A stretch of 43,007 nt of DNA. It comes from a virus. Positions 1 to 43,007 of this stretch are shown here, in pieces. Every line of letters begins with the position of its first letter. Within the stretch, counting starts at the first letter, position 1. A program made the translations under genes and the position numbers. Where the stretch lies: IMG/VR virus record IMGVR_UViG_3300045019_000021, positions 1-43,007 of that record, one strand, 5' to 3'. Below the pieces are notes generated by a model. The model made no database searches and had not been told where the DNA came from. It saw only the letters and a program-made list of their open reading frames with translations.

Positions 1-144
1 CAGGACGGCGAGGTGGTCGGCGTGTTCGAGGCATCGCGCTCGGGCGATCACATCATCCGGACGGCTGGCGGCTCCGTGCCGGTCAACCTGCGGTTCGCGC
101 GCGCGGTCGCCGAAGGGAAGATCCGTCTGCAGGCTGCGTCATAG
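1..144 (+). CDS. C-terminal end of an unknown protein, truncated by the window edge
   Basis: Frame 1 is open from the first base and ends at TAG 142-144, giving the last 47 residues of a protein. The tail ends in an alternating basic/hydrophobic stretch (LRFARAVAEGKIRLQAAS). No family is recognised and the start lies outside the window. Codon use looks like real coding sequence (GC-rich third positions). It could be a late phage gene or a host gene at a prophage boundary; the sequence does not decide. Confidence 0.5.
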   Translation, partial: QDGEVVGVFEASRSGDHIIRTAGGSVPVNLRFARAVAEGKIRLQAAS

Positions 145-264
145 CTGGGGAAGGGCAATGGTGGAGAAAATCCCCCGAAATTGTCAGCGGGATTTTCGAG
201 AATTGATAATAAATTTTGGTGGTGGCAGACTTTGGTTTGTGTTCGCACTTAGGACGGAGGACGC
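145..264. other. Intergenic region with an inverted repeat
   Basis: The only structure seen is AAAATCCC at 167-174 pairing with GGGATTTT at 189-196, an 8-bp stem whose 3' arm supplies four T residues. It follows the stop at 144 by 22 bases and could be a weak terminator for the left-edge gene. The rest is AT-rich, and the Shine-Dalgarno GGAGG of the next gene sits at about 255-259. Confidence 0.35.
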
Positions 265-633
265 ATGGACCAGCAATACATCATCTCAATCGTGGATCGG
301 GCTGGCGTGCCGTATGACCCCAATCCGACATTGCAGAACGAATACCACTTCGTTCGGTTCTTTCATCGTGCAACCGCCCGAAGTCTGAACTTGGGTTATT
401 GGGCAACAAAAGATGTCTTTGTGGCTGACTTCGTATTTAAGTCCAAGGAAACGCTTCCGGAGAACCAAGCTGACCTAGCTTCCTTCCTTCGACTCTTTGG
501 TGGTGAGATTGGAGGAAGGCCAACGCCGTTTGCTAGACTGCAGCCTACGTTCTCACAGGAGGCGTGGTTAATTGATGTTATCCGTGCGTATTGGGCAATG
601 GGAAAACCATTTCGCCAATTGTCTGAAAGTTGA
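265..633 (+). CDS. Hypothetical protein, 122 aa
   Basis: The ATG is preceded by a strong Shine-Dalgarno (GGAGG, about 5-base spacing). The product is a soluble-looking protein rich in Phe, Arg and Trp, with no signal peptide, membrane segment or motif that I recognise. It is transcribed rightward and alone, convergent with the end of the leftward early operon (next stop at 677), with no clear terminator in the 43 bases between. Function unknown; it may be an accessory gene at the end of the phage map. Confidence 0.6.
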   Translation: MDQQYIISIVDRAGVPYDPNPTLQNEYHFVRFFHRATARSLNLGYWATKDVFVADFVFKSKETLPENQADLASFLRLFGGEIGGRPTPFARLQPTFSQEAWLIDVIRAYWAMGKPFRQLSES

Positions 634-676
634 TGGCTTGCGGTATTGCCGCCACATCGGCGGCAGTGTTGACAGA

Positions 677-1048
677 TCAGGCAGGCTCGACTTTGATTTC
701 GACGAGTTTGCCATCTGTGAATTTCGCGCTGTACTCGCGCCATACGTTACCCGCCGTGGTGTAGAACTGCATGACCCCGTGGAAATCGAGCCGCTCGGGC
801 GGTAAGTCTCGATGCTTCATGGAGCCGACCAGCGACAGCGGGCTATCTTCTGGCTCATCAGGAAACGTGCGTTCTTCCCTCGGCACCATGCCGTCCCACA
901 CCCAGCCATGCTCTATCAATTGGCCGTCGGCTGTAATCTCAATGGTGTGCATCGAGCAGTCGAAATCCTTGGTCTGAAACTCGACGCCGCGGCCGTCGAA
1001 GCCATCCGGCAGAACGCGCTCGCATTTCACGTAATCGAACATCCCCAT
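677..1048 (-). CDS. Conserved phage protein of the MGMFDY type, 123 aa
   Basis: The protein begins MGMFDYVKCERVLPDG and is rich in acidic and aromatic residues. Small phage proteins starting MGMFDxV are common in early operons of proteobacterial phages, and their function is unknown. An AAGGGAAGAG Shine-Dalgarno precedes the ATG. It is the last recognisable gene of the leftward early operon, 26 bases after a 36-codon basic micro-gene. There are no membrane segments. The operon end carries no obvious T-tailed hairpin before 677. Confidence 0.75.
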   Translation of the reverse strand: MGMFDYVKCERVLPDGFDGRGVEFQTKDFDCSMHTIEITADGQLIEHGWVWDGMVPREERTFPDEPEDSPLSLVGSMKHRDLPPERLDFHGVMQFYTTAGNVWREYSAKFTDGKLVEIKVEPA

Positions 1049-1074
1049 ATCTCTTCCCTTTCAAGCCGGCTTGG

Positions 1075-1185
1075 TTATCCAAGCATTGTGTTTAGTCGCC
1101 GCGCCATCGTTCGCTTGTTCAGGCGCCGCAAGTAAATCATCGACTTGCGCATGCGCGTCAGCCCGAACCCTCTTCGCTGAATCAT
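1075..1185 (-). CDS. Very basic 36-aa micro-protein
   Basis: The reading frame ATG 1185 to TAA 1075 encodes a 36-residue peptide with about a dozen Arg/Lys (for example MRKSMIYLRRLNKRTMARRL). It is supported by a perfect Shine-Dalgarno (AAGGAGG, five bases before the ATG) and by an ATGA overlap with the stop of the upstream gene (TGA 1184-1182), the same coupling used throughout this operon. The function is unknown; the charge suggests nucleic-acid binding, but this is inference only. Confidence 0.6.
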   Translation of the reverse strand: MIQRRGFGLTRMRKSMIYLRRLNKRTMARRLNTMLG

Positions 1186-1997
1186 TTATCGCCTCCTTTC
1201 TGATTGGCTGCGAGATGTGGCGGCATTGGATAGACGCTCCCGGGCTGGCCGGGAAGATTGGAATCCGTGCAGGCTAAATCGTGGTCTGAAGCCTTGGGGC
1301 ATCGCTTGTTTCCGCAGGTAGGGCAGAGGATCATGTGCATTGGCGGCCGGTTGCCGTGGCACTTGTGGCACCAGCATTCCGGCTCCGGGCCTTCGCTGCG
1401 GGCATACAAGCTCCATAGATCCTCGCAGCTGATTTTTGACAGTTCTGGCCCAAGCGGCTGCTGTTTGCTTGCCAAGTCCTTATAGAGTTCGATGAATTCG
1501 TCCTTGCCGGTTTCCCGCTGGCCTTTTAGCAGAGGAACGACTACGCGAGCAATCAGCTCCCGAAGGCATCCATGCGCGTGATACGCCACGGCAATATCGC
1601 GCAGTTCGTTGACGGTTTGCGCGATAACGTGATCCTTGATTGGCTCCATGTTCTGATTGGCTGCGCAGGCCATCGCCCGCTGCACCGCCCTTGCTGCACG
1701 CATGGCAATCGGTGCTGGGCTGCTCTCAGGTAGCAAATCGAATTCTGCGCGCAGTATGTCGGCTAATGCGGCGTCGTCGAGCTGCTCGCTCTCGATGCGG
1801 GCGAGATCCGCAAAACGCTTGGCATCGGCCTTGGTCTGGGCGACTGTCTCCGCCAGATCGTGCTTCTGCTGGATGTACGGAGTCGCATAGGAGCCCCAAT
1901 CCTCAATGTCGATTGCGGCCTCGGCTAGTTTCTCAGATGCTTCGCGGAGTGCCTGCAAAAGCTCCGCTTTGGTCGGCTCTTTGGATTGTTCGCTCAT
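1182..1997 (-). CDS. Hypothetical phage protein with C-terminal zinc-ribbon cysteines, 271 aa
   Basis: The N-terminal 70 residues are helical and charged (likely coiled coil); the middle is Ala/Arg-rich helical. Residues about 209-235 carry paired cysteines (CWCHKCHG ... CPTCGNKRCP) that look like a treble or zinc ribbon. The ATG follows GGAGG and overlaps the previous stop (ATGA at 1997-1994), so translation is probably coupled. It is a member of the leftward early operon. The modular Ala-rich plus zinc-ribbon build is typical of fast-evolving Ea22-type phage proteins; no enzymatic motif is seen. Confidence 0.75.
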   Translation of the reverse strand: MSEQSKEPTKAELLQALREASEKLAEAAIDIEDWGSYATPYIQQKHDLAETVAQTKADAKRFADLARIESEQLDDAALADILRAEFDLLPESSPAPIAMRAARAVQRAMACAANQNMEPIKDHVIAQTVNELRDIAVAYHAHGCLRELIARVVVPLLKGQRETGKDEFIELYKDLASKQQPLGPELSKISCEDLWSLYARSEGPEPECWCHKCHGNRPPMHMILCPTCGNKRCPKASDHDLACTDSNLPGQPGSVYPMPPHLAANQKGGDK

Positions 1998-2335
1998 GCT
2001 GCGTCCTCCTGAGATTTTTTGACTGGGCTTGCTGGCACGCCGAGACGCTCAAGAAAGACTGATCCGTGTCCGTGTTCTCTCGCATGCCGCATCACAGCGA
2101 TCAGAAAAGTATCCACGTTGCCGTTTGCTTTGGCAGCTGTATCGGCCATACGGATTCCAAATCCCGATTCAGGCTGCAATCTCAGTATGCGTCCGAATTC
2201 ACCTGGCTCCCATTCGCAAATCGCAAGCAACGACAGCCCGTTGGCTTTGCATTCCTCCGCCAGTTCACGTAGTTTCGGCGCAATGTGATCGTCATAGTAT
2301 TTTTCGCCTTTGCTCGGCGAGTATTCATCGTTCAA
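1994..2335 (-). CDS. Hypothetical phage protein, 113 aa, TTG start
   Basis: The frame opens at TTG 2335, placed five bases after GGGAGG; the nearby ATG is in another frame, so TTG is the best start. The product is soluble and mixed alpha/beta, with a segment (MADTAAKANGNVDTFLIAVMRHAREHGHGS) that recalls small uncharacterised phage proteins. It overlaps the next gene by ATGA. Role unknown. The 159 bases upstream (2336-2494) hold no gene and no structure that I can name. Confidence 0.7.
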   Translation of the reverse strand: MNDEYSPSKGEKYYDDHIAPKLRELAEECKANGLSLLAICEWEPGEFGRILRLQPESGFGIRMADTAAKANGNVDTFLIAVMRHAREHGHGSVFLERLGVPASPVKKSQEDAA

Positions 2336-2494
2336 TTCAACCTCCCTTGTACTGGCGTACTGCCCAAGATTCGTTAGTCTTGTCGGTGTGCAAGTGATAA
2401 TGCGCCTTATCGGATCCTTGTTTCTTGCCCTTTGGCTGTCACTGCCTATGCGTAATATTTCGTTATTACACTAGATACGTAAAACGTGATGCTA

Positions 2495-2683
2495 TTACTT
2501 GACCTCGATTTTCAGCGTCTCGCTGTGATGACGCTGACCGAGAATGCGGACGCCATTCACCGGCTCATAGCGCCCTTGCGGGTCTGGATAGTGCAGACAT
2601 AGGCGCTTGATGGCCTCCCAATCTTCGGCAGTCATGCGGGCAATGAAGTCGTGATTGATTTCGATGATTGTCCGAGTGCTCAT
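2495..2683 (-). CDS. Hypothetical protein, 62 aa
   Basis: A short frame with a good Shine-Dalgarno (GGAGAGG) before ATG 2683. The protein is mostly charged and aromatic, containing DWEAIKRLCLHYPDPQGRYEP, and has no membrane segment. It lies 27 bases downstream of a small helix-turn-helix gene in the same operon. No family is recognised. Confidence 0.65.
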   Translation of the reverse strand: MSTRTIIEINHDFIARMTAEDWEAIKRLCLHYPDPQGRYEPVNGVRILGQRHHSETLKIEVK

Positions 2684-2710
2684 ACTTCGCCTCTCCTATG
2701 GCTCGATTGG

Positions 2711-2983
2711 TCAGGTACGCGATAACCGGAATTTGGCCCGGCGATCGCCCATCAAGTCGCGCAGCTCTCGAATGCTCAGGCCGGTGACCTCATGCATTCT
2801 GATAATTAGGGCGGCATCTACCGGCAAACGACGGTGGCGAATCTTGCTGATGACCGGGGGCGCAACTTCCAGTGCGCGGGAGAGTGCGGCATCGTTCTTC
2901 AGGCTCAGTTTCACGATCAGCGCATCCAGCAGGCGGTTTGGGTCGTAGGTAACTTCTGTGCTCGGCATGTACATGTTTGTCAT
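2711..2983 (-). CDS. Small helix-turn-helix protein, 90 aa
   Basis: Residues about 17-70 have the pattern of an XRE-like helix-turn-helix: LSLKNDAALSRALEVAPPVISKIRHRR followed by LPVDAALIIRMHEVTGLSIRELRDLMG. Comparable one-domain proteins are frequent in Burkholderiales phages and chromosomes and are thought to bind DNA. The start codon abuts the stop of the Lar-like gene (TAA then ATG), so the two are probably coupled. It may tune the leftward early operon, but its target cannot be seen. Confidence 0.7.
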   Translation of the reverse strand: MTNMYMPSTEVTYDPNRLLDALIVKLSLKNDAALSRALEVAPPVISKIRHRRLPVDAALIIRMHEVTGLSIRELRDLMGDRRAKFRLSRT

Positions 2984-3502
2984 TTATTTTTCCTGTGGTG
3001 GTAGCTGCGCAGCGGGGAGGGCGGGCGCAGCGGCGACCATTACATGGTATGCGCCTGCAAATGTCGGGTCGCTGGTTGGGCGTCGAGTTTCGACATATGC
3101 TTGCATCGCCTCGATCATTTCCGGCGTCGGCTCAACCGGTACAATTGCGTATCCAGGTGGAATGGATGGCTGGCTGAGCGGGGCGGCGTCCAGCAACCGC
3201 ATGGCATGCCGAACCCGCTCGGCATCGTCCGCGAGGCCCTTGGTCCGCAGTGTCTGCTCAGTGCTTGCGAGTTGCGAAAGAAATGGCTCGCTCGGTGCCG
3301 GCGCTTCTGCTGCGATGCGGCGGTTCCATGCGGCAATGGCGTCCACTACTGTTTTGCCTGCTGGCCCCATCGCCCCACATTCACACTCAACGTAAAATTC
3401 TTCGGCGCCTACGCAGCAGCCGTCCTCTGTCGGCACGAAGCTGCTCATATCGGATTTGCAAAATGGGCAGTGCAAGAGTGCTGGCTTGGTGGTGGCATCC
3501 AT
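2984..3502 (-). CDS. Lar-type (restriction alleviation) zinc-ribbon protein, 172 aa
   Basis: The N-terminus matches the Lar/restriction-alleviation zinc-ribbon pattern: LHCPFCKSD, then CCVGAEEFYVECECGAMGP and a DAIAAWNRR ending. In Rac-prophage Lar this class modulates type I restriction; most phage members are uncharacterised. The C-terminal 100 residues are Ala/Pro-rich with PTPEMIEAM, a common Ea22-like tail. ATG 3502 is chosen over an upstream in-frame start because it follows GGAGG and overlaps the preceding stop (TAATG). Role in restriction evasion is inferred from family only. Confidence 0.7.
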   Translation of the reverse strand: MDATTKPALLHCPFCKSDMSSFVPTEDGCCVGAEEFYVECECGAMGPAGKTVVDAIAAWNRRIAAEAPAPSEPFLSQLASTEQTLRTKGLADDAERVRHAMRLLDAAPLSQPSIPPGYAIVPVEPTPEMIEAMQAYVETRRPTSDPTFAGAYHVMVAAAPALPAAQLPPQEK

Positions 3503-4419
3503 TAGTTGACCTCCGGCGATTTCAAACGACGAATGGCGGCAGCACATTCACGACCAAACTTGGCTGTTGGCGCTTCCTTGTGCAAAAAGTGCCCGCCTTC
3601 CGCTACCCGTGCGGCCTCTTCCAGTACAGCATTACGAAGTGCTAGCGCTTGTGCTTCGACTGGCTGCGCGGCCTGAGCTGCGTTGCAAGCGGCAGGTCTG
3701 TCGTCATCCGCAGCGCGCTGCCTAATTGACGTCAACAAATATTCCCACGTGAAGCTGCAGCGATGGTTGCGACCCAGTCCAAGTGCTTCCGCCACACGTC
3801 GGCGGGCCTCCAAGTCGTCCTTGGCACAAGCAGTCCAAGTGTCCATCAGCGCACGACTGCCTGCGTTGCTTGGCTGCGCGACCATCAATCGCAAGCCATG
3901 TGCAGCAGCTAACATTGCGCGCTCTACCGTCTGCGATTCCACGCGCTTAGCTTGCGACTCAATATCGAGCGCCAGACCAAGCCAATCGACTGTTTGGTTG
4001 ATTGCGTTGCTTGGCTGCGCGACCGCACCACAATCCCCACGATCTGCGCTTGAGCATTTCCAGGCATCCGGGCATCCGTCCGGCTTGCGGCATTCTTTCG
4101 ATGCGTTGCTTGGCTGAGCGACTGGGGCGGCATAGAGCTTGGTGCCGATTGGTAGTTCGTCATATAGGCCGGCTGTGTGATGCGAAACCACTTCTGCAAT
4201 CGGCTCTTGCGGTTCAGGTGTCGCTGCGCTGGTGGCGGCACTGTTACCGTAATTGGTTACGGAGACATCGGCGGGAGCTTGCGCAAGCAGGGCGCGGACC
4301 GTTGCGCAAATTACGTCCCTGATTGGTTCGTGTAGATCGTTCTTGCGATACAGTTGCCGCTCATATTCGGCTTTGATCTGTTCGTCAGTGAGCGCGGGTG
4401 CGCTGGTCTGTGTGGTCAT
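3502..4419 (-). CDS. Ea22-like modular phage protein with three VAQPSNA linkers, 305 aa
   Basis: The N-terminal part (TDEQIKAEYERQLYRKND...IRDVICATVRALLAQA) resembles Ea22-like early proteins. Three copies of a VAQPSNA linker separate distinct modules: a Cys-rich insert (KECRKPDGCPDAWKCSS), a helical module, and a C-terminal helical domain with LRNAVLEEAARVAEGGHF. Such proteins evolve by exchange of modules at short linker repeats. The start overlaps the upstream stop by ATGA and a GGAG-type Shine-Dalgarno precedes it. Function unknown. Confidence 0.75.
   Translation of the reverse strand: MTTQTSAPALTDEQIKAEYERQLYRKNDLHEPIRDVICATVRALLAQAPADVSVTNYGNSAATSAATPEPQEPIAEVVSHHTAGLYDELPIGTKLYAAPVAQPSNASKECRKPDGCPDAWKCSSADRGDCGAVAQPSNAINQTVDWLGLALDIESQAKRVESQTVERAMLAAAHGLRLMVAQPSNAGSRALMDTWTACAKDDLEARRRVAEALGLGRNHRCSFTWEYLLTSIRQRAADDDRPAACNAAQAAQPVEAQALALRNAVLEEAARVAEGGHFLHKEAPTAKFGRECAAAIRRLKSPEVN
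3862..4123. repeat. Three direct 22-bp repeats encoding the VAQPSNA linker
   Basis: A 22-bp sequence occurs at 3862-3883 and 4003-4024 (identical over all 22 positions) and at 4102-4123 with two differences. All are in frame inside the same Ea22-like gene, spaced 141 and 99 bp, both multiples of three, so recombination between copies would delete or duplicate a module without a frameshift. Confidence 0.85.
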
Positions 4420-4652
4420 GCTTCCTGCTCCTCAAGTTCTTTCATCCATGCCTGGTATTCTTCTGGATTGCAGTGCTCGCACGGCAGCCGGGCAACTGAT
4501 GGGTCATAGCCGTCATCGTCCATGTCTGTCATATAGCCGTCAGTACACATGAGGTCTGGATAGCTGGTATCGCCGCTGTATCCTTGCCGATGGCAGCCGC
4601 CGTCAAAGATCGGGAAGGCGCGGCGAAATTTGCGTCTTTGGTGTGCGTTCAT
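4416..4652 (-). CDS. Small acidic Cys-containing protein, 78 aa
   Basis: The protein has a basic N-terminus (NAHQRRKFRRAF), a run DMDDDGYDPS, and a C-terminal CEHCNPEEYQAWMKELEEQEA. Two of its four cysteines form CxxC, so a metal site is possible. It overlaps both neighbours by ATGA (4652-4649 and 4419-4416), placing it firmly in the coupled early operon. No family is recognised. Confidence 0.7.
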   Translation of the reverse strand: MNAHQRRKFRRAFPIFDGGCHRQGYSGDTSYPDLMCTDGYMTDMDDDGYDPSVARLPCEHCNPEEYQAWMKELEEQEA

Positions 4653-5239
4653 GCTTTCGGCTCCTTACTCGCTGTAGATGCGGCAGCAATAGCAGCGCGG
4701 GCGTATTCGTGCATTTGCTTGCCAGTAAAACAGTCCTCGTGCTTATCTCCGTCATCGTCATGAATCAGCACAGAACACACTTCCGGCTCTGGCAGCGGTG
4801 GCAGATCGGCTGTTTGCGCTGGTGCGGCGGAAAGCGTCTCGAATGCCTTGTTGATATCGATTGCCTCTTGCCTGGTTACGCCCACCCACCATGCGCCATT
4901 CCAAAAGCGTTTAAGCGTCGAGACTGCCTCAGGTGCGACTGGCTGCGCTTGCGGTGCTGCTCTCAGTTCTTCAACTTGCAATCGGAGCAAATCGCGCTCA
5001 AGCACAATGGTCTGCGCTCGCTCTGGCAGATCGTGATAGCTGTGCCGATGCAGCGGCAATTCAGGTCCACGCAAAGCTGTTGCGACGCCGGCAAGGAGCT
5101 TCGACAAGCGCTCGATTACGTATGCGTCTTCTTCGGCTTCGGTTTGCGCGGCAGATTTTGAAAAGGGCGGCGATTTGCGTGGTCCGAGCGGGTCTTCCTC
5201 GCTGAGCTGCCAGTTGCGGTCGTCGTGGTTCGTTGTCAT
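4649..5239 (-). CDS. Ea22-like phage early protein, 196 aa
   Basis: I place the start at ATG 5239 (GGGAG seven bases upstream); the longer frame upstream overlaps the PAPS-reductase-like gene and is not coding-like. The sequence contains VIERLSKLLAGVATALRG, an LERDLLRLQVEELRAA helix, and EEDAYVIERLS, features seen in Ea22-like proteins of many phages. A QAQPVAPEAVS linker resembles those in the next gene. It is an operon member by ATGA overlap. Role unknown. Confidence 0.7.
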   Translation of the reverse strand: MTTNHDDRNWQLSEEDPLGPRKSPPFSKSAAQTEAEEDAYVIERLSKLLAGVATALRGPELPLHRHSYHDLPERAQTIVLERDLLRLQVEELRAAPQAQPVAPEAVSTLKRFWNGAWWVGVTRQEAIDINKAFETLSAAPAQTADLPPLPEPEVCSVLIHDDDGDKHEDCFTGKQMHEYARAAIAAASTASKEPKA

Positions 5240-5252
5240 GATTTCTCCCTTG

Positions 5253-6200
5253 TTATTCGCAGAGGCCGTAAATCGATGTGCAAAGCGGCCCGTCGTTTTG
5301 CATGCGGAACATGTCCATCGTGCGGCCGCCGCGCCCTGTCTGCGACCATTTGACGAACTGCATGATATTGCCGGCCTCATATGCTTTCGCCGGGTCTGTT
5401 TCCCCCAGATCGCTCGCAGAAAAGAATGTTGCTGCATCCCGCTTGCTCGCTTCGGCCACAATCTTTTCCCATTCCGCGATTCGGGCAATTTCCTCTGGAA
5501 ATCGCTTGCTGATCTCAAGGAGTTCATCTTTGCGGGCATGGATGCAGGGCATGCACCCAACACGCCCCATCCCTTGCTTGTAAAGCGGATTCGGTTTGAT
5601 CCCGTGCTTGGCATGGATAGCAAAAACTTGCTCCACATTCCATTTCAGGATTGGTCGGAAATTCCACAATTCAGCGCCGGTGCTGTTGTCAATTACCTTG
5701 CATTCGTTCTCAGGCAGCAGCGCCCTGTTTGGAGATTCATCGGCCCTTACGCCTTGCCACGAAATTACGTCCTCCCCAGCGTCCAGATATGGGTTCTGCA
5801 CCTGATTGATGATCGGATTACGCTTCAATTCTTCCGAGCAGAATCGAGCTTTGGTCGAGGGGAAGCGCCCCTTCCAAATGCACAGATCCAAGAATGGATT
5901 CCCGGTCGGTTTCAAAATCTCCAGTGCCCGCAGAACCTTCTCTTCTGGCACGCCTTGTTCCCGCCACTTAACGGCCACGAACTCGGCCTTGCCCGCAATT
6001 TGACGGGAGAAGTCTGCTCTGATTGTGCGGATCGGGAATACGGTATCGTTCAGGTATTGGATGTATTCATAGGTCTGCGCATGCTCATGCCCTGTATCCG
6101 CGAATACGGCTTGCAGGTTCGGTGTATCGCGCTCGATCGCCAGCAAGAGCAATGCTGTCGAATCCTTCCCGCCCGATACCGATACGATGTTGTGTTCCAT
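5253..6200 (-). CDS. PAPS-reductase-like (CysH/DndC-type) PP-loop protein, 315 aa
   Basis: Residues 9-15 form a PP-loop (SGGKDST), the ATP/adenylate-binding site of the adenine-nucleotide alpha-hydrolase family. Downstream are RFC (Cys121), SWQGVRADES and a GCMPC pair (Cys216, Cys219), an arrangement shared with CysH and DndC. CysH reduces PAPS with thioredoxin; DndC takes part in DNA phosphorothioation. Which chemistry applies here is unknown, and no dndD/E-like partner is visible. ATG 6200 has a GAG-type Shine-Dalgarno; an upstream TTG at 6215 has none. It lies just downstream of gp157, ssb and sak4 in the recombination part of the operon. Confidence 0.8.
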   Translation of the reverse strand: MEHNIVSVSGGKDSTALLLLAIERDTPNLQAVFADTGHEHAQTYEYIQYLNDTVFPIRTIRADFSRQIAGKAEFVAVKWREQGVPEEKVLRALEILKPTGNPFLDLCIWKGRFPSTKARFCSEELKRNPIINQVQNPYLDAGEDVISWQGVRADESPNRALLPENECKVIDNSTGAELWNFRPILKWNVEQVFAIHAKHGIKPNPLYKQGMGRVGCMPCIHARKDELLEISKRFPEEIARIAEWEKIVAEASKRDAATFFSASDLGETDPAKAYEAGNIMQFVKWSQTGRGGRTMDMFRMQNDGPLCTSIYGLCE

Positions 6201-6250
6201 TTGTTTCTCTTTCAATCAGGCCGCAGCAATGTGCTGCAGATGCGCGGCGT

Positions 6251-6757
6251 TTACTTAATCGCAAGCCGCACGGACGGAACCAGCTTCGCGCCGCTCACAA
6301 TCACGCCAGCTTTCAGGTCGTCGGCCAGCTTCTTCTTGTCCGGTGCGCGGCTGGCCGGCACAGGGGGAATCTCGCGGAAGTATTCGGGCGGCAGGGCGGC
6401 TTCGTTCTCGATCTTCACTGCCGGCTGATTCGGCACGATGGATAGCGTCAGGGCATGGCCACCGGCCTTCTTCTGGCCTTTCACTGTGAGCAGGTCAATC
6501 GCGAGGCTTTTCAGCCGGTCGATTTCCTTCTCAAGCGAGATTGCAGAGCCTTCCATCGCCTTGATGGCATCCTGCTTGCCTTTCAGTGCGTTCTCGCGAT
6601 TCTTGATCGCAAAGCCGATGTTCTCGATCTTCTGGTTCAGGTCGCCTTCGACGGCCAGCCAGTGCTGCAGCAATTCATCCTGGTCGATGTTCGGCAGATC
6701 GCTATCCACCAAGGCTTCGAGCTGCTTAAACTGAGATGCAAGTTCGAATACGTTCAT
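6251..6757 (-). CDS. Siphovirus Gp157-family protein, 168 aa
   Basis: The long N-terminal helix (about residues 35-92) is a coiled coil: KIENIGFAIKNRENALKG...EKEIDRLKSLAIDLL. The C-terminus has the Gp157 hallmark TLSIVPNQPAVKIENEAALPPEYF followed by PDKKKLADDLKAG and a short closing strand. In Streptococcus thermophilus phages the family has been linked to phage resistance; elsewhere it accompanies SSB and recombinase genes. Here it follows ssb by 38 bases. Its Shine-Dalgarno is separated from the ATG by a hairpin (see separate entry). Confidence 0.85.
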   Translation of the reverse strand: MNVFELASQFKQLEALVDSDLPNIDQDELLQHWLAVEGDLNQKIENIGFAIKNRENALKGKQDAIKAMEGSAISLEKEIDRLKSLAIDLLTVKGQKKAGGHALTLSIVPNQPAVKIENEAALPPEYFREIPPVPASRAPDKKKLADDLKAGVIVSGAKLVPSVRLAIK

Positions 6758-6790
6758 CAGTATCGCGGGCGGTTAGGCCCGCGCCTCCTT
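6758..6790 (-). promoter_or_regulatory. Shine-Dalgarno bridged to its start codon by a 7-bp hairpin
   Basis: On the minus strand a perfect AAGGAGG is followed directly by CGCGGGC-CTAACC-GCCCGCG (6783-6764), a 7-bp all-G/C stem, then six bases and ATG 6757. Linear spacing is 26 bases, too long for initiation, but folding the hairpin would leave about six. No other good Shine-Dalgarno lies near this ATG. The resemblance to hairpin-bridged sites known in T4 (gene 38) is from general knowledge. Confidence 0.7.
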
Positions 6791-6794
6791 GAAA

Positions 6795-7247
6795 TTAGAA
6801 AGGTATGGTGTCGTCGAATTCGCTCATGCTTTTCTGCTGCTGGCGGCCGGCTGACTGGCGTGGGGCAGGGCGGCTTTGCTCTTCGTCGTGGTGGCTGGCG
6901 TCGCTGCCAGGACCACGGCTGCCTAGCATCTGCATGGTGTCGGCGACGATCTCGGTCGAGTAACGCTCGACTCCCTCTTTGTCCGTCCATTTGCGTGTTT
7001 GCAGGCGGCCTTCGATGTAGACCTGCGAACCTTTTTTCAGGTACTGGCCGACGATTTCAGCCAGCTTGCGATAGAAGACAATCCGGTGCCATTCGGTAGC
7101 TTCCTTCTTCTCGCCCGAATTTTTATCTTTCCATGTGTCCGTCGTAGCGACGGCGATATTTGCGACTGCCTCACCTGTAGGGAGGTATCGAAGTTCGGGA
7201 TCGCGGCCCAAGTTGCCGACGATGATGACCTTGTTGACGGACGCCAT
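6795..7247 (-). CDS. ssb: Single-stranded DNA-binding protein
   Basis: Binds and protects ssDNA during phage replication and recombination. Residues 1-105 form the OB fold with family landmarks [37 protein letters not shown] and [12 protein letters not shown] flexible Gln/Ser-rich linker leads to the acidic tip DDTIPF (residues 145-150), the docking peptide for partner proteins. The length of 150 aa is normal. It follows the sak4-like gene after two bases and precedes gp157, a typical single-strand-annealing recombination cluster. Confidence 0.95.
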
Positions 7248-7249
7248 AG

Positions 7250-8107
7250 TTATGCTGCCTCTTTCTGAGTAAGTTGTTCTTTGCGGAGGTCTTTCGCCGC
7301 GGTGAATTGGTCGATCATTTCGGCGTTATTGCCGGCGAATTTGTAGGCGGCCATGTAAGCGGCTTTCAGTGCGTCCAGGCTGGTGGCACTGTCGATGGCG
7401 TTGATGTGATCCGCGAACGTCGGAGGCTCTTTGCCAGTCTCCAGCCATGCAAGCAGAGTCTTGCCGGTGTCTTGGCTGAGTTTGAAATACTGGCCGTCAA
7501 AGAGGCTTGTCCGGTCCTTGCTCGCGCTGGCGATGTGGTTGATGTCGATGTCGAACATGATGCCGAATTCGTATTCGAGCCCATCACGCTGAACCGGTGC
7601 CAAGCCGACTTTCTTCGGAACCTGTTTACCCTTGTCATTCGTCTCCAGCACGTATTCCTGTTTGGCGCGCATGGTGGCGATGATGTGGCAAGGACTGCGC
7701 AGCATCGCTTCGACCAGGGCGTTATGCTCCGGCGTGATAGTGCGCCAAGCAGCGAAGCCATTGGCCTTGCCGGAATCGGCGATCTTGCCTTGCTTGTCCA
7801 GCAAGCCGCCGTCGCCGGCCCAGGCATGCGAAAGCGAGTCGATGATGATGACGTTATAGCCGGCCGCCTCAAACTCGGCGATCGCGTCGAGATACTTCTT
7901 GACGGTGTAGGGCGCTTCGATCGTGATGATGTCGTAGTCACCCAGGTGGGCGTACAGGTCGCCGGAACCGTGTTCCGTGTCAATCAACCCAATCTTGCCG
8001 CCCAAACCAAAGGCGAGCTGCAACGCTCCGTAAGTCTTGCCCGCGCCGCTGGGCGCTGCGATACCAAGGCGAAGCTTAGAGCGCCTTCTTTCAGCTTTTC
8101 GAATCAT
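7250..8107 (-). CDS. RecA-fold AAA ATPase, Sak4-like recombinase, 285 aa
   Basis: Walker A is APSGAGKT at residues 18-25 and Walker B is VIIID at 86-90, followed by SLSHAW. The motif TMRAKQEYV and the ending [15 protein letters not shown] are typical of phage AAA_24/Sak4 proteins, RecA-like ATPases that promote strand annealing or invasion together with phage SSB. ATG 8107 is preferred over an upstream start: AAGGAG lies seven bases before it and it overlaps the upstream stop (ATGA). Adjacent ssb supports the recombination role. Confidence 0.85.
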
Positions 8108-8769
8108 TTCTTTGCTCCTTGAGGTCCGATTGGTGCGGTTAATGCGCGCTCTGGCGTCCACTTATGCTTAAAGAGTCTCGCGTACAGCGTCATGTAGCTG
8201 AGATTCAGCTCTTCGGCCCACTGAGCTACCGTCTTCGTCACGCCGTTATGCGTGATGTTCTTGTTGCTGCGCTTGTTGTTTGCCTGTTCTTTTGTTGAGG
8301 CCCAACGACAATTTTCAGGGGAGTAGTCGGCGTCCGGGTCAACACGGTCCAAAGAATGGCTTGAGGTCGGCGGATCACCCATGTCTTCCAAGAATTTCCG
8401 GAAATCGTTCCATCGCTCGCAAACTTTGATGCCGCGGCCGCCATAGAGCGGGAAGCTTTCTGTCCCGGGATTAGTGCAGCGCGCGTGCATTGAATGCCAT
8501 GTGTAGTAAGTTTTCGAGTCCTTGTGGCCGATGGTATGTCCATGCTTTAGCCGGTTAAACTTTCGGCCGCATCCACATGATGTCGTATGGCCCCGCCTCA
8601 AGTCTCTTGCCTGGGCAACTACATTTTTCCCGCATTCACAGATGCAGTTCCACGCCGCCCTTCCCTCACTGCCAGCTCGTCCGGCAAACGACGTGACAGT
8701 CAAATGTCCGAATTTGTCGCCGGGATTTAGCGGTGGCGCCTTCTTCCGTTCCGCTTTTCGTATTGCCAT
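8104..8769 (-). CDS. HNH-type phage endonuclease with AP2-like C-terminus, 221 aa
   Basis: The N-terminal third opens GDKFGHLTV and carries a zinc ribbon (Cys42, 44, 46, 65, 67). The middle has YTWHSMHARC, LYGGRGIKVCERW and the HNH-like SLDRVDPDADYSPENCRWA (residues 139-157). The C-terminus (NGVTKTVAQWAEELNLSYMTLYARL) is a DNA-binding helix module. This architecture belongs to free-standing homing endonuclease-like genes often misannotated as AP2/ERF proteins. ATG 8769 follows AGGAG. It sits between recombination genes and overlaps a small frame (8666-8890), consistent with insertion of a mobile gene. Confidence 0.8.
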   Translation of the reverse strand: MAIRKAERKKAPPLNPGDKFGHLTVTSFAGRAGSEGRAAWNCICECGKNVVAQARDLRRGHTTSCGCGRKFNRLKHGHTIGHKDSKTYYTWHSMHARCTNPGTESFPLYGGRGIKVCERWNDFRKFLEDMGDPPTSSHSLDRVDPDADYSPENCRWASTKEQANNKRSNKNITHNGVTKTVAQWAEELNLSYMTLYARLFKHKWTPERALTAPIGPQGAKK

Positions 8770-8890
8770 TTTCAACTCCTGTCTTTGTTAGATTCCGCCT
8801 TACGTTCTCTTCGATGTACTGCGCTTCATCCTCGTTTTGGGCTTGCTGCATCCAACAGGCTCCCATTTCAAAATCCTCGATTCCAGGCAT
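8666..8890 (-). CDS. Small hypothetical protein, possibly truncated by the HNH gene, 74 aa
   Basis: The frame from ATG 8890 encodes MPGIEDFEMGACWMQQAQ and a charged helix, then runs 104 bases into the HNH endonuclease gene in another frame. An AGGA sits upstream. The first 40 residues look like genuine coding sequence; the tail (RRQIRTFDCHVVCRTSWQ) looks like read-through of the endonuclease gene. It may be the 5' remnant of a gene disrupted by the endonuclease. An in-frame ATG at 8929 is an alternative start. Confidence 0.45.
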   Translation of the reverse strand: MPGIEDFEMGACWMQQAQNEDEAQYIEENVRRNLTKTGVENGNTKSGTEEGATAKSRRQIRTFDCHVVCRTSWQ

Positions 8891-8969
8891 GAGCTGCTTT
8901 CCTGACTGCTGCGCTAAAGCAGTAACCATTGCGCCTTGCCCGTCGATAAATTCGAATCAGCGTGATCAT
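8868..8969 (-). CDS. Small basic phage protein, 33 aa
   Basis: ATG 8969 follows GGAGGAAGAG and overlaps the stop of the micro-gene upstream (ATGA 8969-8966). The 33-residue product (MITLIRIYRRARRNGY then an AAVRKAAHAWNRGF helix) resembles short Arg-rich proteins found repeatedly in early operons of proteobacterial phages. Function unknown. Confidence 0.65.
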   Translation of the reverse strand: MITLIRIYRRARRNGYCFSAAVRKAAHAWNRGF

Positions 8970-9046
8970 CTCTTCCTCCACAGTTCGCCCATCCCCGCAC
9001 CAAAAACCATGGCAATTGCAGCGATGGTCAAAATAATTAGTTCCAT
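8966..9046 (-). CDS. 26-aa single-pass membrane micro-protein
   Basis: The frame from ATG 9046 to TGA 8966 encodes a hydrophobic helix (LIILTIAAIAMVFGAGMG) followed by a positively charged end (ELWRKR), a typical short inner-membrane peptide. It overlaps the upstream gene by 10 bases and the next by ATGA. The Shine-Dalgarno is weak, so translation probably depends on coupling. Confidence 0.55.
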   Translation of the reverse strand: MELIILTIAAIAMVFGAGMGELWRKR

Positions 9047-9339
9047 TGCGCTGCCCGCTTCTCGCGACGTTCTGCGATAATTTTTCGAGCCTCAATAAGG
9101 CGATCCCGAATTTCGCTAGGAGTTTTTTTCGACATATACTTCTGCGCGTTATCAATTACAAAATCGATGTCGTCGCCATGCGCAATCGCCATCCCTGTTT
9201 CAACGTGGCTTACTGTGTAAGTGCAGGGGCCGAGCGGGTTGTAATGCACGGCGAAGACCTCGCCCTCAGTATTTGGAAGTTCGACTGCATCGCCGATCAC
9301 CTCCTGATCGTCTTCGGTGCAACTAATCATGAATCTCAC
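9037..9339 (-). CDS. Hypothetical protein, 100 aa, GTG start
   Basis: GTG 9339 is chosen because it overlaps the upstream stop as GTGA and has a GGGTGG-type site five bases before it; a GTG at 9348 and an ATG at 9330 are alternatives. The protein has a beta-rich first half (AVELPNTEGEVFAVHYNPLG) and a charged C-terminal helix (SEIRDRLIEARKIIAERREKR). No known family or catalytic motif. Confidence 0.65.
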   Translation of the reverse strand: MRFMISCTEDDQEVIGDAVELPNTEGEVFAVHYNPLGPCTYTVSHVETGMAIAHGDDIDFVIDNAQKYMSKKTPSEIRDRLIEARKIIAERREKRAAQWN

Positions 9340-9464
9340 GCTATCCACCCTTGAACCATCTGAACCGCATCAGCAAGGCCAGAAGCAGCGCCGATAACAA
9401 GTAATACGCACAGAACATTGGCAAGCTGAGCGTCTACTTTCTTGAGATTGGATTTATCGTTCAT
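9336..9464 (-). CDS. 42-aa single-pass membrane micro-protein
   Basis: ATG 9464 follows GAGGAA and overlaps the upstream stop (ATGA); the stop TGA 9338-9336 overlaps the next GTG. The product has a charged N-terminus (MNDKSNLKKVDAQLAN) and one hydrophobic helix (VLCVLLVIGAASGLA). Coupling at both ends and a good Shine-Dalgarno make it convincing despite its size. Function unknown. Confidence 0.65.
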   Translation of the reverse strand: MNDKSNLKKVDAQLANVLCVLLVIGAASGLADAVQMVQGWIA

Positions 9465-9817
9465 GCTGCTTTCCTCAATGGTTGAATAACTGGATTCGGG
9501 ACTTCTTTCTCAAGCCTGGCTAATACGCGTTCTTCAAGGGCGCGCTTTTCATGGCCTTCGTACCAGATCGTCATGTCAGTGCCGCGCACGTAGAACATTC
9601 CGCCTTTGTCCGAGTGGAAGTCGATCTGGCCGGCAGTCGTGACGCTAGTGATCTCCAGATCGCGGTACACGCCGCGGCTCACGTCAAAGTCCACGCCGAC
9701 GAACTCGATCCGGACAGGGCAGGGAGCGGTCTGCACGAAGGTGGCAATCTGCTCGCCGTCGCGGAAGGCTTCGATCTGCAGCCCTTCCTCTTCGATCTCA
9801 ATCCAGTATTTGTCCAT
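9461..9817 (-). CDS. Hypothetical phage protein, 118 aa
   Basis: A beta-rich soluble protein: it starts DKYWIEIEEEGLQIEAFRDGEQIATFV, with a C-terminal helix EKRALEERVLARLEKEV. ATG 9817 has a GAGGAC site upstream and its stop overlaps the next start. Similar short proteins occur in phage early operons; no function is known. The 105 bases before it (9818-9922) carry no gene. Confidence 0.65.
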   Translation of the reverse strand: MDKYWIEIEEEGLQIEAFRDGEQIATFVQTAPCPVRIEFVGVDFDVSRGVYRDLEITSVTTAGQIDFHSDKGGMFYVRGTDMTIWYEGHEKRALEERVLARLEKEVPNPVIQPLRKAA

Positions 9818-9922
9818 GCTGTCCTCGCTGTTAATCGGGTGCCGCCTTAAAAGCTGGCGCGGGAACCAGGGCTATTTATCGAGCAAGCCAGCCGGGCCGT
9901 ATAGCGATCGGCCGACGCTCTC

Positions 9923-10396
9923 CTACTGTTCTGCGGGAACGACGAGACCGGCAATGCGCTCAATTTCCGCTGTCAGCAATTCCGCAAACTTGGTGACGTA
10001 CTGTTCATGTGCGAGGTATCCGCTAAAGCCATTGCCGTGCACATAACCAAGGTTGGCTTGCTCGGCCAGCTCAAGAATCTTTGCTTCGCTTGGGCCGACG
10101 ATTACAGGGGCGGTCGGCGCTGCTGGCTGCGCGGCGGGCTCGTAAGTCATCCTGAAAATTTCGTCTTTGCAGGGATAGATTTCGCCCTTTACGCCGCGAA
10201 TGATCCAGTCGCTGGGAGCGGCGATCATCACGCCTTCAAGGGTGAAAATATGAACGTCCCGGCCATAGCGATATAAGCCGCCAATGTCTTTAGGGTCCTT
10301 TTGCAATGCTTCGGAAATCCACATAGGAACATCCGATATCTGATTGCCATCCCATTGCACAGCTTCAATCACGACAGGCTTTTTACGGAATTGCAT
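9923..10396 (-). CDS. Phage protein of the FRKKPVVIEA type with PGDYG-like fold, 157 aa
   Basis: The N-terminal 85 residues (FRKKPVVIEAVQWDG ... FTLEGVMIAAPSDWIIRGVKGEIYPC ... FRMTYE) match a widespread small phage family of unknown function with a PGDYG-like domain. A Pro/Ala linker joins it to a C-terminal Ea22-like segment (SEAKILELAEQANLGYVHGNG ... FAELLTAEIER). It is thus a two-module fusion. The start abuts the upstream stop (TAA-ATG). Confidence 0.75.
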   Translation of the reverse strand: MQFRKKPVVIEAVQWDGNQISDVPMWISEALQKDPKDIGGLYRYGRDVHIFTLEGVMIAAPSDWIIRGVKGEIYPCKDEIFRMTYEPAAQPAAPTAPVIVGPSEAKILELAEQANLGYVHGNGFSGYLAHEQYVTKFAELLTAEIERIAGLVVPAEQ

Positions 10397-10717
10397 TTAC
10401 TTCCCCTCTTGCTTGGTGGCGCGGATGGCAGTGCGGAGATTGCGTTCGGCGATCAAGGCGGTTTCCGAGACGCCGGTGGATTCAACTAACTGCGGGTCCA
10501 AGTCATCCAGCTTGCTGCCGTCAAAATTGAATGCGGTATAAGCCAGCGCATCGGCTGCCTGCTGCATTACGAACAAATGCTGCTTCTCCCGCGCTTCCAG
10601 TTCCTCAATGCGGGCAGCAGCCTCAATCTCGATGGACGAAGGTTGCGTTTCGCCAGACTTCCACCCGAAGCTTTCAACGCGAGTTGCACGAAGCCTTGCG
10701 ATCAGATCGGCGCTCAT
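10397..10717 (-). CDS. Hypothetical phage protein with N-terminal coiled coil, 106 aa
   Basis: It opens SADLIARLRA, followed by IEIEAAARIEELEAREKQH, a helical heptad stretch, and ends EALIAERNLRTAIRATKQEGK. Phage proteins with this 'ADLIARLRA...AADRIEELE' pattern are common early-operon members of unknown function. It overlaps its neighbour by ATGA (10717-10714). Confidence 0.7.
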   Translation of the reverse strand: MSADLIARLRATRVESFGWKSGETQPSSIEIEAAARIEELEAREKQHLFVMQQAADALAYTAFNFDGSKLDDLDPQLVESTGVSETALIAERNLRTAIRATKQEGK

Positions 10718-11034
10718 GCTTGCTCTCCGCGAGCCTTTGCAAGTGCCATGCGAGTACGGTAGAGAATTGCTTCGAATGGATTGTCGCTATCCTTCACTGC
10801 CGCAACGCCAGCCATGTAGAACGCTTTGCTCATGGCATCGGCTACGTCGTACAGGTCAGGCACCGCTGAGATCAGGTGAGCATTTGCCATCGTGTCTTCT
10901 TGCAGCCAAAGTTCTGCGATTGGCTTCCGATCAGCCTTCGAGCGGATATCAACCGCACCGCCTGCCTTTTCAATCTCCCACGGTCCCGGCGTAAATTTCG
11001 CTTCCACGTTTCTCTCCTGTCCTGCGGCACTCAT
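10714..11034 (-). CDS. Conserved phage protein of the FTPGPWE type, 106 aa
   Basis: The motif AKFTPGPWEIEK near the start and MANAHLISAVPDLYDVADAM in the middle define a very common small phage family with no assigned role. The C-terminal helix (FEAILYRTRMALAKARGEQ) is also typical. It overlaps the genes on both sides by ATGA. Its function is unknown; high conservation among temperate phages suggests a general early role. Confidence 0.8.
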   Translation of the reverse strand: MSAAGQERNVEAKFTPGPWEIEKAGGAVDIRSKADRKPIAELWLQEDTMANAHLISAVPDLYDVADAMSKAFYMAGVAAVKDSDNPFEAILYRTRMALAKARGEQA

Positions 11035-11204
11035 TGCACGATCTCCTTCTTGCCATTCTCAATTAGCTCCAGCGCATACACAGATAGAGCCAGCATCTTC
11101 TGAATCGCCTTTGATGCATCAGCCGCCGTATCGCACTCGCAGGAGTTCAGGTATTCCTCAAGCTTGGACTTGGCGAGCAATTCGCATTCGGCTTCCGTTT
11201 TCAT
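11031..11204 (-). CDS. Small hypothetical protein, 57 aa
   Basis: ATG 11204 (AGGAGA seven bases upstream) is chosen; the upstream in-frame extension is low-complexity and overlaps the leader repeat. The peptide is helical with two close cysteines (LNSCECDTAADASKAI). Its stop overlaps the next start by ATGA. No family recognised. Its 5' leader contains one copy of a conserved hairpin also found in the PL leader. Confidence 0.65.
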   Translation of the reverse strand: MKTEAECELLAKSKLEEYLNSCECDTAADASKAIQKMLALSVYALELIENGKKEIVQ

Positions 11205-11215
11205 TTCTTCTCCTG

Positions 11216-11253
11216 TCTGGTTGCCCGCTCTGCGGGAGCTGTAGTGCTGATGT
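11216..11253 (-). repeat. Leader hairpin repeat, copy A
   Basis: On the minus strand a CCCGC-AGA-GCGGG stem (11236-11224) is followed by CAACCAGA and then the Shine-Dalgarno of the 57-aa gene. The flanks, including CATCA and GGCAACCAGA, match copy B in the PL leader, while the stem base pairs differ in a compensatory way. Confidence 0.6.
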
Positions 11254-11263
11254 GGCCGGCTGA

Positions 11264-11866
11264 TTAGCTGGCAGGCTTGAGGCTTTCGCGGAGTGCCTTG
11301 AGCCATGCATTGCGGTCGGCGGTACGCTGCAATTCTTCGGCGTGGTCTTTCTCGCGGCGCTTGATTGATTCCAGCAGCCTTAAAACTTCCGCACTTCTCC
11401 ACTCTTCGCCGGTCAAACGAGATGGCCGGTGGTTGACGTAGTAGTCGATGTTGCAGTCGAACCTGATGGATTCTTCGAGCTGATCAGCCATGAATTTCTT
11501 GAGTCCTTCATGCTCGCTGGTCGGCGGCTGCCATAGCGCGACCTGATCGAGCAAAGCCTGATACTTTTCGCGAAGGTTGTTTGCTTTTTCGATGTACTTC
11601 TGATTCCGTTTGATGGCATCAACGTACGATGCGTGCGCTTCGGCTTCTGCCTGCTCAGACGTGAGAGAGTGGATGCGCGCCAGCTCCTTGCGGTCTTCAT
11701 TGATGCGTTCGACGTCATACTGAGATGGTTCGAATGCCTCTGGAATCGGCGCGCCCAATGGTTCGTCGCGCATATCAATCGTCGCGCCCATCGCGCGGGA
11801 GCACCGCATAACAAACTGCTCAAACGTGATTCCGTCTTTTACTGCCGCTGTATAACCTGTTGGCAT
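11264..11866 (-). CDS. First gene of the leftward early operon, hypothetical 200-aa helical protein
   Basis: ATG 11866 follows AGGAGAAGAGGAA. The upstream in-frame extension overlaps the PL operator and is not coding. The protein starts PTGYTAAVKDGITFEQFVMRCSRAMGA and becomes strongly helical (ELARIHSLTSEQAEAEAHA, KANNLREKYQALLDQVALW, LLESIKRREKDHAEEL). Comparable early phage proteins are widespread and uncharacterised. In lambda this position is held by N; nothing here shows an Arg-rich N-like motif, so I do not call it an antiterminator. Confidence 0.75.
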   Translation of the reverse strand: MPTGYTAAVKDGITFEQFVMRCSRAMGATIDMRDEPLGAPIPEAFEPSQYDVERINEDRKELARIHSLTSEQAEAEAHASYVDAIKRNQKYIEKANNLREKYQALLDQVALWQPPTSEHEGLKKFMADQLEESIRFDCNIDYYVNHRPSRLTGEEWRSAEVLRLLESIKRREKDHAEELQRTADRNAWLKALRESLKPAS

Positions 11867-11887
11867 TTCCTCTTCTCCTATTTGCGC

Positions 11888-11936
11888 TCTGGTTGCCAGC
11901 TTTGCTGGACTAGCTGCGGTGTGTGGTGCTGATGAG
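11888..11936 (-). repeat. Leader hairpin repeat, copy B, in the PL leader
   Basis: The minus-strand stem CCAGC-AAA-GCTGG (11908-11896) is followed by CAACCAGA, as in copy A. Relative to copy A, two base pairs of the stem are changed on both sides, keeping pairing. It lies in the PL 5' leader between the promoter and the first gene, where a nut-like signal would be expected, but no boxA-like sequence is evident. Confidence 0.6.
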
Positions 11937-11940
11937 ATGT

Positions 11941-11969
11941 ATATTAGCGTAACGCTAAAGTAACAGCAA
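11941..11969 (-). promoter_or_regulatory. PL, leftward early promoter
   Basis: On the minus strand TTGCTG (-35, 11969-11964) and TAATAT (-10, 11946-11941) are separated by exactly 17 bp. Operator OL1 fills the spacer and touches the -10. The transcript would start near 11935, about 69 bases before the first ATG. PR has the same geometry and the same -10 hexamer. Confidence 0.8.
11944..11958. promoter_or_regulatory. Operator OL1
   Basis: TTAGCGTAACGCTAA, a perfect odd palindrome, differs from OR1 (15251-15265) only at its central base as read on the plus strand, which is the same site read from the other strand. It overlaps PL, so binding would block leftward early transcription. Confidence 0.85.
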
Positions 11970-11976
11970 GAGAAAA

Positions 11977-11991
11977 ATAGCGTAGCGCTAA
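11977..11991. promoter_or_regulatory. Operator OL2
   Basis: ATAGCGTAGCGCTAA is one outer base and two central bases away from the OL1/OR1 consensus. Its centre is 33 bp from OL1, about three helical turns, and lies just upstream of the PL -35. A further half-site (TTAGCG) is at 11998-12003. Confidence 0.75.
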
Positions 11992-12036
11992 AATATATTA
12001 GCGCGAGGGAGATGAGGGGAATGGCGTCGCCAAAAG

Positions 12037-12058
12037 AAAAACCCGGCGCTTGGCCGGG
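12037..12058 (-). terminator. Leftward rho-independent terminator 1 (proximal to PL)
   Basis: Read leftward, the stem CCCGGC/GCCGGG (six pairs, five-base loop) is followed by an uninterrupted T run (12041-12037). It is the last of three terminators that would stop transcripts from the 12293-13783 block before PL. Confidence 0.75.
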
Positions 12059-12073
12059 CTTGGAGGGAGAAGT

Positions 12074-12098
12074 AAAAAGCCCAGCGCGAAGGCTGGGC
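12074..12098 (-). terminator. Leftward rho-independent terminator 2
   Basis: Perfect seven-pair stem GCCCAGC/GCTGGGC (12098-12092 with 12085-12079), six-base loop, then five T residues on the minus strand. Confidence 0.8.
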
Positions 12099-12173
12099 AA
12101 AGTAAGCTAAAGGATTAGCTGCTGGGAGGAGGTAGAGAGAGCCCAGCGATGTAAGTATAGGTGATTCAGAAGT

Positions 12174-12197
12174 AAAAAGCCCAGCTCTGAGGCTGGG
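12174..12197 (-). terminator. Leftward rho-independent terminator 3
   Basis: Six-pair stem CCCAGC/GCTGGG, six-base loop, then GC-TTTTT on the minus strand. Shares its stem sequence and T tract with terminator 2, so the two may be duplicates; another GCTGGG/CCCAGC pair lies between them (12121-12147). Confidence 0.75.
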
Positions 12198-12204
12198 ATT
12201 GATG

Positions 12205-12259
12205 TTCTCATTAATGAGAATAGTTGTTATTTAGTAACGAAAATTCTCACAGGTGAGAA
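12205..12259. promoter_or_regulatory. Two related 16-bp palindromes, TTCTCA-N4-TGAGAA
   Basis: TTCTCATTAATGAGAA (12205-12220) is a perfect palindrome; TTCTCACAGGTGAGAA (12244-12259) has the same arms with seven pairing bases on each side. Centres are 39 bp apart. They lie between the DUF2335 stop and terminator 3, with no gene start nearby on either strand. They look like operator sites or RNA hairpins, unlike the other operator families in this window. Confidence 0.6.
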
Positions 12260-12292
12260 GTCTAGCGGTGATTGCGCTCAATGTTTTTGGGC

Positions 12293-12754
12293 TCATTCGT
12301 CCTTCTGCTTTCCAGATCGCAATGCATTTATGATGGATGCCACCGGCAATCCAATAAAAGCAACAGTCACGGCCCAGTGCTTGTCGTGGGCCATTGACCA
12401 TATTCCGCCACCGACACAAGTTAGAGCGACGACAGATCCTAGTACTGTCCCAAGTTTCTCATTTCCGAGAATCCCTTGAATTCGGGCATTTTCTATCTCG
12501 AGCTCTCGATCTCTGGCGGCTATGTCGGCGCGCTGTCCTTCAAGTTCGAGTTGTTGCCTGTGTTCTGCTTGAATGCGCGCCATCTCAATGATTTTGGATG
12601 CAGCGCCAGGCGAGATTCGGTCATATCCGGCCAGTATTTCTGGATGCGGGACAGGTCCTTCAAACTTTGAAGCTAGGACTTGAACGTGCTGTTGATGGGG
12701 TGGATTGCCAGACTGAGGCGTTTGCTTTTGTGGGGGCTTAGGTGCTTTTGCCAT
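12293..12754 (-). CDS. DUF2335 predicted membrane protein, 153 aa
   Basis: The segment VPHPEILAGYDRISPGAASKIIEMARIQAEHRQQLE (residues about 35-70) is the DUF2335 signature. A charged coiled-coil helix follows, then two membrane helices (LGTVLGSVVALTCVGGGIWSM and WAVTVAFIGLPVASIINAL) and a short cytoplasmic tail. DUF2335 proteins occur in prophages and chromosomes; their function is unknown. The start lies inside the upstream gene (17-bp overlap). It is the last gene before three terminators, so likely part of a lysogen-expressed accessory unit. Confidence 0.8.
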   Translation of the reverse strand: MAKAPKPPQKQTPQSGNPPHQQHVQVLASKFEGPVPHPEILAGYDRISPGAASKIIEMARIQAEHRQQLELEGQRADIAARDRELEIENARIQGILGNEKLGTVLGSVVALTCVGGGIWSMAHDKHWAVTVAFIGLPVASIINALRSGKQKDE

Positions 12755-12974
12755 ATCGGTGAACCGCCAATCCTATATCACGGCCAACAGCTTGCCAGTC
12801 AGAACGCATTGCGTCCATTGTGCTGTGTGCTGCTTTGCAAACAGGGACAATGGTTGTGCGAACTGGCTCAGGGCGTGACTTCTCGGAATGCGAGCACACA
12901 GCGCCACTTAGGCCTCGAGCGAGGCCGGCAAAAAATGCATCTTTTGCGGTTCGTTTGACTGTGAAGCTACTCAT
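12738..12974 (-). CDS. Hypothetical 78-aa protein of the accessory block
   Basis: ATG 12974 has GGAAGA upstream, and an extended -10 promoter (TGC-TATACT) lies 34 bases before it. The protein is basic and helical with three cysteines (for example AFFAGLARGLSGAVCSHSEK) and no signal peptide. It overlaps and is probably co-translated with the DUF2335 membrane protein. No family recognised. Confidence 0.65.
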   Translation of the reverse strand: MSSFTVKRTAKDAFFAGLARGLSGAVCSHSEKSRPEPVRTTIVPVCKAAHSTMDAMRSDWQAVGRDIGLAVHRYGKST

Positions 12975-13007
12975 TTATCTTCCGATGATCTTTGCGATTC
13001 AAAAAAC

Positions 13008-13047
13008 AGTATAGCAAACTTCTTTCCAACTTTTCCCAAACTTGGGA
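13008..13047 (-). promoter_or_regulatory. Extended -10 promoter with upstream palindrome
   Basis: Minus-strand TGC-TATACT (13016-13008) is a strong extended -10; the -35 is poor. The start point would be near 13001, giving a 27-base leader for the 78-aa gene. TCCCAA-AC-TTGGGA (13034-13047) is a perfect palindrome covering the -35 region, so it may be an operator. Two further inverted repeats built on GTTC/GAAC follow at about 13049-13085. Confidence 0.55.
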
Positions 13048-13127
13048 GTTCTACTGTTTAGTGGAACGCAAACTTCAAAGGTTCCATTTTCAACAACGTT
13101 GATTATTCCAATAAGAGCGGAAGGTTC

Positions 13128-13427
13128 TTAAGCGAGAACCTCAATTCTCTGCTGGTACAAAGTTTCTTTTCCGCCCCAGAGGTATTTGCCCTCTAGCGTG
13201 AGCAAAAAGATTGCGAGCCCTACGGCTGCTAGCACTAAGATCGGCCACAAGAAGGCAGCAGCGATTCCTGCAATCAGCCCCAGGATGTAAGATGGTAGCC
13301 ACCCCAAGCCGAAGCCAAATAGAAATCCATACGTTGCCATGCAATATATGTAGGCAATGGCAAAAGTCAGCCAAAAGGTAATATTCGATGCCGCTGCCGA
13401 AATCCTCTCATATGTTTCGTCGCTCAT
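13128..13427 (-). CDS. Multi-pass membrane protein, 99 aa, candidate superinfection exclusion or lysogenic conversion gene
   Basis: Three to four hydrophobic helices cover residues about 15-80 (FWLTFAIAYIYCMATYGFLFGFGL, YILGLIAGIAAAFLWPILVLAAVGLAIFLL). The start codon overlaps the stop of the secreted-protein gene (TGATG), so the pair is translationally coupled. Small membrane proteins beside a phage immunity region often exclude superinfecting phage or alter the host envelope; that role is inferred from position only. No family is recognised. Confidence 0.7.
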   Translation of the reverse strand: MSDETYERISAAASNITFWLTFAIAYIYCMATYGFLFGFGLGWLPSYILGLIAGIAAAFLWPILVLAAVGLAIFLLTLEGKYLWGGKETLYQQRIEVLA

Positions 13428-13783
13428 CAGAAGCAGCCAGCCGGCCCGCAGGTACGGGAATATGCATTGCCGCGGCTATCGATCCCTGAGTTTGTCGTAT
13501 AAGCCCCGTTGGTCGTGGTCGTGCCGCTCCAAGAGTTGCCATTGGCTGCCGTGCCATTGTGGAAAGTCGTGTTCCCGATAGTGTTCGAGTTCTGGCTCCA
13601 GTTGCTGCCGGTATTCGCGTTATAGCCATTGACCATCGTTTGATTTCCCATGCGATTGACGGTATAGCTGTTCCCGCTGCTGTCATTGCATGTGTAGAAA
13701 GACCCGCTTCCAACGCAGGAAGCAGAGGCAGACAGTGAAATTACGGAGAGAGACAAAGCAACGGCGACGATTGCGATTTTCAT
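13427..13783 (-). CDS. Secreted Ser/Thr/Asn-rich protein, 118 aa
   Basis: A clear signal peptide: MKIAIVAVALSLSVISLSASA followed by Ser-Cys at residues 22-23. The mature part is rich in Asn, Ser, Thr and Gly (YTCNDSSGNSYTVNRMGN ... NANTGSNWSQNSNTIGN) with four cysteines that could form two disulfides (CVGSGSFYTC, CGPAGC). AAGGAG lies six bases before the ATG. Coupled with the downstream membrane protein. It is probably an accessory (moron) gene exported to the periplasm; the function is unknown. Confidence 0.8.
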   Translation of the reverse strand: MKIAIVAVALSLSVISLSASASCVGSGSFYTCNDSSGNSYTVNRMGNQTMVNGYNANTGSNWSQNSNTIGNTTFHNGTAANGNSWSGTTTTNGAYTTNSGIDSRGNAYSRTCGPAGCF

Positions 13784-14100
13784 TTCCGGCTCCTTGGTGA
13801 GTAATAGTTTTTCTATTTATCAATTTTCTCGTTTACTGGAAGTAAACGCCATACCCTAAAAAGGGTATATGACCCGCTTTTATCAAATGCGGAATAGGAA
13901 AGCTATGTTGATATTTCTCAATGGAAAGTGTAATTTTGGTTGTGAAAGCAACTACTTTTTACAAGAAATCATGCTCTGAGGAGGTCAGCTAGTGAATTAG
14001 ATGCCATTTCGTAATTCTTAGAAATATGACCACTGTGTTTATATCCAGTGATATAGTAGAACCTCAGCATCTATCAGGCGACAGGCGGGTGGAGAAAGAA
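13784..14100. other. AT-rich intergenic region with two inverted repeats
   Basis: No convincing gene. CGTTTAC-TGGAA-GTAAACG (13830-13848, seven-bp arms) and ATACCC-TAAAAA-GGGTAT (13851-13868, six-bp arms) lie 47-85 bases upstream of the secreted-protein gene and are candidate operators for its promoter, which I could not place firmly. The rest is AT-rich and holds the upstream region of the rightward 62-aa gene. Confidence 0.5.
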
Positions 14101-14289
14101 ATGCAAAATCAAGCAGAAGAAAAATTATTGAAAGCGTTCCGCAAAATGAAAAAGGAAGATCAGGATTCGCTCCTGGTTCTAGCTGTGCTCAGTGCTGAGG
14201 AAGCCGAAGAAGAAAAAGTGCCGCTCAGATTAGTCGTCTGTGAGAGTAATGTCGTCAGAAGCGGATATCTTTTTGGCGGCGCGCGCTGA
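14101..14289 (+). CDS. Small rightward gene convergent with repressor 2, 62 aa
   Basis: ATG 14101 is preferred because GGAG precedes it by six bases; an in-frame ATG at 14026 lacks a Shine-Dalgarno. The product is a charged helix (AEEKLLKAFRKMKKEDQDSLLVLAVLSAEEAEEEK) with a short beta-like tail. Its last 60 bases overlap the 3' end of the repressor 2 gene on the other strand. The EDQDSLL helix resembles C-terminal tails of small phage regulators. Function unknown; an effect on repressor 2 by protein or antisense transcription is speculation. Confidence 0.55.
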   Translation: MQNQAEEKLLKAFRKMKKEDQDSLLVLAVLSAEEAEEEKVPLRLVVCESNVVRSGYLFGGAR

Positions 14290-14649
14290 GTTGATGATAA
14301 AGCCCCGGCCCTGTTTGGTAGATTGACGATACAGTTCGATTAAAAGCAGAAGTTCGTTAACATCCACTACATCCGGATTTTCCTCTCTGTAGTGGATTCC
14401 ACTGGATGATCCCAGGCTCGTCACATCAGTAGATTCTTGGTGCGCCATATCTAGCCACCCCTCGGGTTTTTGGAATTTCGCTTCGATCCGTCTCGCAATT
14501 ATATGCCCAATGTTTTTCACAGGGCTCTTTCCGATGATCTGGCTTACTTGAGATGCATCCATCTCCATGCGGTCGGCAAACTGTTTGTCCCCGCCGATTT
14601 CTTTGGCAAGTAAGCGAGCATTTTCCCGGCGAATGTCATTTATCGTCAT
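14230..14649 (-). CDS. Short phage repressor 2, helix-turn-helix, no peptidase domain, 139 aa
   Basis: Residues 1-65 hold the DNA-binding domain (INDIRRENARLLAKEIGG; recognition region about DASQVSQIIGKSPVKNIG) ending QKPEGWLD. There is no S24/LexA peptidase domain. The C-terminus (VNELLLLIELYRQSTKQGRGFIINSARAAKKI) closely parallels that of repressor 1, so the two are paralogues. ATG 14649 is preferred to TTG 14664. Three operators of a distinct family (14668-14732) lie immediately upstream. It probably represses its own or another promoter; lacking the peptidase, induction cannot be by RecA-stimulated self-cleavage. Confidence 0.8.
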   Translation of the reverse strand: MTINDIRRENARLLAKEIGGDKQFADRMEMDASQVSQIIGKSPVKNIGHIIARRIEAKFQKPEGWLDMAHQESTDVTSLGSSSGIHYREENPDVVDVNELLLLIELYRQSTKQGRGFIINSARAAKKISASDDITLTDD

Positions 14650-14667
14650 CCCCGGATGATCCAATAA

Positions 14668-14732
14668 TTTATCGAAAAGATAAATTACCGGAAAGATAAA
14701 CCAGATTACGCCATTTTTACCGAAAAGGTAAA
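14668..14732. promoter_or_regulatory. Second operator family, three 17-bp sites
   Basis: TTTATCGAAAAGATAAA (14668-14684) and TTTACCGAAAAGGTAAA (14716-14732) are inverted repeats with six-bp arms around GAAAA. A third, imperfect copy is 14684-14700. Centres are spaced 16 and 32 bp. They fill the 95-bp gap between the two repressor genes and are unrelated in sequence to OL/OR. The likeliest ligand is repressor 2, repressing its own promoter. Confidence 0.8.
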
Positions 14733-14744
14733 TAAGAAAGGAGG

Positions 14745-15191
14745 CTACCCCTCGTTTGCGACGTTGAGTTTCTTAGTCCCTGCAACCTTCTTTGTCCCGC
14801 GAGCAGCTCGCAAGATGAAATCGCGGCCGTTCTTCGTTGAGTTCGTGAAATGCTCAATCAGTTCGAGCAACTGCTGGCCGTCGATGGGTAGCGGCTCATC
14901 TTCATTGTTATTTACGACCACGATTGGCTTTTGTATGTCGTGATTGCTGCTCTCCACCGTATGGGGCGAATCCATCCATCCCTCTGGCTTTTCACATCTT
15001 ATTTCTATTTCGCGGCATGACTCAGAACGAAGGCCCCGCGGTTTCCCGGTCCTTGAATCTGGCGACGCGTTTATCCACTGACTGACTTGCGCAGAGCTTT
15101 TCCCGATCTGGGTAGCAAGTTTTCCTACTCCGCCGTACTCCACCGCCAGCAGCCCAAGGTTCGCACGCCTGATTTCGTCAATAGTAGCCAT
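14745..15191 (-). CDS. Short phage repressor 1 (CI-like), no peptidase domain, 148 aa
   Basis: The N-terminal 75 residues form a helix-turn-helix domain (IDEIRRANLGLLAVEYGG, then LATQIGKSSAQVSQWINA) ending CEKPEGWMD. A Ser/Asn/Asp linker leads to a C-terminal helix (GQQLLELIEHFTNSTKNGRDFILRAARGTKKV) shared with repressor 2. The gene lies divergent to cro, next to OR3, the classical cI position. ATG 15191 is the likely start; neither it nor ATG 15200 has a Shine-Dalgarno. It lacks an S24 peptidase, so the inducing signal must be different from that of lambda CI. Confidence 0.85.
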   Translation of the reverse strand: MATIDEIRRANLGLLAVEYGGVGKLATQIGKSSAQVSQWINASPDSRTGKPRGLRSESCREIEIRCEKPEGWMDSPHTVESSNHDIQKPIVVVNNNEDEPLPIDGQQLLELIEHFTNSTKNGRDFILRAARGTKKVAGTKKLNVANEG

Positions 15192-15203
15192 GGTGTGCAT
15201 TAG

Positions 15204-15218
15204 ATAGCAAAACGCTAA
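15204..15218. promoter_or_regulatory. Operator OR3
   Basis: ATAGCAAAACGCTAA, an imperfect copy of the OR1 palindrome, is the site closest to repressor 1. It lies 13 bp before the repressor start codon and overlaps a possible leftward -10 (TATCTA), so binding could autoregulate the repressor. Confidence 0.7.
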
Positions 15219-15227
15219 AAATTAGAA

Positions 15228-15242
15228 TTCGCGTTACGCTTG
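15228..15242. promoter_or_regulatory. Operator OR2
   Basis: TTCGCGTTACGCTTG keeps the central GCGTTACGC core of OR1 with weaker flanks. Centres of OR3, OR2 and OR1 are spaced 24 and 23 bp, much like lambda OR. It overlaps the PR -35. Confidence 0.7.
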
Positions 15243-15268
15243 AATTAGCTTTAGCGTTACGCTAATAT
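15240..15268 (+). promoter_or_regulatory. PR, rightward early promoter
   Basis: TTGAAT (-35, 15240-15245) and TAATAT (-10, 15263-15268) are separated by exactly 17 bp, with OR1 filling the spacer. Transcription would begin near 15275, which is the A of the cro start codon, so the cro mRNA is predicted to be leaderless. Confidence 0.8.
15251..15265. promoter_or_regulatory. Operator OR1
   Basis: TTAGCGTTACGCTAA is the best match to the operator consensus and the reverse complement of OL1. It covers the PR spacer and the first bases of the -10. Confidence 0.85.
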
Positions 15269-15274
15269 GTGGCT

Positions 15275-15538
15275 ATGGACCTTCAAGAATACTTCTCTCA
15301 AAAGCGCGGGCGCCAAGCGGCATTAGCTAAAGCTATCGGCGCGCACTCGCCAGATCTTAGTCGTTGGGCGAAAGGCATTCGGCCTGTCCCCCATAAATAC
15401 GGCTACCAAATCGAGCTTGAGACAAACGGCGCGGTTACACGCCAGGAAATGTTTTCTGATTGGCGTGAAAGGTGGCCAGATTTAGCTCGACAAGAGCCTG
15501 TAAAGCATAACCGCCGCGCCACAGACCGAGCGCCCTAA
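15275..15538 (+). CDS. Cro-like (YdaS-type) helix-turn-helix protein, 87 aa
   Basis: Residues about 5-55 carry the Cro/YdaS-type DNA-binding domain (LQEYFSQKRGRQAALAKAIGAHSPDLSRWAKGIRPVP), which senses operators and antagonises lysogeny. The tail (EMFSDWRERWPDL) is typical of this class. ATG 15275 is chosen; a GTG at 15269 is in frame but no Shine-Dalgarno precedes either, and the PR start point predicted from its hexamers falls on this ATG. It is divergent from repressor 1 and first gene of the rightward early operon. Confidence 0.85.
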   Translation: MDLQEYFSQKRGRQAALAKAIGAHSPDLSRWAKGIRPVPHKYGYQIELETNGAVTRQEMFSDWRERWPDLARQEPVKHNRRATDRAP

Positions 15539-15719
15539 GCATCCCTAAACAGCGAAATCCGCGCTGCTTTAAATCCGAAATAGAGCAGCGATGGAGCCGT
15601 TTAGCCATTTTCAGTTTTCCGAATGGCAATAGTTTTTAGCAGGAAATGGAATCGACATTTTGCAGCTCCCTTGATTTGCATTTGTTGAAACAAGAATAGT
15701 TAATCTGAGGAAATAAGTC
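15539..15719 (+). other. Leader between cro and the next gene, with a weak hairpin
   Basis: CAGCG (15550-15554) pairs with CGCTG (15562-15566) followed by CTTT, a weak terminator-like structure in the place of lambda tR1. No gene is seen. GAGGAA of the next gene is at about 15706-15711. Confidence 0.4.
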
Positions 15720-16337
15720 ATGCAGCACGTTACGCACAAAAGCTGGATCGCCACGGTAGCGGAGGAATTTGAAAAGTGGCGCGCGAAGGAGCAGCGCAGC
15801 CGTGAGAAGCATGTGCAGGCTGTCGTCGACTATTTCGAGGCGAACGAAGCGCCGGCATCGTGGGGATTCGAGTTCAGCTCTCACGCTGACATTTTCCAGC
15901 GTCAGCGCAATAACGCTGACAAGGTTTATCGCTGGCTGGATGACGTCAGCAAGGATAACAACCTGATGAATTTGAATTTCGCTCGCGTCCTTATGGCCGC
16001 GATGCCGAGGGAGCATAGCCTTGCTTGCGCTGCGAGCATGATGGCGTCACTTGGTTTTGCAGTGCGCATGCTCGATGAATCCGATGAAACCAACCTGGAG
16101 CTGAGTCAAGTATTCGACTCGCAGCTGGTGCACACGAAAGCGATGCATTTTGCAACGATCGCATGCCAGAACCCGACTCCGGAAAACCTTGAGCTGGCCG
16201 ACCTGCATCTGACTCAGGCGACGGCGAAAACCAAGTTCTTGACGCGCGTTGTAAGTGGCCTTAAGGCGAAAGCAGCCAAAGCGAAGGCGGCGACTGGTGC
16301 GGCAATCAACAAAGCACTGCACAGGGGGCATGCATGA
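15720..16337 (+). CDS. Early protein of unknown family in the cII position, 205 aa
   Basis: GAGGAA precedes the ATG. The protein is all-helical: a charged N-terminus (KSWIATVAEEFEKWRAKEQRSREKH), a central region with MAAMPREHSLACAASMMASLGFAVRML, and a Lys/Ala repeat tail (LKAKAAKAKAATGAAINKAL). As the second gene after PR it occupies the place where lambdoid phages carry cII or a YdaT-like toxin. I do not recognise either family here, and the function is unknown. Confidence 0.7.
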   Translation: MQHVTHKSWIATVAEEFEKWRAKEQRSREKHVQAVVDYFEANEAPASWGFEFSSHADIFQRQRNNADKVYRWLDDVSKDNNLMNLNFARVLMAAMPREHSLACAASMMASLGFAVRMLDESDETNLELSQVFDSQLVHTKAMHFATIACQNPTPENLELADLHLTQATAKTKFLTRVVSGLKAKAAKAKAATGAAINKALHRGHA

Positions 16338-16549
16338 CAGAGGATCTGGACATGGCCCTCTTCATTGCCTGCGCTCTGCTCGCTATTGTCTGCGCAGCGC
16401 AGCATCGCCTGAATGTCATTGATGAAGTGCGCAACCAGGCGCTTATCGAAAAGCGCGGGCTGGCCGGCACAAATTATCGGGACATGCTGCTTGATCTCCG
16501 CAAGTGGACATTCAAGCAGTTCTACCCTGAGACCGGGAGCGCAGAATGA
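16334..16549 (+). CDS. Small membrane protein, 71 aa
   Basis: One N-terminal hydrophobic helix (MALFIACALLAIVCAAQ) is followed by a soluble charged part (RLNVIDEVRNQALIEKRGLAG ... LLDLRKWTFKQFYP). The start overlaps the upstream stop by ATGA and its own stop overlaps the next start by ATGA. Probably anchored in the inner membrane with its C-terminus in the cytoplasm; role unknown. Confidence 0.7.
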   Translation: MTEDLDMALFIACALLAIVCAAQHRLNVIDEVRNQALIEKRGLAGTNYRDMLLDLRKWTFKQFYPETGSAE

Positions 16550-16932
16550 AACTTCCGAACTCTGAACTCTTCCCCGGCCGCGTCGTGCGCATGATCTTTG
16601 CCGAAGGCGGCAGCGCTACAAAAGGCGGGATCCTCAAGAAAATTATCTTCGCTCGCCCCAGCTATCTGGACCGTGCGCTGCAGAGCCTGATTAAAACTGG
16701 TCATGTGACAAAACAGGGCGAGCAGTACGTTATTACGGAAGAGGCAAACGAGCTCTTGAAGGCGAATCAAGCGCGCATTCAGATGGCCACATCGTCTCTG
16801 CCGCCGATCAAGCCATGGTCAGGCAAATACAACTTGCCGAAGTCTGCTCCGCGCCATGACGCTCAGCCGCTCCGCGATATTAGCTTTGTCTGTGCATCGC
16901 CAGCTGCTTCTGAGTATTGGAGCACTAAATGA
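16546..16932 (+). CDS. Winged-helix-like protein, 128 aa
   Basis: Residues about 24-70 ([49 protein letters not shown]) have the pattern of a winged helix: a recognition helix followed by a beta wing and a closing helix. The C-terminal half is Pro/Ser-rich and probably unstructured. ATGA overlaps couple it to the genes on both sides, directly ahead of the LexA-like domain gene. DNA binding is inferred from pattern only. Confidence 0.65.
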
Positions 16933-17147
16933 GGCCGCTGACCAAAAGGCAGGAACTGGTTCTTGATTTCGTCAAAGCCGCGATTGAAAGCACGGGCTTC
17001 CCGCCGACCAGGAATGAAATTGCAGAAGGGTTCGGCTGGAAATCGGCTAATTCGGCCGAAGAGCATCTGCAAGCGTTGGCACGGAAGCAGTACCTTGATC
17101 TTACGCCCGGCGTGTCTCGCGGAATTCGTCTGCGGGAGCGGTCATGA
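16929..17147 (+). CDS. Stand-alone LexA DNA-binding domain, 72 aa
   Basis: The whole protein aligns with residues 1-70 of Lex[47 protein letters not shown] and SRGIRL. Ser39, Asn41, Glu44 and Glu45 of the recognition helix match E. coli LexA numbering; Ala42 is Ser. There is no linker, cleavage site or peptidase, so RecA could not inactivate it. It should bind CTGT-N8-ACAG boxes, one of which occurs at 21144-21163 in the same operon. Dimerisation would need another means, since LexA dimerises through its C-terminal domain. ATGA overlaps link it to both neighbours. Confidence 0.9.
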
Positions 17148-17623
17148 AGTCGCAGCGCGAAAAATTCCCGACGCGGAAATTCCGTTTGGTAGGCGAGCCG
17201 CAGCTCAACACGGTGATGGCTTTGATTTCCCATCTCCCGCTCGACTCTGCGAGACCGCTCGAAATCATCGTGCGTGAAGAGGTAAAGGGCCGCAAGCTGG
17301 ATCAGCTCGCCTTGATGTGGGCTGGCCCGCTGAAAGACATATCCGAGCAAGGCTACCTGCACGGCCGTCGTTTCAGTGACGCGGTTTGGCATCACTTTTT
17401 CAAAGAGCAGTTCCTGCCCGAAGAATACGACCCGGAGCTGTGCAAGAGCGAATCCTACCGGAAGTGGGACTTTGACCCGATCGGGAACAAGATCCTGGTC
17501 GGCAGCACTGGCGATCTGACTATCAAAGGTTTCGCTGAATACCTGGAACAGGTGATGGCTTTCGGCGCGAATATCGGCGTTCAGTTTCATGCGAACCCCA
17601 ATGAAGCACGGAGGTTTGGATGA
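17144..17623 (+). CDS. ninB: NinB/Orf-family recombination mediator, 159 aa
   Basis: The pattern [56 protein letters not shown] and the ending [10 protein letters not shown]-like ([29 protein letters not shown]) match NinB, called Orf in lambda. NinB binds SSB-coated ssDNA and acts as a mediator in phage recombination, replacing RecFOR. The length is close to normal. It lies in a nin-like block with a YbcO-type nuclease next, coupled by ATGA. Confidence 0.85.
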
Positions 17624-18027
17624 AAGCCTTCAATTCCACGCTGAACGCATCGACCAAACCAATGAAGCGCTCGCCAATGAAGCGCGGCACGAAGCCGATG
17701 AAAACGCGCGGCCCGAAGATGACGCCAATCCGGAAATCAGCCAAAGGCGAGGAATGCACTGTCCGTCTGCCATGGGTATGCAACTACAACCCGGAAACGA
17801 CCGTATTGGCTCATTCCAACGCCTTGGCTGACGGTAAAGGCATGGGATTGAAGGCGCCTGACACACAAGCAGCTTACTGCTGCTCCGCATGTCATGACGT
17901 CGTTGATGGCCGTGCGCCTCGCCCTGCCGCGCTGAACTATGAGCTGATGATGGCCTGCTTCACGGAAGGCATCGCTCAGACGCAGCGAATTTTGAAGCGC
18001 AAGGGTTTGATGAAGGAGGCGGCATGA
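17620..18027 (+). CDS. YbcO/DUF1364-like HNH nuclease, 135 aa
   Basis: The N-terminus is a basic repeat (KPMKRSPMKRGTKPMKTRG). The core ECTVRLPWVCNYNPETTVLAHSNALADGKGMGLKAPD followed by YCCSACHDVVDGR is the DUF1364 signature, a phage nuclease family with a His-metal finger; E. coli YbcO is a member thought to act on DNA in recombination. It follows ninB, as in several lambdoid nin regions. ATGA overlaps exist at both ends. Confidence 0.85.
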   Translation: MKAFNSTLNASTKPMKRSPMKRGTKPMKTRGPKMTPIRKSAKGEECTVRLPWVCNYNPETTVLAHSNALADGKGMGLKAPDTQAAYCCSACHDVVDGRAPRPAALNYELMMACFTEGIAQTQRILKRKGLMKEAA

Positions 18028-18437
18028 ATCACAAGACCGCACAAGCCCGTCGCAGGGCTGTTCTGACCGATGCGCAGGTCCGTCAAATGCGCGCTGAGCA
18101 TATCCCGTACATCGTCGGCTATGAAACGCTGGCGCGCAAATTCGGCTGCTCAACTTCAACTGCTCGCGATATCTGCACATACAGGACGCGGGTTGCTTTG
18201 CTTGCAAAAGAAAGGCCGGCATCAGCTGTAACTGACCCGGCCCGCGACTCAACAAAAGAAGGTGATTCGATGGAAAGAATTTTACCCCAAAGACATACCG
18301 TATTGCGGCGTGGAAGCGATTTTCTTGTTGTATATCCAACTCCCGGCCTTGAGTTCGTTCCGACCGTGGCGCTGATATGCAGGACAGAGGAGCAGGCGAA
18401 TTCAGAAGCGTCCAGGCTGAATGGAGGCGAGCAATGA
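18024..18437 (+). CDS. Hypothetical protein with a helix-turn-helix segment, 137 aa
   Basis: Residues about 10-60 (RRAVLTDAQVRQMRAEHIPYIVGYETLARKFGCSTSTARDICTYRT) resemble a resolvase-type or Hin-like helix-turn-helix. The second half (ERILPQRHTVLRRGSDFLVVYPTPGLEFVPTVALI) is a separate beta-rich part, possibly an independent module starting at the internal ATG 18270. It overlaps the initiator gene by ATGA. Function unknown. Confidence 0.65.
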   Translation: MNHKTAQARRRAVLTDAQVRQMRAEHIPYIVGYETLARKFGCSTSTARDICTYRTRVALLAKERPASAVTDPARDSTKEGDSMERILPQRHTVLRRGSDFLVVYPTPGLEFVPTVALICRTEEQANSEASRLNGGEQ

Positions 18438-19453
18438 GCGCCGCTGTCCATCACATTGCGCAGTACGACCCGAGAAGCCCACAGTTGGAGAACGGATACT
18501 TGCGCCTATCCAATGAACTGAATCAGGCTATTTGCCGCGCCCACTTGTCCGGCAATGAGATGGCTGTTCTCATGGCTATCGTCGCCAAGACTTACGGGTT
18601 TAATAAGAAAACTGACGACGTCAGCGCCTCCCAATTAGGTGAGTATTGCGGCATCGCACGCAATCATGTAACCGAAGTGCTGAACTCTCTTGAGGCGAAA
18701 AACATCATCACAAAGCGCCCCGGAAGGTACGGTTCCATCATCGGAATTCAGAAAGATTATTCGCAATGGATACTGAAAAGCCGTCGGAAATCTAAGGATG
18801 AAGCTAGTCCGAGTTACGGACTAGTGACGCCTGAGGTAGTCCGAGTTTCGGATTCTTCTAGTCCGAGTTACGGACCAGAAATAGTCCGAGTTACGGACAC
18901 ACAAAAGACAACCCCAAAAGACAACCAACAAAAGACAAAAACCTTTTCGGCACCGCAAGCGATGCCGGACGGCTTTGAGGCGTTTTATTCGCCATATCCA
19001 AAGAAGGTCAACAAGCTGGAAGCAGTCAAAGCTTTCATCAAGCTGAACCCTGATGCTGACCTTTTGGCTGAAATCATTTCCGGCATTGAGCGCTGCAAGA
19101 AGTCGCGCGACTGGGTCGAAGGTTACATTCCAAACCCAGCTACTTTCCTGAACAAGGGCGGGTGGATGAATGAAATCCAGACCGCGTACACCGCCGAAGA
19201 ACTGACGGTAATCGAGCAATACAACACGGCACTAGCGCACGTCTGCGGCGAAATCGACCCGACGATCTATTCCGAAACTCGCGCAGGCGCTATCCGCCAT
19301 TTCCGCACCTTGTCGTCGAAACCGGAGTTCTGGATGTCCTACTTCAAGTGGGTTGCGCAGAACGCCACGCTTCCGCCTTCTGCTGGCTTTGATTTCCTTG
19401 TTTCCGCTGATGGCTTTTCTAAGGTCAAGGGCGGACAGTTCAGCGCGAGATAA
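18434..19453 (+). CDS. Replication initiator, lambda O-like, 339 aa
   Basis: The N-terminal 110 residues match the phage replication O domain: LENGYLRLSNELNQAICRAHLSGNEMAVLMAIVAKTYGFNKKTDDVSASQLGEY then RNHVTEVLNSLEAKNIITKR. This winged-helix part binds iterons. The centre is disordered and is encoded by the iteron DNA itself. The C-terminal part (EAFYSPYPKKVNKLEAVKAF...GWMNE) resembles the helicase-recruiting domain of DnaT/O-type proteins. ATG 18434 overlaps the upstream stop. dnaB lies immediately downstream. Confidence 0.9.
   Translation: MSAAVHHIAQYDPRSPQLENGYLRLSNELNQAICRAHLSGNEMAVLMAIVAKTYGFNKKTDDVSASQLGEYCGIARNHVTEVLNSLEAKNIITKRPGRYGSIIGIQKDYSQWILKSRRKSKDEASPSYGLVTPEVVRVSDSSSPSYGPEIVRVTDTQKTTPKDNQQKTKTFSAPQAMPDGFEAFYSPYPKKVNKLEAVKAFIKLNPDADLLAEIISGIERCKKSRDWVEGYIPNPATFLNKGGWMNEIQTAYTAEELTVIEQYNTALAHVCGEIDPTIYSETRAGAIRHFRTLSSKPEFWMSYFKWVAQNATLPPSAGFDFLVSADGFSKVKGGQFSAR
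18805..18950 (+). other. Phage replication origin: four 17-bp iterons plus A-rich unwinding region
   Basis: TAGTCCGAGTTACGGAC occurs at 18805-18821, 18859-18875 and 18882-18898, with a variant at 18837-18853. Each holds the palindrome GTCCG-N5-CGGAC. Repeat starts are spaced 32, 22 and 23 bp. From 18899 the top strand is A-rich with three copies of AAAAGACAA, a likely DNA-unwinding element. All lies inside the initiator gene, as in lambda ori. Confidence 0.9.
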
Positions 19454-19462
19454 GGGACAGAC

Positions 19463-20830
19463 ATGAACGCAATCAGCAAACCATTTCAGAAAGCAGCAGA
19501 TTCCTTCGCGGCGGAGCAGTCCTTGATCGGCTGCGTGCTGATCGACAATGACAGCATTGATCGGATAGGCGACCTGCAGCCGGCGCATTTCTACAGCCGG
19601 GAGCATCAGGAGATATTCGCGGAGATGCGCCGTCAGATTAGCGCCGGCAAAACCTGCGACGTGATTACCGTCTATGACGCGCTGCACGGCAAGGTTGATG
19701 ACTGCCTCTCGTACTTGAACGCCTGCGCAACCTCGATAGGTTCGGCTGCTGGCATTGGCCGCTACGCCGAGACGATCATTGACCGTGCTTTGAAGCGGGA
19801 GATTGGCAAGATCGGCGGCGAAATGCAGGATCTGCAGCAATCCGCAGAGCCGGCCGAGATGATTGTGGATCGGATGGCTGCTCGCCTGGAATCCCTCGCG
19901 CACGCCAAGACTGATCAGGAGCCGGAGCTGCTTGCCGATTCGCTCACATCCTACGTTGAACTACTGCAGGCACGCATGGATGGCACGATCAAGCCGATTA
20001 GCACCGGCTATACCGATCTGGACCGGCAACTTGGTGGTGGAATTGACCGCGGTACTGTAACCGTAGTCGCCGGCCGGCCCGCGATGGGGAAAACGGCGCT
20101 TGGGCTCGGAATCGCTCGCAATGTCGCCGAGTGGGGCACATCGCTGTTTTTGTCGATGGAAATGGCAAAAGCATCCGTCAATGACCGGAACATCTCTGCG
20201 CTCGGAAAAATCCCTCTTGGCTGGCTGCGCAACCCGCAAGACAAAACCGACGAGGAGAAAGCGCGTTGGGGGAACGTCACGCACGCATTTCAGCGCTCAC
20301 AGGCGCTTAATTTGTTCATAGATGATCAGACAGGCCTATCCCTCCTGAAAATCCGCGCTAAGGCCCGCTCCGTGCGTCGCAGGAAGGGTTTGGATGTGCT
20401 GGTGATCGATCAATTGAGCTTCATCACTGGCAGCGAGTCGGACAAAACGCATGAGGCGGTAGGCGAATACACCCGCGGACTGCTGGCGGTCGCTAAGGAA
20501 CTGAATATTGCCGTCGTTCTGTTGTGCCAGTTGAACCGGGATCTGGAAAAGCGCCCGAACAAGCGCCCGCAAATGTCCGACCTCGCGCTGTCCGGTTCGA
20601 TTGAGCAGGACGCGGAAAACATCATCTTTTTGTACCGCGACGAAATCTACAACCCGGACAGCCGAGACAAAGGCATCGCCGAAATCATCACGGCAAAACA
20701 GCGGCAGGGGCAGCCGGGAACGATCGGCCTGGCATACATCGGCGACCAAACGCGGTTCGAGGATCTAGCGCATAGCTGGGTGCCGCAGCTCGAACAAGAT
20801 CAGCCGCGCGGCCGGAAGGTATTCGAATGA
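19463..20830 (+). CDS. dnaB: Replicative DNA helicase, DnaB family, 455 aa
   Basis: Hexameric 5'-3' helicase that unwinds the phage origin. The N-terminal domain (AAEQSLIGCVLIDND ... FYSREHQEIFAEM) precedes the RecA-fold domain with Walker A GRPAMGKT (204-211), Walker B VLVID (312-316), CQLNRDLEKRPNKRPQMSDLALSGSIEQDA and the C-terminal KQRQGQPGTI with its arginine finger region. The length is normal. AAGGGA lies before the ATG. Encoding its own helicase beside an O-like initiator removes the need for a lambda P-type loader or host DnaB. Confidence 0.95.
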   Translation: MNAISKPFQKAADSFAAEQSLIGCVLIDNDSIDRIGDLQPAHFYSREHQEIFAEMRRQISAGKTCDVITVYDALHGKVDDCLSYLNACATSIGSAAGIGRYAETIIDRALKREIGKIGGEMQDLQQSAEPAEMIVDRMAARLESLAHAKTDQEPELLADSLTSYVELLQARMDGTIKPISTGYTDLDRQLGGGIDRGTVTVVAGRPAMGKTALGLGIARNVAEWGTSLFLSMEMAKASVNDRNISALGKIPLGWLRNPQDKTDEEKARWGNVTHAFQRSQALNLFIDDQTGLSLLKIRAKARSVRRRKGLDVLVIDQLSFITGSESDKTHEAVGEYTRGLLAVAKELNIAVVLLCQLNRDLEKRPNKRPQMSDLALSGSIEQDAENIIFLYRDEIYNPDSRDKGIAEIITAKQRQGQPGTIGLAYIGDQTRFEDLAHSWVPQLEQDQPRGRKVFE

Positions 20831-21027
20831 CCGACTACCGCCATCAATGCGAGGTTCGCGAAGTGCTGCGCATGGGTGCGAAAGGGCGCAGCCGGGTTGA
20901 CGACTACTTAGCCAAGGTCGAGAAAGCGCGCGGCGCTGAGGCGGCAAGCAAGCTGCGAGACGACGCAAAAGCGCAATGGGTTCTCGGCAATCGTGGTGAG
21001 GGCAAGGACTGGCGTGATGCGAACTAA
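20827..21027 (+). CDS. Small phage protein following dnaB, 66 aa
   Basis: The start overlaps the dnaB stop by ATGA. The protein begins TDYRHQCEVREVLRMGAKGRSRVDDYLAKVEKARG and is charged and helical. Small proteins of this YRxQCExRxVLR type follow helicase genes in several Burkholderiales phages; their role is unknown. Confidence 0.7.
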   Translation: MTDYRHQCEVREVLRMGAKGRSRVDDYLAKVEKARGAEAASKLRDDAKAQWVLGNRGEGKDWRDAN

Positions 21028-21143
21028 CAGCCCCGGCCGCTCCCACCCCGCCCAACACGCGACCTCCTGCTGCTCGATTGGATATCGCGAGGGCCGCGCA
21101 GGGACCGGGGAGGGTGGTAAGGGCGCGCGCCGATAGCTCTAAC

Positions 21144-21163
21144 CACTGTAAACATGAACAGTA
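21144..21163. promoter_or_regulatory. LexA/SOS box CTGT-N8-ACAG
   Basis: CACTGTAAACATGAACAGTA matches the proteobacterial LexA box: CTGT and ACAG eight bases apart, with the flanking TA at the 3' side. It sits in the 155-bp gap after the helicase unit, 20 bp upstream of a micro-gene and ahead of the phosphatase and dUTPase genes. Host LexA or the phage LexA-like domain (16929-17147) are the natural ligands. A promoter under the box could not be placed. Confidence 0.7.
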
Positions 21164-21182
21164 GTTTTTCGAGGAGATGGGA

Positions 21183-21260
21183 GTGACGAATTTTCAGTTT
21201 TTGGTGCTTTGCATGACAGTCGTGGGGCTGTTTGCAATTTGGGTAATCAGCAAGCTTTGA
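21183..21260 (+). CDS. 25-aa single-pass membrane micro-protein
   Basis: GTG 21183 is six bases after GAGGAG; an in-frame ATG at 21177 is too close to the same site. The product is almost wholly one hydrophobic helix (FLVLCMTVVGLFAIWVISKL). It is the first frame downstream of the LexA box and 11 bases before the phosphatase gene. Function unknown. Confidence 0.55.
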   Translation: MTNFQFLVLCMTVVGLFAIWVISKL

Positions 21261-21271
21261 GGGAGAGAGAA

Positions 21272-21979
21272 GTGATTAAGCGTTTTGACGAGAACAAGAA
21301 AGGGCGGGATTTCGTTGTAGGAGATATTCACGGCTGCTTCACAAAGCTTGAGATCGCCCTCTACGAACTTGGCTTCGATGGCGAGGTGGACAGACTCTTT
21401 AGCGTGGGGGATTTGGTTGATCGTGGGCCGGAATCGGAAGAAGCAACCGAGTGGTTGGCTAAGTCCTGGTTCCATGCGGTCAAGGGGAACCACGAAGATA
21501 TGGCGGTTCAATTCGCTGCCAAGCAGATCGATTCCTACATGTATTCGGTCAATGGCGGGGCGTGGTTCATCGGCATGACTGAGCCGGAGCGTGCTCCGTA
21601 TCTTGATGCATTCAAGGCGCTGCCAATCGCAATTGAAGTCATGACGCCGGCCGGTCTCGTCGGGATTGTGCATGGCGAATGCCCGGTTGATGACTGGGCG
21701 CTGTTTGGCCCCGCCTTGAAAAGCAGGCATGCCGAAGCGATTGCGAATATGTGCCTGTGGAGTCGCGAGCGCATCACGAACGGGTATGACGGCGCAATTG
21801 GAGGTGTCCGTGCAGTCATTTGCGGGCACACGCCACTCAGAAGCCGGGTACAGCTTGGGAATGTGCACTACATCGACACGGCGGCCGTATTCCCTGGTGG
21901 GAAGCTGACCATTCTCGACCTTGCAACGCTTGAAGAGCCGGAAATGCAGATTACGGAAACCGTAGGGAGCGCACAATGA
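21272..21979 (+). CDS. Metallophosphatase of the PP1/PP2A/ApaH-like phage family (lambda NinI type), 235 aa
   Basis: The metal-binding signature is complete: GDIHGC, then VGDLVDRGPES, GNHE, and later VHGE and CGHTP with a conserved His. These residues bind two metal ions for phosphomonoester hydrolysis; lambda NinI is a Ser/Thr/Tyr phosphatase. GTG 21272 follows GGGAGAGAGA; the earlier in-frame ATG at 21209 lies inside the micro-gene. The natural substrate is unknown. It overlaps the next gene by ATGA. Confidence 0.9.
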   Translation: MIKRFDENKKGRDFVVGDIHGCFTKLEIALYELGFDGEVDRLFSVGDLVDRGPESEEATEWLAKSWFHAVKGNHEDMAVQFAAKQIDSYMYSVNGGAWFIGMTEPERAPYLDAFKALPIAIEVMTPAGLVGIVHGECPVDDWALFGPALKSRHAEAIANMCLWSRERITNGYDGAIGGVRAVICGHTPLRSRVQLGNVHYIDTAAVFPGGKLTILDLATLEEPEMQITETVGSAQ

Positions 21980-22425
21980 ACGGCGTTCAAGTGCTGAATC
22001 CTCCGGGTGCCTGCTCGGTTTGCTATGGAAGCGGCTTTGACGCGACTGGCAAGCCCTGCGGTTGCGGATGCAAGCCGCTCGCGCATGTCGCAAAGCTTGT
22101 GGCGGAGTTCACTGGCAGCGATGTGAATTACTACCTCGTGCCAATTGCGCAGCCAAAGCGGGCCGGCGTTGCGCCTTACACGGCAGAGTGCGAGGACATC
22201 ATCGAAGCGCTTGGAATGACCTTCGCCGAAGGCTGCGCTTTCAAGGCCATCTGGCGTTCATGTGCGGCTCGCACGCTTGGGAAGAAGAAAGCGGGGCAAG
22301 ACGAAGAAGGTGTGTATGACGCAGAAAAGGTCGTCTATTACGGCGGACGGATGCTTGCGCAGCGAACCAAGGCAAAGGAAAAGGCGCAGCGGCAGGACCG
22401 GGTTCAATCGTCAGAACTTAAGTGA
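21976..22425 (+). CDS. DUF3310-like protein with N-terminal zinc finger, 149 aa
   Basis: Residues 12-32 have the spacing CSVCYGSGFDATGKPCGCGC, a DnaJ-like zinc finger. The remainder (APYTAECEDIIEALGMTFAEGCAFKAIWR ... VYDAEKVVYYGGRML) follows the DUF3310 pattern found in phage nucleotide-kinase-like proteins of unknown activity. It sits between a phosphatase and dUTPase, suggesting a nucleotide-metabolism link, which is inference. Confidence 0.7.
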   Translation: MNGVQVLNPPGACSVCYGSGFDATGKPCGCGCKPLAHVAKLVAEFTGSDVNYYLVPIAQPKRAGVAPYTAECEDIIEALGMTFAEGCAFKAIWRSCAARTLGKKKAGQDEEGVYDAEKVVYYGGRMLAQRTKAKEKAQRQDRVQSSELK

Positions 22426-22435
22426 GGAGCAGGGA

Positions 22436-22843
22436 ATGGAAGTGAAACTGGAAGGAAAGGTGGTACGCGGATCGGCTGGCGCTGCGGGATTTGACCTGGT
22501 GGCCGCTGAGTCGGTGCACATTCTGGCCGGTGACCGGGCGCTGGTCAAAACCGGTGTGCGGCTGGAAATGCCGGCTTACGTCTGTGCGCTGGTCGTACCG
22601 CGCTCGGGGCTGGCGCTCAAGCATGGAATTAGCGTTCTCAATGCGCCTGGTTTGGTGGATCCCGATTTTCGTGGGGAAGTCGGCGTCATCCTAGTGAATC
22701 ACTCCAACAAAGCATTCAGCGTCTCCCCTGGTGACCGGATCGCGCAGCTTCTGTTCGTGCCATTCGTGGCGCCGACGTTCATTGAAGGCGAATTGAGCGA
22801 GACGGCACGCGGCGCGGGTGGTTTCGGTAGCTCGGGGGCCTAA
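22436..22843 (+). CDS. dut: dUTP diphosphatase
   Basis: Trimeric enzyme hydrolysing dUTP to dUMP and pyrophosphate, keeping uracil out of phage DNA. All five motifs are seen: AAGFDL, PRSGLALKHGI, GLVDPDFRGEVGVIL, GDRIAQLLF and the C-terminal RGAGGFGSSG. The length of 135 aa is normal. ATG 22436 follows GAGGAG; the upstream extension overlaps the DUF3310 gene and is rejected. Its stop overlaps the next start (TAATG). Confidence 0.95.
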   Translation: MEVKLEGKVVRGSAGAAGFDLVAAESVHILAGDRALVKTGVRLEMPAYVCALVVPRSGLALKHGISVLNAPGLVDPDFRGEVGVILVNHSNKAFSVSPGDRIAQLLFVPFVAPTFIEGELSETARGAGGFGSSGA

Positions 22844-23850
22844 TGATCCAGTTCACCATCCCAGGCGCTCCAGTTGCGAAAGGGCGAGGATTCAAAAAGG
22901 CCTCTGATCAACAAATTCTTGAGGCATATGCATTGCATGGTTCATGCGCGAAAGCCGGGCGCGCCTTAGGGATGGGTGCGCAATCCGTTCATGAGCGCCT
23001 TGTTCGGCTTGGTGCAATAAAGCACATCAACGTCTTTTCAAAGTCTGATGAAGCTCGTCTCAAACAAGATTATTCCAAGCATGCCGAATCCGGAACGCTC
23101 GCTGCGTTGGCGTTGGATCTCGGGCGGACAAGGCATTTCATTTGCCGGAAGGCGAAAGAAATGGGCTTGACCGACATGAAAAGACCAAAGCCGTACATAT
23201 CAGAAAAAATTTCTGAATTAACAAAAGAGCGTATCGCAAAGAATGGTCATCCTCGTGGAATGGCAGGGAAAAAGCATTCCGCTGAAACACTGAGCGTCAT
23301 TTCAAATAAATCAAAGGCGCGGTGGGACGCTATGTCCGCAGATGAAAGATTGGCAGCGACTATGCAGCAACTAAAGGCGAAAGAGGCCAAATCTGGTTTG
23401 GTTACGACGCGGCCGAATGCCACATGGAAGGCTGGATGGCGGGTGGTAGGTGGGCAGCGAGTCTATTTTCGCAGCCGATGGGAGGCAAATTATGCCCGAT
23501 ACCTTGAATGGTTGAGACTAAAAGGCCAGATCAAGGCTTGGGAACATGAGCCAGAGACATTCTGGTTTGAAAAGGTAAAGCGCGGATGCCGCAGCTATCT
23601 TCCAGATTTCAAGGTGACAGAAAACAATGACTCGGCTGTCTATCATGAAGTGAAAGGTTGGATGGACGACCGTAGCAAAACAAAGATTAAGCGGATGCGG
23701 ATCTACCACCCTTCTATCAAGTTACTCGTGATTGATGCGAAGGCGTATCGCTCAATTGCCAAGACTATGCGATCGCTGATTCCAGAGTGGGAGGCGGATA
23801 GATCGCAGGCCGTGGTGATGGTGAAGGAGCTGGATGGAGAGCCGGCATGA
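22843..23850 (+). CDS. RusA start fused to a NUMOD3 / PD-(D/E)XK homing-type endonuclease, 335 aa
   Basis: Residues 1-15 (IQFTIPGAPVAKGR) look like the N-terminus of a phage RusA Holliday-junction resolvase, then the similarity ends. Residues 22-58 and 68-109 are two helix-turn-helix-like repeats. A NUMOD3-like segment (HPRGMAGKKHSAETLSVISNKSK, about 136-158) follows. Residues 205-305 match the DUF1064-type PD-(D/E)XK fold with Glu214 (RSRWE), Asp255 (YLPDF), Glu269 and Lys271 (HEVKG). So a mobile endonuclease appears to have replaced the RusA body in frame. No RusA remainder is found downstream. It should be an active DNase; resolvase activity is unlikely. Confidence 0.8.
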   Translation: MIQFTIPGAPVAKGRGFKKASDQQILEAYALHGSCAKAGRALGMGAQSVHERLVRLGAIKHINVFSKSDEARLKQDYSKHAESGTLAALALDLGRTRHFICRKAKEMGLTDMKRPKPYISEKISELTKERIAKNGHPRGMAGKKHSAETLSVISNKSKARWDAMSADERLAATMQQLKAKEAKSGLVTTRPNATWKAGWRVVGGQRVYFRSRWEANYARYLEWLRLKGQIKAWEHEPETFWFEKVKRGCRSYLPDFKVTENNDSAVYHEVKGWMDDRSKTKIKRMRIYHPSIKLLVIDAKAYRSIAKTMRSLIPEWEADRSQAVVMVKELDGEPA

Positions 23851-24098
23851 ATCATCGCAAAGTCGCACCACAAGCTGAATGGATCGATTCCGACCTGAAT
23901 CCGCCAACAAGCGGCGCGCGCGTGCTTGCTCTGACCCTCGGCGGGGTGCTGGTCCCAGTGGATTGGTCGAGCGCGAATGCTGCGGATTTCGTCGCCTGGT
24001 GCCCATTCCCGAAGATCCCGAAGCCGATCAAAGACAAGCTGTTCAAAAAATTTTCCAAGGAGCAGGGCAATGTCTCAGCAGAAAAAGCCGCGCAATAA
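23847..24098 (+). CDS. DUF551-like small phage protein, 83 aa
   Basis: The pattern AEWIDSDLNPPTSGARVLALTLGGVLVPVDWSS ... DFVAWCPFPKIP resembles the WI-P-exxP...VlV...g-VxxAxw...VTHWmP scheme of DUF551-like phage proteins. Function unknown. The start overlaps the endonuclease stop by ATGA, and the end overlaps the next gene by 29 bases. Confidence 0.7.
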   Translation: MNHRKVAPQAEWIDSDLNPPTSGARVLALTLGGVLVPVDWSSANAADFVAWCPFPKIPKPIKDKLFKKFSKEQGNVSAEKAAQ

Positions 24099-24528
24099 GA
24101 AATACAAGCCGCAGCCGCGGCGCATCCCGGTCTTGTTCCGCTTTGGATCGGAAGACGAGCGAGATATGCAGATGTACCCGCATGCTGAACTGCTCAAGCT
24201 CCGGACTGGGAACGCTGATGAGTCTACTTGGCACTGCCTGACCGCGCGCTTGAACATCGGCCAGACGGTTGCCTACAAAAGCAAGCAGTCCGACGAGGTT
24301 AAAGCCGCATTCCATGCTGCCTTGGACGCCATGCGCAGCATCTTCCGCCGCCATGAATCGACCGGGAAATGGGGCGCCACCGGTGACGAGATGGCTGTGA
24401 TTGGCGAAGGCCTGGTGCTGACGGATGACCTGCAAAAGACGTCAACCCGGCGATTGCTGCGGGATGCGACCGAACTCGTCTATCGAGAGGCCGGCGTTCC
24501 TAGTGTTCGTGATGGGGTGGAGCGATGA
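24070..24528 (+). CDS. Hypothetical phage protein, 152 aa
   Basis: ATG 24070 has AGGAG upstream; the longer frame upstream is rejected because it overlaps the previous gene fully. A basic N-terminus (SQQKKPRNKKYKPQPRRIPVLFRFG) precedes a helical domain (LTARLNIGQTVAYKS ... AALDAMRSIFRRHESTGKWGATGDE). Proteins of this form are common in nin-like regions of beta-proteobacterial phages and have no assigned role. Confidence 0.7.
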   Translation: MSQQKKPRNKKYKPQPRRIPVLFRFGSEDERDMQMYPHAELLKLRTGNADESTWHCLTARLNIGQTVAYKSKQSDEVKAAFHAALDAMRSIFRRHESTGKWGATGDEMAVIGEGLVLTDDLQKTSTRRLLRDATELVYREAGVPSVRDGVER

Positions 24529-24713
24529 AGATCGCACCAGGGCTCTACGTTTGGGGCGACTGTAAGTGGGGCTGCTGGACGGTATGCGTGAGGCGTTGGA
24601 TTGTGACGATCAAGGCCCCTTGGACATACCGATCATTCAGCGAGCGATACGGACATGCAAAGCCAAAAGCGGAAGCATGGGGATGGAGGATCTATTTGCG
24701 GAGGCTCGCATGA
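24525..24713 (+). CDS. Trp/Arg-rich small protein, 62 aa
   Basis: The start overlaps the upstream stop and its stop overlaps the next start, both as ATGA. The product has eight Trp residues (GLYVWGDCKWGCWTVCVRRW ... WTYRSFSERYGH). The coupling and its regular placement support it. No family is recognised. Confidence 0.6.
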   Translation: MKIAPGLYVWGDCKWGCWTVCVRRWIVTIKAPWTYRSFSERYGHAKPKAEAWGWRIYLRRLA

Positions 24714-24916
24714 CGGCGGATCTGCGTAAAAGTGACTTCGGCGATCCGCTCGGAATCCTCCTTCGGCGCGAAAGCACAACCTGCCGCGGTTGCTTACATG
24801 AGCGCAGGTATGACGCATTCGACAAGCTGGTGTGGATATGCGTAAGCAAGGATGACAAGGGGTTAAGGCGGAATCACGGTAGGAAGTGCAAAAGTTACGA
24901 GGAACGGGGGAAATGA
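24710..24916 (+). CDS. Small Cys-rich phage protein, 68 aa
   Basis: ATG 24710 is five bases after GGAGG and overlaps the upstream stop, which decides the start within a longer frame. The pattern FGDPLGILLRRESTTCRGCLHE ... CVSKDDKG ... GRKCKSYEE, with four cysteines, matches a recurrent small phage protein that likely binds zinc. Role unknown. Confidence 0.7.
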   Translation: MTADLRKSDFGDPLGILLRRESTTCRGCLHERRYDAFDKLVWICVSKDDKGLRRNHGRKCKSYEERGK

Positions 24917-25305
24917 TGCTGATGCGAGTGAAGAAAGCGGACGTGAAAAAAGACACATTTGTGAAGCCGGATGCGCTGGACTATTGCCTTGACTGCTGGT
25001 CGAACTGGATGCAGGGTGATGATCGCGACCTGAGCGCCTCGCGGATGAAGTTGCAAAGCGGAGAAGAAGGCGGCGAGCGTGACGTCTACGATCAGCAACG
25101 CATCGCTGATCATCGCATTGGGGAAGCAGCAGGCGCCGCAATCGAGGATTTGAAGCCAGTTCACAGGTGGGCAATCTATCGCCGCTGCGGCATTACGACG
25201 CAATGGAATTGGCCGAATCTCGACTTCACGGAGGTATTGCCCGATGCGGAAGATGATCTACGGAAAAAATTGCTCAAAAACATTGCAACTGGGCATTTGT
25301 TCTAG
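24913..25305 (+). CDS. Candidate late-gene regulator (Q-position protein), 130 aa
   Basis: ATG 24913 overlaps the previous stop. The protein is helical: LDYCLDCWSNWMQGDDRDLS, GEAAGAAIEDLKPVHRWAIYRRCGI and FTEVLPDAEDDLRKKLLKN. It is the last gene of the rightward early operon and ends immediately before a promoter plus leader terminator (25283-25382), exactly where lambdoid Q antiterminators are encoded. The central PVHRWAIYRR segment recalls phage late regulators with a sigma-like helix-turn-helix. The assignment rests mainly on position. Confidence 0.55.
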   Translation: MMLMRVKKADVKKDTFVKPDALDYCLDCWSNWMQGDDRDLSASRMKLQSGEEGGERDVYDQQRIADHRIGEAAGAAIEDLKPVHRWAIYRRCGITTQWNWPNLDFTEVLPDAEDDLRKKLLKNIATGHLF

Positions 25306-25312
25306 GTATACT
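25283..25312 (+). promoter_or_regulatory. Candidate late promoter PR'
   Basis: TTGCAA (25283-25288) and TATACT (25307-25312) are 18 bp apart. It overlaps the end of the candidate Q gene. The transcript would start near 25319 and meet a strong terminator after about 60 bases, the arrangement used for Q-dependent late control. Confidence 0.65.
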
Positions 25313-25350
25313 TCTGCTTACGGGGTGTTTTCGTTCGCCTAAAGAAAAGT

Positions 25351-25382
25351 AAGCCTGCCATCTACGGATCGCGGGCTTTTTT
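25351..25382 (+). terminator. Leader terminator downstream of PR'
   Basis: AAGCCTGC (25351-25358) pairs with GCGGGCTT (25371-25378), an eight-pair stem with one G-U pair, followed by six T residues. Antitermination here would open the late operon. Confidence 0.8.
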
Positions 25383-25398
25383 CGTTTACGGAGCCAGG

Positions 25399-25590
25399 AT
25401 GACCAACGCAGAAATCCGCCGCCAGCTCAGCGCAGGCCAAACCACTGGTGAGTATTTACAGGGTGAGTCATTCAAGATCGAGCGCAGCGGCATCTATGCG
25501 CCAGAGCCTGCGAAATCATCGGCGCCGAGCATTTGGGATGCGGTGGTGATCTGCCTGGAGGATCTGGCCAAGCGCGGGGTGATCAAGTGA
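25399..25590 (+). CDS. Small hypothetical protein at the start of the late region, 63 aa
   Basis: GGAG precedes the ATG, 17 bases after the leader terminator. The product has an N-terminal helix (TNAEIRRQLSAGQTTGEYL) and ends IWDAVVICLEDLAKRGVIK. No known family. Its stop overlaps a possible GTG start of the next micro-gene. Confidence 0.6.
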   Translation: MTNAEIRRQLSAGQTTGEYLQGESFKIERSGIYAPEPAKSSAPSIWDAVVICLEDLAKRGVIK

Positions 25591-25679
25591 GCCCGGTGGC
25601 GATCTACATGCTGCAATTTTGGTGGCAGGCGTTCCTGCCAAGCTCACCGAAACCGAAGAGGCCGAATAACGATGGATAG
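25587..25679 (+). CDS. 30-aa micro-protein with one hydrophobic stretch
   Basis: GTG 25587 overlaps the upstream stop as GTGA. The peptide (SPVAIYMLQFWWQAFLPSS, then KPKRPNNDG) has a short Trp-rich hydrophobic segment and a basic tail, like a small membrane anchor. Only the coupling supports it; there is no clear Shine-Dalgarno. Confidence 0.4.
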   Translation: MSPVAIYMLQFWWQAFLPSSPKPKRPNNDG

Positions 25680-25855
25680 CGACGGCACCTAACAAACGAA
25701 CTGACTCATTATTTGAGCTAGTTGCAGCGTCATCACGATAGACCACTAGCAGACCACTTAACTGTTGCCTTGGCCAGGGCGGCGCTCGACGCTTAGTGGC
25801 CTGCCGCGATGATGTAAGTACAGTGTCTCCAGTTCTTCTTGGTGGAAGGACTTTC

Positions 25856-25889
25856 GCCCGATATCGGATTTCCGGCATCGGGCTTTTTT
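25856..25889 (+). terminator. Rho-independent terminator
   Basis: Perfect seven-pair stem GCCCGAT/ATCGGGC (25856-25862 with 25877-25883) followed by six T residues. Confidence 0.85.
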
Positions 25890-25919
25890 ATTCTCCTCCG
25901 GTTGCGAAAGCAATCCTTC

Positions 25920-25951
25920 GCCCGCCCTTCGAAAGATCGGCGGGCATTTTT
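25920..25951 (+). terminator. Second tandem rho-independent terminator
   Basis: Perfect seven-pair stem GCCCGCC/GGCGGGC (25920-25926 with 25939-25945) followed by A and a T-rich tail. Lies just before the stop of a leftward gene. Confidence 0.8.
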
Positions 25952-25953
25952 AT

Positions 25954-26169
25954 TTAGGCTCGCGTGATTCGTTCGCCAGTTGTGACAATTTCATATTCAT
26001 TGTCACTAATAACGTTCACAGGGCCGCCAGTCGAAAGCCTGAGAAATTTCGTATCGGGCAGTTGCTGCCGTATGCCGTCCATCACGAACGTAACCATTCG
26101 TTGATAGACGTGAACACGGTAAGTATTTCCGGAAGTGCCTTTTGCATCAAAAGTTTGAATGGGTCGCAT
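25954..26169 (-). CDS. Leftward orphan gene inside the late region, 71 aa
   Basis: It is the only leftward gene right of 15191. AAGGA precedes ATG 26169. The protein is beta-rich (IQTFDAKGTSGNTYRVHVYQR, then VTFVMDGIRQQLPDTKFLRLSTGG and YEIVTTGERI), probably a small barrel. Flanking terminators and its own upstream AT-rich sequence suggest independent expression, perhaps in the lysogen. No family is recognised. Confidence 0.65.
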   Translation of the reverse strand: MRPIQTFDAKGTSGNTYRVHVYQRMVTFVMDGIRQQLPDTKFLRLSTGGPVNVISDNEYEIVTTGERITRA

Positions 26170-26285
26170 CGTTGTCCTTAAGTTTACTTGGAGGCAACGT
26201 CATTATTTTGTCTAAGTCCTTGATAAAGCAATAGAAATCTTCAAGACAAAAATCAAAATGCGATAGTTTTTGTATTTGCGTCCGC

Positions 26286-26313
26286 TTGACAGATTGTCGC
26301 GGACATTTATATT
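26286..26313 (+). promoter_or_regulatory. Strong sigma70-type promoter
   Basis: TTGACA (perfect -35, 26286-26291) and TATATT (26308-26313), spacer 16 bp. The predicted start near 26320 falls inside the 5' arm of the terminator at 26317-26339, so transcripts from this promoter would escape the terminator that stops upstream ones. Confidence 0.65.
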
Positions 26314-26316
26314 TCC

Positions 26317-26339
26317 GGCCGCCAGTGAGCGGCTTTTTT
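26317..26339 (+). terminator. Terminator before the SGNH hydrolase unit
   Basis: GCCGC (26318-26322) pairs with GCGGC (26329-26333), loop six, then six T residues. Downstream GTTTACGG-G-GCC resembles the sequence after the 25351 terminator. Confidence 0.75.
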
Positions 26340-26355
26340 AGTTTACGGGGCCGAT

Positions 26356-26646
26356 ATGGGCGAAATGTTTACTGATAGCGGACTTAACCGCGCAGACGGC
26401 AGGCCAGCGCTTGTTCGTCGGAACTTTACAGCTGGCGCAGCTCACGTCGTCAATTTCGTTCTGGATTCAACTGGTCAGTACTCACTGAGCCCTGACTCTT
26501 TGCCGCAAGCGCTGACATATAACGGCCCTGGCGGCGCGGTGGATACGATCACGGTCGGGCCGGACGAAAACGGCTACACCTATCGTCAGACGTACACCTA
26601 CACCGGCAGCAATGTGACCGGCATTTCCGCGTGGGTGAAGCTATGA
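26356..26646 (+). CDS. Beta-rich virion-associated protein, 96 aa
   Basis: The sequence is Gly/Thr/Tyr-rich with alternating strands (NFVLDSTGQYSLSPDSLPQALTYNG; DENGYTYRQTYTYTGSNVTGISAWVKL), as in small phage tail or capsule-interacting proteins. The stop overlaps the start of the SGNH hydrolase (ATGA), so the two are made together. No specific family recognised. Confidence 0.65.
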   Translation: MGEMFTDSGLNRADGRPALVRRNFTAGAAHVVNFVLDSTGQYSLSPDSLPQALTYNGPGGAVDTITVGPDENGYTYRQTYTYTGSNVTGISAWVKL

Positions 26647-27899
26647 GTCTCGGCTCATTCCTGACAAGCCTTGGATTGGCTGGGTTGAACCGGACGGCTA
26701 TTGATAATGCACGGCGCCCCCGGCGTCAGGTTGTCGCCACAAGGGGGCGATTTCCGATCACGACTGATGGTGCGGGGGCGAATGGTTATTCGCGGTTTGA
26801 AAGCAATCTGATTGTTCAAACGGGACCTCGGCCATTCACAAATCTCCAGGTGTTATTCTCTAATCGATACAGTGGGTCGGGCGGCGAATATTTGACGGAC
26901 GCAGCTGACTTTACGCTAGAAAGCGCCGTTTATCAGAATGGCATTGTCTCCCCAATCTCATTTCAGGGGAGAAAAACTCCGGTTGTGTCTGGTGGTGCGT
27001 CGCTAATTGAGTCAGATCGCCACGGTTTCTTGATCCCTGCTGGCAGTCAGCTCCATTTGCGCACTGGTGGAATAATCACATCAGGCCTAAAACTTGTTGT
27101 CGGTCAGCCTGGTTCAGCTGCGTTCACTCGGGTTGCCAGCACGTCTGCGACCTCGCAAATTTATGGCAGTGGCGGCATTACTGTACCATCTGGCGGGGCA
27201 GCAACGACCTTCGGACTCACGCCGCTTGCTGTGCTTGGGGTTCCGGATAGGCGTCATGTCGCTGTCATGATTTGGGGCGACAGTATTGCCTACGGTTCAG
27301 GCGACGGTAATGGTGAAGCCACGTATGGCCACGTGGGGTGGGCAGAGCGCAGCCTAATCAGTGTGAACGGTAGTTTTGTCCCGTTCGTGAATTGTTCTCG
27401 GGCTGGAGACAGGACGGCAGGCTATAACTTTGGTTTCAGCTGGGGGCGTATCGCGGTCCTGGAGTTCGTGACACATGCTGTCTTCACAATGGGGATCAAT
27501 GACATCGCTGCTGCGGTAACGCTGGCAACGATGCAAGCAAATTGCCAAGCGATCTGGGCTGCGGCGAGGCAGATGGGAGTCAAGGCATATCACACGACTC
27601 TGACACCCTACACGACTTCGACTGATGGCTGGACGACGGCGGCAAACCAAACAGTCGTTTCGGGTTACGGCGTAAACGAGATACGCGGGCAGTTCAATGC
27701 CTGGCTTGATACGCAGGTTGCGGTAGGAAATCTGGACGGCAAGATTGATGTAAATGCATCTGTCGAAGACCCGGCAAATCCGGGCAAATGGAAGACAAGC
27801 GCTGGTGCATTAACTGCGGACGGTTTGCATCCGAACACCGCAGGCCATGTTGCTATGGCAGCAGTCGGCAATGCTGCAGCATCGACATGGACAGTCTGA
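26643..27899 (+). CDS. SGNH/GDSL-type hydrolase, 418 aa
   Basis: The C-terminal half carries the SGNH blocks: GDSIAYGSGDGN (nucleophile Ser214), a GIND block (Gly284-Asn286) and DGLHPNTAGH (Asp393, His396). Such domains are esterases; in phages they often deacetylate surface polysaccharides as part of a tailspike or fibre. The N-terminal 200 residues are beta-rich and Gly/Ser-rich, consistent with a virion-binding or substrate-binding part. ATG 26643 overlaps the previous stop. It is placed before the terminase genes, not at the tail genes. A role in receptor processing is inferred. Confidence 0.85.
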   Translation: MSLGSFLTSLGLAGLNRTAIDNARRPRRQVVATRGRFPITTDGAGANGYSRFESNLIVQTGPRPFTNLQVLFSNRYSGSGGEYLTDAADFTLESAVYQNGIVSPISFQGRKTPVVSGGASLIESDRHGFLIPAGSQLHLRTGGIITSGLKLVVGQPGSAAFTRVASTSATSQIYGSGGITVPSGGAATTFGLTPLAVLGVPDRRHVAVMIWGDSIAYGSGDGNGEATYGHVGWAERSLISVNGSFVPFVNCSRAGDRTAGYNFGFSWGRIAVLEFVTHAVFTMGINDIAAAVTLATMQANCQAIWAAARQMGVKAYHTTLTPYTTSTDGWTTAANQTVVSGYGVNEIRGQFNAWLDTQVAVGNLDGKIDVNASVEDPANPGKWKTSAGALTADGLHPNTAGHVAMAAVGNAAASTWTV

Positions 27900-27917
27900 C
27901 CACATAAAGGAACCAAC

Positions 27918-28580
27918 ATGGCGCAAGAAGAAAAGAAGGCGCCAGACTGGGAGCAACTAGCCCGACCGCTTCCGCCTGAGCGCATGTTCGCGGATGATTC
28001 GCTGTATGGCTTATATCTGCCGGCTCATGACTTGGTGGAGTGGATCAGGGCGACATTCCTGCGGGGGGACAGCAAGCTGTACAACGAAGAGCATGCGCAC
28101 TTGGTCGACGCGCACATTGCCGCGCTTTGGACAAATGATGCACAAATGACCAAGGGTAAAGCGGTCGCGGGAACTGCGGAAATCCCAATGTTCCGGTGCG
28201 CCGCCTGGCAGCGCGGCAGGCAAGAGCAGCAAATGCGGGAATGGTTCGGTAGCGTTCCGCAGTTCCTGATAACGCTTGATGCGAGATACGCCATTCAGGC
28301 AAGTGATGCAGAGTTCTGCGCGTTGGTGGAGCATGAGCTTTACCACTGCGGGCAGGAGCAAGATGGATTCGGCGCTCCCAAGTTCACGAAGGACGGATTC
28401 CCGAAGTATACGATCCGCGGACATGACGTCGAAGAGTTCGTTGGTGTCGTCAGACGGTATGGAGCAGGGAATGCCGCAGGTGAAACGGCAAAGCTTGTTG
28501 AGGCGGCAAACAAAGCGCCGGAGGTGGCGAATGTCGATATTCGGCATGCGTGCGGCACATGCCATTTGAAGGTCGCATGA
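27918..28580 (+). CDS. Putative phage metallopeptidase, 220 aa
   Basis: HELYH at residues 139-143 is the zinc-binding HExxH motif, within ALVEHELYHC. Downstream YTIRGHDVEEFVGVVRRYG supplies further conserved His and Glu residues of the phage metallopeptidase family. The C-terminus has HACGTCHLK, a possible metal site. Substrate unknown. It stands between the SGNH hydrolase and small terminase, a common site for this family in podo- and siphoviruses. Confidence 0.8.
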   Translation: MAQEEKKAPDWEQLARPLPPERMFADDSLYGLYLPAHDLVEWIRATFLRGDSKLYNEEHAHLVDAHIAALWTNDAQMTKGKAVAGTAEIPMFRCAAWQRGRQEQQMREWFGSVPQFLITLDARYAIQASDAEFCALVEHELYHCGQEQDGFGAPKFTKDGFPKYTIRGHDVEEFVGVVRRYGAGNAAGETAKLVEAANKAPEVANVDIRHACGTCHLKVA

Positions 28581-28611
28581 CCTTTACAACACATTTACGG
28601 AAAAACGAATT

Positions 28612-29094
28612 ATGGCGGCACTGAAAGATGACGTGAAAGCGTTCATCGTGCAGGCGCTCGCGTGCTTTGACACACCACAACAGGTATCTGAGGCGGTAAA
28701 ACAGGAATTTGGTCTTGAGGTGAGTCGCATGCAGGTGTCCGCGTACGACCCGACCAAGGCCATGGGCAGGAATCTTGGGGATAAGTGGAAGGCTGTATTT
28801 GAGGCGACCAGGAAGAAGTTTTTAGAGGACGCCAGCAGCATTCCAATCGCCAGCCAGACATATCGACTGCGTGCTCTGGATCGGATGTTCCAGAAGGTCG
28901 AGAAGCAAGGTAACTCGGCGGTTGCGGCGCAGATCCTTGAGCAGGCAGCCAAGGAAATCGGCGGCGCCTTTACAAATCGTCGGGAGATGACCGGCAAGGA
29001 CGGCGGCCCGATCACGATCAAAAGTGCAAAGGATATGACGGATGACGAACTTGCAGCTATCGCCGCAGGAGGCAGCGCGAGAGCTACAGGTTAG
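28612..29094 (+). CDS. Terminase small subunit, DUF2280 family, 160 aa
   Basis: The pattern LKDDVKAFIVQALACFDTPQQVSEAVKQEFGLEVSRMQVSAYDPTKAMGRNLGDKWKAVF is the DUF2280 signature: an N-terminal helix-turn-helix for packaging-site recognition. The helical centre (LRALDRMFQKVEKQGNSAVAAQILEQAAKEIGG) would form the oligomer. It overlaps the large terminase by 53 bases. The headful or cos mode cannot be decided from this. Confidence 0.85.
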   Translation: MAALKDDVKAFIVQALACFDTPQQVSEAVKQEFGLEVSRMQVSAYDPTKAMGRNLGDKWKAVFEATRKKFLEDASSIPIASQTYRLRALDRMFQKVEKQGNSAVAAQILEQAAKEIGGAFTNRREMTGKDGGPITIKSAKDMTDDELAAIAAGGSARATG

Positions 29095-30625
29095 GCGAGC
29101 GGCGCGATCGAGCATTCTGCATTACGTGAATGCGATCGAGATTCCCGGTAAGCCGGCGTCGGACGATCCTGATGAAGAGTTCTTCGAGCCGATCGAGACA
29201 ACGATTGCGGACCACCATAGGTTGTTGCTGTCGAAGCTGGACGAGGTCAGCAACACGCGGCATGGTCGGATGATGGTTTTCATGCCGCCTGGTTCTGCGA
29301 AATCGACATACGCTTCGGTAGTCTTCCCGTCTAAGTTCCTCGGTGAGCAGCCAGGGCGCAAAGTAATTCTGGCGTCCTATGCAGACTCGCTGGCAAGGAA
29401 GATGGGCCGGCGGACGCGGCAAATTGTCCGCTCCAAGCGCTACAAGGGCATTTGGGGCTGCGAGCTGTCGCACGAAAGCAGCGCGGCGAATGAATGGAGC
29501 CTCACGAACGGTTCCGAGTACATGTCCTGCGGCATTCTGTCAGGGATCACTGGCAATCGTGCGCACGGCATCATTCTCGATGACCCGATCAAAGGGCGTG
29601 AGCAGGCCGATAGCGAGACGATCCGGGCTAAGACATGGGATGCGTATGAAGACGACCTGAAAACCCGCCTGATCCCTGGCGGCTGGATCGTCATCATTCA
29701 AACGCGCTGGCACGAAGATGACCTTTCGGGACGGATCCTGCCGGATGACTGGGATGGAGAAAGCGGCAAGATTCTCTGCAAGGACGGCAACGTTTGGGAG
29801 ATTGTCTGCCTACAGGCGCAATGTGACGTCGATAACGATCCACTTGGGCGGAAACGTGGCGAATACCTGTGGCCGCAATGGTTCGATGAGCGGCACTGGG
29901 CGCAATTCAAGCATAACCGTCGCACATGGTCAGCTCTCTACCAGCAGAAGCCAACAGCATCAGACGGTACGTTCTTCAAGCGGGAATGGTTCAGGCGCTA
30001 CCGGAAAGGCAGCGAGCCCAAGAGCTTGCATAAGTATTTGACAAGCGACCATGCGCCGGCCGGTGAGGATAAGAGCGACTTTACCTGCGTGCGGGTGTGG
30101 GGTGTCGATCCGGAAGGCGATCTGTATATGCTGGATGGCTTCCGGCATCAGGAGAAGCTAGACGAAACTGCTGACAAGGTGATCGGCAAGAAATCGGAAG
30201 GAAAGCTAGGCCTTATCAAGCGGCACAAACCTTTCTGTTGGTTCCCGGAGGATGACAACAACTGGAAATCTGCGGCAGGTTTTATCACGCGAATGATGCG
30301 CGCCGAAGGCACGTTCTGTCGCATCGAACCTATATCGCCGCATGGATCGGACAAGGCAGCGAAGGCGCAAGCGTTCCAGGCAATGGCAGCAAGTGGCCGT
30401 GTCTGGATACAGGAAGGACCGGAAGGCGATGATGTGATTGACCAGTACATCAAGTTCCCCGGCGGGAAAAATGACGACGAGGTCGATGCGGCAGCAATCA
30501 TCGGCCGTGCGCTTGACCAGGCGCATCCAGCAATCGCGCCGCCACAGCAATCCAAGACGAAGCGGGATAGTTGGGACCGCGCATTTAACGACGACGAAGA
30601 CGACGACTCATGGAAAACAGTGTAA
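29042..30625 (+). CDS. terL: Terminase large subunit, 527 aa
   Basis: ATPase motor and nuclease for DNA packaging. Walker A is GSAKST (residues 84-89, within MPPGSAKSTYA) and Walker B is IILDD (177-181, then PIKGREQADS). The coupling motif QTRWHEDDLSGRIL follows. The C-terminal nuclease domain includes LTSDHAPAGEDKSDFTCVRVWG, with acidic catalytic residues likely at Asp in SDHA, and DDEVDAAAIIGRAL near the end. AAGGA precedes ATG 29042. The stop overlaps the portal start by 16 bases. Confidence 0.9.
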   Translation: MTNLQLSPQEAARELQVRRAARSSILHYVNAIEIPGKPASDDPDEEFFEPIETTIADHHRLLLSKLDEVSNTRHGRMMVFMPPGSAKSTYASVVFPSKFLGEQPGRKVILASYADSLARKMGRRTRQIVRSKRYKGIWGCELSHESSAANEWSLTNGSEYMSCGILSGITGNRAHGIILDDPIKGREQADSETIRAKTWDAYEDDLKTRLIPGGWIVIIQTRWHEDDLSGRILPDDWDGESGKILCKDGNVWEIVCLQAQCDVDNDPLGRKRGEYLWPQWFDERHWAQFKHNRRTWSALYQQKPTASDGTFFKREWFRRYRKGSEPKSLHKYLTSDHAPAGEDKSDFTCVRVWGVDPEGDLYMLDGFRHQEKLDETADKVIGKKSEGKLGLIKRHKPFCWFPEDDNNWKSAAGFITRMMRAEGTFCRIEPISPHGSDKAAKAQAFQAMAASGRVWIQEGPEGDDVIDQYIKFPGGKNDDEVDAAAIIGRALDQAHPAIAPPQQSKTKRDSWDRAFNDDEDDDSWKTV

Positions 30626-32709
30626 GTACAGACGCCACCTATCTGAATGAGGATGGCGTGGCGAGGCTTGCGCGTCTCGTTGACTATTTTGAAATGTCGG
30701 AATCGGCAACGGTCACGGCGCGCAAACTGTCGGAGCGGGATCGCCGGTATTACGACAACTTCGACGACTCCCAATGGACGGAGGCGGAAAAGGCGACGCT
30801 ACGCAAGCGCAAGCAGCCGATCACGACGCTGAACCGCATCAAGTCGAAGATCAACTACTTGGTCGGCGTCGAGGCGCAGCGGCGATCGTTGCCGAAGGCG
30901 TTCCAGCGCAATCCGCAGGACGAAGACGGCGCGAACGCTGCGACTGACGCGCTTCGGTATGTGATTGAGGACCAGCGGTTTCCGAGAACTCGGACTGCCT
31001 GCTTCAAGAACATGGCGATCGAGGGCGCCTGCGGCGTCGAGGTGTCGGTCTACCAGGCGCAAGACGACGTTAAGATCAGCATCAACCAGATCGCCTGGGA
31101 CCGTATGTTTTGGGATCCGCATTCACGGGAACCTGATTTCTCCGACGCAAAGTATCTCGGGCAAGTGGTCTGGAAAGACCTCGAAGAGGCTCGCGCCGAA
31201 TATCCGGACGCGCATAAGGTGTTCGACGCCACATTTGCGGCAGAGCGTAACTCCGCATCAAGCAGCACCTATGAAGACGCGCCGCGCATGACCTGGGCGG
31301 ATGCAAAGCGTAAGCGCATCCGAATCGTGGGCGTCTGGCACTTGGAGGAAGGCAAGTGGTATCACTGCCTGTACACCAAGGGCGGCATTATCAAGGAGGA
31401 GCCATCGCCCTTCGTCGACGAAGAAGGGAACTCAGTACCTTCGTTTATCTTCGGATCGGCCTTCATTGACTCTGAGGGTAATCGCTACGGCGCGGCGCGT
31501 GACTGGATCAGCATCCAGGACGAAATCAACAAACGCCGGTCGAAGTCGCTGCATCAGATCAATTCTCGCCAGACCAAGGCGGAAAAGGGTGCGGTAGACG
31601 ACGTCAACAAGATGAAAGCCGAGCTTGCGAAGCCAGATGGCCACGTCGAGATCAATCCGAACATGCAGTTCGAGATCCTGACGACGAACGACCAGGCGCA
31701 AGGCAATCTTGAGCTGCTAAACCAGGCGACGCAGGCGATCGACTCTGTTGGCGTCAATGCCGCAATGACTGGCACCGAAACGCGCTCGATGTCGGGCCGT
31801 GCACTGATGAAGCGTGAAGAATCTGGTCTGGCTGAGATGGGGCCGCTGTTCGACGGGCTGCATCAGTTCGATTTGGACGTTTATCGCGCAGTCTGGCAGC
31901 GCATCAAGCAGTTCTGGACAGCTGAGAAGTGGGTCCGTGTCACGGATGACGAGCGCAATGTTCGCTTCGTTGGCCTCAATACGCCGCTCACGCTGGGCGA
32001 AAAGATGCTGGAGGAAGTCGCACGCCGCGGACAAGAAGTGACGCCGGAAATGGAGTTCGAAGCCAAGAACAGGCCGGAACTCCAACAAGTCGTCGGTTTG
32101 CGTAACAACGTCGCTCTGCTTGATGTGGATATCACAATCGACGAAGCGCCGGCATCCGCCAGCATCCAAGCGGAGCAGTTCGAAGTACTGGCGGATCTCG
32201 CAAAGGTGCGGCCTGACATTCCGACGGCAGCCCTGATTGAGGCGTCCAGCCTGCGAAATAAGGAGAAGCTGCTCAAGCAAATGGGCGTGGACAAGGACCC
32301 TAATGTAATGCGTCTGGAAAAGCAGATGAAGGACATGGGGCAGGCGATGGAGCGAATGCAAGCTGAGTTGCATGACAAGCGAGCTGATCGGGCACTTGAG
32401 GCGCGCAAGATCGACATTCAGGCGGAGGATTCGGAAACCAAGAGGTTGACCGCAATCGGCGGAATGATTGATCCGGCGATGCTCCAAGCGCTGATTGCGC
32501 AGACGGTGACATATGTCCTGCAATCACCTGACTTGCTGCCGATGCGGCCGCCTCAGATTGGCATGATGCCCCAAGGCGGACCGCCCGGACCGATACCTCC
32601 CGGTGGCCTACCGCCGATGAATCAACCACAACCGCAACCCGGCCCCGCGCCGGGTTTTTTATTGCCTAACCAACCGCAGCCGATGCCGCCAGCAGGAGCG
32701 CTGCAGTAA
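30610..32709 (+). CDS. Portal protein, P22-like, 699 aa
   Basis: Forms the dodecameric DNA entry vertex. Landmarks of P22-type portals are present: NRIKSKINYLVGVEAQRRSLPKA, WDRMFWDPHSREPDFSDA, YGAARDWISIQDEINKRRSKSLHQINSRQ and TETRSMSGRALMKREESGL. The C-terminal region has a long helix (EKQMKDMGQAMERMQAELHDKRADRALEARK) and a Pro/Gly-rich tail. A terminator hairpin lies inside the last codons (32637-32660). The length is typical. Confidence 0.9.
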   Translation: MENSVSTDATYLNEDGVARLARLVDYFEMSESATVTARKLSERDRRYYDNFDDSQWTEAEKATLRKRKQPITTLNRIKSKINYLVGVEAQRRSLPKAFQRNPQDEDGANAATDALRYVIEDQRFPRTRTACFKNMAIEGACGVEVSVYQAQDDVKISINQIAWDRMFWDPHSREPDFSDAKYLGQVVWKDLEEARAEYPDAHKVFDATFAAERNSASSSTYEDAPRMTWADAKRKRIRIVGVWHLEEGKWYHCLYTKGGIIKEEPSPFVDEEGNSVPSFIFGSAFIDSEGNRYGAARDWISIQDEINKRRSKSLHQINSRQTKAEKGAVDDVNKMKAELAKPDGHVEINPNMQFEILTTNDQAQGNLELLNQATQAIDSVGVNAAMTGTETRSMSGRALMKREESGLAEMGPLFDGLHQFDLDVYRAVWQRIKQFWTAEKWVRVTDDERNVRFVGLNTPLTLGEKMLEEVARRGQEVTPEMEFEAKNRPELQQVVGLRNNVALLDVDITIDEAPASASIQAEQFEVLADLAKVRPDIPTAALIEASSLRNKEKLLKQMGVDKDPNVMRLEKQMKDMGQAMERMQAELHDKRADRALEARKIDIQAEDSETKRLTAIGGMIDPAMLQALIAQTVTYVLQSPDLLPMRPPQIGMMPQGGPPGPIPPGGLPPMNQPQPQPGPAPGFLLPNQPQPMPPAGALQ
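32637..32660 (+). terminator. Terminator-like hairpin inside the portal C-terminal codons
   Basis: ACCCGG (32637-32642) pairs with CCGGGT (32650-32655), seven-base loop, followed by six T residues. The gene continues 49 bases beyond. Confidence 0.7.
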
Positions 32710-32727
32710 CTGACCACCCAAGAGTAG

Positions 32728-32762
32728 AAGCCCGCAAGGAGAAATCCAAGCGGGCTTTTTTT
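32728..32762 (+). terminator. Strong terminator between portal and scaffold
   Basis: AAGCCCGC (32728-32735) pairs with GCGGGCTT (32750-32757), followed by five more T residues. A weaker hairpin GCCCG/CGGGC with GTTTTG lies at 32765-32793. Confidence 0.85.
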
Positions 32763-32836
32763 CTGCCCGCCGCCGGGGTTCCGGGCGTTTTGTTTCACCT
32801 GCCGCCGAGGAACGGGCGTTTTTAGGAGTAGCAAGA

Positions 32837-33736
32837 ATGGAAGACAGCAACGTAACGAGTCTGGAATCGATGTTTAGCAGCCAGCCGGCAGCAGAATCGA
32901 CCGAAGCCGCAAGCGTAGAGCAAACGCAATCGGAGCAAGTCGAGCAGCCGCAGGCAGGCACGGGCGAACCTCAATCTGCGCCGCCGGCAGAAGCACAGCC
33001 AGAACCCGATCACGTACCGCGCGCCGCCGTCATTGACGAGCGTCGTAAGCGGCAGGAACTTGAGCGTAATTTTGCCAATATCCAGCGCGAACACGCTGAG
33101 ATGGCTCAGTTCATTCGCCAGGTTCAACAGGCGCAACAAGCACAGCAGGCACAGCAAAGGCAACAGTCCCCGCAAACGCAGCAGCAAGCACCGCAAGGAC
33201 TCAGCCCCGAGCAGTTCCAATCCTACGAGGCGTATCTCGAAGCCTTGGCCGATGCAAGAGCAGAAGCAAAAGCAGAAGCCAAGGTAAAGCAGGTGCTTGA
33301 AGAGCAAATGCGCAGCTTTAACCAAGAGCAGCGTGCGCGCGCATTGCAGCATGCAACCGTTAATGACATGGCGGATATGCATAAGGCCGGCATGAGCAAA
33401 TATGCCGACTTCAATGAGGTCGTTGGTCGAGACCCGCGATATGGCGGACCTCCGATCACCGATGTCATGGCAAACGCAATGCTGGTCATCGATTCCGGCC
33501 ATGAGGTGGCTTACCACCTTGGACAGAATCCTGCCGAAGCAGCACGCATCGCCAACCTTCCGCCGTCTTCGCAAGCGCGCGAAATCGGCCGATTGGCAAA
33601 ACAGCTTGCCGCGCCTCCTGCCGCACCACCCGCTGTCAACGTTCCGAAAACCCTCACGCAAACCCGATCGGCGACAGGCCAGTTTACCAAAGCGTATACC
33701 GGGCCGACGCCACTGACTGATCTATTCAAGAGGTAA
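32837..33736 (+). CDS. Scaffolding protein, 299 aa
   Basis: The gene lies between portal and capsid genes. The N-terminus is acidic and disordered (Glu/Ala/Gln-rich). A central coiled coil (DERRKRQELERNFANIQREHAEMAQFIRQVQQAQQ) is followed by a Gln-rich repeat and a helical region. The basic C-terminus (TRSATGQFTKAYTG ... LTDLFKR) would bind the capsid. AGGAG precedes the ATG. Scaffold function is inferred from position and composition. Confidence 0.8.
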   Translation: MEDSNVTSLESMFSSQPAAESTEAASVEQTQSEQVEQPQAGTGEPQSAPPAEAQPEPDHVPRAAVIDERRKRQELERNFANIQREHAEMAQFIRQVQQAQQAQQAQQRQQSPQTQQQAPQGLSPEQFQSYEAYLEALADARAEAKAEAKVKQVLEEQMRSFNQEQRARALQHATVNDMADMHKAGMSKYADFNEVVGRDPRYGGPPITDVMANAMLVIDSGHEVAYHLGQNPAEAARIANLPPSSQAREIGRLAKQLAAPPAAPPAVNVPKTLTQTRSATGQFTKAYTGPTPLTDLFKR

Positions 33737-33742
33737 TAACAC

Positions 33743-34825
33743 ATGAGCAATACAAGTGCAGCCGTTGGCTTGACCCCAGAACTTTGGGATGATAAATTTT
33801 TCACGGACTATGTGCGCAGCAATCGCTTCGCCACATACATGGGCACGGATGAGAACGCCATCATCCAGCTCAAGGACGATCTGACCAATAACAAGGGCAA
33901 GACCGTCAATTTCGCCCTGGTGAACGAACTGACCGCTGACGGCGTGACAGGCAACCAGACGCTCGAAGGCAACGAAGAAGGTTTGGACAGCCGTTCCTAT
34001 AAGCTGTCCGTCCTTCCGTTGCGTCACGCTGTTGCGGTGACTGACTGGGACGAGCAGATGTCGGCAATCGCTCTGCGCGATGCAGCTAAGCCCCAGCTGC
34101 GCATCTGGGCAATGAAGAAGATGCGCGATGCGATCATCACCGCATTCGGCTCTGTCAATGGCGTGAAATACTCGTCTGCCAGCGCCACAGTGAAGAACAC
34201 CTGGCTGGCAAACAACGCTGACCGCGTTCTGTTCGGTGCGAATCTCTCCAACAATGCAGGCAATGACCATGCCGCATCGCTGGCAAACATCGATAACACG
34301 AACGACAAACTGACCGGCGCTGCCATCTCCAAGATGAAGCTCCTGGCGCAGCGTTGCACGCCTAAGATCCGCCCGATCAACATCAAGAACGATGAAGAAT
34401 GGTTCATCCTGTTCGCGCATTCGTATGCTTTCCGCGATCTGAAAGCCGATCCGGTCGTGAAGGAAGCAAACAAGGATGCCCGTGAGCGCGGCAAGGACAA
34501 CCCGCTTTTCACCGGTAACGACCTGATCTGGGACGGCGTCATCATCCGCGAGATTCCTGAAATCGAAGTCATTCCAGGTGCGGGCGCTAGCGGCATTGAC
34601 GTCGCTCCTTGCTACCTGACCGGTGCGCAGGCAATCGGTATCGGCTGGGCCAAGCGCACCAAGACCACGGAAAACACCCGTGACTACGGCTTCGTGCACG
34701 GCGTCGGCATCATGGAAATTCGTGGTGTTGAAAAGCTGATCTTCGGCACAGGCGCCGATGATACCGACACTCCGCGCGATCACGGCATCGTTACCGGCTA
34801 CTTTGCTGGTGTGGCAGACGCCTAA
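33743..34825 (+). CDS. Major capsid protein, N4-gp56 / DUF4043 family, 360 aa
   Basis: The family pattern is clear: PELWDDKFFTDYVRSNRFATYMGTDENAIIQLKDDLTNNKGKTVNFALV, then GVTGNQTLEGNEEGL, LPLRHAVAVTDWDEQ and WAMKKMRDAI, and LTGAQAIGIGWAKRTK toward the end. It forms the HK97-like shell. It follows the scaffold by six bases. Its codon use is the most biased toward common codons of the window, as expected for the most abundant virion protein. Confidence 0.9.
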   Translation: MSNTSAAVGLTPELWDDKFFTDYVRSNRFATYMGTDENAIIQLKDDLTNNKGKTVNFALVNELTADGVTGNQTLEGNEEGLDSRSYKLSVLPLRHAVAVTDWDEQMSAIALRDAAKPQLRIWAMKKMRDAIITAFGSVNGVKYSSASATVKNTWLANNADRVLFGANLSNNAGNDHAASLANIDNTNDKLTGAAISKMKLLAQRCTPKIRPINIKNDEEWFILFAHSYAFRDLKADPVVKEANKDARERGKDNPLFTGNDLIWDGVIIREIPEIEVIPGAGASGIDVAPCYLTGAQAIGIGWAKRTKTTENTRDYGFVHGVGIMEIRGVEKLIFGTGADDTDTPRDHGIVTGYFAGVADA

Positions 34826-34836
34826 TCATCCCATCA

Positions 34837-34855
34837 TGGCCGGCTAGTCCGGCCA
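34837..34855 (+). other. Hairpin after the capsid gene
   Basis: TGGCCGG (34837-34843) pairs perfectly with CCGGCCA (34849-34855) across a five-base loop. There is no T tract, so it is more likely an mRNA stabilising or processing element than a terminator. Confidence 0.55.
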
Positions 34856-34883
34856 ATCACCCTATTCTTTCAAAGGAATCACT

Positions 34884-35303
34884 ATGGCAGGCGAAACCAC
34901 AAAAGCGGCTGGCTCTGATGCTAGCCGCAAGATTGCCCCAAAGTTCGGCGGCCCACTGCTCAATGGCAAGGTGCTGTCACATGACTACCTGACCACGCAA
35001 CTTGAGCTGAACGACGTTCTCGAAATTGGCTATATCCCAAAGGGCGTTACGCTGATCGGCTTCTTTGCATATGAGGACGATCTGGACAGCAACGGTACGC
35101 CGACTCTGTCGCAGAAAATCACCGTCGGCTCGACTGACGTGGCAACTGCGATCGTTCTCGGCCGCATTGGAGGGGCTAGCTTCATCGGCATCAAACCATT
35201 GACCACCACGACCGCCACGCTGGTGAAAGTGACCAACACTGCAGCAGCAGCGACTGCAGCAGCCGGCAATATCTCCCTGACTCCGGTCTACCTGGCGAAC
35301 TGA
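34884..35303 (+). CDS. Small head protein next to the capsid gene, 139 aa
   Basis: Thr/Ala-rich, beta-type sequence (LNDVLEIGYIPKGVTLIGFFAYEDDLDSNGTPT ... KITVGSTDVATAIVLGRIGG). Similar proteins follow capsid genes of P22-like beta-proteobacterial phages and may decorate the head. AAGGA precedes the ATG. The function is inferred from position only; its stop overlaps the next start (TGATG). Confidence 0.65.
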   Translation: MAGETTKAAGSDASRKIAPKFGGPLLNGKVLSHDYLTTQLELNDVLEIGYIPKGVTLIGFFAYEDDLDSNGTPTLSQKITVGSTDVATAIVLGRIGGASFIGIKPLTTTTATLVKVTNTAAAATAAAGNISLTPVYLAN

Positions 35304-35524
35304 TGCGCGCCCGGTATACGGGCGATAGCGACAGCATCACCCTCTTCGGTACTACGTTTCCGAAGGGGGTGTTTGTGCCAGTCGAAGGCGATCACGCCCA
35401 AAAGAAGATCGCAGGGAACCGCTTCTTTGAAATTGAAGGCGGCGATATCCAAGACGTCGAATTCACCGAAACCCAAGCGAGCGCTGAACACTTGACTCGC
35501 CGCGGGCGCAAATCGAAACAGTAA
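35303..35524 (+). CDS. Small head-region protein, 73 aa
   Basis: Contains FGTTFPKGVFVPVEG and NRFFEIEGGDIQDVEF, a short beta domain, and a basic tail (LTRRGRKSKQ). Coupled to the upstream gene by TGATG. Comparable small proteins lie between decoration and head-completion genes in related phages; exact role unknown. Confidence 0.65.
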   Translation: MRARYTGDSDSITLFGTTFPKGVFVPVEGDHAQKKIAGNRFFEIEGGDIQDVEFTETQASAEHLTRRGRKSKQ

Positions 35525-35526
35525 TC

Positions 35527-36186
35527 ATGCCTACATACTCCTTTAGCCGCACGCGCGAGCAGGTGCGCGATATGGTCCTGCGCAAGCTCGGCGTCCTAGC
35601 AGCTGGTGAATCGCCATCTGCGGAAGACTCAACTATCGTCTATGAAGCGATGGACTTACGGCTAAAGGAAATGCATGCGAACGGTACGCTCTGGTATCGC
35701 GTGTCTGGCGCAGAATCGGATATCGCGCTTTCAGTCGGCAATGCTGCCGTGAGTGCTGCATCGGATGTGCTTTATCCGGTCTCAATGTCTATCCGGGTGA
35801 ATGGCGAGGATAAGCCGCTTCATATCATTGGCCATAGCCAGTATCGGGGAATCCCAAGGAAGTCGGAAAGTGGCGAGCCGGAAGCTGTGTTCTTTTCTGG
35901 CGGCACTTTTCGTTTCTGGCCTGTGCCGCAGCAGGACTACGTCGGCAAAGTGACGTATGAGCGGGTAGCCGCCGATACGCAGGCCAATACGTCGCCAGAT
36001 ATTGAAACATCAATGCTTCGAGCGCTGCGCAATATCCTGGTGTACGACCTGGCGGACGACTTCCAAGAGCAGAACGAATCCAAGATCCTGCGCTGGAAGG
36101 CAGAGGCAGAAGAAGCACGCCGCACCATTGCCGCGCTCAACGCGGAACGAGTTGATACCGCAACTGTTCAGGTGGAATATTTCTGA
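35527..36186 (+). CDS. Head completion / tail accessory factor, P22 gp4-like, 219 aa
   Basis: The N-terminal pattern TREQVRDMVLRKLGVLAAGESPSAEDSTIVYEAMDLRLKEMHANGTLWYRV follows the gp4 scheme (RK-LG...A..DAM..L.....G..W). It is longer than P22 gp4 (about 166 aa) because of a central beta insertion (SMSIRVNGEDKPLHIIGHSQYRGIPRK). gp4 extends the portal and nucleates the tail. Its position just before a gp10-like gene supports this. The stop overlaps the next start (TGATG). Confidence 0.75.
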   Translation: MPTYSFSRTREQVRDMVLRKLGVLAAGESPSAEDSTIVYEAMDLRLKEMHANGTLWYRVSGAESDIALSVGNAAVSAASDVLYPVSMSIRVNGEDKPLHIIGHSQYRGIPRKSESGEPEAVFFSGGTFRFWPVPQQDYVGKVTYERVAADTQANTSPDIETSMLRALRNILVYDLADDFQEQNESKILRWKAEAEEARRTIAALNAERVDTATVQVEYF

Positions 36187-37577
36187 TGTCACAGATCCCT
36201 TTCATCGGCGGCGCCTATAAAGCTTGGTCCGGCGTTGCTGCAGCTCAGGAATGTGTCAACCTGTACCCAGAGATGACGCCAGACGGAAAGGGCGTCAAGG
36301 CACTACGCGGCACGCCTGGAACGGTCCTGTTCTGCAATCTCGGGCCGCAGCCAGTGAGGGCAATGCTGACGCATGGCGTGCTGATGTACGCAGTTGCGGG
36401 AAACAAGCTCTATTCGGTGTCTGCGGCCGGCGTGGCGACGGAGTTGGGTACGCTTGATACCACATACGGCCGGGTGAGCATGTCGCACAATGGCATGCAG
36501 ATCATGCTGGTGGATGGAGTCAAGGGATATACATATACGCTGGCGACATCGACCTTTGCCAAGATCACGGACACGGATTTCCCTGTGGCGGACGTCTGCC
36601 TGTTCCTGGATGGCTATTCGATCGTGAACAAGGCGGGTAGCGGGAGCTACCAAATCTCCTCACCATACGACAGCACGGCGTGGGCGGCGCTTGATATCAA
36701 GACGGCGGAAGGAGATCCGGATAACTTGGTCACGCTGGCAAAACGGAATAGGCAGCTTTTCGCAATCGGCGACACGACAACCGAGGTTTATTACAACTCG
36801 GGCAATGCGACATTCCCATTTGACCGGGTAAATGGCTTGCTGATCGATGTCGGCTGCCAGGCGCGCTGGTCGGTAGCAACGGTCAATCAGACGCTGGTCT
36901 GGTTGGCGAAATCAGCCGAAGGCGCAGGCTATGTGATTCGACTGGATGGCTATTCGCCAGTTCGCATCTCCACGCCGGCGCTTGAGAATGCGATCGCAGG
37001 CTATGGCGACGTTTCCGACGCGTTCGCCTACTCGTACAGCCGGGAAGGCCATATTTTTTATGCGCTGACATTCCCGACGGCGCGCGAAACGTGGGTTTAT
37101 GACGTCGCCGGCGGCGAATGGCACAAACGCGAGACGTATGGATGTGATGGCCGGCACCTGTCGAATACGCATATTTTCTTTAACGGTAAGCATTACGTAG
37201 GCGACTACCGCAACGGCAAAATTTACGAGCTTTCCGAGGAAGCCTACACGGACGCTGGCGCACTCATTGAGCGGTGGCGAACAAGCCCGTACCTGTATGA
37301 CGACAACCGCCAGATCGTGTTTTCGACATTGGAGGTCGGGTTCGAGACGGGCATCGGCAACAGCGCATGCCCGGATCCGCAAGCGATGCTGCAATGGTCG
37401 GATGATGGCGGGCGGACTTGGAGCAATGAGCACTGGCGTCCGATCGGCAAGGTGGGCAAGTACGGAAGCCGGGTGAAATGGCATCGACTCGGCAAATCGC
37501 GGCAGCGCCTGCTCAAGGTAAAGGTATCCGATCCGGTAAAGGTTGTGATGGTGAACGCATCGGTCAACGGAGGGTGA
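36186..37577 (+). CDS. Packaged-DNA stabilisation protein, P22 gp10-like, 463 aa
   Basis: Family landmarks: QIPFIGGAYKAWSGVAAAQECVNLYPEM, GTPGTVLF, then a propeller-like series of strands with NRQLFAIGDTTTEVYYNSG, FPFDRVNG and VYDVAGGEWHKRETYG. P22 gp10 closes the tail tube below gp4 and holds the packaged genome in place. The length matches the family (about 470 aa). Order gp4-gp10 is as in P22. Confidence 0.9.
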   Translation: MSQIPFIGGAYKAWSGVAAAQECVNLYPEMTPDGKGVKALRGTPGTVLFCNLGPQPVRAMLTHGVLMYAVAGNKLYSVSAAGVATELGTLDTTYGRVSMSHNGMQIMLVDGVKGYTYTLATSTFAKITDTDFPVADVCLFLDGYSIVNKAGSGSYQISSPYDSTAWAALDIKTAEGDPDNLVTLAKRNRQLFAIGDTTTEVYYNSGNATFPFDRVNGLLIDVGCQARWSVATVNQTLVWLAKSAEGAGYVIRLDGYSPVRISTPALENAIAGYGDVSDAFAYSYSREGHIFYALTFPTARETWVYDVAGGEWHKRETYGCDGRHLSNTHIFFNGKHYVGDYRNGKIYELSEEAYTDAGALIERWRTSPYLYDDNRQIVFSTLEVGFETGIGNSACPDPQAMLQWSDDGGRTWSNEHWRPIGKVGKYGSRVKWHRLGKSRQRLLKVKVSDPVKVVMVNASVNGG

Positions 37578-37578
37578 A

Positions 37579-37824
37579 TTGAATCCAAAAGCAGTACAGC
37601 CGGCTCCCTTTGCGGAGCCGCTTTCATTTCCGCTGTCGTCCGGATGGGTGGCGTTCTTTCAAGGCCTGTTTGCCGGCGCACAGCCGCAAGGTGGGCCGAC
37701 AGCGAAGAGACCGACTGAGCCAGTGCAATTTCAGTATTACTTCGATACCAACCTTGGAAAACCCATCTTTTGCAAGACGGCCAAACCGGTGGTTTGGGTC
37801 GATGCAGCAGGAACAACCGTTTAA
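37579..37824 (+). CDS. Small tail-region protein, 81 aa, TTG start
   Basis: TTG 37579 lies five bases after GGAGG and one base after the gp10-like stop; no in-frame ATG exists nearby. The sequence has a Pro-rich N-terminus and a short beta motif (YYFDTNLGKPIFCKTAKPVVWVDAAG) found in small phage tail proteins. Function unknown. Confidence 0.7.
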   Translation: MNPKAVQPAPFAEPLSFPLSSGWVAFFQGLFAGAQPQGGPTAKRPTEPVQFQYYFDTNLGKPIFCKTAKPVVWVDAAGTTV

Positions 37825-37836
37825 AAAGGAATGACC

Positions 37837-38895
37837 ATGGCAGAAAGCAGAGGCTTGCCGTCACAATTCACGCCGTACACGATTGACACGGCCAGTCTTC
37901 AATCGATCTTGGACTATATTCGCGCGAATAGATCGAATGAAGCGCAGATGGCTGATGGCGAGGGCTGGATCAACGGCGGCACGAACATCAATGGCCTGGT
38001 CGAGCAGACCTACAACATCCCTGGCGTCGGCGAGGTGTACTACAACACCAATACCGGCACGGTTCACCAGTTCGACGGTACGCGCGCGGACGGCGCGGCA
38101 AACGACGCCAGCGGCTACAACTACCGCGAGCTGTCACTGGATGCCAACGGCAACCCGGTGATGGCGGATAAGCAGTCTGTCGGCAAAACGTACTGGACCG
38201 ATAACGTCATTCCGGCGCTGACCATGGCAGGGATTGCCGCGGCCGCGCCGACAATGTGGGCGGAATCGGCAGGGCTAATCGGTAGCGGCGCAGGCGCTGC
38301 GACAAGCGGAGCTGGTACGGCGGCAACGTCTGCGGCCGGCGCTGGTGAGGCAGCGGCGGCGGCCGGTGGTGCGGCTGCGGCAGATACGATCGCTGCGGCG
38401 ACTTCGGCAGCAGGAGGCGTGCCAGCATATGCGGCTGGAGCTGCCACTGTAGGCAATGCGCTTTCAACGGCAATGAATATGGCAAAAGAGTATGCGCCAA
38501 TCGTGAATGCCGGCGCTTCCATCGCTAGCGGCATTATCGAGTCGAACGCAGCCAAAGACGCAGCGAAATCGCAACTCGACGGCATCAATGCGGCGATTGC
38601 AGAGCAGCGCCGGCAGTACGATCAGGCTCGAACCGATCTCGCGCCGTACCGTGAGCGCGGCGTCCAGGCGAGCAACAAACTGGCGCTGATGATGGGCCTG
38701 CAGCCGCAGGGCTATACCGCCGAACAGGCACAGAAAGACGCATCGTGGAATACCGGTTACCAGAAAGCGCCGACCTATACACCGAACGCTGACCGGGCAG
38801 CAATGCAGCAAAGCCTGAACTCTTTCAAACCCAATTCTGAGAACAGGCTTGGCACGATGCTTAACATTCTGAACCAGCGCGCAGGAGCGAAATAA
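37837..38895 (+). CDS. Ejection (DNA transfer) protein, p32-like, 352 aa
   Basis: ATG 37837 is preferred to 37831 because AAGGA then has proper spacing. The centre is a long Ala/Gly/Ser-rich hydrophobic region (GAGAATSGAGTAATSAAGAG and flanks) that could insert in membranes, followed by a coiled coil (INAAIAEQRRQYDQARTDLAPYRERGVQASNKLALMMGL). The latter pattern is typical of proteins annotated DNA transfer protein p32 in BPP-1-like phages. It probably leaves the virion with the DNA. Confidence 0.75.
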   Translation: MAESRGLPSQFTPYTIDTASLQSILDYIRANRSNEAQMADGEGWINGGTNINGLVEQTYNIPGVGEVYYNTNTGTVHQFDGTRADGAANDASGYNYRELSLDANGNPVMADKQSVGKTYWTDNVIPALTMAGIAAAAPTMWAESAGLIGSGAGAATSGAGTAATSAAGAGEAAAAAGGAAAADTIAAATSAAGGVPAYAAGAATVGNALSTAMNMAKEYAPIVNAGASIASGIIESNAAKDAAKSQLDGINAAIAEQRRQYDQARTDLAPYRERGVQASNKLALMMGLQPQGYTAEQAQKDASWNTGYQKAPTYTPNADRAAMQQSLNSFKPNSENRLGTMLNILNQRAGAK

Positions 38896-39758
38896 TGGCC
38901 GATCAGAACGCATTGCGGCAGTTCATTCAAACTAATCTTTACGGCAATCTGCTTGGCCGCGACCCACTGCAGACGAATGATGCCAGCGGGCTGGATTACT
39001 GGACGAACGAGGCTGCAAAACAGGGTTGGACGAACGATCAGCTTACTGACGCTTTTGCCCAATCTGCCGGCACCACTCTGCAACAAAACACGGAATCACA
39101 GCGCAAAGCATTAGCACCGACATTGTGGAGCGCAATGCAGGCGCAGTCGAGTAATGCCGACCTCGCGCCATCGATGGGCGATGCTCCGATGTATTCCGCC
39201 TACGAAAGTCAGCCGTTCAACTTTGAGGCTGATCCAGGTTATGAGTTTCGGCGGCAGCAGGGTGAAAAGGCAATCCAAGCGCGACAGCTAGCATCTGGCA
39301 ATTTCTTCTCCGGCGGTGCGATGAAGGAGCTTGCGGATTACGGCCAAAATCTGGCGAGTCAGGAATATCAAAACGCATTTTCTAGATACTTGAGCCAAGA
39401 CGACAACAGCTTCCGCAATCATCAGGCGAACTTCTCGGGCGATTACAACCGGTGGAAAGATTTGAACAGCACTGCCTATAGCCGTTCAATTGCGGAAGAT
39501 GAGCGCGACTACAGCCGCTGGGTTGACGCTTATGGGCGGGACCGCGATGCCGACGCTACAAATTGGGATCGTCTGACCTATCTGGACAAAACTGGTCTGA
39601 GCGCGGCAGGTGGAACAGTTAGCGCAGGCAATTCAACATCCGGGAATATCTCGTCGTTAAATAGCGCTGCCGGGACGGCTTCGGCAAACGGGAAGATTGG
39701 GTCCAGTAACGCATGGTCGAACGCGCTGCAAAATCTGATCTATCAAAGCAGAAAATAA
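38895..39758 (+). CDS. Ejection or internal virion protein with DUF4214-like N-terminus, 287 aa
   Basis: The first 60 residues (QFIQTNLYGNLLGRDPLQTNDASGLDYWTNEAAKQGWTNDQLTDAFAQSA) resemble DUF4214 repeats. The middle (ADPGYEFRRQQGEKAIQARQLASGNFFSGGAMKELADYGQNLASQEYQNAFSRY) is a pattern shared with DNA transfer proteins of BPP-1-like phages. The C-terminus is Ser/Gly/Asn-rich. It is coupled to the previous gene by TAATG. Confidence 0.75.
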   Translation: MADQNALRQFIQTNLYGNLLGRDPLQTNDASGLDYWTNEAAKQGWTNDQLTDAFAQSAGTTLQQNTESQRKALAPTLWSAMQAQSSNADLAPSMGDAPMYSAYESQPFNFEADPGYEFRRQQGEKAIQARQLASGNFFSGGAMKELADYGQNLASQEYQNAFSRYLSQDDNSFRNHQANFSGDYNRWKDLNSTAYSRSIAEDERDYSRWVDAYGRDRDADATNWDRLTYLDKTGLSAAGGTVSAGNSTSGNISSLNSAAGTASANGKIGSSNAWSNALQNLIYQSRK

Positions 39759-39766
39759 GGTAAACC

Positions 39767-41125
39767 ATGGACCTGATCCCAATTAAGCATTTCAACCTTG
39801 CGGCGATTGACGAAGCGGTAGAAGGCGCACGACACAACCGCACCCGCAATGCGTTGTTGGATATGCAGATGGCCGAAGCGCAGCGAAAAATGGCAGAGCA
39901 GGTAGAGCAAAAAAATGCGCTTGCCGAAATTTACCGAACTGCCAACGGCGATCAATCGGCTGTGCTGAGTGCCATGAGCCGCGATCCGCGCTTTGCGGCC
40001 CAGGCACTGGATTTGCAGACCAAGCAAGCGGAAATTGGCAGCAAGACCGCCACCACACGCAAAACGAATGTCGAGGCTGACAAAGGCGCACAGGAGGTTG
40101 TCGGCCGTGGATTGAGTCAGTACATCGGGCGGCCAGATGTAACAGCTTCTCAGGTATTTGGCATGCTGAGCGAGATGAAGAAAGCCGGCCACAATGTGGA
40201 TAGCTACTTCTCGCAGATCCCGACTGATCCGAACAAAATGCAATCCTGGCTGATGTCCACAGCAAGCATCGGCGCGCCAGTGAAAGACACGATTGAGCGA
40301 TTCACGCCAAAGGTGGAAATGGTCGATCTCGGAGGAGTCAGGCAGGCGACCGATACCAATCCGCTCACCAATCCCGGGTTAGTGGGGAAGTCACTCACGA
40401 AAACGATGACTCCTGGTGAGGTGGCTAGCAATCAGGTAGCACGTGGTAATCTCGCAGTCGCTCAAGGAAATCTAGGACTGTCTAGAGAGCGCTTGGAGAT
40501 GGATAGGGCGGTGCCGAAGGGAACCTATGATTCTGACCGCGGCTTGATGATTGGTCGCGATGGCGTTGCGCGTCCAATTCTGAAGCAAGACGGCAGCCAG
40601 CTTGGCGCGAAGCCAGCATCGGCAAATATGTCTCCGACAATGCAAAAGGAGCTGTTTGAGGCAGATGATGCGGTGCAATCAGGTAAGAACGTCATCGACT
40701 TGCTGGGCCAGGCCCTGAAACTGAATGACAAGGCATATTCCGGGTTTGGAGCAACTACAAGGGCCAAGGCAATGAGTGTCCTGCCAGGGCAGTCGGTAGG
40801 CGCAGATGCGACCATCGAGCTCGATAACATCATCACGGGCCAAGCGATGGAAAGCCTTAAGTCTATCTTCGGCGGCAACCCTACCGAAGGCGAGCGGGCA
40901 ATCTTGCTGGACATTCAAGCATCTCCAAGCAAAACGCCTGAGCAACGCGCGGCGATCATTAACCGCGGTATCAAGGCAGCGGAAAAGCGTATGAACTTTG
41001 CCGCATCCAAGGCTGAATCTTTGCGCAAAGGGACCTACACGACGACCGGTCCAGTTGTGCCGGAAGCGCCTGCCACGAAAGGGCGCTCTGTTGATGATCT
41101 GTTGAAATTTTACGGGGGCAATTGA
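39767..41125 (+). CDS. Internal virion / ejection protein, 452 aa
   Basis: Mostly helical with an early coiled coil (RTRNALLDMQMAEAQRKMAEQVEQKNALAEIYRTANGD). The C-terminal part (MESLKSIFGGNPTEGERAILLDIQASPSKTPEQRAAIINRGIKAAEKRMNFAASKAESLRKGTYT) recurs in injection proteins of many podoviruses. AAGG precedes ATG 39767. Position in the P22 gp7/gp20/gp16-like set supports ejection; no enzymatic motif seen. Confidence 0.7.
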   Translation: MDLIPIKHFNLAAIDEAVEGARHNRTRNALLDMQMAEAQRKMAEQVEQKNALAEIYRTANGDQSAVLSAMSRDPRFAAQALDLQTKQAEIGSKTATTRKTNVEADKGAQEVVGRGLSQYIGRPDVTASQVFGMLSEMKKAGHNVDSYFSQIPTDPNKMQSWLMSTASIGAPVKDTIERFTPKVEMVDLGGVRQATDTNPLTNPGLVGKSLTKTMTPGEVASNQVARGNLAVAQGNLGLSRERLEMDRAVPKGTYDSDRGLMIGRDGVARPILKQDGSQLGAKPASANMSPTMQKELFEADDAVQSGKNVIDLLGQALKLNDKAYSGFGATTRAKAMSVLPGQSVGADATIELDNIITGQAMESLKSIFGGNPTEGERAILLDIQASPSKTPEQRAAIINRGIKAAEKRMNFAASKAESLRKGTYTTTGPVVPEAPATKGRSVDDLLKFYGGN

Positions 41126-43007
41126 TGGCTGATCTTCAGCAGTTGGAGCGCGCATTAATCAATGCGGACGCTGCCGGCGACGTGGAAGCTGCTAGGACTT
41201 TGGCTGCGGAAGTGCGCCGGATGCGTGCTGCTGTCCCGGCGAAAAGCCAAGGCATGACAGGTAAAGTTGTAGACGGTGCGGCTGATGTAGCCAAGGGCGT
41301 AGCGTCGGGCTTTGCCGACTTGGGCGATACCTTGCTCAACGCGGCAGCTTACCTGCCCGGCAAAGCGATCCCGGCAATCAAAGAGTGGAATGACGATCGG
41401 TCTGAGAGTCTGAAACAGTTCAACGATGCCAACAAGGATTCCACGGCGTTTGCCGTTGGTCGCGTCGGAGGCAACATCGCAGCAACGTGGCCTGTTGGCG
41501 GTGTGCTGGGCGTGGGCGTCAAAGCGGTATCTGCTGCCCCGCGTGTCCAAGCGCTCGGCAATGCAATTGCGTCGGGAGGATTCAATCTCGGCGCCCCAGC
41601 TGCTGCTACGGTCGCTGGGAAAGCGGCTGACGTCGGCATTCGTGCTCTGGGCGGCGCTATATCTGGCGGCGCTGGCACGGCGCTGGTTAGTCCAGAAGAT
41701 GTCGTGACTGGTGCGGTAATGGGCGCAGCAATCCCAACTGCAGTGAAAGGCACTATGGCTGTTGGCAATGCTGGCGGTAAGCTGGTGTCAGCCATTAAGG
41801 CACCAAAAGATGCAAAGCTGGCAAAGACGGTCCTTGAAGCAGCAGAGGCTAATACGCCGGAGCAAATCGCCGCAGTAAGGGCTGCGCTGAACCAGCAAGG
41901 CCCATCCCTGTTGCCGCCGGAAGCCGCCTTGACTGTCCCGCAGATACTACAGCAACCGGGTGTGAGCCAGCTGCAGCGCACAGTAAAGAACGCAGGCGAT
42001 ACGACGCTTTTTCGCCGCGAGCAGGCGCAGAACGTAGCAAGGCTGCAGGCTTTGGATGGCATTTCGCCTGTGACCGGGACAGTCCAGCAGTCTGCGCAGA
42101 ACATGGGTAATGCGCTTGAACGCGTCGTCATGCCGGCGGAGAAAGCCGAATCTGGGCGCATCAAAGCCCTGTATGAGGCGGTAGATCCGGCTGACGAATC
42201 GGCGTTTGTCATGCCTGTGGAGAGGTTGAAGGCAGCACAGGACCGGTATCTTGGCCCTGGAACTTTTGGAACGGGAAAGCGGGCGTCCGAAGCAGTTCGG
42301 GAGGCGGAGAATATCGTTCGATCTAGAGGCGGACGGCCAGAGCAGGTGGTTAATAGCCCAATACTCGGCGCCGATGGGCAGTCAGCGCGGCAGGTAGTGA
42401 CGCCGGCAGTAGCGGCCGGCGGCGCACCATTCCGCGAGATCCAGAATCTACGCTCCTCGCTCAATGAGGCAATTTTGGACGCAGAGGCGAATCAGGCGAC
42501 AAAGGAAGCCGCTGCGCTGAAAGCGATGCTTGGCGAAATCGACAGCGGCGTTGACGCGGTCGCCGCTGGTCGCGGTTCGCCGCTGGAAGTCTTCACGCCC
42601 GCCATGGTGTCGAAGTGGCGGGAAGCGAACGCAGCCCATGCAGCGAAGATGGATCGATTCCACACTGGCCCGCAAGTGTCGATGTTCAGGAAGGGTGGCG
42701 ACGGATTGCCCGCAGCGCAAGGGGCGGAGCTGGCCGGGAAGTTCTTCAACGGTGCGCGATCACAGACAGCAGATGCGCAAGCTTACAAGAAGCTGATTGA
42801 CAACAATCCAGACCTGATTGAAGCAATCAAAAATTATGCGATCACTGACCTGGCTAACCAGACGGATCGCCTCGGAACGCTCTCCAACGGTAAGGTCAAG
42901 AACTGGCTGGATGGTCGAAGCGGCGCGATCGGGGAACTGTTTGGCGACCAGGAGCAGGCGGTTTTGCGTGCCGTGTCAGAGAACCTGAATGCCGCAGATT
43001 TAGCTGA
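41125..43007 (+). CDS. Large ejection protein, truncated by the window edge (at least 627 aa)
   Basis: ATG 41125 overlaps the previous stop (TGATG) and the frame stays open to the last base. It starts with a helical hairpin (LQQLERALINADAAGDVEAARTLAAEVRRMRA) common at the N-termini of phage injection proteins. A Gly/Ala-rich hydrophobic region follows (AVGRVGGNIAATWPVGGVLG and LGGAISGGAGTALVSPE), possibly membrane-active. The remainder is helical. Likely the gp16-like last ejection protein; a catalytic domain could lie beyond the window. Confidence 0.75.
   Translation, partial: MADLQQLERALINADAAGDVEAARTLAAEVRRMRAAVPAKSQGMTGKVVDGAADVAKGVASGFADLGDTLLNAAAYLPGKAIPAIKEWNDDRSESLKQFNDANKDSTAFAVGRVGGNIAATWPVGGVLGVGVKAVSAAPRVQALGNAIASGGFNLGAPAAATVAGKAADVGIRALGGAISGGAGTALVSPEDVVTGAVMGAAIPTAVKGTMAVGNAGGKLVSAIKAPKDAKLAKTVLEAAEANTPEQIAAVRAALNQQGPSLLPPEAALTVPQILQQPGVSQLQRTVKNAGDTTLFRREQAQNVARLQALDGISPVTGTVQQSAQNMGNALERVVMPAEKAESGRIKALYEAVDPADESAFVMPVERLKAAQDRYLGPGTFGTGKRASEAVREAENIVRSRGGRPEQVVNSPILGADGQSARQVVTPAVAAGGAPFREIQNLRSSLNEAILDAEANQATKEAAALKAMLGEIDSGVDAVAAGRGSPLEVFTPAMVSKWREANAAHAAKMDRFHTGPQVSMFRKGGDGLPAAQGAELAGKFFNGARSQTADAQAYKKLIDNNPDLIEAIKNYAITDLANQTDRLGTLSNGKVKNWLDGRSGAIGELFGDQEQAVLRAVSENLNAADLA

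Follow-up and report, generated by a model that had tools for sequence, protein, structure and literature searches.

The fusion gene and its genomic neighbourhood

The DNA analysed in this work (referred to as the window) is a stretch of 43,007 nt, corresponding to positions 1 to 43,007 of the IMG/VR virus record IMGVR_UViG_3300045019_000021. Its gene content, which includes repressor-like genes, NinB, an O-like initiator, DnaB, NinI, terminase, portal and the major head protein, is that of a phage. The features of the locus of interest are listed in Table 1. The ATG of the fusion ORF shares bases with the stop codon of dut (TAATG), and the downstream gene, which had been described as DUF551-like in the earlier note on this DNA, showed no Pfam family and no match among phage records. 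The endonuclease has a GC content of 49%, lower than that of the rusA start (58%), the tail (64%) and the flanking genes (56-61%). A PADLOC search returned nothing. The gene at 21976-22422, which is flanked by ninI and dut, covers no more than the C-terminal part of the larger phage families that it matches (positions 330-420 of phrog_4521 and positions 229-304 of the polynucleotide kinase phrog_7063) and is read as a free-standing domain.

Table 1. Features of the window at the RusA-endonuclease fusion gene.
Feature	Position	Strand	Basis
dut (dUTPase), upstream neighbour, translational overlap with fusion ORF	22418..22843	+	PF00692, E 7.6e-33
RusA start fused in frame to DUF1064 / PD-(D/E)XK endonuclease	22843..23850	+	335 aa, ATG start, frame open
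rusA start codon and codons 1-16 (MIQFTIPGAPVAKGRG)	22843..22890	+	phrog_140 match; RusA N-terminal HMM
Endonuclease proper, residues 17-320	22891..23802	+	Homology, predicted structure
Two three-helix units, HTH-like DNA-binding modules (residues 22-56, 67-106)	22906..23160	+	Predicted structure; weak HTH_1 match
NUMOD3-like segment (residues ~133-165, HPRGMAGKKHSAET)	23239..23337	+	Invariant residues
PD-(D/E)XK nuclease domain, DUF1064 (E214, D255, E269, K271)	23428..23790	+	Pfam match, alignment, Foldseek
C-terminal tail (residues 321-335), possible in-frame rusA 3' end	23803..23847	+	Weak similarity to type A ends
Downstream gene	23847..24098	+	Overlaps endonuclease stop (ATGA)

The proposal that a RusA N-terminus is fused in frame to an endonuclease was borne out. 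The start (a 21-aa query) led to RusA phrog_140, with residues 1-16 matching its positions 38-53 (E 0.23), and with a home-built RusA N-terminal HMM these residues scored 27.1 bits, whereas the best of 1002 background windows reached 10.2 bits. Residues 34-300 matched phrog_190, which carries the name 'Holliday junction resolvase', with an E-value of 2e-35. In the 80 relatives initially fetched from viral contigs, homology to the window protein mostly does not set in until residue ~18 or beyond, and the additional N-terminal starts seen in other relatives are those of different RusA families. Due to this, residues 1-16 lie outside the endonuclease family, contrary to one of the two objections that the earlier note had foreseen; in regard to the other, these residues were not met elsewhere as an unrelated N-terminus. 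They are disordered in the predicted structure (pLDDT below 50). As nothing beyond these 16 residues matches the RusA family, the product lacks the full-length fold and the catalytic aspartates of a RusA resolvase, and a PF05866 search of the record gave no match, so that no other RusA is present in the window genome.

The tail at the other end of the protein (QAVVMVKELDGEPA, 14 residues), which the earlier note had passed over, is also disordered in the predicted structure and is atypical of the family, 48 of 60 representatives of which stop within 5 residues of the conserved W. Its similarity to the ends of type A RusA proteins (p ~0.03 by shuffling; 2.2 bits, p 0.09 by position) is suggestive only of a rusA end.

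Domain structure and active site of the endonuclease

Residues 207-297 of the window protein match DUF1064 (PF06356) with an E-value of 1.7e-5, scoring 25.6 bits against a gathering cut-off of 24.7, and the domain was matched at E 1 or better in 25 of 25 members. The E-D-E-K catalytic residues read from the sequence earlier (E214, D255, E269 and K271) were found to be invariant in an alignment of 25 members (the window protein and 24 relatives) and also in 60 cluster representatives, in which alignment they are numbered +4. The conserved E, the PD and the E-x-K, together with an alpha-beta core, place the domain among the PD-(D/E)XK nucleases. The structure was predicted with a mean pLDDT of 83. 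Residues 18-320 contain two three-helix units together with a helical linker and the nuclease domain, so that in this model the folded protein comprises residues ~18-320 with the flanking tails outside the fold. The two helix-turn-helix-like repeats proposed earlier agree with the two three-helix units, and matches to HTH, sigma70_r4 and GcrA were seen in relatives of the endonuclease. The proposed NUMOD3-like segment stands in part: NUMOD3 was detected in 6 of 25 relatives (best E 3.1e-5) but fell below the threshold in the window protein alone, and H136, P137 and H145 of the segment are invariant across the 25 aligned members, so that the label holds at the level of the family. The joining of NUMOD/HTH modules to a nuclease, by which homing endonucleases are recognized, is thus seen here as helical units in the window protein and as NUMOD3 in its relatives. 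A sequence search of the PDB gave nothing significant.

RusA remnants around the endonuclease in related loci

Relatives of the endonuclease from two scans were grouped into 83 non-redundant clusters, with the second, independent batch contributing 22 new clusters. Profiles for RusA starts and ends were built from the intact genes of three RusA types, viz. type A (PGxPVxKGR), type B (LPWPPxxLSPNxRxHW) and type C (LPYPPSVNxYW), and were applied to the 900 nt upstream of the conserved core (starts) and to the 260 nt downstream of the endonuclease end (ends). Pieces of rusA scoring above every background window were detected in 28 of the 83 clusters, and in five of these (L002, L004, L021, L416 and L427) both the start and the end of rusA are kept. 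In the other 55 clusters no rusA remnant was detected.

In the first set, 12 clusters besides the window have starts that exceed all 1002 background windows, and these starts derive from different RusA types. In 11 of these clusters (L002, L004, L010, L019, L021, L027, L028, L040, L055, L073 and L167) the start is fused to, or lies before, the endonuclease, and the remaining one (L078) has a near-complete RusA upstream. An in-frame rusA start is present on the endonuclease of the window, L001, L002, L021, L040, L416, L427 and L435, and in L004 and L010 the rusA start overlaps with the endonuclease in a stop-start manner. One example of this kind is L004, where the stop codon of the RusA start lies directly before the endonuclease ATG (TGAATG). 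An N-terminal match in L434 was rejected as a rusA start, as it lies inside the endonuclease in a different frame.

At the opposite side, RusA C-terminal fragments scoring above all 3880 background windows were found in 21 loci from 12 clusters of the first set, with a best score of 58.5 bits as compared with a maximum of 8.7 bits for background windows from the same loci. The surviving 3' piece consists of the last 20-40 codons of rusA directly behind the endonuclease, mostly starting 2-14 nt after its conserved final Trp-Glu and usually in another frame. The Pfam RusA model (PF05866) also hits behind the endonuclease in L002 and L003 with its profile positions 92-123 (E 1.4e-6 for the L002 fragment), and the second batch of 22 clusters yielded five further C ends and four further starts. 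Joints with rusA are seen in independent contigs and in the complete plasmid record NC_015459. The earlier note was thus correct that the rusA start has been captured, but the rest of the gene was not simply removed: the insertion lies inside rusA, and its last codons survive in many relatives.

In two loci (L078:4402-4900 and L453:134-440) a near-complete RusA lies directly upstream and is not split by the endonuclease. By eye, its PDxDN and DD motifs are degenerate (PDLMM/NNAQ in L078 and KPIDNF/NKQQ in L453), suggesting that an inactive RusA is kept beside the endonuclease. Among the 70 endonuclease-bearing records searched, many of which are fragments, none had a RusA whose catalytic motifs are intact. 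The endonuclease was found in 0 of 50 records with intact rusA, a result of little weight in a search that had no positive control for what is a rare endonuclease. In 30-31 endonuclease records, which may be fragments, NinG was not found over the cut-off and endonuclease VII was found over it in one.

Some other observations concern the DNA before the endonuclease. In L025, the minus strand at 4545-4661, opposite to that of the endonuclease, carries a RusA C-terminal fragment immediately ahead of the endonuclease, as though either the remnant or the insert were inverted. A subclade consisting of L066, L069, L076 and L079 has a different extra start, IPxGYVEVxKGVYERID, in or just upstream of the endonuclease ORF, which by eye is not RusA and is possibly the captured start of another gene. 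Further, the AT-rich members L020, L025, L030, L034 and L064 have in common a stretch resembling TRAGATATTGATAAT ('*DIDN'), which lies ~15-60 nt ahead of the endonuclease; this motif is enriched (8/83 vs 8/2498) and may be either a rusA remnant or shared upstream promoter-like DNA. Only L027, L028 and L031 were counted as keeping a rusA motif of this kind.

Site of the endonuclease within rusA and an uninterrupted locus

The positions of the joints were determined with reference to the RusA of Pseudomonas phage PS-1 (120 aa; DLDN at 67, DDSQ at 87). The kept RusA ends of 18 clusters, including the weaker L019 and L070 but excluding the L054 fragment, which was misplaced by the aligner, start at residues 74-98 of this protein. 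As longer ends are easier to find and yet none of the clusters keeps more, the position of the 3' joint is restricted to the catalytic segment. In L027, L028 and L031, a rusA start with an internal deletion is followed by a PDxDN motif immediately ahead of the endonuclease, the rusA codons left there being MQITF...VPVAQPDVDNMTKTLDTL, KEPDFDN and KPDCDN (L031, L027 and L028). Since PDxDN is kept upstream and ends from the catalytic segment are kept downstream, the endonuclease would first have been inserted between PDxDN and DDSQ, and the stranded 5' half would have been lost afterwards. In the sequences, the endonuclease lies between the first strand of rusA and its catalytic DD segment.

An uninterrupted counterpart is provided by PS-1 (NC_029066), which is syntenic with L018 and L071 (84-87% identity in the packaging genes) and whose gp39 is an intact rusA. 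Positions 4944-4969 of L018 match PS-1 through the rusA ATG (88% over 26 nt) and positions 5841-5938 match the last 33 codons of PS-1 rusA (73%). In L018 and L071, the endonuclease occupies rusA from the start codon to codon ~87; the intervening rusA codons are gone, a 290-codon endonuclease is in their place and the last ~33 codons are kept. Among these related phages, one site is thus found both occupied by the gene and free of it, as is looked for in homing. However, PS-1 is the uninterrupted locus for relatives of the window and not for the window's own lineage. The comparison with intact-rusA phages that had been proposed earlier could thus be made at the homologous place of L018 and L071 but not at the window's dut locus, as no close relatives of the window with an intact rusA between dut and the next gene were found; a search for an intact relative of L002 and L003 via their downstream gene retrieved only L002 and L003 themselves. 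PS-1 also has an endonuclease VII-like gene (L386:6077-6838) before the small terminase gene, another mobile-looking nuclease, which is absent from L018 and L071 at the matching junction.

In a tree based on the nuclease domain, the distribution of the three RusA types requires 11 changes, no fewer than when the labels are randomised (mean 10.6), and well-supported clades mix RusA types (L004 with L020; L002, L003 and L040 with L050). Due to this scattering of the three types over the endonuclease tree, several separate entries into rusA are needed on this tree, many branches of which are weak. As the sequences show, the endonuclease-in-rusA arrangement recurs in many phage lineages (about a third of the clusters) and in three RusA families, and the fusion, as these joints indicate, is not unique to the window but the product of an event that has recurred.

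Proposed origin of the arrangement and alternative explanations

Our interpretation, which we consider probable, is that the endonuclease is of the homing type, i.e. site-directed and self-spreading, that it inserts into rusA at the codons of the active site and that it comes to use the rusA start as its own. This is inferred from the type of domains (sequence-reading modules and an intact nuclease), the location in codons that are the most strongly conserved of a gene widespread among phages, and the repeated independent entry. The HTH and NUMOD3 modules would guide the nuclease to the most conserved rusA codons, between KPDxDN and xDDSQ, with a predicted target at codons ~74-90; repair of the break from an interrupted copy would insert the endonuclease gene, with loss of RusA. 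Deletion of the stranded 5' half would then place the endonuclease under the rusA start codon, in frame or by stop-start overlap, and the rusA end would decay behind it. Counting against a homing origin are the 55 clusters without a detected remnant, the two RusA neighbours that are not split, the uninterrupted locus of PS-1 standing for relatives of the window and not for its own lineage, and the fact that in the window only the rusA start is secure. Further, no group I or group II intron was matched by Rfam in the window and seven relatives, and no splicing product could restore rusA, as its middle is missing at these loci.

One alternative, which we regard as rather unlikely, is that the DUF1064 endonuclease is itself a branched-DNA resolvase, which replaced RusA in situ by recombination within rusA without any homing drive and was retained for doing RusA's job. 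The fully conserved active site, the occupation of rusA's place next to genes of recombination (NinB, NinI and dut in the window; NinB and other genes elsewhere), the lack of RusA with intact motifs in the 70 records, many of them fragments, and the two near-full RusA neighbours whose catalytic motifs are lost by eye are all in accordance with this, as is the name of phrog_190. However, that name is an annotation only, the nearest fold is that of TnsA with T7 endonuclease I matching only at E 0.28, HTH/NUMOD3 modules are typical of sequence-directed nucleases and not of resolvases, and recurrent 3' junctions at the DD motif are unexpected from a simple replacement. Homing and a displacement of function are compatible and both can be true. 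Ordinary mosaic recombination, with the endonuclease gene as one of many modules and the rusA joints as random breakpoints, would agree with the mosaic nature of phage genomes and with the clusters lacking a remnant. It is, in our view, quite improbable, as all of the placed 3' joints fall at RusA residues 74-98 with none further upstream, joints of the same kinds recur in three RusA families, and no other genes were seen to be split likewise, except for one start of an unassigned gene. The retention of the start in frame in several lineages could also indicate that it functions today, e.g. as a dimerisation strand or as the expression tag of a working RusA-nuclease hybrid; this is very hard to reconcile with a single remaining RusA strand devoid of catalytic residues and disordered in the model, and with the many relatives in which the start is lacking or is cut off by a stop codon (L004 and L010). 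A chance similarity or an assembly joint, to which the mere 16 residues of the window match might point, has the least to commend it, given a score of 27.1 bits vs 10.2 for the background and joints repeated in independent contigs, in the complete plasmid record and against PS-1.

The loci described here form a natural series of one event in stages, from the intact gene through a gene that is split at the catalytic segment and one whose start has been captured to the disappearance of the remnant, in which a phage resolvase gene has been overwritten again and again by an unrelated nuclease. They bear on how homing genes settle without introns and on how phages swap recombination enzymes, and they illustrate how readily a gene of this kind is misannotated when judged by its first residues. 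A farther-reaching proposal, which we hold to be doubtful, is that of a homing endonuclease family specialised on the active-site codons of phage resolvase genes, which has taken over their expression signals and function repeatedly in three families; if true, a selfish element becomes the phage's recombination nuclease.

Comparison with known systems

In the open-access full-text literature, nothing was found that describes RusA with homing endonucleases, DUF1064 or gene replacement like that seen here, and a survey of phage homing genes makes no mention of RusA, resolvases or DUF1064 (PMC10448857). With the RusA crossover-junction resolvases (PF05866, phrog_140) the window gene shares the first 16 codons and the position of the start codon, and relatives share also the last 20-40 codons, but the window protein is without the catalytic core and is not a RusA. 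In its domain match above the cut-off and its invariant E, D and E-x-K, it resembles the DUF1064/phrog_190 phage nucleases, from which it differs in the modules that precede the nuclease (two HTH-like units, a NUMOD3-like segment) and in the captured RusA ends. The best Foldseek match of the predicted fold in the PDB is Tn7 TnsA (1f1z_A, E 9.5e-4), and TnsA-like Pfam matches are present in 6 of 25 relatives; however, the TM-score is low (0.29-0.36). Intron-encoded homing endonucleases of the PD-(D/E)XK class are represented by the I-Ssp6803I type. The likeness to them, at the level of nuclease class, consists in a PD-(D/E)XK nuclease in a homing-like setting, whereas the window endonuclease has no intron as judged by Rfam and its target is a protein gene. 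The I-Ssp6803I-type family is listed in PMC6083498. Lastly, the T4 seg/mob-type free-standing homing endonucleases with NUMODs also combine DNA-binding modules with a nuclease and are sporadic and recurrent (PMC2988022), though the nuclease fold of the window protein differs from GIY-YIG and HNH. The free-standing homing genes known from phages are intergenic and do not lie inside a gene without an intron or intein (PMC2988022), which again counts against homing in the present case; in contrast to them, the endonuclease of the window lies inside a gene, destroys it and uses its start codon.
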